From assembly GCA_030710605.1 (NCBI GenBank), contig CP092882.1:18548446-18612445 (forward strand): a stretch of DNA of 64,000 bases, written 5' to 3'. Positions 1 to 64,000 of the stretch are shown one piece after another. The notes below the pieces were generated by a model. The model was not told the origin of the DNA. It did no database searches and was given only the letters and a program-made list of their open reading frames with translations. Position numbers and translations under genes: made by a program. The stretch's first letter is position 1, and every line of letters starts with the position of its first letter. The DNA comes from Cordylochernes scorpioides. Taxonomy: Eukaryota; Arthropoda; Arachnida; Pseudoscorpiones; Chernetidae.

Positions 1-240
1 GGAATAAGCAAAAAAAAAAAAAAGACCAAATCCAAATAAATAAATAGTGTGTGACGTTTAAGTAACAACGTTGTTATCATCTTCAGACAAAAGTTCTGAA
101 TGAGGTCCATTGAAGTCTATAAAAATGACAAGGCACAATTTGGATTATAGATTATAAACACAAGGTAATAAAACCAAATCCAAATAAATATATAGTGTGT
201 GACATTTTGGTAACAGCGTTGTTACCATCTTCAGCACTTT
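1..240. repeat. Two degenerate family 1 arms
   Basis: Two same-direction half elements with decayed minus-strand cores at 53-86 and 201-234. The first bases resemble a SINE tail. Confidence 0.6.
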
Positions 241-295
241 TGTCACTCAGGGACAAAAATAAAGTCTTTGGTGTTGCCGGTCGTCTATTTTTTTT

Positions 296-420
296 AAGGA
301 GACAGAGGCAATTTTGTTCACTCTTGTTTATCTTGTGTGTCTTCAATAAAGGTCACTGTGTATCAAATATCTTTCAAAGTTATTGTATCAATTCCAATAT
401 ACATGGTAAAACATAAAAGT
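296..420. repeat. Unclassified short repeat, 3 copies
   Basis: GGCAATTTTGTTCAC ... TCTTCAATAAAG ... TATCTTTCA blocks shared with 13765-13890 and 60845-60980. The copy at 13765 abuts the Tigger-type transposon. Confidence 0.55.
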
Positions 421-870
421 TTTGTTCCTGAATTTACTTTACATAATGACCATACTCTGACCAATTTTTTTCTGAATCAGGTGCCATATAGTTTATTTTT
501 TTCTTCAAACTATTTTGACAGGAAATCTGATGTTCCCTTAATAATAATTTTTTAAAAAAGGAGTTCCTTTTATTCCCACTTAACCAACCTAGCTGATATA
601 GTGTGTATGGACTAACAAATGGAACGTTATGATGCTATCTTTTGAGTAAATCGCACAATTTTATTTTTTTACATTAATGCAGTTTTCAAATAAAATTACG
701 GTTTAACCTCTTCAATTCAACCCAATAAGGCTATTTTCTTTAATTTAACTAAATATTCTGATCCCTTTGGGTGTTAAAGAAGTTTGACCTATATAAAAAA
801 AATGTAGACTATACAATATATACGAAAATAATATCAATATAATGGTAGATCAACCAGGAGGTTAATTTAA

Positions 871-1240
871 TCTTCTTCTTCTTCTTTCTTATCTCCACTC
901 AATCATATTAGGGTATCAAGCTTGTAGAGCTTGAGACTTGACAACCATCATGACTGGGTGAAGTAGAATGCGTCTGCCTTTGTCATTAAGACTGGGAGCA
1001 CTACTCAGTGGCAAGCCGATTTAGCTCCAATATGAAATGGCCGCCTCTGACATGAGGAACAGACGCCATGTGCAGCCGCTCCTAACATAGAGTACAAACG
1101 CTGCTCATCCTATATCCCTGGATTAGGAGCCCTTACAGGGTACTATCAGCCGGGCCAGCTGAGCCCAGGTTTTTTACCGAGCTTGTTACTGCTCCCCCTC
1201 CTCCTTCATCCGGGCTTGGGACCGGCAAAGGCGGAGTTGG
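871..1240 (-). mobile_element. Miniature LINE-derived element (leader joined to 3' tail)
   Basis: Minus strand starts CTCCGCCTTTGCCGGTCCCA, a leader typical of some non-LTR retrotransposons, and ends TGAGTGGAGATAAGAAAGAA plus GAA repeats, with no coding body. TAATTTAA flanks both sides (863-870, 1242-1249). Confidence 0.65.
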
Positions 1241-1441
1241 GTAATTTAATGAAAATGGTGAGCCAAACCCTCTCATTTAATTTTTCTTTTCTTGTAGTAT
1301 GGTTAGCTGAAGTAGTTTTAACCCTAGGAGCATAGACTTATGGAAATACTATAATCTTTGCACAAGGAGATAAGAAACAATAACAACAGAAGCATTAATA
1401 TATTTTTCAAATGTGTCAAATTTATTGTCTGTGGGGGGCAG

Positions 1442-1524
1442 GCCTGCAAGTCCCTCTGTATGTGGGTACGAGCCATGGACCTCTATGCCAAGGTCTTCAA
1501 GACAGTGGAGCCTAAGAAGAAGAG
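1442..1524 (+). CDS. DNAH6: Dynein heavy chain exon, end of microtubule-binding domain, PLUS strand
   Basis: 83 bp, acceptor ggggcag, donor AGAG|GTGAGT. Encodes ACKSLCMWVRAMDLYAKVFK and VEPKKKR, the invariant helix that returns from the microtubule-binding domain into the second stalk coiled coil. It follows exon 38 in the protein after one missing block of roughly 50-60 residues, but lies on the opposite strand, beyond the 2871-2970 gap. A separate paralogous gene is possible but less economical. Confidence 0.9.
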
Positions 1525-1575
1525 GTGAGTCCTACCTCCTCAGAGATAAGTAAGTCTACATGGGGTCTGGTCTAG

Positions 1576-1813
1576 GCTAGCGGAGGCAGAGGCTGTCTTG
1601 GCCAATGTGATGGAGGAACTGAAGCTGAAGCAGGATTCCCTATCTCGAGTCCAAGCCCAGATTGCCAAGCTAGAGAGCCAATATGCCCAGTCAGTGGCAG
1701 AGTCTGACCAGCTCAAGAAAACCATTGCCCAGACTGCATCCCGGCTCCAGCGATCCTCCAAGTTGACACAGGGCCTGGCTGATGAGCAGGTCCGATGGAA
1801 GGAGCTGGTTGAG
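1576..1813 (+). CDS. DNAH6: Dynein heavy chain exon, stalk second coiled coil (CC2), PLUS strand
   Basis: 238 bp; its first base completes the Arg codon of the preceding exon 52 bp upstream. Encodes LAEAEAVLANVMEELKLKQD, then a long charged helix and GLADEQVRWKELVE, the typical end of CC2 before AAA5. Acceptor tggtctag, donor GTTGAG|GTACGG. The following AAA5 exons are not found between 1813 and 2870. Confidence 0.93.
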
Positions 1814-1889
1814 GTACGGTGGCTCCTTCACTGGGCAAATGGACCGGTCAACATGGTGGTTTAACATACCTTTATTATTATTACTAGTA

Positions 1890-2049
1890 CAGTAGAACTT
1901 CCCTGTAGAGGACATCTAATTGCAGAGCCAAACTGTCCTTTAAGGAGAGGTGTCCTCTTACCGGAGAGTTGCTTAATTGTAAAAATTGTAATTTTGCAAA
2001 TGAAAACTGTCCTTTGTGGAGAGGTGTCTGTTAAAGGGAAGTTCTACTG
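1890..2049. mobile_element. MITE, CAGTAGAACTTCC family
   Basis: 160 bp, inverted ends CAGTAGAACTTCCC / GGGAAGTTCTACTG, TA flanks at 1888-1889 and 2050-2051. Confidence 0.85.
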
Positions 2050-2870
2050 TAGTAGTACTAGTATATATGTAGTAGTGTGAAGTTAGAATTCCTATAATAT
2101 GTTATTTGTATACTAATTTCTGATATGGAATATACAAATTACCCTGTTATCAACCCACTTTATATATTCTAGAGTTGAAACTATGATTCTTTTCAGACCT
2201 ATATTTAGATTGAGTGAACGTTTTATTCCAATAGGTCAAATATTGTGCAATTGTATGCAGAACAAACACTTATTATTTATTTATATAGATTTTTATATTT
2301 TGTCTAAAATTTATCTAGTGCTATTTATCAGCATTGGTTGTGGTGTAGCCTGAGTTCTTTGCTCATAACTGAAATACATTATAGGCCTGTTTTTGTTCAT
2401 CTAGTGGTTCCCTTACAACCTTTTTAAAAATACATATTAGTGACATAGTTCAAATTTAGATAGATATGTGGGGGATTGGTGTGGCTTGTGGATAGGCCAC
2501 TGATTAAAATAAAATTATTTTTTATAATATAAATTAATTTATTTTATATCTCAAAATAAAGGGAGGAAGGAAACAATGGCCGCTGGGAGAAAGCCTTGTT
2601 GTTCGACAGCGCACGTGCAAAGAGTCTGGGATGCTGGCCGCCGCATGCATAATGAGGTGTTCAAACAATGCGCGTGCCAAGCATCCTGGATGTCACGCGC
2701 TGGTGTTCTCTAACTCACATGCTGGCTGAGACATGGTGTGGCGGCCCACACTACACCTCAGCCAGTAGGATCCTTAGATTTCCTATGTGGACGTAGAAAG
2801 AACTCTTGACTGACTACGTGTTGGTCTGGTGTCTTGTTGGGTTGGTGTCTGGTCCTTGGTTGTTGAGAAA

Positions 2871-2970
2871 NNNNNNNNNNNNNNNNNNNNNNNNNNNNNN
2901 NNNNNNNNNNNNNNNNNNNNNNNNNNNNNNNNNNNNNNNNNNNNNNNNNNNNNNNNNNNNNNNNNNNNNN
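2871..2970. other. Assembly gap of 100 N (contig join with strand switch)
   Basis: Exactly 100 undetermined bases, the usual placeholder for unknown gap size. Dynein exons left of it are on the plus strand, all those right of it on the minus strand. The 300 bp on its left and the first 50 bp on its right are more CpG-rich than ordinary intron and may be repeat ends. Confidence 0.95.
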
Positions 2971-3124
2971 AGGAGAGCCTTGGCTGACGCCCAGTCTTTC
3001 CTTGGACACACATACTGAGTGAGTGAGATCTAAGTGGAAACTTTGTTGTTTCACAAACCTAAGTTTTAAAGACAGAAATTAAGTGACAAATGGGTGAATT
3101 ACTAGTTAAGTTGGATCAGTAATA

Positions 3125-3270
3125 CAGTGGAACTACTTCTCTTTAAAGGACAACATCTACAGGGAGGGAGGTGTCCTTTTACTGGAGACAGCTAATTATT
3201 AAAAAAAAAAAAAGATTTAGAGATAAACTATTCTTTGTAGAGATGTGTTCTCTTGTGAAAGGTTCTGCTG
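3125..3270. mobile_element. MITE, CAGTAGAAC family, diverged
   Basis: Inverted ends CAGTGGAACTACTT and the inverse of CAGCAGAACC, TA flanks. Confidence 0.7.
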
Positions 3271-3634
3271 TATACTTTTTAAACAACAATATTGGACAAT
3301 TTTGAACAGGGATTCATATAATAATTATTATTTTTTAATCTCAAAACAATTTCCTACTGGAATGAGAAAAATAATTGATAGACCTGGCTTATTAATGGTG
3401 AACCCTCCCAGCAGTTTCACTGCTCTACTATTGTATTGACCTGATATGCTTATGTAGCTGGTAATGCCACACTTGAATGGTTTACTTGATTGAAGTCTAG
3501 TTGTTACTTTATTATTCTTCAAACCCCAGATTGTACTTCAGTAAAACCTCCCCGCAGGACCATGTCCCTTGTAAAATGACTAGACCCAACCACTTCAAAT
3601 GAATGACTGCTTTCAGGAGTTATATATATTTTTC

Positions 3635-3830
3635 AATGAATGAAAGGAAGAAAAAAATTGCAACGAGTTTCTTTATTCTGAATGTTGGCGAGCTTTCAGG
3701 CGTTAGCCTATCTTCAGCCTATCTTTTTTGCGAAATCTGCCTGAAGATAGGCTAACGCCTGAAAGCTCGCCAACATTCAGAATAAAGAAACTCGTTGCAA
3801 TTTTTTTTCTTCCTTTCATTCATTGAATAT
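3635..3830. repeat. Inverted repeat with hammerhead-like arms (family 3)
   Basis: Two nearly perfect 85-bp arms. Each arm reads CTGAAGA, stem AGGC/GCCT, GAAAGCTC (plus-strand core 3741-3768; minus-strand core about 3690-3717). Here the palindromic stem III would be AGCU instead of ACGU. Lies between dynein exon 38 and the gap. Confidence 0.6.
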
Positions 3831-3986
3831 CTAATTGCAATTATTTAGGATTTTATTGCGTATTATATATATTTTTAGGTGATCTCTCATATAAAGTAAG
3901 ATTTTATCTTTTCACAACCTAATCCAACTGTAATGTGAACTAAATGGCCTGGAGTTCAAGTAGTCTAGAAGGAAAGCTCAACCTAC

Positions 3987-4222
3987 TTGGATCCCAGAAG
4001 GATGCAGACTGCCTCCATGACCACTTGGACCATCTCTGGCGGCTTGTTAAAGACTCGGACCTCCGAGATGTCATTCTTGTCCAGGGCATTGAGAGCTTTC
4101 ACAGCCTTCTCCAGGGCAGGTAGGGCCTCGTCCAGATCTTTCTGGGCATCTGCCTTGATGGCTGCAGTGGCATCTGCTGTGGATTGAGCAATGGCTTCTT
4201 CCTTCTTCACTATATCCCTCAC
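3987..4222 (-). CDS. DNAH6: Dynein heavy chain exon 38 (stalk CC1 and start of microtubule-binding domain)
   Basis: 236 bp encoding [40 protein letters not shown], then [20 protein letters not shown] and ILLGSK. Ends with two bases over (GGATCCAA|GTAGGT), so a further exon must begin with the last base of Lys and continue PDW-like sequence; no such exon is found on the minus strand to the left. Last dynein exon in this orientation. Confidence 0.95.
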
Positions 4223-4549
4223 CTGCCATATCAGGAAAATTTAGTATTCACTGTTTTAAGAAAAAAAAAAGTGTTACAGAGATGTAATACCAAAACAGAA
4301 GAAACATTATATGAAGGCATTAAATGGAGAGTAGGCTTTATTGAATAAATCTACTCTGTTTTTACAGAAGAAAACATAGATGTTCAGTGAAAAAAACTCC
4401 CAGAGTTTCCTCCTCTCGAGAGACAATTTTTTAAAATAAAAAAATGACTGAGCTAATCCACTCATTAATGAGATGCCATCTCCAAAGGAGGCTGGGAGTA
4501 TCCATGGTTTCTCATGGGAGGATCCTCTAGAGTAAAAGAAGGGGCTAAC

Positions 4550-4717
4550 CTTGTCAGCTTCAGCCTGGTCAATGGTCAGCTGCTCCATGAGTTGCTCAGT
4601 GTCGGCAGACTTCTGCTTCAACTTGGGAGCCAGGGCTGTGAGCTCCACCTCCATGCCTGCCACCAGCTTGTTGGTGTCTATCAACTTGCTCACCCCGTTG
4701 AAGAACTTCTTTTTGTT
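4550..4717 (-). CDS. DNAH6: Dynein heavy chain exon 37 (AAA4 to stalk CC1)
   Basis: 168 bp, 56 codons, phase 0. Begins NKKKFFNGVSKLIDTNKLVA, then ELTALAPKLKQKSADTEQLM, heptad-like helix of the first stalk coiled coil. Acceptor gtgtgtag with the tail of a SINE just upstream (right), donor GACAAG|GTTAGC. Confidence 0.93.
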
Positions 4718-4721
4718 CTAC

Positions 4722-4875
4722 ACACACATTCCTATTTTATCCCTAGGTCATATAAAACAGGCCATGATAATCATGGTAGGGGGTAATAGCTAGCGCCTGC
4801 TTTCATTGCAAGTACACCACATATCTACATATATGAAAAGCAGTTAGAATTTTGCACTTATAAATGTGCCAGAGC
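4722..4875 (-). mobile_element. tRNA-SINE, 5'-truncated
   Basis: Body and 3' end only (TTTATAAGTGCAAAATTC to GGGATAAA), 5 bp upstream of exon 37 and so within its acceptor region. Confidence 0.6.
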
Positions 4876-5270
4876 ACTGTTAGGTTACTTGCACTTACTG
4901 GTGGGTCATTTTTATTTTTCAGAAAAAGGTATAATGCAGGTTATGGTTGTCAAAATATTAAACCATGGCAAAATATAACCAAAGGGGCATGATCTAGTAG
5001 TGTTTTTTTTTTAGACAGCCAGGACTCTTGGGATGGAATCTCACAAATGGCACCATGTGCCTCAAAAGGTCTCGGTCCCCATAACTAAGAGTTATATGCC
5101 AATAAAAGAGAAATTTGCTATGTGAAGACTTGTGATTTACAAGTAAAGAACCTTTGTTGGGGAGAATGGGAATCATTATATCTCCTAGGTGCTACCTACC
5201 TTATAGCAGCATTAGGTGAAAGATATTAGATGAAAAAAAAAATAGTTTGATCTATCATGGGAAGACCTAC

Positions 5271-5955
5271 CATAGCAATCTGCTTGTGTTTGACCCCGAG
5301 GAAGGCAAGGTAGAGGTTGATGAGCTCCAGGTAGCTGGTGGGGGTGGTGTAGTAGGGCCGGTTGAGCTCCTGCTGGAACCTCACCGCCACCTTATTGACC
5401 TTGGCATGGACAGCCATACACATCTGGGACAGTCTGGGGATCATGGAAGTGTCCTCCAGGGTCAGTTTGGAGAAGGAGTTCTCAGCCACTGAGAGCAGGG
5501 CTTCGTAGGGCCACTCGTTGAACCAGTCTATGGTGCAGCAGTTGACCAGAGAGGGGAACATCCTACATCTCACCCTGAAGGCTGATCCTACGGGACTCAT
5601 GGCTAGGACAATGTGGAGGTTCTGCCTCACTCTTGAGACAAAGAAGTTGTACAGGTCGTCTCTGGTCTCTCCAATACCGGCAGCTTTGGCTGCTAGCCTG
5701 ACATTCAGTAGGACCTTCTCAAACTCATCAGGTTCAAAGAGGCTGGGCACCTCCCCGCTGTTGAGGATGTTGTTGATGTCTTCCAGGAACTCCTCTCTCA
5801 CCACCTGGTTGTCTGTGAAGAGGAACACTTTGTTCTCGTTGTTGCTGCCTGTGGCCTGATACAGTTTCTTGAGGTCCTCGTGGAACTCCGAGTAGCCATA
5901 GCCCTTAGTGAGCTCAATCTGGAAGCAGGTGTACATGCAGAGATGGCTGGCCAGT
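5271..5955 (-). CDS. DNAH6: Dynein heavy chain exon 36 (AAA4 body)
   Basis: Longest exon, 685 bp. Runs FQIELTKGYGYSEFHEDLKK, Walker B region KVFLFTDNQVVREEFLEDIN, then MSPVGSAFRVRCRMFPSLVN, CCTIDWFNEWP and TPTSYLELINLYL, all in the order expected for AAA4. One base completes the split Lys codon at the start and the exon ends in phase 0. Acceptor atggcag, donor GCAATG|GTAGGT. GC content is clearly above the flanking introns. Confidence 0.97.
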
Positions 5956-6096
5956 CTGCCATTCACACAGCCACACCCAATGGGTAAATGTTTGGATCTA
6001 ACAAGAGGTCAAATGGTATTTAACCACATACATTTATTCAAAGAAAAAGTTTATCTTTGGATTTTACAGATATTTATTAATTTAATTCTCTACTAT

Positions 6097-6448
6097 AGTA
6101 GGGAACCTCTCTGTAAAGGTCAAGTTGCAGAAACAAATTGTCCTTTTAGAGAGAGACATCCTCTAACCATTGAGCTTCTAATTAGTAATATATGATCATT
6201 TTGGTGGTAAAACTGTCCTTTGTATAGGGGTGTTCACTAGTATGAGTGTCCTCTCATGGAGGTTTTACTATATTTTTAATGAGAAAATCTTAAACATTTA
6301 AAGTTTGAAACAAACAGTAGAGAACTACCACTCTGTAAAATACACTAAATTGCAGAGCCAGTGTCCTTTAGGAAGCTGTAAAATAGTAAAAGTAGTATAC
6401 CTTTGGTGTTGTTAAACTGTCCTTTGTAGAGAGGTGTGTTCTACTGTG
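6097..6448. mobile_element. Two adjacent MITEs of the CAGTAGAAC family
   Basis: 6097-6270 and about 6316-6448, each with the AAACTGTCCTTTGTAxAGAG internal block; ends decayed. Confidence 0.65.
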
Positions 6449-7005
6449 GGAGTGTCAGATGAGAACACTACTAACATGGATAACAGACACCTCACCTGCT
6501 GCCAACCTAAAATAAAAAAGTCTTGTAGAAGAGGTCCAACCCTCACTAGTGAGTTTGGAATTCAATTAGGGCTCTTGCATCTTATATGTACAAAAGCTGA
6601 ATTATTTCTACTTGTATAAACACGTGAAAAAAAGGCACATCTCCTTTCAATAAATATACCAAAAATTAATTTATTAAATGCACCAAAACAATGTATTTAA
6701 TCAATCTTCTTCACACAGACCACACAAATTTGGATTTTTTAAAAGGGTACAACAACAGTTTTGGCACAAATTCTGTCATATAAGCCAACCTGTATACCAT
6801 GCCTTAATATATTTGCATATGAATACCATTCCCTCTTACCATTGTAGTGCTTTCACAGTATGAGCTGTCTCTGACCCACCCTGATCACATCCTGTGTATA
6901 TAGGATAAAGTACCAGTATATCGCAGATAGTTTAAGGTATGGAGAGAGCTCGCGAGGGTAGAAAGGTGTCTACACAATCAAGCAGGATTGGTAGACAGAA
7001 CTTAC

Positions 7006-7166
7006 TTGGTGAGACTCTGTTTACCACAGCCTCCCACCCCCACCAGCAGGGCATTGCCGCGTTCCTGCCGGATGATACGAGCGATGCGGGTAACATGCTG
7101 GATGGCATCCATGAAGAACACCAGCTTGATCTCCTTCGGGGTGGAGAAGTTGTAGTCTTCTATGTA
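7006..7166 (-). CDS. DNAH6: Dynein heavy chain exon 35 (AAA4 P-loop)
   Basis: 161 bp encoding [20 protein letters not shown], then [18 protein letters not shown], the AAA4 Walker A (Cys at a position usually Ser or Thr). Acceptor gttcag, donor CCAA|GTAAGT, with two bases carried into exon 36. Confidence 0.95.
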
Positions 7167-7330
7167 CTGAACACATTGATTGATTTAAATCTCCTGCAAA
7201 TAAAAATGCTACAGGTTACTGGAGATGTGTTTATTTTATCTTTATTAACATAATCTCGAACTTTCATGCATTTCTACTCTTCTACAGGAGTATATAAAAA
7301 ATATATATAAATGCCGGAAAAATGCTAACT

Positions 7331-7638
7331 TTTTTTTTTGCTTATCCCTAGTACACGTGGTACAGGCCATGATAATCATGGTGGGTAGTTAGCGACTGCT
7401 TTTACTGTAAGCGCACCACATGTCTACACATGTGAAAAGCAGACTTTGCACTTACAAATGTGCCAGAGCCCTGTTTGGTTACTTGCACTCGCTGGTGGGG
7501 TTGGACTTTTGCAAGAATCGGGGACCATTGGAGCATTTTTTTTTTTTTTAACAGAAAAAAAGTGTCCAATGCGGAAATCGAACCCGGGTCCTAGTGGTCG
7601 AAAACCAAACAGTTTAACCAGCCTTCCACCGACCCCCC
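7331..7638 (-). mobile_element. tRNA-derived SINE with 12-bp target duplication
   Basis: Minus-strand element: tRNA-like head with B-box GGTTCGATTTCC, body CTGGCACATTTGTAAGTG, 3' end TACTAGGGATAAGC then an A run. AAAATGCTAACT flanks it at 7319-7330 and 7639-7650. Confidence 0.88.
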
Positions 7639-8254
7639 AAAATGCTAACTGATTACGTTAATAAAGATAAAACAAACTCATCTCCAAAAACCTGTAGCCA
7701 TTATTTAATTAACTGCACACATTGACCAACTGGGGAGGCATTGGTTTGGATGGTGAGAAAAAGTATCCAGCTCACAAAATGTGGCACTAGGGACATAAAG
7801 ACAATTGTGTAATGGAATTACAGAAAGGAAGTTTGAAATATTACTTGGCATCAAGATGAAGTAGTGAGATTTGTGTACTCAGCCACACTCTGCCTTGTCT
7901 TCTAAATGACAATACCAGATCAATAACAACAATCAGGGAGAACATACCACACAGAATTCCTCTCACCAAGCTGGATATATGAGCAGAACCGTGTTCAACT
8001 ATAATAGTAAAGCAGTTGGGGAATTAAACCTATGAAACCTCTAGAGGTGGGGGTTCATAATTGATGACCCAGCCCCTTATTGCATTAGGAGCATGGATAA
8101 ATTAGTTAGTTAAGAAAGGTTTATGTGAGAAAAATTACATTTCTCTCTAATTATGCCCTGATATTCATATATTCAAGGTGAAATGTAAGGTATAATGAAA
8201 GACCGTCAAACTATCTAAATATCAAAAACACAAAAGAGTGACAGGGGTACTTAC

Positions 8255-8551
8255 ATCCACCAGAATGGTCTTCACCTTGCTGTGGTCCTTCATCTCCTCG
8301 TAATGCCTGTCTGCCGGGTCTGCCATGAACCTGAGGAAGTCTCCAAATAGAATGGGTTTCTCAATGAGGGAGCCTGAATCTATGGCGTAGGAGAAGTTCA
8401 TGCCGGCCACCTCAGAGAGGAGTTTGACAAACTTCACTCTGTCCTCATTGTCAATCAGCCTGTCATGGAACACCCTCATGCTCTCATGTAGGAACAAGTT
8501 AAACATGCTTTGTCCATTCTTGATGGTCTCTGGGTCACTCTGCATTAGACC
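8255..8551 (-). CDS. DNAH6: Dynein heavy chain exon 34 (AAA3-AAA4)
   Basis: 297 bp, 99 codons, phase 0. Encodes NLFLHESMRVFHDRLIDNED, then EKPILFGDFLRFM and DPADRHYEEM; the HE..RVFHDRL.N.ED motif leads into AAA4. Acceptor ccttgcag, donor GTGGAT|GTAAGT. Confidence 0.95.
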
Positions 8552-8607
8552 CTGCAAGGAACAGAGCTTAGGGGCGAGTCCTACCCAGCAGAAAGAGCAG
8601 CACCTAC

Positions 8608-8910
8608 CTGGATGCTCTTGGAGAGATCTCTTAGATTGAAGATGTAGTGAGACTTGGTGGGAGTGGGCAGGAATTCTCCCAGCATACGAGCGTAGATCTC
8701 TACGGAGGCCTTCACCATGCCATCACACATCTTGAAGATGTCATCTGCAAAGTTGGCAAAGTATCCCCGGGTTATGGAGAGGAAGATCTGCTTAAGGATG
8801 TCTGCGGTGGGCTGGGGGATACTGAAGACGGAGAAGTGGCGCAGCAGTCGTGGCGTGACATTGTTGCGGCCACCACCAGGTGGACCACAGGCAGCGCTCA
8901 GAATCACATT
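8608..8910 (-). CDS. DNAH6: Dynein heavy chain exon 33 (AAA3)
   Basis: 303 bp, 101 codons, phase 0. Encodes VILSAACGPPGGGRNNVTPR, then LLRHFSVFSIPQP and FLPTPTKSHYIFNLRDLSKS, the AAA3 sensor and small domain. Acceptor catgctag, donor ATCCAG|GTAGGT. The intron to exon 34 is 56 bp. Confidence 0.96.
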
Positions 8911-9812
8911 CTAGCATGCACACACAATGTTTGGTTGATGAGATTGTACATTGTTAATATTTCTCACAAATCTTCAAGAAAGTCATGTGAAAAGGCTAAA
9001 GTTCTCTACATATAAATCCTAACCCAATGTCTCTGACAGGTTGAGCTTAATAAAAAGGAAAACATCTCCAGCCAATGTATGGACAAAAATTTTATAAACA
9101 ATATATCGCACACCTATATTTCTAACACTACTATTACAACTAATACTCTATATTTTCATGCATTCAAGTAACAAACATCACAGGAGATCAGTATTAAAAG
9201 AGCATGGTTATGTATAATGAATAAAATATCTTTCTCTTTAAAGTATATGTACATGATGTATAGGTATATATATATATCAGTTTGTTTCCCCTCATAATTA
9301 AGAAGATTAGCTCTGATATATGCCACACAAGGCCACAGTTATCATCTGAAAATCTAAATACTTCTCTCTAAAGGATAAAATCTAATTGCAATAACAAAGT
9401 GTTGTTTAGGGAGAAATGTACTCTATAGTAAAAATGGTCATTTTGCCAATGAAAACTGTCCTTTGTAGAGAGGTGTCCTCTAACGAGAGTGTCCTTTCAT
9501 GAAACTGTAGCCTGGTTTAGGACTTTGGCCCTCATCAGCACAGGGGTGGCTTCTATTTCAAAACATACTATGAAAGGAGTTATGAAATCAGTTGAATTTG
9601 CTGAATAAGCTGATGAAGTGACAAGGCTGATTTCCAGGCTAGAATACAACATAAGGCTCATTTCTTTATCACTACCATTACATTTCGGTCACACACTATT
9701 TATTTATTCTAATTTGGTCTTATTACCTTTTATTTCTAATCTATAATCCAAATTGTACCTTATCATCAGAGTCCTGATTAGTCAGAAGCTGAGATGACAA
9801 AAGGTCACCCAC

Positions 9813-10042
9813 CTCTATTTGCTTCCAAAGTAGAGTCTCCCTATCATAGAAACCCTTGAAGTCCAGGTACTGGCGCAGCAACTCTATGGGGGGCTGAGCA
9901 CCATAGATCTCTGGCTGGGGCATGTTGAGATCATCAATGAAGATTATAATCGTCTTGCCAGGCGGTGCTCCATAGAGATTCTTGCGTTTCTTGTCAAGTT
10001 TGATCTCTATGATCTCCTGGGTGCGGCGGCTGTTGGTCTGGG
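9813..10042 (-). CDS. DNAH6: Dynein heavy chain exon 32 (AAA3 Walker B)
   Basis: 230 bp encoding QTNSRRTQEIIEIKLDKKRK, then TIIIFIDDLNMPQPEIYGAQ and PPIELLRQYLDFKGFYDRET. Phase 1 in, 0 out. Acceptor gtttcag, donor ATAGAG|GTGGGT. A partial palindromic-repeat arm (9685-9770) abuts the donor side of the intron. Confidence 0.95.
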
Positions 10043-10251
10043 CTGAAACCCAATCAGTGATTGGTCTTTCTCTCATACATTACTGAAGTTTTATAAATCT
10101 TCTGTAGAATAAAAGAGAGACCTGCCCTTTCTGCTTTGAAAAATTAATTTTTATATTAATAAAATCAACATCTTACACATTAGAAATCAACAAAAAGGGA
10201 ATTGTCAGCAACTATGAATGGCCAAGAAGTCTCCAGAAGATGTTGACTTAC

Positions 10252-10549
10252 CTGAGAAGTTCATGAAGACAGGAATGTAATTTTCTGTTTTGGAGATCTT
10301 CTTGAGGAGGTCCTGAGCAATGACGGACTTCCCCACTCCAGTTGAGCCGGTGTACAGGATGGGCCGGTTGATCTTCAGCAAGGTCCGCATCAGGAAGCTG
10401 TATTTCACCGTGTCCAGAGTGGGTACCAGGATGTCAAAGAAGTTCATGGCTGGGTTGTAACTGAACACTGGCACCTGCTTTGTCCACAGCTCCAACTTTT
10501 TGTGCCGGAAGTCAGGAAAGTAGTCCCGGATGGCACCAAATGAGGGCAA
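10252..10549 (-). CDS. DNAH6: Dynein heavy chain exon 31 (AAA3 P-loop)
   Basis: 298 bp encoding MNFFDILVPTLDTVKYSFLM, then ILYTGSTGVGKSVIAQDLL, the AAA3 Walker A, and FMNFS. Leaves one base that forms Ala of NFSAQT with exon 32. Acceptor gctcacag, donor TCTCAG|GTAAGT. Confidence 0.95.
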
Positions 10550-10799
10550 CTGTGAGCACCAGACACATTTATCGTATAATTTGGTGGGAAGTACAATGCA
10601 CAACACAACAATTCTAAATGGGAATTTTGTCAAGGTGGATGATGATTAATAAAAAGAAAAGTCACCACTCCCATCCTAGCCATTTTATCAACTAAAATAC
10701 CTCTTTGGCAAATTTTGAGACATTCATTAAACTTTTGTGGAGCTCATGAAATCAAAGACATGGGGTCCATATCACCAAAGCATTGTCTCCATGTGAGAA

Positions 10800-12225
10800 T
10801 TCCGAGTTTTCCCAAGCTAATTCTGCTAGATTGCAGAGATGGTAGGGCGTAGTCTTTGCATCTATTCGACAGGAAAGGTGACCTCTCTTTTTATAGGACA
10901 TCACAATTCTAACAAAATATGAAATCCCAACTTTAGAGAAGAAGCTAACATAAAGGGCAAATATGAAATTGAATTGAGAGAGTTCTGTTTTAAAATCTTG
11001 ACAGCACACACATCCAATAGATATTGGTCACAGTTAGCTTAAGATTAAATAGGCTATATATATATGTTATAAATACAAATGAGATTTGATTTTCTGCTTG
11101 ATTTTTGATCATGTTGAGGATTATGGTAATGTAATGCAGTCGTGATTAAATCTTGAAAGTATAATAATAAAAATAATTTTGATCAGTAATTTAATTGAAC
11201 TAAAGGAATATATAAAAGAACATAATTTTATAAAAGTAATGCCTGGCTTAAGGCGAGTAGAATAAGGAAAACAAAAGATTATTTACATAATGTACAAAAG
11301 TTTTGAGCCGGCCATTTGAATAAAACAACAACAAGTTTTTATAGGGGAAGAGTGACCTCTGGCGGTCGATTTAGCAGAGTATTTGTATCTATGAAATTAT
11401 AATTTAAAATAAAATAATATTTTTATATAACATATATATATATAGTGGAACCTTGATATAACAGCTTATTATATTACAGCAACTTGATTACATCATCATA
11501 ATTCTATGGTCTCATGGTTTAAGTCCCAATTGGTAAAAATGTGAGGAAGATATCAAATGTGTACGATTTTTTCAAATGTGTGAAATTTCTATATAGGATG
11601 ATAGGTTTTAAAAACACTTAATACATACGTATCAAATACATATCACCTGACTCATCAGTGGGGAACTCTCCCCGAAGATTTGCCAGGTGAATCTGCCAGT
11701 CCAAAATATCTACTAAAATATACACCTTAATGTTAAGATGTTTTGTGTCTGTACTCTTATCCCACTGCTATTGGTTAATGGGAGAGTGAACATTGGAGTT
11801 CAACAGTTTGAAGGAAAGGTTCGCCAGCTTCTGATTAGATGAGAGAATGCATATGTGAGCTCATTGGCTAGAGGTCATTAGTGTGTGGCTCCTTGTTCCA
11901 TAGTAAATTAAAATCTATATTTATTCAAATGTGAAGCCAAGTGTAGCTACTAAAATTTAACTAACTATTATATATTTTAGAGTTTAAAATATAAGTTTAG
12001 AATTTTGTTAAGATTTACAGTATAATTTCTTTATATCAACACTTAACAATAACTTAAGCACTTTTCAAATCCCAACAAAATTACCAACTCTGACTGACTA
12101 GAGAATTCAACAGCTACTTTAATTCAATATGAAGAATCTATCCCTTGGGGTGAAGTGTAATTAAAGAGGTTGGACTGTAATATATACTTGAAATTTTCTG
12201 TTGAATGTACGACAAGCAAAACCTT
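10800..12225. other. Intron sequence with no recognised gene
   Basis: AT-rich part of the intron between dynein exons 30 and 31. Only decayed MITE ends (near 11450 and 12040-12180) are visible. Confidence 0.6.
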
Positions 12226-12238
12226 TGGTTGTATTGAA

Positions 12239-12532
12239 TTTCTTTTTTTTTAAACTTATCCCAAGTGTACGCAGTACAGGCCATGATAATCATGGTTGGT
12301 AGTTAGTGCCTACTTTTACTGTAAGTTCACCACATGTCAACAGATGTAGAAATCAGTTCAACTTATGCACTTACAATCAAGCCAGAGTCTCTTTTGGTTA
12401 CTTTCACTCACTAGTGGGGTTAGGGTTTCTCAATAATCAGTTACCATTGAAGCATTTTATCTTTAGAAAAAGTGCCCAATGCGGGATTTGAACCCGGTTT
12501 GATGCAGTCAACAGAGTTTATAGCACTCCTCC
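12239..12532 (-). mobile_element. tRNA-derived SINE, older copy
   Basis: Same family, diverged, flanked by TGTATTGAA (12230-12238 and 12533-12541). Its head lies 28 bp from the donor of dynein exon 30. Confidence 0.75.
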
Positions 12533-12560
12533 TGTATTGAAAGACAAGAAAGGCTCAAAC

Positions 12561-12782
12561 CTTGACCCGTGGGTAGTTCTCAAAATGCTTGACCAGGAAG
12601 CCATCAAAGCGATCCACGGTAGGCTCAGTGAGGGTGCCGGTGAAGGCCCACCAGTAGCAGAAGAGGAAGGTGAGGGTGACCATGTTCTCCAGGGTGGAGA
12701 CATCTCGGATGTCCAGGTAGTGGGGCTGGAGGAAGAGGGACTCCATCAGATACGACAGAGTGCACACCTTGGCCATGTTCAC
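12561..12782 (-). CDS. DNAH6: Dynein heavy chain exon 30 (AAA2-AAA3 connector)
   Basis: 222 bp, 74 codons, phase 0. Encodes VCTLSYLMESLFLQPHYLDI, then TFLFCYWWAFTGTL and FLVKHFENYPRVK. Acceptor gtgtcag, donor GTCAAG|GTTTGA. A tRNA-derived SINE lies only 28 bp beyond the donor, with its target duplication at 12533-12541. Confidence 0.93.
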
Positions 12783-12889
12783 CTGACACACACAGCTCCT
12801 GGTAGAGTGCCTGGACCAAAGTCCAATCCTGGTACTTACAGTTAAATTTTGCCAGAAGATATTATCTATAAAAAGAAATGTCACCTCTC

Positions 12890-13045
12890 CAGTCAAAATT
12901 GATCATTTTTGTAAGCTTGAAGAATCTGGTTAATGACAAAGCCCCAACACCAGCTGACATAGCCACTTTATCATCAACACCTCTTTATCAAATTCTGAAG
13001 ATTGCATGCATCCTTTGTGGATCTCATGTAATCAAAGCCTAACAT
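12890..13045. repeat. Unclassified interspersed repeat, 4 copies
   Basis: Shares ACACCTCTTTxTCAAATTCTGAAGAT, TTTGTGGAxCTCATGxAATC blocks with 10640-10800, 25195-25310 and 28712-28990. No terminal repeats or coding seen; copies are old. Confidence 0.55.
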
Positions 13046-13204
13046 CTAATGAAAGAGATTTCCAGGAGAGACCAGAAATATCCATATTTTTATAAGACTC
13101 TGGTCACAGGCTCTACTTTATTAAACTTTGTGCCCAAATTTCACATCCAAATTAGAAGATCTGTCTATAAAGACTATATCAGCCGTGAAGGATAGATTTC
13201 TCAC

Positions 13205-13388
13205 CTGTGGAATGACCTCAACACAATTCTTCTTGGTGAAATACAGGGCTTCATCCACTGAAGTGTCAAAGAGCTCGTAGAGCAAGAGCCGGACATTGTT
13301 GGGAACTTCTGGGGGCAGGTTCTGGATCCATGTCTTGATGACGGGTCTCCAGGAGAGGTCCTCAGCATCAATGTACACCATGCCACAC
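13205..13388 (-). CDS. DNAH6: Dynein heavy chain exon 29 (AAA2 to AAA3)
   Basis: 184 bp; the first base completes the Arg of the SRCGMVY motif. Continues IDAEDLSWRPVIKTWIQNLP and VDEALYFTKKNCVEVIPQ. Acceptor gggacag, donor CCACAG|GTGAGA. Confidence 0.95.
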
Positions 13389-13445
13389 CTGTCCCAACCA
13401 CAGTGGTAAACAGTAGCACCACAGCAGTGGAGGTAGATCACTGAC

Positions 13446-13642
13446 CTGGAGACAGTGGCTGGAGAAGCCTGGGCCAGGTCCTGCACCTCAAACACCATGT
13501 GGATGTAGGGGGTGTACTTGATGCGCTCGCTGTTGGCCAGACAGAGCATCTTGTTGTCGTCCAGCACAGTGTTGAGGTTCTCTATCCACACGGCATCCAC
13601 GGGGCCATCACACACCACCCAGTGGTGGTCCTCACTCTCATC
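13446..13642 (-). CDS. DNAH6: Dynein heavy chain exon 28 (AAA2 Walker B)
   Basis: 197 bp encoding WVVCDGPVDAVWIENLNTVL, DDNKMLCLANSERIK, then EVQDLAQASPATVS. Phase 0 in, 2 bases out. Acceptor gtgcag, donor CTCCAG|GTCAGT. The next intron is 57 bp, the shortest seen here. Confidence 0.96.
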
Positions 13643-13898
13643 CTGCACCACACTGTGGTTGTATAGATAGAGTGTTTTACCTATATGTGGAGGTTTGAAA
13701 GAGAGCGGTTAATGTTGGAAAAAATGAATGTTGCAAAAAACAAAACACAGGATCCAGGAGATGGAGGCAATTTTGTTCACTTGGTTATCTCAGGTGTCTT
13801 CAATAAAGGGCACTGTGCATCAAATATCTTTCAGAGTTATTGTATGAATCCTGATATACATGCTAAAGTTTCTTAAGTTTTGTCCATGAATGTATCTA

Positions 13899-16403
13899 CA
13901 GTAGAACTCCTCAAAAAAAAAAAATCGGAAATTCTGAAATTCGGAAACTCCCAAATTCGGAAAGTATTGTAATGTTTTTTTTACATACAAAAAATCAATT
14001 TTCACATGCTTTTATTTTGTTGATATTTCAACATTATTTTATTTTATTTTATTTACTTTTACTTTTGCTTTGCTTTTATTTTATTTAATTTAATTTTTAT
14101 TAGTAATTTATTTTTTATTTAAGTGTTTAATTAATTTACTTTTACCGATTATTTATAATTGCTAATTAGGGGTTTATCCCCTTTTTTTAAAGCTTAAATA
14201 AATCAACAGTTTCATTTGACCTTTGTGCTTAGTTTAGGATATTGTCCAATAAGAAGGCAGCATTATTATGTCATAAGCCATTCACGCATTTTTTATTGCA
14301 AAGTTGATTCACCTAAAGTTCAAATTATCAAACATTTTCAGACATTGTAAGTTTCAAATTCTTTTATTCAACTCTCAATTTTTTGCATTTACAAGTTTGT
14401 TCTTCAACAAAATGGCATCCAAAGAGGAGCGGCAAAAACGAGGCAAGTACCGAATTCTTAAGCTTGGTGAAAAGTTAGATGTTCTTAGTGACATTAAAAA
14501 AGGATTAAGCTATACAACGATAATGCAAAAGAATAAAATTTCTAAGACAACTGTTTATGATATAAAAAAGTCTGAGCTTAAACTTACAAAGTTTGTTGAT
14601 TCTACCGAAAAAGATGTCAAAAAGTTTTCTCAAGTAAAAAATCCGTTATACGAAAATGTTGATAAAGCAGTTAACATCTGGTACGAAAGTCAGAGATTAT
14701 CAGGGGTTCCTATTCGTGGTATTGAACTCCAAACAGCTGCCAGTCATTTTGCATCAAAATTGAATAATCCCACTTTTAAAGCTAGTGGTGGATGGTTGTC
14801 ACGATACAGAGCCAGACATAATTTGAAAAATAAAAAAGTTGTCGGGGAAGCATTGAGTGCTGACGAAGATGCAGCTAATCACTTTAAAGATGATTTTCAC
14901 AAACTAATGACTGACGAAAAGTATGAACAGTTCCAAATTTATAATGCTGACGAAACAGGAGTTTACTGGAAGTCATTACCCGATAATTCTCAAGTCAAAA
15001 ATGCAAACAGCGCTAGTGGTCATAAGCAATCCAAAGATCGACTCTCTGTTTTACTTTGTGCAAATGCAGACGCTTCACATAAAAATGTTTTGGCTGTTGT
15101 TGGAAAATCAAAACGTCCAAGAGCAATCAAAAACATCATTGATCGATTGCCTGTCCATTACTATTCTTCACACAAGGCTTGGTTTAATCAAAGCATTTTT
15201 AGTGAATGGTTTTTTAAACGGTTCATAAACGAAGTTCGCAATTTTCAAGAAAATAAGTTAAGAGTTGCTCCAGATCAAGTAAAAGCGTTACTACTAGTTG
15301 ACAATTCTCCTGCTCATCCAACAGAGCGGATCAGTAATGACGGCAACATTAAATGCAAGTTTTTACCACCTAATACAACATCTGTATTGCAGCCTATGGA
15401 CCAGGGAGTTATTGTTGCCTTTAAAAGGTTGTATAAACGAAGACAGTTAGAAAGTTGTTTAGTATTTTCAAGTGATGCAGATCAGCCAAATAACTCTGTG
15501 GGTGAACAAACTTTTTCTAATTTAAAAAAGTACGACATCAAGAAAGCGATATTCAATTTTGGAAATTCTTGGGATGAATTAAAATCTTCTACAATAAGAA
15601 ATGGATGGAAGATTTTGCTTGAACACAAAAATAATTCAGATTTGGAAACAGCAGGTGATGCATTACAATTATCCGAGGATGAATCTGATGAAGATGAACA
15701 AGAAATTAGATGGCTGGAGCAATTATTTCAAAGAGCTAGAATTGAAGTAAATCAAGAAAGCATTAATGAATGGATCGATATAGACCTGGATGATCCAGGT
15801 CACAATGTTCTTAGCAATGATGATATAGTTGAAGCTGTTTTGAGTGAAAAAATGAAAATCAGCAGTTCTGATGATAGTTCCTCAACTTCTGAAGACAGTT
15901 TGGAGCCGGATTTTCCCAGATGCGAAGCGTTGAAAAGTTTGGATGTTGCATTAAAATATTTGGAAAAGCGCACTGAACCAGAAATGCTTGCAAGCTACAA
16001 CACCATCAATAGTCTTCGAACTATGCTTATGAGAGAAGAAGAAGCTTTGTTAAACAAGCCAAAGAAACAGACAACAATCAGCAACTTCTTTGCCAAGCCA
16101 TAACTTACTTGGCCATCAATTGCATTACATACATAATAAAATATTTTACTATTTTTCATCGGTTTCATGCTCAAAACTCATAAAAGTCAAGGAACATTTG
16201 ATTAAAAATCGTAATTAAAATTATGTAATGTACATATAATATTCAACCTAAAATTGTTCATATGCTTCAAAATCTTTGTCTCAGTCATCTAAATGCCTAT
16301 TTATGCCACATAAATATTCACAAATCTAACTCTCAAATTGAGAAAATCCTCAAATTCGGTAAACCTTGCGCCCCAAGCTTTCCGAATTTGAGGAGTTCTA
16401 CTG
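13899..16403 (+). mobile_element. Full-length pogo/Tigger-type DNA transposon
   Basis: 2,505-bp element in a dynein intron, opposite in orientation to the gene. Ends are inverted: left CAGTAGAACTCCTCAAA, right its reverse complement closing at 16403. It is flanked by TA at 13897-13898 and 16404-16405, the target duplication expected for the Tc1/mariner superfamily. Short subterminal motifs (TTCGGAAA) recur inside both ends. It carries one intact transposase gene. Inserted next to a short diverged repeat also found near 300-410 and 60840-60980. Confidence 0.93.
14412..16103 (+). CDS. pogo/Tigger-type transposase (CENP-B/jerky-like), intact
   Basis: 563 codons without a stop or frameshift. The open frame starts at 14304, but the Met at 14412 (acaaaATGg) is preferred, because the earlier 36 residues are hydrophobic and unlike the family, and MASKEERQKRGKYRILKLGE starts the DNA-binding domain. 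Layout: helix-turn-helix about residues 15-60, second CENP-B-type helix-turn-helix about 85-155 (GGWLSRYRARHNL), DDE/D catalytic core with Asp180 (NADETG), Asp297 (LLLVDNSPAHP) and Asp330 (LQPMDQGVI), 32 residues between the last two as in Tigger elements. The C-terminal 150 residues are strongly acidic and end in QTTISNFF, a PCNA-interaction (PIP-box) pattern. Works by cut-and-paste at TA. Codon use is AT-rich, unlike the dynein exons. Completeness suggests a recent insertion. Confidence 0.95.
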   Translation: MASKEERQKRGKYRILKLGEKLDVLSDIKKGLSYTTIMQKNKISKTTVYDIKKSELKLTKFVDSTEKDVKKFSQVKNPLYENVDKAVNIWYESQRLSGVPIRGIELQTAASHFASKLNNPTFKASGGWLSRYRARHNLKNKKVVGEALSADEDAANHFKDDFHKLMTDEKYEQFQIYNADETGVYWKSLPDNSQVKNANSASGHKQSKDRLSVLLCANADASHKNVLAVVGKSKRPRAIKNIIDRLPVHYYSSHKAWFNQSIFSEWFFKRFINEVRNFQENKLRVAPDQVKALLLVDNSPAHPTERISNDGNIKCKFLPPNTTSVLQPMDQGVIVAFKRLYKRRQLESCLVFSSDADQPNNSVGEQTFSNLKKYDIKKAIFNFGNSWDELKSSTIRNGWKILLEHKNNSDLETAGDALQLSEDESDEDEQEIRWLEQLFQRARIEVNQESINEWIDIDLDDPGHNVLSNDDIVEAVLSEKMKISSSDDSSSTSEDSLEPDFPRCEALKSLDVALKYLEKRTEPEMLASYNTINSLRTMLMREEEALLNKPKKQTTISNFFAKP

Positions 16404-16532
16404 TAGTGTCTAGTTACCTTATTAATTTGATATTTAATTAAAATTGTACTTCATCAAAGTATAGTAAAGTGAGGATCATTATAAAAGGAGAACAGGGTGT
16501 GAATGATGGACTTTTAGAAGGAATGAACATAC

Positions 16533-16718
16533 CTGGACAGCTCCCCGGACAATATTTCCTAGAAGTCCATCCTTCCACTCCAGAGTGAGGAGGTTGACCT
16601 CTCCGTAGAGCTCTCCCATGGTGATAGACTTGGGATTGAGGACGTAGGTATGGACAGGCTGGTAGTACGGGCTGGGGACCTTGTTGGCATGGAGGTAGCT
16701 CAACGCACCACCCAGGAT
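16533..16718 (-). CDS. DNAH6: Dynein heavy chain exon 27 (AAA2)
   Basis: 186 bp, 62 codons. Encodes ILGGALSYLHANKVPSPYYQ, then YVLNPKSITMGELYGEVNLL and TLEWKDGLL, invariant in AAA2. The frame from exon 26 requires the acceptor gtgtgaag at 16719; another AG at 16737 would shift the frame. Donor GTCCAG|GTATGT. The following intron holds the 2.5-kb pogo/Tigger-type transposon. Confidence 0.95.
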
Positions 16719-16783
16719 CTTCACACCAAACACCCTGGTTCTAACAACTCCTCACAAATGGAAGAGAAACTACAGAGGCATAC

Positions 16784-16996
16784 CTCGTAGCAGGTGGTCT
16801 TCCCGGATCCTGCGGGTCCTACCAACATCACCCCATGGCGCACTACCATGGTCTCAAAAAGCTGGATGATCTTCTTGATGAAGGTTTCCTCAGGCTGCAG
16901 GCCTTGTTCTTGGATTATGTGGATTATGGCCGTGTTGAATACACCGTAGTCTGTGATTGGGAGCACAGCTCCAGGAAACAGATCCTGGAGAATTGC
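16784..16996 (-). CDS. DNAH6: Dynein heavy chain exon 26 (AAA2 P-loop)
   Basis: 213 bp, 71 codons, phase 0. Encodes AILQDLFPGAVLPITDYGVF and HGVMLVGPAGSGKTTCYE, the AAA2 Walker A. Acceptor tgtgcag, donor TACGAG|GTATGC. The next intron is only 65 bp. Confidence 0.95.
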
Positions 16997-17117
16997 CTGC
17001 ACATTTATGCCATTGGAGCAATTATTTGAAAATGTATAGGCCCATATGCAAATTTGGTACTTGTAATTATATGTCAACTCATATAGAGAGATTAAGGTAT
17101 TTTACATTCTCAAGTAT

Positions 17118-17265
17118 AGGTGTCTCTTCTTTTTTCTTATCTCCACTCAACAATCATATTAGGGTATCAAGCTTGTAGAGCTTGAGAATTTGATGATGTC
17201 TGCTGGTAATGAGTAGAGCTCATCAATGGATGAGCCAATACAGTCAATGATGCAGTTTGAGGTTG
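17118..17265 (-). mobile_element. LINE 3' tail fragments of the same family (also elsewhere)
   Basis: CTCAAGCTCTACAAGCTTGATACCC...GTGGAGATAAGAAA type tail. Other tails: 27128-27250 (+), 46974-47105 (-), 57018-57080 (+), 57570-57725 (-), 62666-62815 (+). Confidence 0.6.
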
Positions 17266-17568
17266 CAACTTGCACTTATTACATGTGTATCCATGTGATG
17301 ATAATGAAATTATATTATGCATAAAGATGAATTCCCTATTAAAGAATTCATTTTTTTTTCCAATGAGTAAAAAAGTAGAGCCAACAGCAATCTTGCACTT
17401 AATAGAGCGAAAACTGTAATAAACATTGTCTTTACAAGAGGGATTTTACTGTAGATGTGAAATATCAATATCAAATATGTCATCACTTAAAAGAGACAAC
17501 TAGTCAAAAAAATTAAAATGATCAATGATGTGGGAAGGAAGAAGGGAGAACAACAGTAGTCAGGGTAC

Positions 17569-17840
17569 CTTGAAGAGGATTCCATCCTTGGCCAGGAACT
17601 TGGGCATGTTGGAGTCATGGAGGGCCCTCAGGATGACAATGTCCTCTGGTTTGTCTGGGTTCTCCCTCTTGAGAGAGCCGGCCATGACCAGCACAGACTT
17701 GAGGGCCCTCATGCCAAAGTCATAGTGGTCCTGCTGGCTGAGCTGCTCCGAGCACAGCTTGTACATCTGAGTCATCTTGTGGGCTAGGGACTTGCTGGAC
17801 TCAAAGCCCTCCGAGTACAGCACCACCTCTGCTATCAGGG
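17569..17840 (-). CDS. DNAH6: Dynein heavy chain exon 25 (AAA1 to AAA2)
   Basis: 272 bp encoding LIAEVVLYSEGFESSKSLAH, then QLSQQDHYDFGMRALKSVLV and a AAA1/AAA2 linker. Acceptor tctccag, donor TTCAAG|GTACCC; phase 1 in, 0 out. Its acceptor and first 46 bases are the seed copy of the tandem array that extends to about 20370; transcription meets all the extra acceptors before this genuine one. Confidence 0.95.
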
Positions 17841-20370
17841 CTGGAGACACACTAGTGATTTGTAGATGGGAAGGTAATGCTTCTATAGAAGTACAAGTTC
17901 TCTATTGCAATAGAAACATAGGAGAACCAGGACACTGTACCAGAGAGTCATTAGATTTAAATTCTTGTAAGAGACATCTGGACTCAAAGCCCTCCGAGTA
18001 CAGCACCACCTCTGCTATCAGGGCTGGAGACACACTAGTGATTTAGTGAAGTACGAGTTCTCTATTGCAATAGAAACATAGGAGAACCAGGACACTGTAC
18101 CAGAGTCATTAGATTTAAACTCTTGTAAGAGACACCTGGACTCAAAGCCCTCCGAGTACAGCACCACCTCTGCTATCAGGGCTGGAGACACACTAGTGAT
18201 TTAGTGAAGTACGAGTTCTCTATTGCAATAGAAACATAGGAGAACCAGGACACTGTACCAGAGTCATTAGATTTAAACTCTTGTAAGAGACACCTGGACT
18301 CAAAGCCCTCCGAGTACAGCACCACCTCTGCTATCAGGGCTGGAGACACACTAGTGATTTAGTGAAGTACGAGTTCTCTATTGCAATAGAAACATAGGAG
18401 AACCAGGACACTGTACCAGAGTCATTAGATTTAAACTCTTGTAAGAGACACCTGGACTCAAAGCCCTCCGAGTACAGCACCACCTCTGCTATCAGGGCTG
18501 GAGACACACTAGTGATTTAGTGAAGTACGAGTTCTCTATTGCAATAGAAACATAGGAGAACCAGGACACTGTACCAGAGTCATTAGATTTAAACTCTTGT
18601 AAGAGACACCTGGACTCAAAGCCCTCCGAGTACAGCACCACCTCTGCTATCAGGGCTGGAGACACACTAGTGATTTAGTGAAGTACGAGTTCTCTATTGC
18701 AATAGAAACATAGGAGAACCAGGACACTGTACAAGAGAGTCCTTAGATTTAAACTCTTGTAAGAGACACCTGGACTCAAAGCCCTCCGAGTACAGCACCA
18801 CCTCTGCTATCAGGGCTGGAGACACACTAGTGATTTAGTGAAGTACGAGTTCTCTATTGCAATAGAAACATAGGAGAACCAGGACACTGTACCAGAGTCA
18901 TTAGATTTAAACTCTTGTAAGAGACACCTGGACTCAAAGCCCTCCGAGTACAGCACCACCTCTGCTATCAGGGCTGGAGACACACTAGTGATTTAGTGAA
19001 GTACGAGTTCTCTATTGCAATAGAAACATAGGAGAACCAGGACACTGTACAAGAGAGTCCTTAGATTTAAACTCTTGTAAGAGACACCTGGACTCAAAGC
19101 CCTCCGAGTACAGCACCACCTCTGCTATCAGGGCTGGAGACACACAAGTGATTTAGTGAAGTACGAGTTCTCTATTGCAATAGAAACATAGGAGAACCAG
19201 GACACTGTACCAGAGTCATTAGATTTAACCTCTTGTAAGAGACACCTGGACTCAAAGCCCTCCGAGTACAGCACCACCTCTGCTATCAGGGCTGGAGACA
19301 CACAAGTGATTTAGTGAAGTACGAGTTCTCTATAGCAATAGAAACATAGGAGAACCAGGACACTGTACCAGAGTCATTAGATTTAAACTCTTGTAAGAGA
19401 CACCTGGACTCAAAGCCCTCCGAGTACAGCACCACCTCTGCTATCAGGGCTGGAGACACACTAGTGATTTAGTGAAGTACGAGTTCTCTATTGCAATAGA
19501 AACATAGGAGAACCAGGACACTGTACCAGAGTCATTAGATTTAAACTCTTGTAAGAGACACCTGGACTCAAAGCCCTCCGAGTACAGCACCACCTCTGCT
19601 ATCAGGGCTGGAGACACACTAGTGATTTAGTGAAGTACGAGTTCTCTATTGCAATAGAAACATAGGAGAACCAGGACACTGTACCAGAGTCATTAGATTT
19701 AAACTCTTGTAAGAGACACCTGGACTCAAAGCCCTCCGAGTACAGCACCACCTCTGCTATCAGGGCTGGAGACACACTAGTGATTTAGTGAAGTACGAGT
19801 TCTCTATTGCAATAGAAACATAGGAGAACCAGGACACTGTACCAGAGTCATTAGATTTAAACTCTTGTAAGAGACACCTGGACTCAAAGCCCTCCGAGTA
19901 CAGCACCACCTCTGCTATCAGGGCTGGAGACACACTAGTGATTTAGTGAAGTACGAGTTCTCTATTGCAATAGAAACATAGGAGAACCAGGACACTGTAC
20001 CAGAGTCATTAGATTTAACCTCTTGTAAGAGACATCTGGACTCAAAGCCCTCCGAGTACAGCACCACCTCTGCTATCAGGGCTGGAGACACACTAGTGAT
20101 TTAGTGAAGTACGAGTTCTCTATTGCAATAGAAACATAGGAGAACCAGGACACTGTACAAGAGTCATTAGATTTAAACTCTTGTAAGAGACATCTGGACT
20201 CAAAGCCCTCCAAGTAAAGCATCAACACTGCTATTAGGATTGGAGACACACAAGTGATTTGCAAATGTTTAAAAATGGGAAGGTGATGCCTCTAAAGAAG
20301 TATGAGTTCTCTATTACAATAGAAACATAGGAAAACCAGGGCACAAGTATCGTTAGATTTAAACCCTTGA
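17797..20370. repeat. 158-bp tandem array seeded by dynein exon 25 acceptor
   Basis: About 16 units counting the exon itself. The marker ctcaaagccc recurs at 17801, 17983, 18141, 18299, 18457, 18615, 18775, 18933, 19093, 19251, 19409, 19567, 19725, 19883, 20041 and 20199; spacing is 158 bp (twice 160, first 182). Each unit holds, on the minus strand, intron sequence, the acceptor ctccag and the first 46 nt of exon 25. Inner units are nearly identical; the outermost right unit (20199) is clearly diverged, as expected for unequal exchange homogenising the centre. Confidence 0.97.
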
Positions 20371-20374
20371 CAGC

Positions 20375-21130
20375 AGTAATTGAATACACAGTTGATTTGG
20401 ACATTACTACAGCATGTACTACAGTCGCATACTAAAATTGATAATACCTTTAGTAATAAAGACAAATTTGGACATTAATTAACTTCATGAATTCAAAGTT
20501 GCCTCAGACTGAGAAGACAATGATCCAAAGCCACCTTCAAATGGGCTAAATCCTTTCTATAGTCAGTGTGGGGGGAAAGTTTACTGAATCAAATCTAAAA
20601 GTTTGAAGAAACACTTTAAATTAATATTGATTTTATTCAACTTATCAAGTGTTTTTCAGGGACTGGAAACAAATTTTAAATTATTGAGAGATTCAAATTA
20701 ACGAGTTTAAAATTATCGAGAGTCGCCTATATTAATATAAATTTAATTTTCCATCTATTGATTTAAAAAATATTGTAATAATTATTTTTGGAACAAAGTT
20801 CCCCCCACTGTTACATAAATCATCAAATATTAAATCTCCAGACCGGTCTACTTTAAAAGGAGTGAATTATTTATTTCAATATCAAGCCTGTGGCTGAAAG
20901 GCAAAATATAAACTCAATTATCAGTAGTCCCAATTAATGCATGTTGTTTTTGTATAAATAGGTAACTTTTTTTAAAAGGAACTATTTTTTTAACACACAA
21001 CTAGCATATTGGTACTGCTGATTAATTGGGACCAATTTTGCTTTCCCAAAGAATCCCATTTAATGTAAATTATTTATATTTGAAAGGAAGATGTGTTTTT
21101 CTTTCCACACAATAAATAGTAAATTATATG
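20375..21130. other. Intron sequence, nothing recognised
   Basis: AT-rich, between the tandem array and a LINE miniature; no coding or structured repeat seen. Confidence 0.6.
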
Positions 21131-21146
21131 AAAATAGTACAAAAGT

Positions 21147-21367
21147 CTTCTTCTTCTTTCTTATCTCCACACTGGGTGAAGAAGAATGTGTCTGCTTTTG
21201 TCATTAAGACTGGGAGCACTACTCAGTGGCAGGCTGACTTAGCTCCAAAATAAATGGCCGCCTCTGACATGAGGAACAGACGCCATGTGCAGCCGCTCCT
21301 AACATGGAGTACAAACGCTGCTCATCCTGTATCCCTGGAGCCCTTATAGGGTACTATCAGCCGGGCC
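21147..21367 (-). mobile_element. Miniature LINE-derived element, 5'-truncated
   Basis: Same family; AGTACAAAAGT duplicated at 21136-21146 and 21368-21378. Confidence 0.7.
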
Positions 21368-21619
21368 AGTACAAAAGTGAATTTTTTTACTGTGATCAAG
21401 TTGTTGAAATAAGAGAAAGGCATCTTCTGATTGTTCAACTGAGAGTAGATGATGGCTTGCTCCCTCTGTTTGAATAAATTATCTGAAATAATAAAAATTC
21501 AACAATTAGTTGATATTTATTTCGACGGATGGTACAAACCATCAGCAACTTTTAGTTGCATGATCAGGGAATGCCTTTCTCTTAATAAATGGTTATTATA
21601 GAAAAATAAAACAGAGATT

Positions 21620-21815
21620 GAAGAGGAGATTCTTGTGCGATTTTTTTTTTTTTTTTTAATAGCAAGCTTTCGGACGCATGCGTCCTTCTACTGGCTTTTT
21701 TACGAACGTAAAAATGAACGAAAGGTCGTAAAAAAAGCCTGTAGAAGGACGCATGCATCCAAAAGCTTGCTATTAAAAAAAAAAAAAAAATTTGCACAAG
21801 AAACTCCTCTTCAAT
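21620..21815. repeat. Inverted repeat with degenerate hammerhead-like arms (family 4)
   Basis: Arms include a self-complementary GGACGCATGCGTCC followed by GAAAGCTTGC (minus strand, 21662-21695); the right arm has AAAAGC. The upstream block CAGTAGA is a poor match to CUGANGA. Ends in A/T runs. Confidence 0.5.
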
Positions 21816-22158
21816 TTCCGTTTTATTTTTCTATTTTAACTCAAAGAGTTTATTTTAGTCAAATGGTTATTATGTTCGAGCAAAAAAATTTCTCTATACA
21901 GCTACTGTATCACTTTTTTTGTTGTTTAAAAGAGAGGTATTATAAAAATAAACAGTATACTTCAATTTAACGAACTCTAATTCAACACAATCCACTCCTT
22001 TTTCTCAAATCCCACATCCAGGATTCCTACTTTATAATTGACAATAATTCAACACAGACCTAAATTCAACATCTCAAGGGGAGTTGAAGTAAAATAGGTT
22101 TTGCTCTATATAATGCTTGTGTTAACATAAAAGCTTAAGTGAGGTAACCAGTACTTAC

Positions 22159-22312
22159 TGTAGTCTGGCACCATCATGGAGACTGGTCTGAAGAGAGCCT
22201 TGAGATTGTCAGGCAGCTCTGTACGCCCGGCGTAGCCTGGGTTCATGGTGATGAAGGCAGCGCAGGATGGAATGAGGCGAATCTCCCGCCCCTCAAATAT
22301 GAAACGCTTGGC
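22159..22312 (-). CDS. DNAH6: Dynein heavy chain exon 24 (AAA1)
   Basis: 154 bp encoding [20 protein letters not shown], then [20 protein letters not shown], the sensor region of AAA1 with the invariant [11 protein letters not shown]. Leaves one base, completed by exon 25. Acceptor tgtgtag, donor TACA|GTAAGT. The following intron contains the exon-derived 158-bp tandem array. Confidence 0.96.
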
Positions 22313-22550
22313 CTACACAAGCACATTCGAGTTCCTGTAGTAAACAATACATGCAGGTGAGCGAGTGGGGAAAAATATTCCTCCTTTGCGACAAGAAAAA
22401 AAAATCTTTATCAATAAATCAATAGGATCTATCCAGGACATTACATATAGTCAAACCTTCACAATAGCCAACTTCCAGGAGAAACCATGATTAGTATTTT
22501 TTATCATGGCTGATATGGTATCTTATTGCAGTAGTTTATAAAAAAGGATA

Positions 22551-22712
22551 TAAAACACAAGGTAATAAGACTAAATCCAAATAAATAAATAGTGTGTGAC
22601 GTTTCGGTAACAGCGTTGTTACCATCTTCAATGTTACACACTATTTATTTATTTGGATTTGGTCTTATTACCTTGTGTTTATAATCTATAATTCAAATTG
22701 TGCCTTATCAAA
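22551..22712. repeat. Palindromic repeat, family 1, loop deleted
   Basis: Arms CACAAGGTAATAAGAC... and its inverse meet shortly after the core (minus-strand core 22598-22630 starts TTGAAGA, one base off). Confidence 0.75.
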
Positions 22713-23057
22713 GAAGTTGAAAGTTTTTTTTTTTTTTCAATATAAAAGGAGTTTTTCTGGTAAAATTATAATTAAACGAATAAAAAAGAACCCTATAAAA
22801 TGCTCTATTTAGCTATCTCCTCTTTTCACAATAAACACAAACAACTACCATAAAAAAGATAGATTTGTTCTCTAACAAATACTGAAAAAAAAAAGTACTC
22901 ATTATAACTAGTCTTTAAATAACTTTTATAAATCTAATTTTTTAATATTAACCAGAATTTTTTTATTTTTTAGAATCCCACCAATTTTCCAAACCTAAGA
23001 GATATCTCCTAAAGAAAAAGTGTTGTGTCATCATCATGAATTGTGGGGGAGAGTTAC

Positions 23058-23357
23058 CTTGGCAGCCTTGGCATTACGGATGGTGAGAAGCTGCTGGGCG
23101 ATAACAGAGAGCACCTCGATGTCTATGCGGTTGAATTCGTCAAAGCAGCACCAGGCTCCGGACTGGGCCAGTCCAGAGAAGAACTTGCCCATCATCTTGT
23201 AGTCCAAGCCCTCGGAGCAGTTGAAGACCACACACTGCTTGGCCAGGGACTTGGCCAGGTCCTTGGTAGTCTCTGTCTTGCCAGTCCCTGCAGGTCCGGC
23301 TGGGGCACCTCCCAGGTTGAGTTGGAGGGCCCCCATCAGGCACAGATAGCACTTGTC
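23058..23357 (-). CDS. DNAH6: Dynein heavy chain exon 23 (AAA1 ATPase site)
   Basis: 300 bp, 100 codons, phase 0. Main catalytic ATPase site: Walker [15 protein letters not shown] about residues 25-38 of the exon, Walker [10 protein letters not shown] near residue 77, both intact. The stretch [20 protein letters not shown] and the end TIRNAKAAK are the strongest evidence for DNAH6 among axonemal heavy chains. Acceptor gccag, donor GCCAAG|GTAACT. Confidence 0.97.
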
Positions 23358-24483
23358 CTGGCCATGCCACATGGTGTATGGAGTCATGGAATTTGTGTAA
23401 TCTTTGCACCAGGGAATAAAAAACAACCATGCCATGTGTTGTACAGACATGCACAGACTATAGAACAAACATTTGGAGAGGCTTGAAATACCATCAGTGA
23501 AAGCGATGCTAATACCTTATGGATTTGAGACCTAATGGCCATTAAGAGCCTTGAAAATAAATCTAGTAGGATATCCAATTGGAATCTAAGATTGGAAAGT
23601 CCCCCTGGCTCAAACTTATATCACTCATCACAATTCGTAATATTAAAATGTTTGGCCCATATATAAAAGGCTTAAAATAAAAAAAAAAAACCTTGCTATA
23701 GTGAATAGAACTAAACATTGGGTTCACTCATGGTTCATAGATGGTATTACTAATAATGGAGATTATTTCAGGTTGTTATAAGAGAAGAGGTTGGCTAATG
23801 CCCCTGGTGAACTTTAGAGAGACTTTACAGTACTCAACTAAAAGTTACTGATAAGATTTAACAGCCGAGGTATCTTTAATTTTAAGAACTATGAAGCTAG
23901 ACAACCTCAATCTTTACAATAAAAGTTATTCATATCTATATGACAGTCCCCAAACACTTTATCAGTTTAAGCTTACTGATTTACAATGTAATGATTTATT
24001 ACACATAATCAATGTATACAGTCTCCATGACCTTGTATAATGAATGATACATGGTATAATTTTTAAATCTTACCAATTTTTAATTATGTTATAAAGAAAA
24101 ATGTATGCGGCTAAAACTTGATTACACGGTCACCTAGTACATGTTCTGGAACATATGTCAAGTGACAACCTCTGTGAAATCTCTTTTTTTTTTTCTTTAT
24201 CTCTTGAGGTCTGCTACTGATAACAATTTTTTTTTACATTTCTCTATATATAAAAAAAATATATAAATTAACTAAATAATGGTAAGCACAGTTATTTAAC
24301 TTCACACCAAGCATTTTAGACACATTCACCAATTGTGTTTCCAATAAAAGATGACACTTGGTAAGTAGAGATGAAAGGAGACGGCGAAGAGTTTCTTTAA
24401 TACCACCAATTAGAGACAAACAGTTGTGGTAGCCTAGGTGAGCTATGTATCCATATTGTATCTAAAATAAGTAGAGTTCTTAC

Positions 24484-24639
24484 AGTGAGTGGTGTGATGA
24501 CAAGGCGAGGGGAGGCCCCCAGATACTCGTAGCCATAGATATACTCTGAGTTGGACATCCGGACAATGCAGTCGTCAATGGTGGCATCCCAGTAATACCT
24601 CAGCTGTTTCAGCCACTCAAAACTGTCCAGGGAGGTCAC
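24484..24639 (-). CDS. DNAH6: Dynein heavy chain exon 22 (start of AAA1)
   Basis: 156 bp, 52 codons. Encodes FEWLKQLRYYWDATIDDCIV and YGYEYLGASPRLVITPLT, the invariant lead into AAA1. The open frame extends upstream, but the acceptor gtgccag at 24640 gives the spacing normal between HARD and QLRYYW, so it was chosen. Donor CACT|GTAAGA. Confidence 0.94.
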
Positions 24640-24697
24640 CTGGCACACCACAGTCTCTGTAGAGTTGGATGGAGGGCCCTACAGTGCCGTGCTGTAC

Positions 24698-24823
24698 CTG
24701 GTGCTGGATCATGTCAGTGATGATATCCCGGGCATGCACATCTATGGTGATGAGGGCACAGAGCACCGCCCGGTTCAGCTTGGTGAGCTCCCCCCTCACC
24801 ATGCCAGCACTCTCGTTTAGCTC
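24698..24823 (-). CDS. DNAH6: Dynein heavy chain exon 21 (linker to AAA1)
   Basis: 126 bp, 42 codons, phase 0. Encodes ELTKLNRAVLCALITIDVHA, RDIITDMIQHQ; the L.ALI.IDVHARD block ends the linker. Acceptor ggtgcag, donor CACCAG|GTACAG. Only 58 bp of intron separate it from exon 22. Confidence 0.92.
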
Positions 24824-24984
24824 CTGCACCACATGGTGACTGCCCAATCTATCGTGGCCATTGAGTCTTAGATAATCATATTCAGTCAGAAAATCTATAA
24901 AATGAAGGCTATTTCTCCCATGGAATTAGATATGTGAAAACTAAATATCATCTATTTATTGTTCCTCAAATTAAAGATACTTCG

Positions 24985-25145
24985 GACAGTAAATCTTTTT
25001 TATTGTCTCGACGTTTCCACAAAAATCTTTTGTCTTCATCAGGAGCGAACAAACGCTTTGCCAAATGTTTTAATTTTTTTTTTTCGCTCTTGACGAGGAC
25101 AAAAGATTTTTGTTGAAACGTCGAGACAATAAAAAAGATTTACTG
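24985..25145. repeat. Inverted repeat with hammerhead-like arms (family 2)
   Basis: Arms of about 65 bp facing each other around a short AT-rich centre. The right arm core reads TTGACGA ... GAAACGTC, degenerate at the first base. Probably an inverted pair of terminal repeats of a Penelope-like element. Confidence 0.6.
25010..25042 (-). ncRNA. Second hammerhead-like family, canonical CTGATGA
   Basis: Minus strand CTGATGA, a stem built on ACAAAA/TTTTGT, GAAACGTC, and CTC/GAG flanks able to form stem I. Different sequence from the common palindromic family, same architecture. Inverted partner at 25090-25122. Confidence 0.42.
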
Positions 25146-25654
25146 ACCAAAGTATCTTTAATTTGAAGAACTATGAATGCCGGCCAGGCAGCCTCTATTT
25201 ATTGTTAGAATTGGCCTAATCACTTTACCAACAAAACATCACTGGAAAATTCTGAAGATTTCAGGAATTCTTTGTGGACCTCTTAATGTCAAAACATGAG
25301 CTGACATAGCCCAAAACTTCCATCCCAAAAAATGGGTTTTCAATATATACAAACTAAGCTAATCATCATAAACTTAGGGTAACAAGACCAAATCCAAATT
25401 AATCAATTAATTTAATAAATTTGATTTTGGTCTTGCAACCTTATGTTTCTAATCTATATATTCCAAATTGTACCTTATCATTTTAGATAAATCATCAAAA
25501 TAAAATCCATTATACTCTATGACCTTCAACCATCTTTCTGCTAAATTCTGGCTTAAAACAACACTGCAGGTTGTGAGGTGAAGAATTCTCTAGTCTTCCA
25601 CCTCAGTAAAATTAAATTATTTTATTAAAGTGGCATAATACAATATTTTAATGA

Positions 25655-25985
25655 TAAAGCACAATTTGGAATATAGATTATAAACACAAGGTAATAAGAC
25701 CAAATCCAAATAAATAAATAGTGTGTGACGTTTCGGTAACAGCGTTGTTACCATCTTCAGACAAAAGTACTGAATGAAAAAAAGAGGCCAACGCGGGATT
25801 TGAACCCGCGTCTTTGTGGGCGAAAACCCATATATACTCGCATTTACATTAAAAAAGTGAATTTGGTGATCTGATAGTTAAACTAGTGGCCATATTTTTT
25901 GTCTGAAGATGGTAACAATGCTGTTACTGAAACGTCACAAACTATTTATTTATTTGGATTTGGTCTTATTACCTTGTGTTTACAA
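25655..25985. repeat. Palindromic repeat, family 1, with a tRNA-like insertion
   Basis: Full left arm (core 25727-25760) and right arm (core 25903-25936, ...TGAAACGTC) separated by about 140 bp that include a tRNA 3'-half-like segment at 25788-25830 with the B-box GGTTCAAATCC on the minus strand. Confidence 0.75.
25727..25760 (-). ncRNA. Hammerhead-ribozyme-like core in palindromic repeat
   Basis: Minus strand reads CTGAAGA, a 6-bp stem GGTAAC/GTTACC, then GAAACGTC. These fit the hammerhead core CUGANGA, stem II, GAAA, and a dimer-type stem III (ACGU) before the cleavage triplet GUC. One extra U between the core and stem II departs from the strict consensus. Inferred relic of a Penelope-type or similar retroelement; activity untested. 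Confidence 0.4.
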
Positions 25986-26257
25986 TATTTCAATATTCTG
26001 CACTTGAGGAATTCAGGTTATTTATGGTCAAATTTCTTTATAACAACACTACTTGGGGCTTTAGAATTATAATAATATAACTAAGTTGCTGATAACACAA
26101 TGAGGTTCCACTATAGTTTGAAAGGAAATCGATCAGGATTTTAACAAAGAGTTGGCTTCCATAGAGTGTTGAACTATATAGAGTGTGTTGAAATAAAAGA
26201 GTCTATTAACAATATTTCTTACACTTTAATAGGAGATGGAGGAATGAGAGGACTTAC

Positions 26258-26362
26258 CTCAAAGCAATGGATCTCAAAGTCTTGTAGGTTTTTGAGAGAC
26301 AAGGTCTTGAGCACGTCAGTGACATTGAGGCACCAGATGACCTGAGAGATGGTGAGCACCAC
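26258..26362 (-). CDS. DNAH6: Dynein heavy chain exon 20 (linker end)
   Basis: 105 bp, 35 codons, phase 0. Encodes VVLTISQVIWCLNVTDVLKT, then LKNLQDFEIHCFE. Acceptor ctccccag, donor TTTGAG|GTAAGT. Confidence 0.9.
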
Positions 26363-26649
26363 CTGGGGAGGAAATATCTTGTGAGTTGAGTTTTTAACAA
26401 ACAAGTAATTATACATAGAATATTAATTGTAAGATCACTTAGTGGAGGGAGGGTGAAATAAAGCATCATGCTAATAGTATTTCAGTGTAGTTTACCCCAG
26501 TCCATAATAGATTAAGGAAATTATCTGCAAACTCCCCAGAATGATGGTTAAACCTCCATGATGGGTAAAAATCTGATGTTGTTAGTTGGCTATCCAGAGG
26601 TGACAGTTAGACCCCTACTCTCCAGAATGACTGATGTAAATTGAAACTA

Positions 26650-26813
26650 CAGTATAACCTCTGTGAGAGGCCACCTCTCTACAAAGGACAGTTTTCATCT
26701 GTAAAATTATCATTTTTACTAATTAGCAACTTTCTAATAAGAGGACACCTATCTCTAAAAGACATATTGGTCCTGCCTACCTAGGTGTTGTCCTTTACAA
26801 AGTGGTTCTACTG
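26650..26813. mobile_element. MITE, CAGTAGAAC family
   Basis: Ends CAGTATAACCTCT and inverse GTGGTTCTACTG, TA flanks. Confidence 0.75.
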
Positions 26814-26910
26814 TATAGGTTTTTGAAAATATAAGCAAAGTATCGTATAGATGTTTATCTATTCCCAAATCTACAAATCAAATTTCTATGTTCCAAACTA
26901 TGGCTTATAC

Positions 26911-27057
26911 CTGGGAAGGGTACATGAGCAGCCACTTCTTGCGTGGATACTGGGGAAACTCCTCCAAGGCGGTCTTAGCAATTTTACGGAGGCAGATAAA
27001 CATGGCCTCCTCCACCTTGCCCAGCCAGTCTTCCACATTGCCACGGGCCTTTAGCCC
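26911..27057 (-). CDS. DNAH6: Dynein heavy chain exon 19 (linker)
   Basis: 147 bp, 49 codons, phase 0. Encodes GNVEDWLGKVEEAMFICLRK, then FPQYPRKKWLLMYPSQ; the VE.WL..VE and W.L.YP.Q motifs are diagnostic for the linker. Acceptor gtttcag, donor CCCAG|GTATAA. Confidence 0.93.
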
Positions 27058-27293
27058 CTGAAACACACAGAGTATATAGCCTGTCATGTCTTCAACCCCC
27101 ATATACCTACATAAATAATCTAAATACAACACATTATTGACTCATCCATTGATGAGCTCTACTCTTCCCCGGCAGACACCATCAAAAGTCTCAAGCTTTA
27201 CAAGCTTGATACCTTAGTGTGATTAAGTGGAGATAAGAAAAAAAGAAGATCTAAATACATTTATGAAGTAATTGATAATATTTGAAACCTTAC

Positions 27294-27355
27294 CCTGGTG
27301 AGAGGTACATTTTCACCTTCTGGGGAAATCATGCCTAGAATGTCAAAGGCCTCCC
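27294..27355 (-). CDS. DNAH6: Dynein heavy chain exon 18 (small linker exon)
   Basis: A 62-bp exon supported by phase (2 bases complete the Gly codon begun in exon 17) and by its product GEAFDILGMISPEGENVPLT, which matches the SPEGE motif of dynein linkers. Acceptor tttccag, donor CCAGG|GTAAGG. Confidence 0.9.
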
Positions 27356-27504
27356 CTGGAAACACATCAACCAGAATAGTGATATTAGTGGGTATTTAAA
27401 GAGGATAAAATACCAGAATAATTAGTTTTTATTGATAGAATAATAGGGTAAAATTAAGATTATTGATTAGGTACACAAGATATTAAGATCAAAACAATAT
27501 ATAG

Positions 27505-27745
27505 AAATGATGGTAATAACGCTGTAACCGAAACATCAAACACTATTAATTTATTTGGATTTGGTCTTAAATTTCTTATAGCTATAATCTATAATCCAAA
27601 TTGTGCTTTATCAATATTGTAACAAAATACCTATTAATGATAAGGCACAATTTGGATTATAGATTATAAAGACAAGGTAATAAGACCAAATCCAAATAAA
27701 TAAATTTATTTATTTGGATTTGGTCTTATTACCTTGTGTTTAAAA
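27505..27745. repeat. Palindromic repeat fragments, family 1
   Basis: One degenerate right arm (27505-27612) followed by a compact hairpin of the outer arms only (27634-27745), without a hammerhead-like core. Confidence 0.65.
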
Positions 27746-27979
27746 TACCTATTACTTTAAGAATGGATTAATAATTTTGATACTTATATTTTGCTACTCT
27801 GTAAACTTCCCTCATTACCTCTCTGTTATTTTAGAAATTTTGATTTGTTTTATATCAAATAGATTACAGTGGAAAATTTGTCTTTCCTACTTTTCTCTAT
27901 GTCACAATATATCCAAATATCAAGCACTGACAATTGATATGGAGCTTGCTTTGTCTGTTAATGAACCTCACAACAATCT

Positions 27980-28220
27980 CAAGTACACAGGCCATGATAA
28001 TCATGGTGGGTGGGAGATTGCTCATCAAGTAAGTTCACTACATGCTGACACACGTATTTGATTTTTGCAACTACAAGGTTCAAGAGGTCATTTAGGTTAC
28101 TTGCACCCGTTGATTGGGGGGTGTCAGATTTGAACTAAAATTGGTGGACATTGAAGAAATTTTAAAAAATTATTAATTAAAAATGACTTTTAATGCAAAT
28201 TTAATATTGGATCCTGTGTG
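27980..28220. mobile_element. tRNA-SINE remnant, degenerate
   Basis: Recognisable by CAGGCCATGATAATCATGGT and the following body, otherwise decayed. Confidence 0.5.
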
Positions 28221-28238
28221 GTTGCTATAAAAATAATA

Positions 28239-28325
28239 CAGTAGGGTCTCTTCTGAGAGACAGCCTAGGAAACATATCCAGGAGAGACTGCCATGATTTT
28301 GTGTATCTCATGGAAGACTCTACTG
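28239..28325. mobile_element. 87-bp MITE
   Basis: Ends CAGTAGGGTCTCTTCTGAGA and inverse of CAGTAGAGTCTTCCATGAGA, TA both sides, 52 bp from the donor of exon 17. Confidence 0.75.
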
Positions 28326-28377
28326 TAGTTCAGAGAGAGGTCTGCCAATTTACAAGAGAAGTAAAAACCTCACTCAC

Positions 28378-28596
28378 CAGGAGCAAACTCCAGTTTAGCG
28401 ATGGCATCAAAGCACTTGCGCAGGTGAGGCTGGACAGCCAGGGGATTGCGGGTCTGAGCCAGGATCTCTAGCAGCTCGTCATTGGACAAGAAGTAGAACC
28501 GAGGGAAGACCATCCTCTTGGACTCCAGGTAAGCCTCCAGACACTGCATGATCTGGTCCAGGAGTCCATTGTTGTTCTGGAACACTGCTAGCAAGC
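28378..28596 (-). CDS. DNAH6: Dynein heavy chain exon 17 (linker)
   Basis: 219 bp encoding [40 protein letters not shown] and [14 protein letters not shown], the core linker signature. Acceptor gtgtag, donor CTCCTG|GTGAGT. An 87-bp MITE (28239-28325) lies 52 bp past the donor. Confidence 0.94.
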
Positions 28597-29369
28597 CTAC
28601 ACACACCATTGGATCACACTCTCACAATTGGCTTTAAATAAATATTTTCTTTTTAATCATGTTAATTTTTCTGCTGACATACTTTTGTCTACTTCAAATT
28701 TATATATAAGAGTATACCTCTCCTGTCAAAATCGACACAAACCCTATATATGCACCATCTATTGACCACCTCTGCAAAGTAGAAGATTTAGGTTGGTGAC
28801 AAAGCCACAACACCAACTTTGCCAAATTCATAATGCTCACCTAGAAAATTTTAAGACCAAAAATTAGATTAAAATCTAGCAAATTTTTCAGCTAAACACC
28901 TCTTTGTCAAACTCTGAAGATTTCAGGAATCCCATGTTGAACTCGAATGAAATCAAAGCTCACCCTGGACTAACAAAGACTATAGCCAGAAACTAGGGTC
29001 TTCACAGATTGACATTTTACATTTTTCAAAACTGGGGTTTGTCAACAACACAAGCCTGCTATAGTTTTAAGATACATTCAATAGGTGGGGCACAGCTTTT
29101 GATTCTATTATGATGGGAGAGAAGTCTCCTCTGAATTATATAAACTCTGCTTCTATGCATTATCCTTATAGAAACAGATAGAGATCAATCATCAGAAAAA
29201 TTAAGACTGATTGCTTCCCTGTTCTATGCTTATTTTCTATTAAAAGAAGCAATATTTACTTGCTTACATTTTGATCTGTAAGGCATAAAATAAACAATGT
29301 GTGTAGTGAACACATTCATATTCACAGTGAAAAACCAGACAAACAACAACAACAAGAGTTCTTCCATAC

Positions 29370-29550
29370 CAGGTTTGGTGGCAGCAGGCATGGCTTTGGG
29401 CATCATGTAGACAGACTTCATGATGTGCTTCCAAGATTTGTCCACCTCAATGAACATCTTGGCCTCAGTGGGCAGCTGCCTCTGGATGTCTGGGGCACTG
29501 AAGATGCTCTCCAGGTAGAGCCAGTTCCTCTGGCAGACCAGCCACTCATC
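29370..29550 (-). CDS. DNAH6: Dynein heavy chain exon 16 (linker)
   Basis: 181 bp encoding DEWLVCQRNWLYLESIFSAP, then IQRQLPTEAKMFIEVDKSWK, one of the most conserved linker blocks. Acceptor gtatgcag, donor ACCTG|GTATGG, phase 0 in, one base out. Confidence 0.94.
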
Positions 29551-29677
29551 CTGCATACAACATTACATAGACAGGGTGGGAAATTGGAGATCCAGTAAAT
29601 CTAAAGTGGGTACAACCTGCATGTAAATTAAAAAAAAAAACAATGGTTGCCTGTAAAGTCGGTTTTACGGGCGAAGA

Positions 29678-31146
29678 TTTTACGTGACAACGGTAGAATA
29701 TTTATTGATATGAATATAATTAAATTGCACAATAGGAACAAGGAATTGAATGAAAATAAGAATTGCACAAATTTTAACTATAGAAATATATTTTGTTTAC
29801 TAAAACATTGTACATGTAAACTTAAACTTAACTAATTCCTATTTGAGTGATTTTGTTGAGGATAGGACGATGATAGGAGAAATATGAAATGAAAGGAAGT
29901 GTTTCTGCTGTAATGTGTCTTGCGAAAGTCAAGTCGATAGTTGTTCCTTTTAACGTAGTTGACTTAGAAACGTTTGATACGCAATCAAGATTATACGTAT
30001 TTTTCATGAATTTAAGAAACGAGTTGTCAGGCTTTACGTTTTTGTTAAAATCACCAGACAGAAGAATCGGTATACTAGAATCAACTTGCACGAACGGTGG
30101 CACGTACTGGCTGTTGTGAATGTACGGACCGAGTCCTTGCCATAGTAACATTCCAATATCCTGCATACTAGCTCCTGGATGAATATATACAGCACCGAGT
30201 ATAAACTTGAAGCTAGTATTAGCGGCGAAGCAAGTAACTTCAGTCATGCACATGTCACCCTTGGTTTTAATGACACGAGTTACGTCTGTAATCGCAACTT
30301 GGAACACTTCCGCCGTAGATGTCGATGATAATTTACGATAGATCGCCACTCCACCAGCCGCGTTGGTATTTGAAAATCAAAACACTTATTCAGATCGAAG
30401 GTTCAAATTTTTGCTAAATAAATTTGAAATTAAATAAAATTTGTAATTGTAAATGATGAAGTTGAAAATTAAAACATTTACTTAAATTAGATGTTTAAAT
30501 TCTTGCTCAACACAGTTTAAATAAAGTTTTCTTATATCTGCCACTTTTTCTTAATATTTGTAATTTTAAAGAATCAATTCGAAAATCAAAACATTTATTC
30601 AGATCGAAGGTTCAAATTTTTGCTAAATAAATTTGAAACTATTTAAAATTTGTAAAATAATAATTAATTAATTAATTAATTTTAAACTAATAATTTACTT
30701 AACACTATCAACATTTATCAATAGTATGACATAACCTATAAACTCAGTTTCTCAACTTTTGTGTCAATCTAACAATTAATCAATCAATCATAGTTTACGA
30801 TAATGAAATATCAGTGTACAATTATTTACCTTTATTGTTGTAGTTGTTGTAAATGACAAATCTAAGCACTCCACATTTTCACTACAGACACAGCTGACGA
30901 TACTTTAACCACACGTGTGAACTTGTATTATGACGCTTTCTTGTTTTTCCAATGCCAAGAACGTTCGAGAAAGACAAAGACAGAGACAAGCATGCGCCGA
31001 TTCAATGCGCCTAATTCTCTAGCGCTACGCACGCAGCTGCGCGCGCAGCACTCTCGTTCGATGACTCATCGTAACGTTACCGGGCGTTACACTTTTTCAT
31101 AAGTGACTCCCAGCCGCAACCTAATTTAAGACGTTGTCACGTAAAA
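29678..31146 (-). mobile_element. Mobile-element fragment with 15-bp inverted repeats and endonuclease-like ORF
   Basis: TTTTACGTGACAACG at 29678-29692 and its exact reverse complement at 31132-31146 bound a segment with one partial coding region (29828-30360), three copies of a 90-120-bp direct repeat (starting near 30372, 30463, 30581) and a CpG-rich right end (30930-31110). Base composition differs from flanking intron. Class uncertain: Helitron-like or another DNA transposon. Confidence 0.55.
29828..30360 (-). pseudogene. Endonuclease/exonuclease/phosphatase-like domain, N-terminally truncated
   Basis: About 175 codons open. Motifs: GGVAIYRK at the start, ILLSGDFNKNV (the GDFN metal-binding block), STTLKGTTIDLTFAR and FSYFSYHRPIL where the family has the catalytic SDH (here SYH). 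This combination is found in endonuclease domains of non-LTR elements and in proteins linked to Helitron-type helicases; I favour the latter from the wording, without a search. The first third of the domain is missing, so it is a relic or an exon of a longer gene. Confidence 0.55.
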
Positions 31147-31248
31147 AAATTATGAGAAATTAAAATATTTTGAGTCATTGCTCCCTCTTCCTGAGTTTAT
31201 TACCCTTGTGTGAGAAAACCATTATTGCGAGCTTTCAAAACTCACAGT

Positions 31249-31544
31249 AGGGGGTTGGTGGAAGGATGGTCTAAACCGTTGGTTTTTGACTGCTACGATG
31301 GGATCGAATCCCGCATTGGGCACTTTTTTTTTTTAATGCTCCAATGGCCCCCGATTCTTGCAAAAGTCTAACCCCACCAACGAGTGCAAGTAACCAAACG
31401 GGGCTCTGGCACATCTGTAAGTGTAAAGTCGAACTGCTTTTCACATGTGTCGACATGTGGTGCACTTACAGTAAAAGCAGTCGCCTACTTCTACCCACCA
31501 TGATTATCATGGCCTGTACCACGTGTACTAGGGATAAGCAAAAA
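31249..31544 (+). mobile_element. tRNA-derived SINE
   Basis: Head with A-box-like TGGTCTAAACC and B-box GATCGAATCCC; body and GATAAGC plus A-run tail. Flanks AAAACTCACAGT and AAAACTCGCAGT, one mismatch. Confidence 0.85.
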
Positions 31545-31559
31545 AAAACTCGCAGTCCT

Positions 31560-33300
31560 TTGACGGAGTAATTCTAAAGAATGTCAACAGAATAGGATTT
31601 TTTCTACAGGCTGTAAATGTGATTTTCACTCAGTCATGTATAAAATTCCTTAGAAATATTCTTGTGTAAGGAATTCAGGGTTTGAAAGCTGTTGAAATAC
31701 ACTTTTTTTTTTTATAAAAAAGAAACTCTTTGTCTTTAAACTTAATCTACTCATATCCTCTTGGCAGATTCCACACAGATCCAAGTCCATTTTCTTTATT
31801 AAACTAGGCATCCTAGAATTAAGATTGGATAGAACATCAGACCTTGTAAGTTTGGGTATTTTTAAAATGAAAAGAGGCTGAAACCATATTGGAAATGGAA
31901 GTTGGGTAGGATCAAAGAATATTTGTTTCATATAATAACATTTTAATGTATTTTTCTGATTTTTTTCTCTTTTTATATTAAAAATAAAGATATAAATTAT
32001 GTGATCCTCTCTTTAAAAAATACCCAATTATTTCTGGAATGGATGGAATGGAATTAATGGTAATGTTTGATAATAATATATGCACATCCTATTCTTCATA
32101 AAGATTAACTTAAAAAGTTTGTATTCATTTTTTGCAAGTTTTTTTATTCATTAAATTTTAATGTGGGATTGAAATAATAGCTGGATCTCTTGAAATACAA
32201 GGTAATAAGAGCAAATAAATAATGTGGTTATGGTCTTATCACCTCCAAGTTTATGATCTATAATCCTCAACTTGTAATATTGTAGGCCATTTATCTCTCG
32301 TTGTATCTAAAATAAATTGTCATAGTAATGAATGTGACGTTTAGATAGAATAAAATAATAATATTTTAGATGACTTTAAACAGTTAAATAGTTTGAAGGA
32401 TAAAAAGAAGAAGAGATAAACTAAGTTAAAGGATAAAAATAATTATGAATTAAGGAAGTAATGTCAAAGATACAAACGGCTGGCGATCGGCTACACCCCC
32501 AAGATGGCAGCTAACGTTTACAAACTTCCCGCCTAGCGCGCCTGCCATCTATCAGAGCTTAGGTACAAAACACTTTCAGAGCTGACGGCACACCACGTAT
32601 CAGAGCTTAGGTACATAACACTCGCCGAGCTGCCGATGTATTATCTAGTTACACGCTATGTACATTTTTGGTTATGACAATATTTATAAAAATATATAGC
32701 ATTTATAGCATTCATCAATGGTATATCTTCTCATACATCTCATTACACACTAACACTATTTGTTATTATTTTCTTAACCTTTCATCAGTCTTGAATATGG
32801 CACAATTTAGATGAATTTCATAATGGGTAACAGAAATGTAAATGATATGATGAACAATCACCTTTGTAAAAAGAGAACCAACTCAGGAGAGTACAAAGTA
32901 TACAACTTTAGTAAACATAACACATATCGTCAACTGTATGGAGAGGATGGAACCATTTTGTACTATTTCTTTTACAATCATATAGGAGAGATTTTCACAA
33001 TTTGGGAAGTCATCAGTGGTAAATCTTTCCAATGAATCGCCAATTGGATCTCCCAGATTGCTTAACACCAAGAATTTACCCTCAAGTGAAGACTATATAA
33101 GCAGAATGGACATTATGATAGTTGCAGTGATCTGGTAGATTAAATTTCTGACAAGGCTCAACACCAAGTATTCTCAGTATTTTTCATATTAGCTCACTAA
33201 TTATTGAAGTAAGAGTGAAGTAATAGAAATAAATAGAGCCGAGAGAATGACTCCATCCTTAAAACCCAAGTTTTCTGGAATTCTCACATGGGAGATTGTA
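31560..33300. other. Intron sequence, small CpG-rich direct repeat only
   Basis: AT-rich intron between exons 15 and 16. At 32470-32650 a CpG-rich patch contains ATCAGAGCTTAGGTACA twice, 48 bp apart (32551, 32599). Confidence 0.55.
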
Positions 33301-33364
33301 CTGTAGTCTTGTTACCTTTTGGTTTCCATTGAGATCTCTCCTGAAGTAGATATGTAAGGCTCAC

Positions 33365-33784
33365 CAGAGTCTTGGAGAAGAGGTCTAGTTGTTTCTTCCA
33401 CTGGTCCACCCTCTCCTGGAAGGGCCCCACATAGCGGGAGGAGGCGATGGTGAAGATGTTGACCAGAGATTCGTCCAGCAGAGCTACGATGTCATCAGTG
33501 GCTCCCAGGATGTAGACATCCTTCTGGTTGCGGTGGGAGAGGATGACAAACTCTGTGTGCTGCCACTGCTCCTCTATCTTGTTCAGCATGCCCTCCAGGC
33601 CGGCCTCTGAGCTGGCCTGGCCAGACAGGTCCTGGATGGCATCACCATAGTCAAAGATGCGGTTGGTCTCAAGCGTCCTCATGTTGGCTGGGGGATCCAC
33701 CAGCTTGATGTTGACTTTGGCCTCCAGGGCCTCCCAGTGTCGGTGTTTCATGTAAGGGTTGGTGAGATTGTTCAGGATTGGCAG
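33365..33784 (-). CDS. DNAH6: Dynein heavy chain exon 15 (linker core)
   Basis: 420 bp, 140 codons, phase 0. Starts LPILNNLTNPYMKHRHWEAL, the classic linker signature, includes EGMLNKIEEQW and DVYILGATDDI, and ends DLFSKTL. The open frame runs on past the donor (CTCTG|GTGAGC), but the next conserved residues DEWLVCQRNW are in exon 16, which fixes the exon end. This domain is the lever arm swung by the AAA ring. Confidence 0.93.
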
Positions 33785-33858
33785 CTAAAACCAACAACAC
33801 CTTGTTGACACAGTTCTTAGGTCGTTCATCTTCTTCAATAGTGTATCTATTGTTTCTA

Positions 33859-34030
33859 CAGTTAAACCTGTCGCCCCCTCTTGGGACTCACCAAAATAGG
33901 GTGCTATAGAGAGGGGGGTGCTATAGACAGGTCACTTATAATGTAAAATGTTTACATTTCAATGTTTAAAATCGGGTGCTATAGAGAGGGAGGCGCTATT
34001 AAGAGGGGGCACTATAGACAGGCTTAACTG
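33859..34030. mobile_element. MITE, CAGTTAAACCTGTC ends
   Basis: 172 bp with inverted ends CAGTTAAACCTGTC / GACAGGCTTAACTG, TA at 33857-33858 and 34031-34032, several internal GTGCTATAGA repeats. Confidence 0.85.
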
Positions 34031-34253
34031 TACAATATTATGTGTCAGATAAATTTCTGAAAACCTTCTGTAGCAAACCTGTTTTAGATATAGGGAAAAT
34101 CTAAAAAAAAATATTTTATGATCAACATATTAGCATTAGCCCATTTTTTGAACCCCAAGATAACCTCAGGCCAGTGAAGTATTTCATAGAGATTATAAAC
34201 ATAAAATACATCTATATAGATGTCATCTCACAAAGAAAAGCAATCAAACTCAC

Positions 34254-34397
34254 CTTCTCCTTGAAGGTCTCCACCTTAGACTTGAGGATAGAGATGACCC
34301 CATTGGGAGGCAGTCCTCTCTCCACCTGTTGGATTATCTTGGCAAAGTTGTTGATCTGGGTGGTCAGTTTCTCTGAGTTGAGGGTCATCAGAGTGTC
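34254..34397 (-). CDS. DNAH6: Dynein heavy chain exon 14 (linker)
   Basis: 144 bp, 48 codons, phase 0. Encodes TTQINNFAKIIQQVERGLPP, then VISILKSKVETFKEK, the helical region before the most conserved linker block. Acceptor gttccag, donor GAGAAG|GTGAGT. Confidence 0.88.
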
Positions 34398-34510
34398 CTG
34401 GAACAACACAAGGAACAAATAATATAGCTTGTCTAGGATAAGGCACAATTTGTATTATAGATTATAAACACAAGATAATAAGACCAAATTCAAATAAATA
34501 AATATTGTGT

Positions 34511-34544
34511 GACGTTTCGGTAACAGCGTTGTTACCATCTTCAG
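34511..34544 (-). ncRNA. Hammerhead-like core, left arm of palindrome
   Basis: Same motif as at 25727-25760: CTGAAGA, stem GGTAAC/GTTACC, GAAACGTC on the minus strand. Paired with an inverted copy at 34585-34618. Confidence 0.4.
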
Positions 34545-34584
34545 ACAAAAGTACTGAATGAGTACTAGCATTCAGTACTTTTGT

Positions 34585-34618
34585 CTGAAGATGGTAACAA
34601 TGCTGTTACTGAAACGTC
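34585..34618 (+). ncRNA. Hammerhead-like core, right arm of palindrome
   Basis: CTGAAGA, stem II with one G-T pair, GAAACGTC on the plus strand. Confidence 0.38.
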
Positions 34619-34679
34619 ACACAATACTTATTTATTTGAATTTGGTCCTATTACCTTGTGTTTATAGCTTGTCTATTAT

Positions 34680-35800
34680 ATTCAAGCCAGAGAACGAAAG
34701 TTTTCTTATTTGTCATGGCTGTGATATCACCCAGTGAATGATGTAAATGACCTTTGCACCAGGACTGAAAATGAAATTGACAAAAGGAGGCATAGAAGAG
34801 AGAGAGTGGTACATTTCAATTTTGTAGCATATAGTTGAACACATTAAAAAGACCAAATTTGTCATTTACATGATGTTTCAACAAAAGCATTTGTTACCAC
34901 ATTCTCAGACTAAAGTACAGAATGTTGAAATTTCAAAAATTCTGAAGCTCACATGAAAATCCGGCTTCACATTTAAATATTTTATATATTATACATTCTT
35001 AATATTTATATTAATTCACTTCTGATGGAAGTGAATGCCAATTTACTGAAACAATGTGGAAATAAGGATTTTCAACTGGACAAGGTGTTCTTTTACTTTA
35101 GGAATATGAGTTCTAGTCAACAGGCCACTGACAAGTTCTTCATGTATCAATACAGAACTTTGGTCTGAGGATGATAACAATGCTATAACTAAACACCCCA
35201 TGTAAATGACTCATTTGGATCTGGAAGTGCTAGCTTAAAATTATTGATACAGAATAAGCAGATTTATTAATTAATTTATGGTATTATATCAGCCCTTCCA
35301 AACAGGGTTGTAATATGCAAAGGCAATAGATTTTAAAAGAGGATCATTTCATTGATTAAAATGGATAAAACCCACTCTAACAGTCAAAAATATAAAAAGT
35401 TAACTTTACATAACAACTTATTATTTTTAGATAGCAGCATAAAAAAGGTAGTGCAATTTTAGCTTGAAAGCAGGTCATATATCAATAAAAAGACACTTTT
35501 TTGCAAATTGCCTCTTTTCATAATATTGAACCTGAACACTTGAGTTTTAAATCCTATGTAAATTGGCAAAAATTCACTGAGGTGAAATGATTAGAGAAAA
35601 TAGGGTGTTTGATTATAGAGTACCCTTACACGGAAACAGGGGTAAATCCAAATATTTATACATGTACAATAATGCTGTTTCCATACACATCTTCAGACAA
35701 AATCTTCACATATAGATTATTTTCAAGGATTCCACCATGCTACCTATATAATCCAAATTGTACCCTATCCCCACTATGTCATGTTATTTCAAGAAAACAG
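34680..35800. other. Intron sequence, nothing firm
   Basis: Between exons 13 and 14; only very decayed palindromic-repeat pieces (near 34850-34930 and 35150-35230). Confidence 0.5.
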
Positions 35801-35812
35801 GGAATAAGTTAC

Positions 35813-35929
35813 ATGGTAGTAGCGAGTCTCCAGCTGAGTCCATTCTTCCTGGGAGTTCCACATGAGTCTCTTCAGATTGAGGCTGGTGGCAATGTCATCC
35901 AGGTCTACAAATTGGGTCGGCTCCTCCAC
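35813..35929 (-). CDS. DNAH6: Dynein heavy chain exon 13 (linker, N2 start)
   Basis: 117 bp, 39 codons. Encodes VEEPTQFVDLDD, then LKRLMWNSQEEW, the start of the linker domain (dynein N2). An upstream acceptor at 35952 would lengthen the exon but break the frame from exon 12; the acceptor gtcccag at 35930 keeps it. Donor TACCAT|GTAACT. Confidence 0.85.
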
Positions 35930-36359
35930 CTGGGACACATACACCACTTTCCTAGAATATATAAACAGAACAGCCTTGTATACACTAGTTGTTGTTGTTT
36001 CTTATCCCCTTGTGCAAAGAATAAACAAATTCCATGAATTCATGCTCCTCAAGCTGATCTCATGGAATGGGAGGTAGAAGTGCAGCTTTAATTAATTATT
36101 GCACCATGATCCAAGCACATTTTGGTGAAAATATGACTTTGCCTGAGTATACACTGGTAGAGCAGTGTGGTGGGTTTTAAACTGGCCATTCCACTGGTTC
36201 ACCAGTCAAGTCCTCTCAAAATACTTTCTCATCATTGTAAATTGCCTTTTTGATATAATTCAGCAAGTGAAAGTTTTCATTTGGAACAAACACATGTTTT
36301 GATCCAAATAAAATAGGAGAAATCACCAGATATCAAATCTAGGAAGATATAAAAGCTGA

Positions 36360-36485
36360 CGATAATGAGTTTCTTTATTGAAAAGGTAGAAGTTGTATCC
36401 AGCCTGGTGAAGGATGTTGTTGTTCAAAAGCTCACCAAGCTTTTACCTTTTCGATAGAGAAATTCATCGCCGTCAGCTTTTATCT
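36360..36485. repeat. Imperfect inverted repeat (possible further family)
   Basis: Left half AGCTGACGAT, AATGAGTTTC, AAAAGGTA and the right half carrying their inverse; the centre has CTGGTGA and AAAAGCTC, only loosely like a hammerhead core. Confidence 0.35.
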
Positions 36486-36489
36486 CTTC

Positions 36490-37580
36490 CTAAACACATA
36501 TTTACTCCCAACTTGCACCTATAATGTTTACTTGTAATTTGAATAAATCCCAATGAGACTGGTTATTAATTAAATGTCTAGTCTTGATCAGTGTTGTTAT
36601 ATATTAATGACCATTTGTCTAGTTTATCTAACTGAACCAAACTCAATGATATTTTCAGCAACCTATAAGGAGAACCATGGAGTAGTTGAGGATTCTTAAG
36701 AGAGGTTTCCCTTTTGTGCTCAGTTATTTTCTTTTATTCAGATTTATTTCGATTTAAACATTGGGGAAAAATATTCTATCAGTAACTATTGTGGCACTGA
36801 GAAAGAAAATGATAAGACCAATTTTGTTGGGGGGTTTTCTTGGCAACCAAAAATATGGTTCCTAAAAACCACCATTATGGTAAAAAAAAAAACTAGCAAC
36901 ACCAGTCAGGTCTATGGAATTATTATCACTGACCTATTATCACAGGAGCCTTCTCTGGAAAAGTCCTCTTTAGGAAACTTTATTTTGTCGAAATAATAAA
37001 AAGGTAACACAATACTGTGCATTATCAGAAGAAAGAACTAATCTCATTCAGGTGAATCACTCCTGGGACTGGCGTGTGTCTCCACAATAAAGGCTCCTCC
37101 AAGATGATTGATGCAGTATAGCTCTAGTTTTCAACTGGTGGTAGACATGTCACTCTTCATTTGTTAACAAATATAGTACAAGAAAATCATCTTAATCAGG
37201 TGTGCTATCCTTCAGTCAAGTTCTTCAATCAAGTAAGAATTACATTGTTTAATTTGAAAATGTTGGTTTAACTAATTTTTGGAAATGGGGCTATTAAGAT
37301 AAAAAAAAAGGAGTCATGTAGAATATAAACTAACTGTTGAGTGCATTGTAGAGAAGGCTGTTTAAAAAAAGCTAACTTATATATAATTCTGCTGTCCGCA
37401 GAGAGCTCAAGTCCATAGTTGGCTCAAATACCATGACTAAGATTCCATCCTTCAGTGTAGCATATATAAGCAGAATTGTCCAATACAGTATTAGAACTCT
37501 AGAAAACACGGCTTAGTGACTAAATGGGCAAACCTGCTGATGATCCAAGCCCTCCCAATATTTTATCATCGCAGTAGAAG
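36490..37580. other. Intron sequence, nothing recognised
   Basis: Between exons 12 and 13; AT-rich, no coding. Confidence 0.55.
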
Positions 37581-37587
37581 AAGAGTA

Positions 37588-37870
37588 CACCTATCCCCCG
37601 ATTTACACGGTACTTGTTTTACGCGTTTTCGCTTTTACACGGTTTTCCAAAAAGTTTTTTTGTTTTTTTTGTTTTTATCGCACTATACTAAATGCTACTG
37701 TGATTGAACACATGCACTGTGTACACATCTCACGAGGAATCCCGAGCTTATGTGCTGACTACATATTTTAACCTGTCAATGCATTTTATTTTTATTTCTG
37801 TGTACACCTATCCCCCGATTTACACGTTTTTCTCAGGAACGTATCTACCGTGTAAATCGGGGGATAGGTG
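37588..37870. mobile_element. MITE with 25-bp perfect terminal inverted repeats
   Basis: Begins CACCTATCCCCCGATTTACA and ends with the exact inverse; TA on both sides (37586-37587, 37871-37872). A third, direct-orientation copy of the end sits at 37805, so 37805-37870 alone also forms a 66-bp hairpin element. Likely mobilised by a pogo/Tigger-type transposase. Confidence 0.88.
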
Positions 37871-38520
37871 TATAAAGTTTTATTTTAAAAAGAAACATTC
37901 ATGCTTGATAGTTTTTTTATATATATATAAATGTGGCACAAATAATTGTATTATAATTAAAGCTAACTTTACAAGAAAATACAAGAAAGCTAACTTTGTT
38001 TAAAAAATTATGGTCTTTTTAAAAAACTACTATGTTCAGATAGAAGACTTACTGTTGACTCACTGTAGTTATTCATGTTGTAGTGGTCATTTAAACTAGT
38101 GGGAGATTTATTTAAGATTTTTGACAGAGAGGAATTATCTCTCTAACAGATAAAAATTGAAAATGAACATACAATTTTATATATTTTGAAAAATTAGTAA
38201 TATAATTTATTATATAGAAATAATTAGTAAAAATAAATTTTAAAAAGAGAGTTCCCAATATAAGAAACATAATAAATAAATAGTGTTTGAGGTTTGGGTA
38301 ACAGCGTTGTTACCATCATTATCAGTTCCCAATATTAATATAGATACATGTAAAAATAACGATTTATATATAGATGAAGCTAAATATAAAAAACTAGCTA
38401 GTGAAATAGTGAATTTAGCTAGAAGGTGATTTCAATTCTATATACACACATCTGGTAAGTTGATATCTCTTTCAAGTAATGCTCTATTCCTATCCTAACT
38501 CAAGCAGTGGGTGTTCCTAC

Positions 38521-38649
38521 ATGGAGGTAGTCCTGGAACTTGTGGATGTCGCTAGCCCGGGACTTGAGTTCCATCAGAGACTCCTTGATGGAGTCCAGCC
38601 GGCTGTCCACCACCACCTTCAGGGTGGTAGGGTCCAGCAGGAGGGGAAC
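38521..38649 (-). CDS. DNAH6: Dynein heavy chain exon 12 (linker region)
   Basis: 129 bp, 43 codons, phase 0. Encodes LLLDPTTLKVVVDSRLDSIK, then SDIHKFQDYLH. The end lines up with the EYQ...LQV motif of dynein linkers and continues in frame into exon 13. Acceptor catgcag, donor CTCCAT|GTAGGA. Confidence 0.82.
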
Positions 38650-39141
38650 CTGCATGGCAGGTGCACACATTCAAACCAGTTCCAACAATAACAGAGTGGG
38701 CTGTCTTTTGGGGTGGCGGTTTTGTCTTTAAATTTTTGAAGTTCACTCCTTAGAATTAATTGCCAATTGAGAAAGAGTGCCGCTGATACTCTACTGGCCG
38801 TGTGGCCTTGAGCATTGTGCCTTTATGGCTGTGGTTTTCTGAATGGACATCGCCACCCCTGATATCTTTAACAAACCACAATCCAGTAGCCATTGGAATC
38901 TTGATGAAGATCCTTGCTGGGGCACCTATATTTCTTTTAAAATTTTCTGATAAGTTTTTGATATACTTCCAGACCAGGTAGAAGTATAAAATTTTGTTCA
39001 CTTACTCAATCAAGCTAACAATCCCAAGTGTACCAAATATTAGACTTTTAGAGATGGTCTGGAATAGCTATAGAATAGCATTATAATATAGGCATATGTG
39101 CAGTAAAGATGAAACAACAGGGAGGTAGAAGCTGAGCTTAC

Positions 39142-39291
39142 CTCAACATTCTCCCTCAGTTCTGTGATGTCCTCTCTGAGCAGAGAGATCTCCTGGGCGA
39201 TGTTATCCCGGAGTCTCTTCTCCAGTGTGTCCTTCTCTGTGAGGAGCTTTTCTATGGTGTAGGACAGCACCCGGATGTTGTTGTTCAGGGC
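39142..39291 (-). CDS. DNAH6: Dynein heavy chain exon 11 (linker region, coiled helix)
   Basis: 150 bp, 50 codons, phase 0. Charged helical sequence: VLSYTIEKLLTEKDTLEKRL, then QEISLLREDITELRENVE. Acceptor gtgtccag, donor GTTGAG|GTAAGC. Confidence 0.82.
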
Positions 39292-39393
39292 CTGGACACC
39301 ACTTGATACTCAGATATCCTTTCCACCTGGGGGAGGGGCAATACCACCAGGATGGTCCCTAAGTGGTTGATAGGGCCAACAGATATAGCTGCT

Positions 39394-39546
39394 TCTTCTC
39401 TTCTTCTTTCTTATCTCCACTCAATCATATTAAGGTATCTAGCTTGTAAAGCTTGAGATTTTGATGGTGTCTGCCGGGGAAGAGTAGAGCTTATCAATGA
39501 ATGACTCAATACAGTCAATAATGTGTTTTGGGGTTGCAGGTTGAGA
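39394..39546 (-). mobile_element. LINE 3' tail insertion
   Basis: Severely 5'-truncated insertion of the same family; AGATATAGCTGCT at 39381-39393 and 39547-39559. Confidence 0.75.
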
Positions 39547-39699
39547 AGATATAGCTGCTAATATCCAATAATCAGTTCCTGGACCAATAGCCATCAAAAG
39601 AGTATAGTGGATTAGCCTGTGGTGGAACTAGACCTAAAAAAAAAGCCACAAAACCCAAAAACATTTTTGTTATGAATGGCAATGTGTCGCCATTTAAAA

Positions 39700-39850
39700 C
39701 ACGAGCTAATAAAACTAAATCCAAATAAATAATAATGTGTTGCATTTTGGCAACAGGGTTGTTACCAAAAAAAAAAATCACACACTATGTATTTACTTGG
39801 ATTTGTTCTTATTACCTTGTGTGTTTCTAATAAATTCTATAAAATCAAAA
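39700..39850. repeat. Palindromic repeat, family 1, degenerate
   Basis: Arms recognisable (AATCCAAATAAAT and inverse), core region decayed and joined by an A run. Confidence 0.6.
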
Positions 39851-39948
39851 ATTTTACCATATCATCTTCATTTGAAGTAAGCATTACCAACCAATAGCTG
39901 CATCTGAATTCATGTCAGAGTCAGCAGGCCAAGGTGTCTGTTCTCCAT

Positions 39949-40246
39949 CTTCTTCTTTCTTATCTGGGTGAAGTAGAATGCATCTGCCTTTGTCATTAAG
40001 ACTGAGAGCACTACTCAGTGGCAGAGCCGACTTAGCTCCAAAAGAAATGGCCGCCTCTGACATGAGGAACAGACGCCATGTGCAGCCACTCCTAACATGA
40101 GTACAATCGCTGCTCATCCTGTATCTCTGGAGCCCTTACAGGGTACTATCAGCCGGGCCAGCTGAGCCCAGGTTTTTTAGTGAGCTTGTTACTGCTCCCC
40201 CTCCTCCTTTTTCATCCGGGTTTGGGACCGGCAAAGGTGGAGTTTC
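39949..40246 (-). mobile_element. Miniature LINE-derived element nested in another LINE fragment
   Basis: TCTGTTCTCCAT duplicated at 39937-39948 and 40247-40258. Its host sequence (about 39885-39948 and 40259-40330) resembles 54310-54420 of the second LINE family. Confidence 0.72.
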
Positions 40247-40905
40247 TCTGTTCTCCATGTTAGAAAGGACTTCATTCAAAGCTTAGTCAGAATGCCGCAG
40301 TGTATGCTTCAGGTATATATCTACAGCAGATAGTGACCTATCATAATCACTTTCCTGCCAGCATTTTAGGCACTGGGATAAGAAAGAGGCTATCCTTTCC
40401 TTTAAAGAGATTTTGTTCAGGAATTGTACCACAAACTAATCAACAACAGAGCACATACTGATTTTAAAAAATTGCAGTCAAACCAAAGGTACACACACAC
40501 TGATATTGAATTAGGAACCATTAGTTTTACTAACAACACACACAATGCACCTATTTACAAAAATATCAAATAAATGAACTTGTCTCTGAATGGAATTTCT
40601 ATAATGGAAGCATCCAAGAAATATGTATTTGATATGAAATACTTTTAAACAAACTTTTAATGCCACTCTCTATCTCACTAAATTTTAAGTTACAAGGTTT
40701 AACTCATAACCATAAATGAACAGCAAAAATGTTTTATAAAAAAAAATTAAGAAATCATGCCAAAATGGAGAGAAGTCAGGTAAGAAATGTAGCATTTATA
40801 CGGAACCCTTGATTTATCAGTGTTTGTTACAAAGAGAAGACAGGGTACTAGATATCCCTATGAACATATGCCAAACTATCTCAACAAGGTAGGTAAAATA
40901 CATAC

Positions 40906-41007
40906 CATGTAGGTAGCGTACTCCTCCGGGTTGACTTCAATCTCATAGATCTCTGCCAGTTCATAGAACTCCTGGATGACATCCAAGTGCTCTTCATAGG
41001 AGTCCAT
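40906..41007 (-). CDS. DNAH6: Dynein heavy chain exon 10 (tail to linker)
   Basis: 102 bp, 34 codons, phase 0. Starts with a Met codon (MDSYEEHLDVIQEFYELAEI) that is internal to the protein, and ends NPEEYATYM. Acceptor gtttcag, donor ATG|GTATGT. Confidence 0.85.
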
Positions 41008-41924
41008 CTGAAACACCATGGGTCATGTCATTGCTACTGGGCACAACTAAAGCTGGGAGATATAATTGTGCCTACAAAATCAATGGATAACCATCTTAAG
41101 AGATTTATTTTCACCCACAGAGTTCATGCTGATTGATTAGAACTCTCTGGGAATAAAATATTTATCAATAGTCCAATTATCAATAGTCACAACTATCTCT
41201 ACTCCAAATTATCAATAGTCCCAACTACCAGCAGTCTTAGTTATCAATAGTTCCAATTACCAACAGTCCCAAATATCAAGAGTCCACCCAATAATCAGCA
41301 ATACCTCATAAAGAAAGAAAATATTTTAATGCAGAGAGGTAGGATGATGAGTATTTCAATTCAATAATTGGTACTGATTTCTGAGTCTCAATTATTGAGA
41401 CTTGTCTGTAAAATAGGTGTACCGGAGTGATGCCTAAATGTTCAAACTTCCAAAACAGATGGGAGAGTTATAATATTGATTAGAGATAGCGCCCTCCCTT
41501 CACAACACCAAACAAACAGATAGGGTGACAGACAAGGAAGTTTCATTCAGAGTATAGCCTTTTAAAAAGAGTAATCAAAAGGAAAGATTACAGGACATAA
41601 ACATTGAGGATCATCTGGAGATTGTCTATTGACCCTACCAAAAGGATACACCTTGAAGGATAAAGGGAGAGGTAGACCAAGGAAGGATTGGTTTGATGAT
41701 AATATGGTCTGGAATTAGAAGATATGAATAGCTCAGAACAAGGTTGACCGACATCAGAGATGGCACCACTACCTGATGAAACCCTCTTTATATTTTTAAA
41801 ACATTCGCCCGTAATGTCTGTAATTATTTTCTATTAGAAAAATATATATACTGCTACGGTAGATTGCAATGAAAAGTGGTACTACATGAATTACAGCTAA
41901 AAAAAACTAAAATACAATCGAACC

Positions 41925-43080
41925 TCTTTAATTCAACACCCCAAGGGATCAGAGCTTTCGGTTGAATTAAAGGAAGTGTTGAATTAAAGTCAGATGATTA
42001 GATAATCATCTAACTCGCTAAAAAAATATATTTTTTAAATAGCCTTGAAATATAAATTAATGATATTAATTGAAACCATTGTGTGTTTTTATTTTATTTT
42101 CATGATTAACTTTTAGTATCAGTGACAAAATGGCATTAATACATATTTTAGAAACATAAATAATTGTAACAAATAAATTTACTGGTAATGTGTTTCTTTT
42201 CAGTAATATAATCAAATATTAACTCTACAGACATTAAAATATTAAATATAATATATTAAATAATATTTTATTCTCAAATTGAAAAATATAGCAGGTGAAA
42301 GGAAATAAATATGGTAAATAAAAAGAAAATTTTAAAATATTATTTTAAAATATTCATGTAGATATATTTAGAAAAATTCCTTTATAGATGTCTGTTTATG
42401 CACTGAAATCCTATTCAGGATGTATTCCAGATGGTCATTTTGAAAAAACATGCATGCCTTTCTTCCTCTGAAATGTCTTTTAATAAATAAATTTTAATGT
42501 ATTAAAGTCATCCACTGCTGCTGCAGGTATTATTGATTTTGTGTTTAAATCTTTTATAATAACACAGAAATGGAATATTGAAATGAAATGTTATCATAAT
42601 CATTATGGCTACATTTTATAAAGATTTATTTATTTAAAATGAAATTATTTGTAAATTTTAAAATAACTAAAATATTTTAATGTTGAAATAAAAAATATAT
42701 ATATTATTGTTAATTAGCGCACGAAGCCTAAATCCCCAACGTAAAAAAAAAAAAAAAAAAAAACAATAACACTCGCGACATTGCGCAACGGCACTGCAAA
42801 GTGAAACTTAAACTAACCAGGAACCAAAAGTGCGCGCGCGCGATCCTATCGGCGCCCGCCGATCGCCGCGGTAATACCTTTTAAGCGGAAAGTTGTAAGT
42901 AAAAAACATTCAACTGTCGAAATTCGAATTTTAAAATGGTCGAACTATCGGAAGTGTCGTATTATCGATATGTCGAATTACGGTTTGTTATTTGATAGGC
43001 CGCAGGTCGGGACATCAGAACATGGTCGAATTATCGCCGAGTGTTGAATTGGGGTGTGTCGAATTAACGAGGTTATACTG
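41925..43080. mobile_element. 1.16-kb non-autonomous pogo-type element
   Basis: Ends CAATCGAACCTCTTTAATTC and, at the right, the inverse of CAGTATAACCTCGTTAATTC; TA at 41923-41924 and 43081-43082. No coding capacity; very AT-rich except a CpG-rich block at 42765-42890. Confidence 0.8.
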
Positions 43081-43361
43081 TATATAATAAGACCACATTA
43101 TATAATAATTTAATTATTTGGAGTTGTTACCTTTTATGATAGTTTACACAGTCACTTCTCTATTTTAGACTAACTAGAGTTTAAATTGCCAATTTTAATT
43201 CAGGATTTTATTTAGTCACCAATCCATTTTTAGTAGGATAATTAAAACTAAGACCAAATTAGATTTAAAACTAAGAATTTCTATCTGACTCCCTCTGAGT
43301 AGGTTCTAAATCAAGAATAGACTGTGTGTATGGAAAGTAATTGGAAAGATGAGCCACCAAC

Positions 43362-43514
43362 CTCATTCTGGATGAAGATGAGAAACTGCAGGCTCTCCAT
43401 GATCTCCTTGGCATTGGTGGGCACATAGTCCAGCTGGGATTGGCTGTCGTTCACCTTCTTGATGAGTTGCCCCACCAACTCAAAGCTCAGTTTGGGCAGT
43501 CGGTCTATCACCCT
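43362..43514 (-). CDS. DNAH6: Dynein heavy chain exon 9 (tail)
   Basis: 153 bp, 51 codons, phase 0 both sides. Encodes VIDRLPKLSFELVGQLIKKV and DYVPTNAKEIMESLQFLIFI. Acceptor ctgccag, donor AATGAG|GTTGGT. Confidence 0.85.
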
Positions 43515-43884
43515 CTGGCAGCACACAAAATGGTCAACAAGGAGCATCACAAGAGAGTACACAGAGACATATGACAAATATTGGGAAAACTTCCCCTTTA
43601 AGGTATCCCAAAGGTTTGAGATATATATTCCATTCTTATGATCAAATATATAAAACTTTCACTGTCAGTCACACACCTTTGTATGATATCCAGGTGCAAT
43701 TCATGTGCATTCATTCTCTCACGCATGGTTCAAGAACATTTATTGGTTCAATCAGCATTGTCTTTTAACTGTATCAGAGGTAGTAGACTTTTGTGCCTAG
43801 TTGTAAAGATGGTTTTGACTTTTATGGAATATAGTCTTCTATATTTATTGAATGAACACTCACAATTGAGGAATATAAAGGTAT

Positions 43885-44170
43885 GCACGGGGGTCAATGG
43901 AGGAGTGGTACAAGTCGTCACTTTTCAAGACCCTAGATCAAATCCTGTATTGGACACTTTTTCTAAATAAAAAATTGCTTCAATGGCCATTTTATTGTAG
44001 AAATCCAATCCCATTAGTAGGTGCACAAAACCAAACAGGACTCTGGCCAGCTTGTAAGTGCAAAAGTCAAATTATTTTCTAAATGTGTAGACACGTGGTG
44101 TACTTACAGTAAAAGCAGTTGCTAACTATCCACCATTATTAACAAGGCCTGAACCTTGTGTACTTGGAAG
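43885..44170 (+). mobile_element. tRNA-SINE, degenerate
   Basis: Head GGGGTCAATGGAGGAGTGGT, decayed B-box, body with AAGTGCAAAAGTC and tail near 44160. Confidence 0.6.
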
Positions 44171-44212
44171 TACTTGTGTACTTGGGATATGTACCACCAT
44201 CAAGATATGTGT

Positions 44213-44576
44213 CTTCTTCTTTCTTATCTCCACTCAATCATATTTGGATATCAAGTTATGACCCTTGATGGTGTCTGTTTGACAACCATCATGACTGGGT
44301 GAAGTAGAATGTGTCTGCCTTTGTCATTAAGACTGGGAGCACTACTCAGTGGCAGGCCGACTTAGCTCCAAAAGAAATGGCCGTCTCTGACATGAGAAAC
44401 AGACGCCATTTTCAGCTGCTCCTAACATGGAGTACAGATGCTGCTCATCCTGTATTCCTGGATTAGGAGCCCTAACAGGGTACTATCAGCCGGGCCAGCT
44501 GAACCCAGGTTTTTTAGTGAGCTTGTTACTGCTCCCCCTCCTCCTTTTTCATCCGGGCTTGGGACCGGCAAAGGCA
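44213..44576 (-). mobile_element. Miniature LINE-derived element
   Basis: Full leader-plus-tail form; ATATGTGT at 44205-44212 and 44577-44584. Confidence 0.7.
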
Positions 44577-44711
44577 ATATGTGTGATTAAGGAAAGTATT
44601 ATTATAAGGGCTATCCAGTTTGTAGAGATATTCTGGCCAAGATATCCCAAGGAAATGTATTAGAACCAAGTGTTCCCAGTCAGATGAAGTCAAGGAGAGT
44701 TGATGGCCCAC

Positions 44712-44863
44712 CTTGATACAGATGTTGATGGAGGGCAACAAGGTAGACTTCAGCTCCATGTTATTCACACGGAACATCTGGATGATCTTGCCCTCTTCAA
44801 TGGCGAGGATATTCTTCTTTTGGTTGAAGAAGGTGGAGAGCATGTCATCATACACCTGGGGGT
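44712..44863 (-). CDS. DNAH6: Dynein heavy chain exon 8 (tail)
   Basis: 152 bp, phase 1 in, phase 0 out. Encodes YDDMLSTFFNQKKNILAIEE and MELKSTLLPSINICIK. Acceptor gtaacag, donor ATCAAG|GTGGGC. A LINE-derived miniature element ends 130 bp to the left. Confidence 0.82.
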
Positions 44864-45837
44864 CTGTTACCCACACACTTGGCTCTCTTACACTGATATA
44901 TGCTAATTTGTAAGTAGGATAATGGAAGAGAAACAAATTATTTTCATAGAGAGTGAAGTAGCGACTTTTATATATATATAAGATTCTCTAAAGAATGAAC
45001 ATTTAAAAACATGGATACGCCTAGTCTCTCCTTAAGGTAATCTCTCTTTGAGGCTTACACACTAGTTAGTTCAGTTAAGAGATTTTTTTGCCTAAGTATT
45101 CAGCTAAGTATGCCGCGTACTTGGACTCCCTGGGTTTATCTTCTTTTAAAATCTTTCATCTGGCACAACACTCACTGATGCATTACACTTGTCTTGACAC
45201 AACACCCACTCTGACATGACACTCATTCTGAAGTGCACTTTGGTAGCTTTTCTAATCTCAATAAAAATAACTCTTCTCTGCAACTGTTCTTGGAAATAAA
45301 CCAATTTATGCTGAAAAAAAATGTGTTTAAAATTGTTTTAAAATATATAATTTGTGGATTCCAGATTGGACAACTTAAAAAAAAAGAAAATTAATGTAGG
45401 ATCAAATAGGGAAACTATGCATGTTATTTCAATACAGTAGATCCTTCCAAGAGGTATTGTCTAAATAAAAACAATGGATAACTGACTCTGTTGAAGGTGG
45501 ATTGATATATAGTCATTTTTGATATTACAAAGGTCCATTAGTTATTTAATTACTATATTGAAACTATGTTGTTCTCAAGACTTCCACTCACAGTTTACTT
45601 ATTTTGTGATTTAGCCTCAATTAGTACTTTAGAACTTCCATGAGAGGACATCTCTCTACAAAGAAAAGTTTCCACCTCACCATAATTTCCATTCTTACTC
45701 TTCAGTAGCTCTCCGGTAAGATAACACCTCTTCTTAAAGGACACTTTGTCTCTTAAACTAGGTGTTGTCCTTTAAGAGAAGTTCTACTAAATCCTTTTTT
45801 GTGCTACTGGTAATTCAGGTTCACCTCTCCTTAACAA

Positions 45838-45905
45838 TAAAGTCGGTGGACGAGTGGGTAACCCCCTCGATTCCCGACAGTCATGAACCGGGATTGAATC
45901 CCGCG
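45838..45905 (+). repeat. Different tRNA-like SINE head
   Basis: GTCGGTGGACGAGTGGGTAA ... GGGATTGAATCCCGCG has A-box and B-box spacing of a tRNA, but no matching acceptor stem. Inserted in the first unit of the MITE-derived array. Confidence 0.45.
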
Positions 45906-46428
45906 TTTAAATTTTGTTTAATATGTGAATAACCTTCACATATTATTCACTGTTCAATTATCATGAACTAGGTTGCTCTTGCTGAGTGGTACCTATTAAT
46001 GTGATTTGAACCAGAGAGACCAGACCTCTCCTTAAATAACATTTTGGCTCTGAAACTAGGTGCTGTCCTTTAAGAGAAGTTATACTGAAATCCTTTTTTG
46101 TGCTATTGGTAATTCAGGTTCACCTCTCCTTAAAGGACATTTTGGCTCTGAAACTAGGTGTTGTCATTTAAGAGAAGTTCTACTGAAATCCTTTTTTGTG
46201 CTATTGGTAATTCAGGTTCACCTCTCCTTAAAGGACATTTTGGCTCTGAAACTAGGTGTTGTCATTTAAGAGAAGTTCTACTGAAATCCTTTTTTTGTGC
46301 TACTGGTAATTCAGGTTCACCTCTTCTTAAAGGACATTTTGGCTCTGAAACTAGGTGTTGTCCTTTAAGAGAATTTCTACTGAAATCACAAGGTAATAAG
46401 ACCAAATCCAAATAAAAAAATAGTGTGT

Positions 46429-46462
46429 GACGTTTCGGTAACAGCATTGTTACCATCTTCAG
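46429..46462 (-). ncRNA. Hammerhead-like core, left arm
   Basis: Minus strand CTGAAGA ... GAAACGTC with a 6-bp stem II, left arm of the palindrome at 46388-46613. Confidence 0.38.
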
Positions 46463-46506
46463 ACAAAAGTACTGAATGTACTTTCTTCTACATTCAGTAC
46501 TTTTGT

Positions 46507-46540
46507 CTGAAGATGGTAACAACGCTGTTACCGAAACGTC
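46507..46540 (+). ncRNA. Hammerhead-like core, right arm
   Basis: Plus strand CTGAAGA ... GAAACGTC with perfect GGTAAC/GTTACC stem II, right arm of the same palindrome. Confidence 0.4.
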
Positions 46541-46740
46541 ACACACTATTTTTTTATTTGGATTTGGTCTTATTACCTTGTGTTTATAATCTATAATCCA
46601 AATTGTGCCTTATCAATTCTACTGAAATCATTTTTTTTGTGCTACTGGTAATTCAGGTTCAGTTTTACCAAGCTCCGAAGAACAAACAAATCAAAAACCA
46701 ACTTACAAATGTTAGATATAACATATGTGAGACAACCTAC

Positions 46741-46861
46741 CAAAGCAGGTCTCCATAATGGTCTCATAGTCTGTCTCCTCATTCTTGAGGTGAGATTCCA
46801 GCAGAGGGATGAAGGAGTTCATGTAGTCCTGGAGTTCATCAAGGTCCTTGTTCACTGAATC
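46741..46861 (-). CDS. DNAH6: Dynein heavy chain exon 7 (tail)
   Basis: 121 bp, phase 0 in, one base over. Encodes VNKDLDELQDYMNSFIPLLE and KNEETDYETIMETCF. Acceptor ggtgcag, donor CTTTG|GTAGGT. A tandem MITE-derived array with nested insertions lies just to the left. Confidence 0.82.
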
Positions 46862-47109
46862 CTGCACCCAGAGCTCTCAGTGGAAACAAATTGAGAAGTC
46901 ATCAATTTTATCTATATTGATAATCAGTAAAACTTCCAATGAAAGATGTGTTATGGGTGACTATACTTCCCTCTTCTTCTTGCTTAACTCCCTCTGCTCA
47001 ATCATATAAAGGCTGTGGATCTTCAGGTTTCATTAGTGTCTGCTGCAGATGAGTAGCACTCATCAATGGATAAGCCAATTAAACTGGTGAAACCGCTGGG
47101 AGGGTTCAC

Positions 47110-48050
47110 CACTGATTTGCCAGGCCCTCCCATTATTTTTTCCATTGCAGTAAAGCAGTAGAAATTGTTTAATTTTTAAAAAGAATCATACACATCTATA
47201 ATAGTTTCGAATTTTCATAACAGATGGTGCGCTAATGCATCATAAGCCAATGCAGTTGATGATGTAGTGAGGGGTTATAAGTTGGAAGTTACCCTCAGTC
47301 ACCACTCTGGAAGGTCATTGACTATAGATGACCAGAATGGTTATCAAGGACTGAACAATGCGAAACCAGAAAAAAGATGGTCCTTCATGAAAACCTCCCA
47401 GAACATCTGATTCCATATAAGAGCAGCCCACCACCGCTACATTTTGATAGCACTATGCCAATTTTAATTAGAAATTTTTGCCTGAAAAAGAAAGGTGATT
47501 GGCCTCTTAAAATAATGTGTTTAGTTTTCATTTTAAAAAATATATATATTTCAATAAACTCCAAAATATTCTACATTTCTAAATGTGTCACCCATATAAA
47601 ATTAATTTTTGTTACTTTATAATTCATTTTTTAAAGATTTACCTGAAAAACAAAGTTTTTTTTTTTATCATTCTGATTACATAACCCAGAGAAATTCAAC
47701 AAAAAAATAACGGTAAAACCTCACTATAGTGAACCACAATGAGAATAAACTTTTGGTTTACTAAATGACATCATTAATATTGGGGGAATTTTTCAGTTCA
47801 TTATAAGGGAAGAAGGCTTTGCTATACTTCTGATTCAGTCTGGTGAGGTTTCACTGAATATGCAAAAATGGAAGAGAAAAAAAATGTGAATCAGGAGGTA
47901 AAATTAAGAAAAGAGCATCTCCCCGTTCATACATCTGAATATGACTGATAGTTGGCACCATCTACCAGAATAACTATCAACTAATGGTTTTGACTAGTAT
48001 TTTGAAATCAAAGATTTTTTAAAATCAGAGATTAGTTGATACAATAGAAC
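47110..48050. other. Intron sequence with one decayed MITE
   Basis: Between exons 6 and 7. A possible old MITE at 47712-47850 (GGTAAAACCTCACTATAGTG ... GGTGAGGTTTCACTG); otherwise nothing. Confidence 0.5.
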
Positions 48051-48415
48051 CATAAAGGTTAACACCTAGTTGTAGAGCCAGAGTGTCCTTTAGAGAGAGG
48101 AGTCCTCTTACTGGAGAGTTGCTTATTGCCAAAAATGATCATTTTAGCTATGAAAATTATCCTTTGTATAGAAGTGTACATTAGTAGTAGTTTCCTCTCA
48201 TGGGTTATATTGTATTTAAACCAATAGAAGGTGCAAGCCATCAATTAATGTTCAGTTGCACAATCAGGAGATGCCTTTTTCTTTAAGAGAGGGAACTGTT
48301 ATGAAATAATGATTTAAAACTACAGTGTTCTTTGACCACAATAGATATATATTTCTCAAACTTGTGTCAGAGAGTTTCCGAAATACATAGAGTATCAAAT
48401 AAAAAGAAGGTTTAC

Positions 48416-48527
48416 CAGGATGGTCTGAATCTTGTCCTGAAGTCTATCATCGGTGGCAAAGATATAAGAGGCAACGGGCCCTCTCCCGGTGAGCTTGATG
48501 CTTTCCTGGTTCTCATGGATTACTGGT
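48416..48527 (-). CDS. DNAH6: Dynein heavy chain exon 6, copy A (left of gap)
   Basis: Second occurrence of exon 6, same 112 bp, same borders and same protein as 50595-50706. It lies in the left one of two 2.1-kb near-identical copies separated by 100 N. Either copy would splice correctly into exon 7. I cannot say which one belongs to the primary haplotype. Confidence 0.7.
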
Positions 48528-49035
48528 CTGGAGAAACACAAGCCTTATTAATACACTACTGGGTACTCAATAGACAGTGTTGTGGGAATGATCCCCATCA
48601 TTATCACTTATCCACACTAGTACAGTAATACCTGGCTAATAGATACCTCTTTAGTATGGAATTTTTGATAATATGGATTTTTTTCTGTGGTCCTGCCCCC
48701 CTAACATTTAAATCAATGTAAAAAAAAATGTTTAGTGCAGATTTGTTTTTGTTTGCCAAATTTATTTGTGAATTCAGTTTGTTTGTTAATTTTACTGTAC
48801 CTACAGCATAACCTCTTTGATTTAACCAACTATATTTTAATACACTAATTCAACCCACTATAATCCAATAATCACTAGAATTCAATCATTTTTAAAATTC
48901 CAAACAACCTATTTACTTTAACCGGCTATAATTCAACACCAACTTTAAACCCAGGTGTTGCCAATAAATTGTGTTCTAGGAAATGTCCACTAACAATGAA
49001 CACTGCGATAAATTAATAATCATCCCAACCAACTC

Positions 49036-49232
49036 AAGGTAATAAGACCAAATACAAAAAAAAAAATAGTATGTGATGTTTTTCAGTAACAGCGTTGTTA
49101 CCATCTTCAGACAAAAGTGCTGAATGGTAAGATGGTAACAATGTTGTTACCGAAACGTCACACACTATTTATTTATTTGGAGATTTGGTCTTATTACCTT
49201 GTGTTTATAATCTATAATCCAAACTGTGCCTA
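49036..49232. repeat. Palindromic repeat, family 1 (copy A; counterpart 51228-51424)
   Basis: Both arms present, core decayed (GGTAAGA ... GAAACGTC). The same element is at 51228-51424 in copy B. Confidence 0.7.
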
Positions 49233-49749
49233 ACCGTCCCAACCAACTCTAACTGAACAGAAAATTCTAATCCCTGGGGTGTGAAAATTTAAAAAGTTGG
49301 AGAACTGTGTATTTAGAGAATTGTTAAATATAATAGATTCTCAATTTAAGATCAGGCTAAGAGATACCACGAATTTCTGTCTTGAATCCAACTTCATTTA
49401 GGTCCAATATTGAATAATTAAACAGAGCATTTTTTAAAATTTGAGTTTATATTTAATTCTAAATATTGAAGGAAATTTTTAAAAAGATATACATTTCAAT
49501 GATACAAAAAGGAAGCATTAAAGGATTATTTATTACAAAATATAAGGTACAACTAGGATAATAGCTTAGGAACATAAGGTGACAGGACTACATCCAAATG
49601 AATAAACTGGACATGACATTCCTGTAACAATGCTGCTATCAAAATGTTGCCTATAGTTTATTCATTTGGATGTAGTCTTATTACCTTATAACCATTATTT
49701 TTACAGGATCCAAAGCACCATTTCTCTTCAGGGAATTTATAGTATGAAA

Positions 49750-49955
49750 AACACAAAGTAAATAAATATGTAGTGTGTGTGCTATTTCAGTAACAGCATT
49801 GTTACCATCATCAGAAAAGTACTGAATAAACAGTACTTTCATCTGATGATGGCAACAATGCTGTTACCAAAACGTCACACACTATTTATTTATTTGGAGA
49901 TTTGATCTTATTACCTAGTGTTTATAATCTATAATCCAAATTGTATGCTTTATCG
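49750..49955. repeat. Palindromic repeat, family 1 (copy A; counterpart 51944-52147)
   Basis: Right-arm core reads CTGATGA ... AAAACGTC here and GAAACGTC in copy B. A related palindrome of another subfamily lies just left (49550-49695). Confidence 0.75.
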
Positions 49956-50215
49956 TGGTATGAGAAAGAAAAAGTGTGTTCGAGTGCATGCATATCACAC
50001 ATGCTTCTCTCTACATTTTCAGGATTTTACATTAGTGGGCCCATCTAAGAAGTGTTGTTGTTGTAGTGTCCAATGAAGAGCCTCAGATGTCCCCGTGCAT
50101 CTCTATCACAGTAGTCGCAATGTCCACTATTTGGAAAGTGGGTACCGTTGCCACATTAGTCACCTTGGACCAGAATTTGGTTGAATATTCCAAGGGTCCA
50201 GGGGGGACCGCAGGG

Positions 50216-50315
50216 NNNNNNNNNNNNNNNNNNNNNNNNNNNNNNNNNNNNNNNNNNNNNNNNNNNNNNNNNNNNNNNNNNNNNNNNNNNNNNNNNNNNN
50301 NNNNNNNNNNNNNNN
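50216..50315. other. Assembly gap of 100 N between two near-identical copies
   Basis: Exactly 100 undetermined bases. The 2,080 bp to its left (48136-50215) recur almost unchanged directly to its right (50316-52407), consistent with unmerged overlapping contigs or haplotypes. Confidence 0.95.
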
Positions 50316-50594
50316 GATCATTTTAGCTCTGAAAATTGTCCTTTATATAGAAGTTTCCATTAGTGGTAGTGTCCTCTCATGGGTTATATTGTATTTAAAC
50401 CAATAGAAGGTGCAAGCCATCAATTAATGTTCAGTTGCACAATCAGGAGATGCCTTTTTCTTTAAGAGAGGGAACTGTTATGAAATAATGATTTAAAACT
50501 ACAGTGTTCTTTGACCACAATAGATATATATTTCTCAAACTTGTGTCAGAGAGTTTCCGAAATACATAGAGTATCAAATAAAAAGAAGGTTTAC

Positions 50595-50706
50595 CAGGAT
50601 GGTCTGAATCTTGTCCTGAAGTCTATCATCGGTGGCAAAGATATAAGAGGCAACGGGCCCTCTCCCGGTGAGCTTGATGCTTTCCTGGTTCTCATGGATT
50701 ACTGGT
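50595..50706 (-). CDS. DNAH6: Dynein heavy chain exon 6, copy B (right of gap)
   Basis: 112 bp encoding VIHENQESIKLTGRGPVASY and TDDRLQDKIQTIL, with acceptor ctccag and donor ATCCTG|GTAAAC. The same exon, with identical translation, occurs at 48416-48527. Only one copy is needed for the frame: exon 5 leaves 2 bases, this exon takes 1 and ends in phase 0, while two copies in a row would break the frame. The duplicate is therefore probably an assembly product. Confidence 0.7.
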
Positions 50707-52034
50707 CTGGAGAAACACAAGCCTTATTAATACACTTTCGGGTAGTCATCTGTACTCATTAGACAGTGTTGTGGGAATGATCCCCATCATTATCACTTAT
50801 CCACACTAAGTACAGTAATACCTGGCTAATAGATACCTCTTTAGTATGGAATTTTTGATAATATGGATTTTTTTCTGTGGTCCTGCCCCCCTAACATTTA
50901 AATCAATGTAAAAAAAAAATGTTTAGTGCAGAATTGTTTTTGTTTTCCAAATTTATTTGTGAATTCAGTTTGTTTGTTAATTTTACTGTACCTACAGCAT
51001 AACCTCTTTGATTTAACCAACTATATTTTAATACACTAATTCAACCCACTATAATCCAATAATCACTAGAATTCAATCATTTTTAAAATTCCAAACAACC
51101 TATTTACTTTAACCGGCTATAATTCAACACCAACTTTAAACCCAGGTGTTGCCAATAAATTGTGTTCTAGGAAATGTCCACTAACAATGAATGCTGTGAT
51201 AAATTAATAATCATCCCAACCAACTCAAGGTAATAAGACCAAATACAAAAAAAAAAATAGTATGTGATGTTTTTCAGTAACAGCGTTGTTACCATCTTCA
51301 GACAAAAGTGCTGAATGGTAAGATGGTAACAATGTTGTTACCGAAACGTCACACACTATTTATTTATTTGGAGATTTGGTCTTATTACCTTGTGTTTATA
51401 ATCTATAATCCAAACTGTGCCTAACCGTCCCAACCAACTCTAACTGAACAGAAAATTCTAATCCCTGGGGTGTGAAAATTTAAAAAGTTGGAGAACTGTG
51501 TATTTAGAGAATTGTTAAATATAATAGATTCTCAATTTAAGATCAGGCTAAGAGATACCACGAATTTTCTGTCTTGAATCCAACTTCATTTAGGTCCAAT
51601 ATTGAATAATTAAACAGAGCATTTTTTAAAATTTGAGTTTATATTTAATTCTAAATATTGAAGGAAATTTTTAAAAAGATATACATTTCAATGATACAAA
51701 AAGGAAGCATTAAAGGATTATTTATTACAAAATATAAGGTACAACTAGGATAATAGCTTAGGAACATAAGGTGACAGGACTACATCCAAATGAATAAACT
51801 GGACATGACATTCCTGTAACAATGCTGCTATCAAAATGTTGCCTATAGTTTATTCATTTGGATGTAGTCTTATTACCTTATAACCATTATTTTTACAGGA
51901 TCCAAAGCACCATTTCTCTTCAGGGAATTTATAGTATGAAAAACACAAAGTAAATAAATATGTAGTGTGTGTGCTATTTCAGTAACAGCATTGTTACCAT
52001 CATCAGAAAAGTACTGAATAAACAGTACTTTCAT

Positions 52035-52068
52035 CTGATGATGGCAACAATGCTGTTACCGAAACGTC
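52035..52068 (+). ncRNA. Hammerhead-like core with canonical CTGATGA
   Basis: Plus strand CTGATGA, stem II, GAAACGTC: both conserved blocks match the hammerhead consensus. Stem II is imperfect (GGCAAC against GTTACC). The copy-A counterpart at 49843-49876 has AAAACGTC. Confidence 0.42.
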
Positions 52069-52239
52069 ACACACTATTTATTTATTTGGAGATTTGATCT
52101 TATTACCTAGTGTTTATAATCTATAATCCAAATTGTATGCTTTATCGTGGTATGAGAAAGAAAAAGTGTGTTCGAGTGCATGCATATCACACATGCTTCT
52201 CTCTACATTTTCAGGATTTTACATTAGTGGGCCCATCTA

Positions 52240-52420
52240 AGAAGTGTTGTTGTTGTAGTGTCCAATGAAGAGCCTCAGATGTCCCCGTGCATCTCTATCA
52301 CAGTAGTCGCAATGTCCACTATTTGGAAAGTGGGTACCGTTGCCACATTAGTCACCTTGGACCAGAATTTGGTTGAATATTCCAAGGGTCCAGGGGGGAC
52401 CGCAGGGAGGTGTAGTCAGA
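52240..52420 (-). pseudogene. LINE ORF2 C-terminus fragment, duplicated with the 2.1-kb block
   Basis: Minus-strand sequence matches the last 20 or so codons at 59697 (MHGDI stop, then an ACAACA tail). The same piece is at 50050-50215 in copy A. Confidence 0.5.
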
Positions 52421-53014
52421 CTTCTTCCCCCCTAAGAAGTGTTTCAGTGGATTTTTGGGCCATGGAATCTCTTGAGGTCTACTGTGCCATCCTACGGGGA
52501 AGAGAATTAGATAGGGATTCTTCCCTGAAATCGTCAAGTTTTAATTATTGAGAGATTTATCATCTGTTGATTTTTTGTGGTTAATATTGTCCCCTCTCAC
52601 AACACTATTGATCAAAATTCTAAAAATTGGGCTGTATTGTTTTAAGAAATAATTTATAAGATGGTATATATAAAATCAAGTTAGGTGTAAGAAATCAATA
52701 CAGTTAGCTAGATGGCATAAGAAATCACAGATTAGTCAGAAGTAGTGCTTACATCTCCCTCTTCTCTTAGAATTAAAGTCACAGTATATATGGAATCTAT
52801 TTTCTAAGAAAGTCTTCAGTAAGATACATTTGAGATTTATGAAAGCAAGATTTTGCTGCTACTCCATGATAGGGTTCTTTTTGTCTAAAAACAGTGAAAG
52901 ATCGACTAGAGATTCTCTCTAGAGAATTAGATATATTGGTTAACTTGGGTAAAAATATCAATTACAATATAAAACCTTTCTAATAGCATTAACTGCTCAA
53001 TACTTCAACCTGTA

Positions 53015-53165
53015 ACATTAGATAATAAGACTAAATCCAAATAAATAAATAGTGTGTGACATTTCGGTAACAGCATTGTTACCGAAACATCACACACTTT
53101 ATTTATTTGTGTTTGGTCATTTTATCTAGTGTTTATAATCTATAATCCAAATTGTACATTATCAT
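53015..53165. repeat. Palindromic repeat, family 1, centre deleted
   Basis: The two arms meet inside stem II, leaving a continuous hairpin with no CTGANGA block. Confidence 0.7.
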
Positions 53166-53465
53166 TTAACCTGTAACAATGTATTTTGGTGATTGAGCAG
53201 TAAAATTAATATCTTCAGAAATCTCCTCATTTTATAAAAAATAAATAGCATTATAAGGTAGCAAGAGACTACACATCCAAATGAATTCTATATACAGTTA
53301 CGAGCGTCATGCGTTCTTCATCTCTTAATAATTTTTCATCTCTGTCACCGTTTGCTTTTTTTTTTGGAATGGCGCTCTCCTATTGGTTGGCTACGATCAT
53401 GCCACCTTTGCCCCCCCCCCCCACTCGCTTCTTCGTATTTGTAACTATTGTGTTGGAGCGGGTCG

Positions 53466-53618
53466 CTCCTTAAATAAATGCATATATTAGTTAATAACTA
53501 AATGGAATCCTCTCTTTCTTTTTCCCAGTAAGAGACGCCTACGGAAGCCAACAGTACATAGACAGATAAAGCACATAGGCTATAGTTATTAACTAATATA
53601 TGCATTTATTTAAGGCGC
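53466..53618. repeat. Inverted repeat with about 33-bp arms
   Basis: Left arm 53466-53500 (TTAAATAAATGCATATATTA and onward) and right arm 53583-53618 exact inverse around 80 bp that include CCCAGTAAGAGACGCCTACG. Preceded by a C13 run. Class unknown. Confidence 0.7.
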
Positions 53619-53917
53619 CAATATATAATTGTAACAAATAGTATTTGAATCAAAACATTCAATCGGGTAAAACACAGGCGTTGCCTGGGTCATTCGGCTA
53701 GTAAATTATATGTGACACTTATAGTTAACTCCTCAGACAAAAGTACAGACATTCAGCACTTATATCTAAGGTGGTCATAACATTGGTATGCTGAAATGTT
53801 TATACATAATTTATTTGAATGTGGTCTTAATATTTCTATAGAATCCAAATTGTACCTTATCATTAAACTAAATAATACAAGAAAAAAGGACCTAATCCAA
53901 ATAATTTAATAGTGTGT

Positions 53918-53951
53918 GACGTTTCGGCAACAACATTGTCACCATCATCAG
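53918..53951 (-). ncRNA. Hammerhead-like core with canonical CTGATGA
   Basis: Minus strand CTGATGA ... GAAACGTC with imperfect stem II (GGTGAC/GTTGCC). Left arm of a palindrome whose right arm core is at 53990-54023. Confidence 0.4.
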
Positions 53952-53989
53952 ACAAAAGAATAAATGGTATTTTTGATTTATTCTTTTGT

Positions 53990-54023
53990 CTGAAGATGGT
54001 AACAACGCTGTTACCGAAACGTC
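53990..54023 (+). ncRNA. Hammerhead-like core
   Basis: Plus strand CTGAAGA, perfect GGTAAC/GTTACC stem II, GAAACGTC. Confidence 0.4.
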
Positions 54024-54067
54024 ACACACTATTTATTTATTTGGATTTGGTCTTATTACTTTGTGTT

Positions 54068-54526
54068 CCCCTAGGCAGAGCTGACTGCTATAGGGCGCGT
54101 CCCCAGGTGGCGGATAGGGGAACGACCTTCAGATATGAAGGCCAGCTGCGAAACAAGCAGAATAACTCTGACAAATAAGCAGTCGCGGACCAACAGCAGC
54201 ATTGTTAGAAAAGAGGAGTAGACCTCTTTAAAAATCCTGACTTCAATTAACCCGGTTGATGGACCTCAGCAAGGGTCCCACTCCAGGGATACGGAGGAGC
54301 TGCGTCTGTACTCATGTTAGAGTCGGCAGCAAAGGCGTCTGCTTCCATGTTAGGAACGGCCTTAAACTACAGGCAAAGTCAGACTTTCACCAAAGTGTGC
54401 CTGGATCATGGTGCCATGATCAACGAAAGCTGCACCCCTACACCCCATTCCAGGACGCTCGAGGAGCATGAACTCATGGAATTCGTGTAATCTTTACACA
54501 AGGGGATAAGAAACAACAACAACAAC
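54068..54526 (+). mobile_element. LINE family B miniature element, (AAC)n tail
   Basis: 459 bp: leader-like GC-richer start and the 3' end ATGGAATTCGTGTAATCTTT then (AAC)n. ACTTTGTGTT duplicated at 54058-54067 and 54527-54536. Tail fragments of this family recur near 1350, 23372-23420, 35980-36080 and 56040-56120. Confidence 0.7.
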
Positions 54527-54542
54527 ACTTTGTGTTCAGAAT

Positions 54543-54770
54543 CAAGAGTTTTGTTTCTTTTTCTTATATCTTTTATTTCTCAAGCTTTAGGGCCAAAATG
54601 CCCTTCAACACGGAGATCCTGAAGTACAACTTCATGCAGAATAACTTGTAATGACTTGAATAAATTGTATATATATTTGGCGTGAAGTTGTACTTCAGGA
54701 ATTCCGTGTTTAAGGGCATGTTTGTCCCGAAAGCATAAGAAATAAAAGATATAAGAAAAAGAAACCCTTG
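54543..54770. repeat. Inverted repeat, about 90-bp arms
   Basis: Left arm TTTCTTTTTCTTATATCTTT and onward, right arm its inverse; a GGGCAT...GTCCC hairpin followed by GAAAGC recalls the hammerhead-like families but lacks CTGANGA. Confidence 0.5.
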
Positions 54771-54828
54771 ATTTCTTATTGATTAAATCAAAATTAAATT
54801 AAATAGCATTATAATTTTTTTTATAATA

Positions 54829-55005
54829 TAGTTAAACTTGTCTATAACGCCCCCTCTTGGGACTCACCAAAATAGGGTGCTATAGAGAGGGGGTGCTATA
54901 GACAGGTCACTTTTAATGTAAAATGTTTACATTTTAATGTTTAAAATAGGGCGCTATAGAGAGGAAGGTGCTATTTAGAGGGGGTGCTATAGTCATGTTT
55001 AACAG
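54829..55005. mobile_element. MITE, same family as 33859-34030
   Basis: 177 bp with the same internal blocks (GCCCCCTCTTGGGACTCACC); end bases slightly mutated. TA both sides; ends 54 bp from exon 5. Confidence 0.82.
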
Positions 55006-55059
55006 TATATAGAACACCAGAGAGAGATATGTGGAACTTTAGGAAAGCCACTGTTATAC

Positions 55060-55241
55060 CGGATAATAGCATAGAAGTAAGGGTCATTGCACATGTTCTC
55101 GTAGCTGGATAACACTTCTAAGGTCTTCTTGGTAATGATATCTGCTGCCTCAGTGAAGGCTTCCCGTGGTGGCTCCATGATTATGGCAGGGCCCTGGATC
55201 TTGATGTTGACAAAGAAGAGGGGCTGCCATTTCTTGCTGGC
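55060..55241 (-). CDS. DNAH6: Dynein heavy chain exon 5 (tail, N1 region)
   Basis: 182 bp encoding KKWQPLFFVNIKIQGPAIIM, then PPREAFTEAADIITKK, a recognisable dynein tail stretch. Acceptor gtgcag, donor ATCCG|GTATAA, phase 0 in and 2 out. A 177-bp MITE ends 53 bp beyond the donor. Confidence 0.85.
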
Positions 55242-55330
55242 CTGCACATCCAACCTCCATTTACTAGCTCACTTTGTAAGCAGTGATTGGGGGGGGGGGG
55301 AAGTGAGAGACAAGATTAAAACACAGTCCT

Positions 55331-55694
55331 TTTCTTCTTTATCTCCACTCAAACATATCAGGGTATCAAGTTGTAACCCTTGATGGTGTCTGTTTGACAA
55401 CCATCATGACTGGGTGAAGTAGAATGTGTCTGCCTTTGTCATTAAGACTGGGAGCACTACTCAGTGGCAGGCCAACTTAGCTCCAAAATAAATGGCCGCC
55501 TCTGACATGAGGAACAGACACCATGTGCAGCTGCTCCTAACATGGAGTAAAAACGCTGCTCATCCTATATCCCTGGATTAGGAGCCCTTACAGGGTACTA
55601 TCAGCGAGCCAGCTGAGCCCAGGTTTTTTAACGAGCTTGTTACTGCTCCCCCTCCTACTTTTTCATCTGGGCTTGGGACCGGCAAAGGCGGAGT
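55331..55694 (-). mobile_element. Miniature LINE-derived element
   Basis: Close relative of 44213-44576, about the same length; no clear target duplication seen. Confidence 0.65.
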
Positions 55695-55717
55695 TATTAT
55701 ATATATAGTTTAAAACG

Positions 55718-55901
55718 CAGTAAAACTGTAGAACCTCCCTGTAGGGGACACCTAATTGCAAAGCAAAAGTGTGCTTTAGGGAGAGGTGTCCTCTTATCAG
55801 AGAGTTGCTAAATTGTAAAAAATGGTAATTTTGCAAATGAAAACTGTTCTTTGTAGAAAGGTGTCCACTAGCGGGGTGTCTGCTAAAGGGAGGTTCTACT
55901 G
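55718..55901. mobile_element. MITE, CAGTAGAAC family
   Basis: Contains GTAGAACCTCCCTGTAGGGG and inverse end AGGGAGGTTCTACTG; left tip partly duplicated. Confidence 0.72.
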
Positions 55902-56226
55902 TATCCAACTTGCACTATTCCATTGTAGAGAGTTACTCTGCTCTTGATTTATTTTTTTTCTCATTGTTTTGTGATATGTTTTGGAAGGGTTTCACAACAC
56001 AAACTCTAAATCTATAGCATGTATATACCAAAGGTATAATTACATCCAGCTTGAGGAGCATGAACTTGTGGAATTCATGCAATCTTTACATAAGGGAATA
56101 AGAAACAATAACAAGTACATCCATCTCATAACTTATATACAGAAAAATCTTGCTAAAACAAATGGTAAATATAATGAACTTTCCCTTATAATGAACCTGA
56201 ACTAATCCCTATTTTAATTTATAATA

Positions 56227-56305
56227 CAGGGTGGTCCATAAGTCCCAAATGCTTTTAATTTTTAATTTAAAATATGAAAAATTCCAGGACTTATGGGCCA
56301 TCCTG
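56227..56305. mobile_element. 79-bp mariner-like MITE
   Basis: Ends CAGGGTGGTCCATAAGTCC and inverse GGACTTATGGGCCATCCTG, TA on both sides; forms a near-complete hairpin. Confidence 0.75.
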
Positions 56306-57082
56306 TACAATAAACCATGGCTATTGTGAACCAAAGGTTTAGTCCCATTGGGGTTTGCTAAAATTTGAAAATAAAAAGGAATTCGACTTTTTTTAAATCA
56401 CAAAATGATTATTTTCTGTTGATTTTATTATTTATATAATTAAATAATGCAGAGTATATACACTGTACATAGTGACTGGAACCTAATTATAACAACCTCC
56501 TTTAGCCTCACAATTATTTTAACTAGGGTAAACACACAATAACCTGGTTCTAACAACACGGCGGGCCATGGGTTGGCCAGGCCTGGTTTAGAACAATTGT
56601 TCTGTATTATACAGCAACTGTTTAAGGAAGGCACTTGTCCTGAAAGCTATCCAAGCTTAATTCAATAAAGAAACTTATTCTTTTAAATAGTGATGTATGG
56701 TTGATAACTTGGACCACTTGATAAACTACAATCACCATTTAGTTTGATAATAAAAAAGAAAGAAGAAGAATCTTAAAAGGTAGACATCAGAACCTACAAG
56801 ACTTGAGGAATTTTCATCAGGCCTACCTAAGATGTATCTTTGGGGCTGCTTGTAACTGTACTACTGTAAAAGTTCCTCTGGATTATAGCCACAATTGTGA
56901 TTAGGGATGAAACTCTATGGATTAACAAAATACAGTGGTGTTTTGTTTATACCTCTTTTGAAATCAAAATATTTGATTCCACCCGACTGTGGGCCCTCAA
57001 ATATAACTTGCCTTTTTGACAACCATCATGACTTGATACCTAATATGATTGAGTAGAGATAAGGAAGAAGAAGAAGACTTGC

Positions 57083-57263
57083 CTTTTTCTCTCCAAAGAT
57101 ATTGGACTCCAGGTCAAGATCATCTCCTTCTTCCTCCTCCACTTCAATGTTGATCTCCCCGATGTGTTCTGGAGACTGGATGGCCTCGAAGTAATGCTCG
57201 ATGTTGCTGAGGGCGATGGTGTGGAGGGTGGTGAAGAAAAGGTAGTCCACCAGGGAGATGAAC
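57083..57263 (-). CDS. DNAH6: Dynein heavy chain exon 4 (tail), GC donor
   Basis: 181 bp encoding FISLVDYLFFTTLHTIALSN followed by a very acidic loop (EVEEEEGDDLDLES). Acceptor ttccag; the donor is AAAAAG|GCAAGT, the consensus form of the rare GC-AG intron class. Phase 2 in, phase 0 out, in agreement with exons 3 and 5. A LINE tail ends within 10 bp of the donor on the intron side. Confidence 0.85.
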
Positions 57264-57913
57264 CTGGAACAACCATCTCACAGGTAGTGAATCATTTCAA
57301 TGCATTGCTTATAGTAGCTTCTAAATTACAAGATTCAATAGCCCAACATCATTGTGTGCGTGTATTTCTGTGGATTTCAGGTAACCTTTCAAATTTTGAC
57401 AAAGCTGGCATTGTGGAATTGCATACTAAAGTAGTACCTCCATGAGAAAACACTCCCAATAGAGGATACCTCACTACAAAAAAACAATTTTCATCACTAA
57501 AATTACCAATTTTGCTATTTAGATGCTCTCTGAAAAGAGGATACCTCTCCCTAAAAGACACTTTGGCTCTTTCTTCTTTCTTATCTCCGCTCAATCATAT
57601 TAGGGTACCAAGCTTGTAGAGCTTGATACTTTTGAAGGTGTCTGCTGGGGATGAGTAGAGCTCATCAATGGATAAGCCAATACAGTCAATAATGTGTTTT
57701 GGTGCTGCAGGTTGAAAATTGCACTTAGTACATAGTGGAAAAACCTTGCAACCATTCTGGACCACTTTAGCTCTTCAACTAAGTATCCTTTACAGAGAGG
57801 TAGTTTATCTGAATTTGATGGTATGGATGATATTTAGAATTATAGATAAGAATCACAAGGTAAAAAGCTAGTCAAATAAGTAATTTGTATATGTGATGTT
57901 TAGATAACAGCGT

Positions 57914-58232
57914 AGGGGGTCGGTGGAAGGCTGGTTAAACCGTTTGGTTTCCGACCACTAGGACCCGGGTTCGATTCCCGCATTGGACACTTTTTTCTGT
58001 TTAAAAAAAAAAAAATGCTCCAATGGCCCCCGATTCTTGCAAAAGTCCAACCCCACCAGCGAGTGCAAGTAACCAAACGGGGCTCTGGCATTTGTAAGTG
58101 CAAAGTCGAACTGCTTTTCACATGTGTAGACATGTGGTGCGCTTACAGTAAAAAGCAGTCGCTAACTACCCACCATTATTATCATGGCCTGTACCACGTG
58201 TACTAGGGATAAGCAAAAAAAAAAAAAAAAAA
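57914..58232 (+). mobile_element. tRNA-derived SINE inserted in a family 1 repeat
   Basis: B-box GGTTCGATTCC intact, A-rich tail. AGATAACAGCGT at 57902-57913 and 58233-58244 is the duplicated target, itself part of the stem II region of an older palindromic element. Confidence 0.88.
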
Positions 58233-58484
58233 AGATAACAGCGTTGATGCCATTGTCAAAGAAAAGTATTGAGTGACACTGAATGATGTAAATGATATAA
58301 ATTATAGTTAATCAGCAACTTAGTTATAAATTCCAAATTCTAAGATCCCAAATATTAAGACCCAATTGTTTCAACTATAGTTATGTCAGCAACTTAGTTA
58401 TAACTTTGTAACCCAAATTGAACCATTTAAAAAAAGTCCTAATTATTCTCTTTTTAAAACACCATATTATCATTTCCTGTTTTG

Positions 58485-58692
58485 ATAAGGTACAATTTGG
58501 ATTCTAGATTAAAAACATAGGGTGAAAAGACCCTATGCAAATAAATAAATTGTTCGTGATGTTTCGCAGCACATTGTTTTCATCTTCAGACAAAATTCAG
58601 TTGTCTTGTTTGAAGATAGTTTTCAAAAAATAATAATAAAGAAAGCTGTTAAGGAAACGTCACAAACACTAAGTATTTGGATGTGGTTTTGT
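58485..58692. repeat. Palindromic repeat, family 1, old
   Basis: Both arms recognisable; cores decayed (TTGAAGA ... GAAACGTC on the right). Confidence 0.6.
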
Positions 58693-58697
58693 TACTA

Positions 58698-58875
58698 CAG
58701 TAGAACTACCTCCCTGTAAAGGACACCTAATTGCAGAGTCAAAATGTCCTTTAGGGAGAGGTGTCCACTTACCAGAGAATTACTAAATAACAAAAAAGGC
58801 AATTTTACAAATGTAAACTGTCCTTTGTAGAGAGGTATCCTCTAGTATGAGTGTCCTCTCATGGAGGTTCTACTG
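58698..58875. mobile_element. MITE, CAGTAGAAC family, well preserved
   Basis: 178 bp with ends CAGTAGAACTACCTCC / GGAGGTTCTACTG and TA flanks. Other members or pieces: 9360-9507, 45626-45789, 48052-48211, 57434-57560, 62221-62335. Confidence 0.82.
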
Positions 58876-58965
58876 TATATGTATTTCCAGTTTATAGTCC
58901 CACACTGGCAGAGCATGGCAATGGGAAACCTCTCTATTCAACTAAGCTCCAAAGAAGGACTTTAC

Positions 58966-59092
58966 TTGGAGCCAAGCAGGCAAATATTCCTCTTCATAGC
59001 TTGTCTGAAGAAGAGGGAGGATTCTGGGTCAAAGTCTTCAGCTTCGGTTCCTTTGGCAATCTTGGCTGTTTTCATCATGGTCTTCTTGTTAT
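58966..59092 (-). CDS. DNAH6: Dynein heavy chain exon 3 (tail)
   Basis: 127 bp, phase 1 in and phase 2 out, matching both neighbours. Lysine-rich start (NKKTMMKTAKIAKG), an acidic stretch (EAEDFDPESS), then FFRQAMKRNICLLGSK, a segment resembling tail sequence of DNAH6/DNAH7-type chains. Acceptor gttatcag, donor CCAA|GTAAAG. A MITE ends about 90 bp to its left. Confidence 0.7.
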
Positions 59093-59149
59093 CTGATAAC
59101 ACACAATAGCATCTTATATTTCACAGATAACACATGTTGTGTCAAATAT

Positions 59150-59420
59150 AAATTATTTACTTATCCCAACTACACATGGTAAAGGGCATTATAATCAAAG
59201 CAGGTAGTTAGCAAATGTCTTTTAATGTAAGTGCATCACAAGTCTACACTTGTAAAAGGCCGTATGACTTTTGCACTTACAAGGTTCCAGAACCCCATTT
59301 GGTTATGTCCACTCACTGGTAGGGTTGGAATTATGCAAGAGAATCAGGGTCTATTGAAGCAGAAAAAAAAAGTGCTCAATGCAGAATTCAATCTTTAAGT
59401 TTGTTGAAGATCAACAGTGT
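59150..59420 (-). mobile_element. tRNA-SINE, degenerate
   Basis: Minus-strand copy with decayed head; the 3' half closely resembles 60303-60486, and both follow ATATAAATTATTT. Confidence 0.55.
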
Positions 59421-59696
59421 GTACTACTCCTTTTCCAACCTCCTTTAACTAGATAAATCAAAAATAGTAAAAAAGCCCAAGTGTTTTAATCAATACTTTA
59501 TACCTATGTCATTTTAGAGATTTCAGTGAGTGCACACTCGGACTATTATATGGTAGCATGTGACATGGCTGTTAAAAAAAAAAAAACAATAAAACCCTTT
59601 ATTGGGATCTTAAAAAGAACACAGAGCTTAGAAATATCTCCATACTAAGGAAAGTGTTTCATTCCCAAAATGACAATTTAATCAGTTGTTGTTGTT

Positions 59697-59990
59697 GTTG
59701 TCGTGTTCAAAGAAGAGCCTCAGATGTCTCCATGCATCTCCATCACAGAAGCAGCAATGTCCACTATCTTGGGTGAGTAAAGCTGCTGCTCTGGGTCTAT
59801 GTCAATTTTCTGCAAGTCTGCGGCCATTGCTGGGCATGAGAATATGTGAGTAGGCGTTAGTTCCACACCAGGACAGTTGTTGCATGCCCTATAGGTTCTT
59901 GTGCCATCTGGATGTATTTCCATTCCTTTATAGTGTTTTGTTCCAAGTCTTTTATCAGTAAAAAGACAGAAAGAGGACATGTCTCTCCCT
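59697..59990 (-). pseudogene. LINE ORF2 C-terminus fragment
   Basis: Minus-strand frame with a Cys-Cys-His-Cys zinc-knuckle pattern (CNNCPGVELTPTHIFSC) and the end MEMHGDI, followed by an (AAC)n tail, as at the C-terminus of jockey/R1-like reverse transcriptases. The polymerase is absent. Confidence 0.6.
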
Positions 59991-60087
59991 AAAAAACACT
60001 TTGGCTCTGCAACTAGGTGTTGTCCTTTACAAAGATGTAGTTGTAATGTACCAGCACAATGATACAGAATGATCTGTCAAGAGTTAC

Positions 60088-60259
60088 CTTTGACACCCTC
60101 TACATCCTGAGGGACATCAGCAGCCTGAGTGGGGTCCTTGATCTCTGCCAGGATGCTGAGGCAGGCTTGGAGCATATCCTCCTTGCACTCCCTCCGGATG
60201 TCTGAGATGTACTCCTCCGTCTGTCCATCACCACAGCATTCTTTAAACCAACTCACTCT
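60088..60259 (-). CDS. DNAH6: Dynein heavy chain exon 2 (tail)
   Basis: 172 bp, entered in phase 0 and left with one spare base. It encodes VSWFKECC, then an acidic helical segment (EEYISDIRRECKEDMLQACL). Acceptor catctcag, donor AAAG|GTAACT. Assigned to the poorly conserved dynein tail because it lies in frame between neighbouring tail exons; on its own it would be hard to recognise. Confidence 0.7.
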
Positions 60260-60302
60260 CTGAGATGTGCTGAATGGTACAAGAAAATAAGACTGTGTCA
60301 AA

Positions 60303-60486
60303 TATAAATTATTTGTTTATTTATCCCAAGTACACATGGTATGGGCCATTATAAACATAGCAGATAGTTAGCAAATGTCTTTTAATATAAGTGCACCACA
60401 AGTCTACACTTGTAAAAGGCAGTATGTCCACTCACTGGTAGGGTTGGAATTATGCTAGAATCTGGGGATCCATTGAAGCAGAAAAT
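60303..60486 (-). mobile_element. tRNA-SINE, internally deleted
   Basis: Shorter relative of 59150-59420, beginning 40 bp right of dynein exon 2 and interrupted by a family 1 repeat. Confidence 0.55.
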
Positions 60487-60640
60487 TAATAGTGTGTGAC
60501 TTTTCGGTAACAGCGTTGCTACCATCATCAGCTAAAGAATAAATGACTAGAATTGATTTATTTGGATTAGGTCTTATTTTCTTATAGCTACAAGAATTTT
60601 CTTGTATAATCTATAATCCAAATTGTGCTTTATCAGTGCT
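60484..60640. repeat. Palindromic repeat, family 1, one core
   Basis: Minus-strand core 60498-60531 is CTGATGA ... GAAAAGTC; the right arm lacks its core. Confidence 0.65.
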
Positions 60641-61229
60641 GAATGGTTGAGATAGATTCAAATATTTTTTAAAACTCCAGCAATGTGTAATGAGTTTCTT
60701 AAGGAAACATTCCCCCCTATAAATTGTCCATGGATTATCAGTCTCTATGATGTCTTGCTACTACTCATGGAAAAAACTTAAGGAAGTGGAAAGTCTTTGA
60801 TATTGCCTGTCATCTATTTATTTATTTATTTTTTTTTTGAAGGAGACATAGGCAATTTTGTTCACATTTGGTTATCTCGTTGTGTCTTCAATAAAGTCAC
60901 TGTAATATCTTTCAGTTATTGCTTAATCCCGATATACATGCTACAAAGTACAACTTCCTTAAGTTTTGTCCATGAGAAGCTTGTCACAGAGAATTTTACT
61001 TCAAAACTCACCTTTTTGTTTTATAAAACTCACTGCTTATTATTGTGGAGTAATTTTTTTTATTCACACAAGGAGATATGGATTTTAATTCCAAGATGGT
61101 ATGAGAGGATACTAGAGTGAAGGCTGTGAGATTTAGTTTTGGGTGTCAGCTCAGGTAAATTGATGGAAGTGGTGCATTTTTCTCTGTCAGAGAGAATTAT
61201 GAAGATTTGTATTTTTAAGGAGTATATCT

Positions 61230-61530
61230 TTTTTTTTTTGCTTATCCCTAGTACACGTGGTACAGGCCATGATAATCATGGTGGGTAGAAGTAGGCGACT
61301 GTAAGTGCACCACATGTCTACATATGTGAAAAGCAGTTCGACTTTGCACTTACAAATGTACCAGAGTCCCATTTGTATACTTGTACTCGCTGGTATGGTT
61401 GGAATTTTGCAAGAATCGGGGGCCATTAGAGCATTTTTTTTTAATCGGAAAAAAGTGCCCAATGCGGGAATTGAACCCGGGTCGTAGCTGTCTAAAACCA
61501 ACGGTTTAGACCATCCTTCCACCAACCCCC
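61230..61530 (-). mobile_element. tRNA-derived SINE, 12-bp target duplication
   Basis: Minus-strand copy flanked by AGGAGTATATCT at 61218-61229 and 61531-61542. Confidence 0.88.
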
Positions 61531-61681
61531 AGGAGTATATCTAAATGCTGACTATTCTAAGCACATTTACAGAAAAGAGTTCTAAGAACTTAGAGCTAAG
61601 GGGAGCATGTGAATATTTTTCAAAACATCAGGTCAAAAATAAAAAATCAAAGATACTATCAAATTGCAGGCAAGACTAATA

Positions 61682-62183
61682 CAATGGAACCTCTTTATAT
61701 ATCAGCTAACTTGGTTTTAACATCATAATTTTAAAGTCACAAGTGGGGGTCGGTGGAGGGATGGTCTAAACCGTTGGTTTTCGACCGCTACGACCCGGGT
61801 TCGATTCCCGCATTGGGCACTTTTTTCTATTTAAAAAAAAAAATGCCTCAATGGCTCCCGATTCTTGCAAAAGTCCAACTCCACCAACGAGTGCAAGTAA
61901 CCAAACAGGGCTCTGGAACATTTGTAAGTGCAAAGTTGAACTGCTTTTCCCATGTGTAGACATGTGGAGCACTTACAGTAAAAAGCAGTCGCTAACTACC
62001 CACCATGATTATCATGGCCTGTACCATGTGTACTAGGGATAAGCAAAAAAATAAAGTCACAAGTGATGTTATAATGAGGTCCAATTATAATTTATATTTA
62101 GAAGAACCTCATACAATATCACTTGGGACCTTTGAATTATGATATAATAACCAAATATTGGCCGATATAAAGAGGTTCCACTG
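61682..62183. mobile_element. MITE split by a SINE
   Basis: Ends CAATGGAACCTCTTTATATA and inverse GATATAAAGAGGTTCCACTG, TA both sides; without the SINE about 180 bp. Confidence 0.8.
61746..62052 (+). mobile_element. tRNA-derived SINE nested in a MITE
   Basis: Intact head (CCCGGGTTCGATTCCCGC) and tail. AAAGTCACAAGTG duplicated at 61733-61745 and 62053-62065; splits the element 61682-62183. Confidence 0.9.
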
Positions 62184-62335
62184 TATAGACCTCTCTGTCA
62201 TATCAAGATAATTCTTAGACGGCAGAACTACCTATCTGTAAAGAGCAACACATAGTTGCAGAGCAAAAGTGTTCTTTAGGGAGAGAGGTATCCTTTTACT
62301 AGAGAACTGCTAATTATGAAAAACGGTATCATTTT

Positions 62336-62555
62336 TTTCATGATAAAAAAAAAAATTCTCCAATGGCCCCTGGTTCTTGCAAAAGTCAAACCTTAACAGT
62401 GAATGCATGTAATCAAACTGGCACACTTGTAAGTGCAAAAGTCTACTTTTCACATGAGCAGACATGTGTTGCACTTAGAATAAAATCAGTTGTTTACTAC
62501 TACCCACCATGAATATCAAGGTCTGTACCACATATACTAGGGATAATAATAAAAA
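62336..62555 (+). mobile_element. tRNA-SINE, head missing
   Basis: Body and tail (CTAGGGATAATAATAAAAAA) present; abuts a truncated MITE on its left. Confidence 0.55.
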
Positions 62556-62559
62556 ATAT

Positions 62560-63290
62560 ATATGAGTTTAGGATTCTTGGGATTTAGATTCTAGGATTTT
62601 AGCTCTAAGGATTCAAGGTTTAGAGAGAGATTGCAGGGTTTTCCCACTATGTACCAAGTGCAGTTCTCAGCCTGCAACCCCAAGACACATTATTGACTGT
62701 ATTGACTCATCCATTGATGAGCTCTACTCTGCCCCGGCAGACACCATCAAAAGTCTCAAGCCTTACAAGCTTGATACCTTAGTGTGATTGAGTGGAGATA
62801 AGAAAGAAGAAGAAGGTTTAGAGATATCTAGAAGTTCATAGGGATTAGCTATAAGAGTTTAGAATTGTAGGTATTCTAGGATTTTAGCTCTATGGGTTCA
62901 GGGTTTAGAACTACAAGGTAATAAGACCAAATCCAAATCTTATTACCTTGTAGTTCTAATCTATAATTCAAATTGTACCCTTTAATAAGGTTCAGGGTTT
63001 AAAGAGATCTAGAAGTTCTCATAGGGATCAGCTATAAGAGTTTAGAATTGTAGGTATTTAGATTCTAGGATTTTAACTCTAAGGGTTCAGGGTTTAGAAC
63101 TACAAGGTAATAAGACCAAATCCAAATTTTATTACCTTGTAGTTCTAATCTATACTTCAAATTGTACCCTTTAATAAGGTTCAAGGTTTAAAATGATCTA
63201 GAAGTTCTCATAGGGATCAGCTATAAGAGTTTAGAATTGTAGGTATTTAGATTGTAGGATTTTATATCTAAGGGTTCAGGGTTTAAAGGA
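62560..63290. repeat. Tandem repeat, about 185-bp period, beside dynein exon 1
   Basis: AGAAGTTC blocks at 62830, 63011 and 63200, each followed by TAAGAGTTTAGAATTGTAGG and GGGTTCAGGGTTTA; two units carry a mini-hairpin of the family 1 outer arms. Confidence 0.75.
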
Positions 63291-63318
63291 AGTTGTAATG
63301 AGGTTGAAATTGCCAGAC

Positions 63319-63453
63319 CTTGCTGATTTTGTCCAGAATCATCTGAAGCCAGTCAGAGACTTGGTAGGTAGCGGTGGTCTCCACATCAAAGAGTCTCCTC
63401 AGGCTCAGTTCAAAGAAGGAGTTGCCCAACTTGTGCAGCACAGGGCAGATTTG
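63319..63453 (-). CDS. DNAH6: Dynein heavy chain exon 1 of window (tail)
   Basis: First dynein exon visible in transcript order. It has 45 codons containing KLGNSFFELSLRRLFD and SDWLQMILDKISK, a helical tail segment. The acceptor (gcccag) has a weak pyrimidine tract and the donor is AAG|GTCTGG, so both borders are tentative. The 81-codon open frame on the opposite strand at the same place is a shadow. The exon sits directly beside a tandem repeat array to its left in the window. Upstream exons are outside the window. Confidence 0.55.
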
Positions 63454-63574
63454 CTGGGCCACATATCATCTCAACAGCAGATTCCACTAGAGTGGACTTT
63501 AGATGCAAATAGGGTTAGAAACTCAATGAAAATACATTTTTAAAATATTTTTTTTACATTGACCAACTTTAAAA

Positions 63575-63786
63575 ACAAGGTAATAAGACCAAATCCAAAT
63601 AAATAGTGTGTGACATTTCGGTAACAGCGTTGTTACCATCTTCAGTACTTTCAGAGATTCAGTACTTTTGTCTGAAGATGGTAACAACGCTGTTACCGAA
63701 ACGTCACACACTATTTATTTATTTATTTGGATTTGGTCTTATTATCTTGTGTTTATAATCTATAATTCAAATTGTGCCTTATCATT
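63575..63786. repeat. Palindromic repeat, family 1, complete
   Basis: Two inverted arms with cores at 63612-63645 and 63672-63705, immediately right of dynein exon 1. Confidence 0.8.
63672..63705 (+). ncRNA. Hammerhead-like core
   Basis: Plus strand CTGAAGA, perfect stem II, GAAACGTC. The inverted partner at 63612-63645 has GAAATGTC, one base off. Confidence 0.4.
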
Positions 63787-64000
63787 GACCAACTTTGTAG
63801 TTGGGTAATCCTACCAGACAAACAATGCTCAAAATTCAATGGCAATTCTCTAGTTTAAATAATTACAAAGGTTTCTGGAGATGAGTTTATTTTTATTTTG
63901 TTAAAGCAGTCTCAAACTTTCGGTCATCTCTGCCCATCTACAGGAGAACATAAATAAAAGAATAAAATGCCGCCCTCTAGTTTATCAAAAATAGGCAAAG

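Follow-up and report, generated by a model that had tools for sequence, protein, structure and literature searches.

The window analysed here, a stretch of 64,000 nucleotides from the pseudoscorpion Cordylochernes scorpioides, carries part of a dynein heavy chain gene in which an intron holds a tandem array of copies of the start of the following exon. The array lies in contig Z (window 2971-50215), which is flanked by gaps of 100 Ns, and its gene is on the minus strand. Exon order and junctions were determined by aligning an uninterrupted 4121-aa dynein frame from C11 of the same genome to 152 kb around the window, a region that includes 9984 N bases. The names exon 24 and exon 25 follow the numbering of a first-pass annotation made from the sequence. 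The features are as follows.

2871-2970: scaffold gap of 100 Ns between contig Z and contig Y
17569-17840, minus strand: the real exon (exon 25), 272 nt, DNAH6 AAA1 region, donor AAG|gtaccc
17795-17840, minus strand: the copied part of the real exon, its first 46 nt; the terminal AG (offset +46) scores as a possible acceptor
17841-17977, minus strand: native intron end in its long form, including about 25 bp not found in the 158-bp unit
17841-22158, minus strand: host intron, 4318 nt, phase 1, from spliced alignment (6190 nt in its contig Y counterpart)
17978-18023, minus strand: copy 15, the last decoy exon start, AG intact, then AT instead of GT
18136-20193, minus strand: array core, copies 2 to 14, spaced 158 or 160 bp apart, all carrying an AG and the 46-nt exon start
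20194-20239, minus strand: oldest 46-nt exon-start copy, AG lost (CCAA), no GT following
20240-20370, minus strand: left edge of the array, the intronic part of the oldest, decayed copy
22159-22312, minus strand: upstream exon (exon 24), 154 nt, donor ACA|gtaagt, from spliced alignment to the uninterrupted dynein frame, with the reading frame checked

Judged by its matches, the host gene is that of the dynein heavy chain DNAH6. With the single 91-aa exon as query, the best PDB match is the DNAH6 chain 8j07_g5 (E 2.8e-46), and the top structure matches (8j07_g5, 9fqr_Xz, and 9d2f_T) are all named DNAH6. The exon, 272 nt long, falls in Pfam AAA_6, i.e., at the AAA1 site, where the first-pass annotation had placed it. 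It occurs at 100% amino-acid identity in two places in the genome, the next best match being at 59%.

TRF reports the array at 17888-20260 with a period of 158, 15.0 copies, 98% matches, and a score of 4524. Each 158-bp unit is made up of 112 bp of intron end and 46 nt of exon start, the boundary between them being given by the spliced alignment. A direct sequence search in gene orientation finds 16 exon-start copies in contig Z, namely 15 upstream copies and the real exon, which together span window 17795-20239. Their 15 successive spacings are 158 bp (twelve times), 160 bp (twice), and 183 bp (once, the last one, before the real exon); the last is longer because about 25 bp of the native intron end are missing from the 158-bp unit. 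The first-pass annotation had described a 158-bp unit with a 46-nt coding fragment, present in some 15 copies before the true exon, and had given the array's coordinates and a donor at 22159, all of which the sequence search, TRF, and the spliced alignment bear out. Its view of the unit as the end of an intron joined to the start of a real dynein exon likewise holds, since the junction derived from the uninterrupted dynein frame lands at the same place. Its statement that every unit keeps the acceptor AG was too broad: AG is intact in 14 of the 15 upstream copies, the 5'-most of which (20194-20239) reads CCAA. A GT directly follows the 46-nt fragment in 12 of 15 copies (core copies 3-14, n=12; copy 2 has AT), and at these 12 of 15 junctions the duplication has created a donor, CAG|GTGTCT. 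By these signals, most Z units are complete 46-nt candidate decoy exons with an AG and a plausible donor. Many units also contain a perfect palindrome, TCTATTGCAATAGA, about 37 nt 5' of the acceptor (e.g., window 18061-18074), which one substitution disrupts in at least 14 of 36 decoys.

Several other elements were seen in the same gene region. An intron of DNAH6 in contig Z contains an uninterrupted 563-aa transposase with DDE_1 and HTH_Tnp_Tc5 domains (window 14412-16103, plus strand), which we take to be of the Tigger/pogo-like type; a second copy was not found in the 152 kb examined, contig Y included, and the transposase is possibly a recent, polymorphic insertion. The introns flanking exon 24 hold two palindromic stretches with long inverted arms (window 21660-21800 and 22560-22690) that look like small non-autonomous DNA transposons, and a 182-aa open frame at window 29828-30376 (minus strand) resembles, by eye, a mobile-element endonuclease domain. 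Further downstream in the gene region there are two arrays with a 39-bp period, at G000:C20:18468637-18469051 (10.7 copies) and 18486767-18488106 (34.5 copies), neither of which matches its own flanks. None of the other tandem arrays at the examined loci overlaps a called dynein exon, among the 9 of 13 that were compared.

A second copy of the gene segment, with 23 upstream units, is located at G000:C20:18529181-18533057, in a separately assembled contig of 52 kb (contig Y, G000:C20:18498986-18551315) whose right end is window 1-2870. The acceptor AG is present in 23 of 23 upstream copies in Y and the GT in 22 of 23; the arrays measure 2.4 kb in Z and 3.7 kb in Y. The 158-bp unit has at least 41 matches, all of them in C20:18.529-18.569 Mb, at the two DNAH6 copies. 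Errors arise easily in arrays of near-identical units, and the copy number itself may be wrong; one could hence suppose that the array is an assembly artefact, a repeat generated from a consensus or by a collapse error. That the two contigs were assembled separately and differ in unit variants and in copy number (15 against 23), and that the units differ by ordered variants, makes this extremely improbable. The pattern as such is far from anything that chance would produce. The first-pass annotation had named a consensus artefact as what would undo its reading, and the different composition of the 23 copies in Y speaks against an array made from a single consensus.

Contig Y is probably the other haplotype, inverted and misplaced by scaffolding, as far as the arrangement of the contigs can tell. 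The exons of the gene run from contig Z to a further contig, X, on one strand, and Y sits inverted between these two. X and Z abut on Y: against the reverse complement of Y, the second-last base of X falls on base 3377 and the first base of Z on base 3379. Both joints are gaps of 100 Ns. The alternative is a true inverted duplication of DNAH6, in which two paralogous segments each carry their own array. The two copies do adjoin in inverted orientation, and they mismatch at 1794 of 37077 aligned bases (4.84%), which is high for alleles; the difference amounts to 80 of 990 bases in the kilobase after exon 25 and to 5 of 226 in the exon body after the first 46 nt. Against a duplication stand the position of both joints at scaffold gaps, the abutment of X and Z on Y, and the fact that the Y copy ends at dynein residue 2951 with no same-strand continuation in the 152 kb examined, whereas X carries the Z copy on to at least residue 3543. 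Many further dynein loci are also doubled locally: of 20 dynein-exon matches, 14 group into 7 pairs whose members share a chromosome and lie within about 150 kb of each other, the pattern that uncollapsed haplotypes would give. We therefore regard a true duplication as quite improbable. If Y is the other haplotype, the array is allelic and length-polymorphic.

Given so many locally doubled dynein loci, duplicated genes of this assembly should be treated with care. For instance, dynein heavy chain single frames of 4121 aa and 3575 aa are found at G000:C11:79288436-79298299 (minus strand) and 79333997-79343863 (plus strand) (loci L020, L021, L038, and L039). These frames are intronless over most of the protein, as if derived from a retrocopy, and the two copies, inverted and about 40 kb apart, may again be two haplotypes. 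The two-haplotype reading does not fully account for the contig layout at DNAH6 itself, since dynein residues 2978-3053 occur twice on the same strand of contig X (G000:C20:18472044-18472271 and 18490483-18490710).

The divergence among units bears on the history of the array. In the unit alignment, the unit starts in the intron sequence TGTCTCTTACAAG, which is present in the left flank of the Y array, and ends at base 46 of the exon (GAGTCCAG); the junction between units is CCAG|gTGTCT in most of them and CCAG|aTGTCT in a few. The oldest Z copy differs from the other Z decoys by 17.6%, and 8 of the 14 Z decoys 2-15 are identical. Differences average 0.0099 within Z, 0.0404 within Y, and 0.0339 between the two. 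Long-form units, with about 25 bp of extra intron, stand at both edges of the Z array and in Y at Y01, Y05, Y06, and Y23. The real exon of Y is preceded by the short, 158-bp form, and its unit shows 2 differences from the internal units Y13 and Y17 and 0.063 per site from the real-exon unit of Z. This short form and the likeness to Y13 and Y17 make it most likely that the working Y exon obtained its present acceptor region from the array by exchange. A Leu codon reads CTT in the real exon of Y and CTG in all but one of the 36 decoys of Y and Z.

The first-pass annotation had called the coding fragment almost unchanged among units. It is indeed near-constant, and its constancy is attributed to homogenisation of the array. 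Variable columns among the 36 decoys number 6 of 46 in the exonic part and 22 of 112 in the intronic part (Fisher p 0.37), and this column test, which has little power, detects no selection or extra constraint on the coding fragment.

To what extent the decoys could be spliced was assessed with a matrix for donors and acceptors derived from 15 DNAH6 junctions, a small and partly inferred set in which a 53-nt intron is doubtful. Decoy acceptors with an AG score 8.05-9.97, and most of them equal the real acceptor, whose score of 9.41 corresponds to the 98th percentile of 2868 AGs. The decoy donor CAG|GTGTCT scores 8.69 (98.8th percentile of 2639 GTs) and exceeds 13 of 16 real donors in a leave-one-out comparison; it has neither A at +4 nor G at +5, positions that the small matrix hardly weighs. 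Because both scores are high, the decoys might be used. The first-pass annotation had supposed that the spliceosome meets some 15 copies before the true exon, and it may do so. Intron definition probably works in this gene, given that it has introns of 52-58 nt in the spliced alignment (the 53-nt one being doubtful), and the 112-nt spacers between decoys would then be spliceable in principle. The sequence in front of many DNAH6 acceptors is rich in TG and not in pyrimidines, perhaps a peculiarity of the gene or of the organism.

The consequences of decoy use for the reading frame were computed. Splicing in 1-6 decoy exons before the real exon leads to a stop 28 codons after exon 24, and entry at any of the 15 Z or 23 Y decoys with read-through leads to a stop after 40-115 codons. 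These early stops, along with the GT donors and the acceptor scores that most decoys share with the real exon, raise the possibility of an array of poison exons, in which frequent decoy use would make array length a dial, whether selected or not, that turns DNAH6 output down proportionally. The decoys show no sign of selection in the column test, however, and 46 nt is a very short exon with a donor lacking G at +5, all of which renders such a dial rather improbable.

A different outcome is predicted when splicing joins a decoy's GT to the +46 AG inside the real exon. This route yields the normal protein for 12 of the 12 Z decoys with both signals, all nucleotide-identical to the normal mRNA, and for 14 of 22 in Y, none of them nucleotide-identical; among the remaining Y decoys, 7 carry a Ser-to-Leu change and 1 an Ile-to-Val change. 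In this sense the array is poised for intron gain, as a decoy exon together with the +46 AG would restore the normal protein. It could be, then, that intron gain is under way and that in part of the DNAH6 mRNA a decoy forms a 46-nt exon of its own, its CAG|GTGTCT donor joined to the +46 AG, with an array segment serving as a new intron that splits exon 25 and leaves the protein unchanged. The +46 AG is at the 95.9th percentile of AGs in Z and is the best of 28 in Y, a tandem duplication across an intron-exon boundary has produced a real intron in potato (PMC4974935, as far as the accessible text goes), and amphioxus arrays of a similar kind have been proposed by their authors as intron-gain intermediates (PMC3087553, likewise). 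The +46 AG is, on the other hand, coding sequence, scores 6.98 as compared with 9.41 for the real acceptor, and is outscored in Z by an AG at offset 98 of the exon (8.51); moreover, the 272-nt exon already works without being split. Ongoing intron gain is thus unlikely, and its fullest form, in which the haplotypes differ in how often decoy-to-+46 splicing happens, likewise has only a small chance of being correct.

The reading that we favour, with good confidence, is that of a minisatellite of the type termed a mirage, present as two alleles, with decoys that are mostly ignored and an effect that is nearly neutral. It builds on what the analysis shows directly, namely the anatomy of the array, the identity of the gene, the two array copies, the divergence patterns, the splice-site scores, and the frame consequences. 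An ordinary tandem duplication would have placed the exon's first 46 nt next to a site in the preceding intron about 135 nt before the exon; unequal exchange and conversion would later have expanded and contracted the array, so that one haplotype now has 15 upstream copies and the other 23. We infer, along with the allelic status of the contigs, that splicing mostly ignores the decoys, since exon definition would prefer an exon of 272 nt to exons of 46 nt whose donor is imperfect. With an exon start in every unit, exchange between a decoy and the real exon would regenerate an intact exon, and array length could change, or even the acceptor region be replaced, as has apparently happened in Y, with no damage to the protein. 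Some transcripts may perhaps contain decoys and an early stop, the mRNA being otherwise normal.

The locus offers a natural test of splice-site choice: the real acceptor stands behind 14 near-equal acceptors in one copy and 23 in the other, and the two copies probably represent the two haplotypes of a single animal. All 22 Y decoys with both signals differ in sequence from the real exon start, which means that the choice made by the spliceosome could be read directly from RNA. The locus is also a case of a coding exon that seems to renew its start and acceptor region in step with a minisatellite, and from this array configuration intron gain would be one splicing choice away.

The closest known system is the mirage of the amphioxus gene BflGb6, which the available text of PMC3087553 describes as repeats of an intron's 3' end and an exon's 5' part in units of 150-160 bp, many of them carrying AG and GT signals, with 6 copies in one haplotype and 3 in another and with concerted evolution among the repeats of the cluster; lancelet PGBD5, Adh, and troponin C have been described likewise (PMC3902484, in the portion available). 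The DNAH6 array resembles the BflGb6 mirage in that its 158-bp unit lies over an intron-exon boundary and its signals are found in many, not all, units (AG in Z and GT in both arrays), and its 15 and 23 upstream copies parallel the mirage haplotypes if Y is the other haplotype. The homogenised core and excluded edges given as a mirage trait are seen here in Z, where the left edge is decayed and the right edge has the long form, and also on the left side of the Y array; unlike in that pattern, the real exon's unit at the right edge of Y resembles core units. The host gene also differs, being a dynein heavy chain here. A search of the genome for the GFP family PF01353, run without a positive control, did not find it. 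Somatic length instability has reportedly been observed for the Adh3 mirage. Regular splicing is undisturbed in mirages, going by the same partial descriptions, and may be so at the DNAH6 array too. The assembly is 2.62 Gb in size here as compared with about 1 Gb diploid for B. floridae, a value derived from figures in the accessible part of PMC12862219. The assembly size and the missing GFP match count, weakly, against a lancelet.

Splice signals are said to be multiplied in one minisatellite study, donor sites there rather than acceptors with exon starts. The DNAH6 array is also similar to intron gain by tandem duplication (the Rogers 1989 model, as outlined in the text available), in which the boundary is crossed, the acceptor comes from the parent intron, and the donor from or next to the exonic segment; in contrast to such cases, where the new intron is used, here the potential is a computed one and the duplication ran on to many copies. 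Genes in human segmental duplications have variable internal tandem repeats at exon-intron boundaries, which in the accessible portion of PMC2812944 are likewise copy-number-variable and able to generate alternative splicing and new introns; unlike the array here, those are units of about 30 bp on average, repeated four times, in human paralogues. The first-pass annotation had considered an exon-seeded minisatellite unusual, and this stands insofar as such arrays are uncommon, but the kind had already been described in amphioxus; the DNAH6 array is an unusually long example of it.
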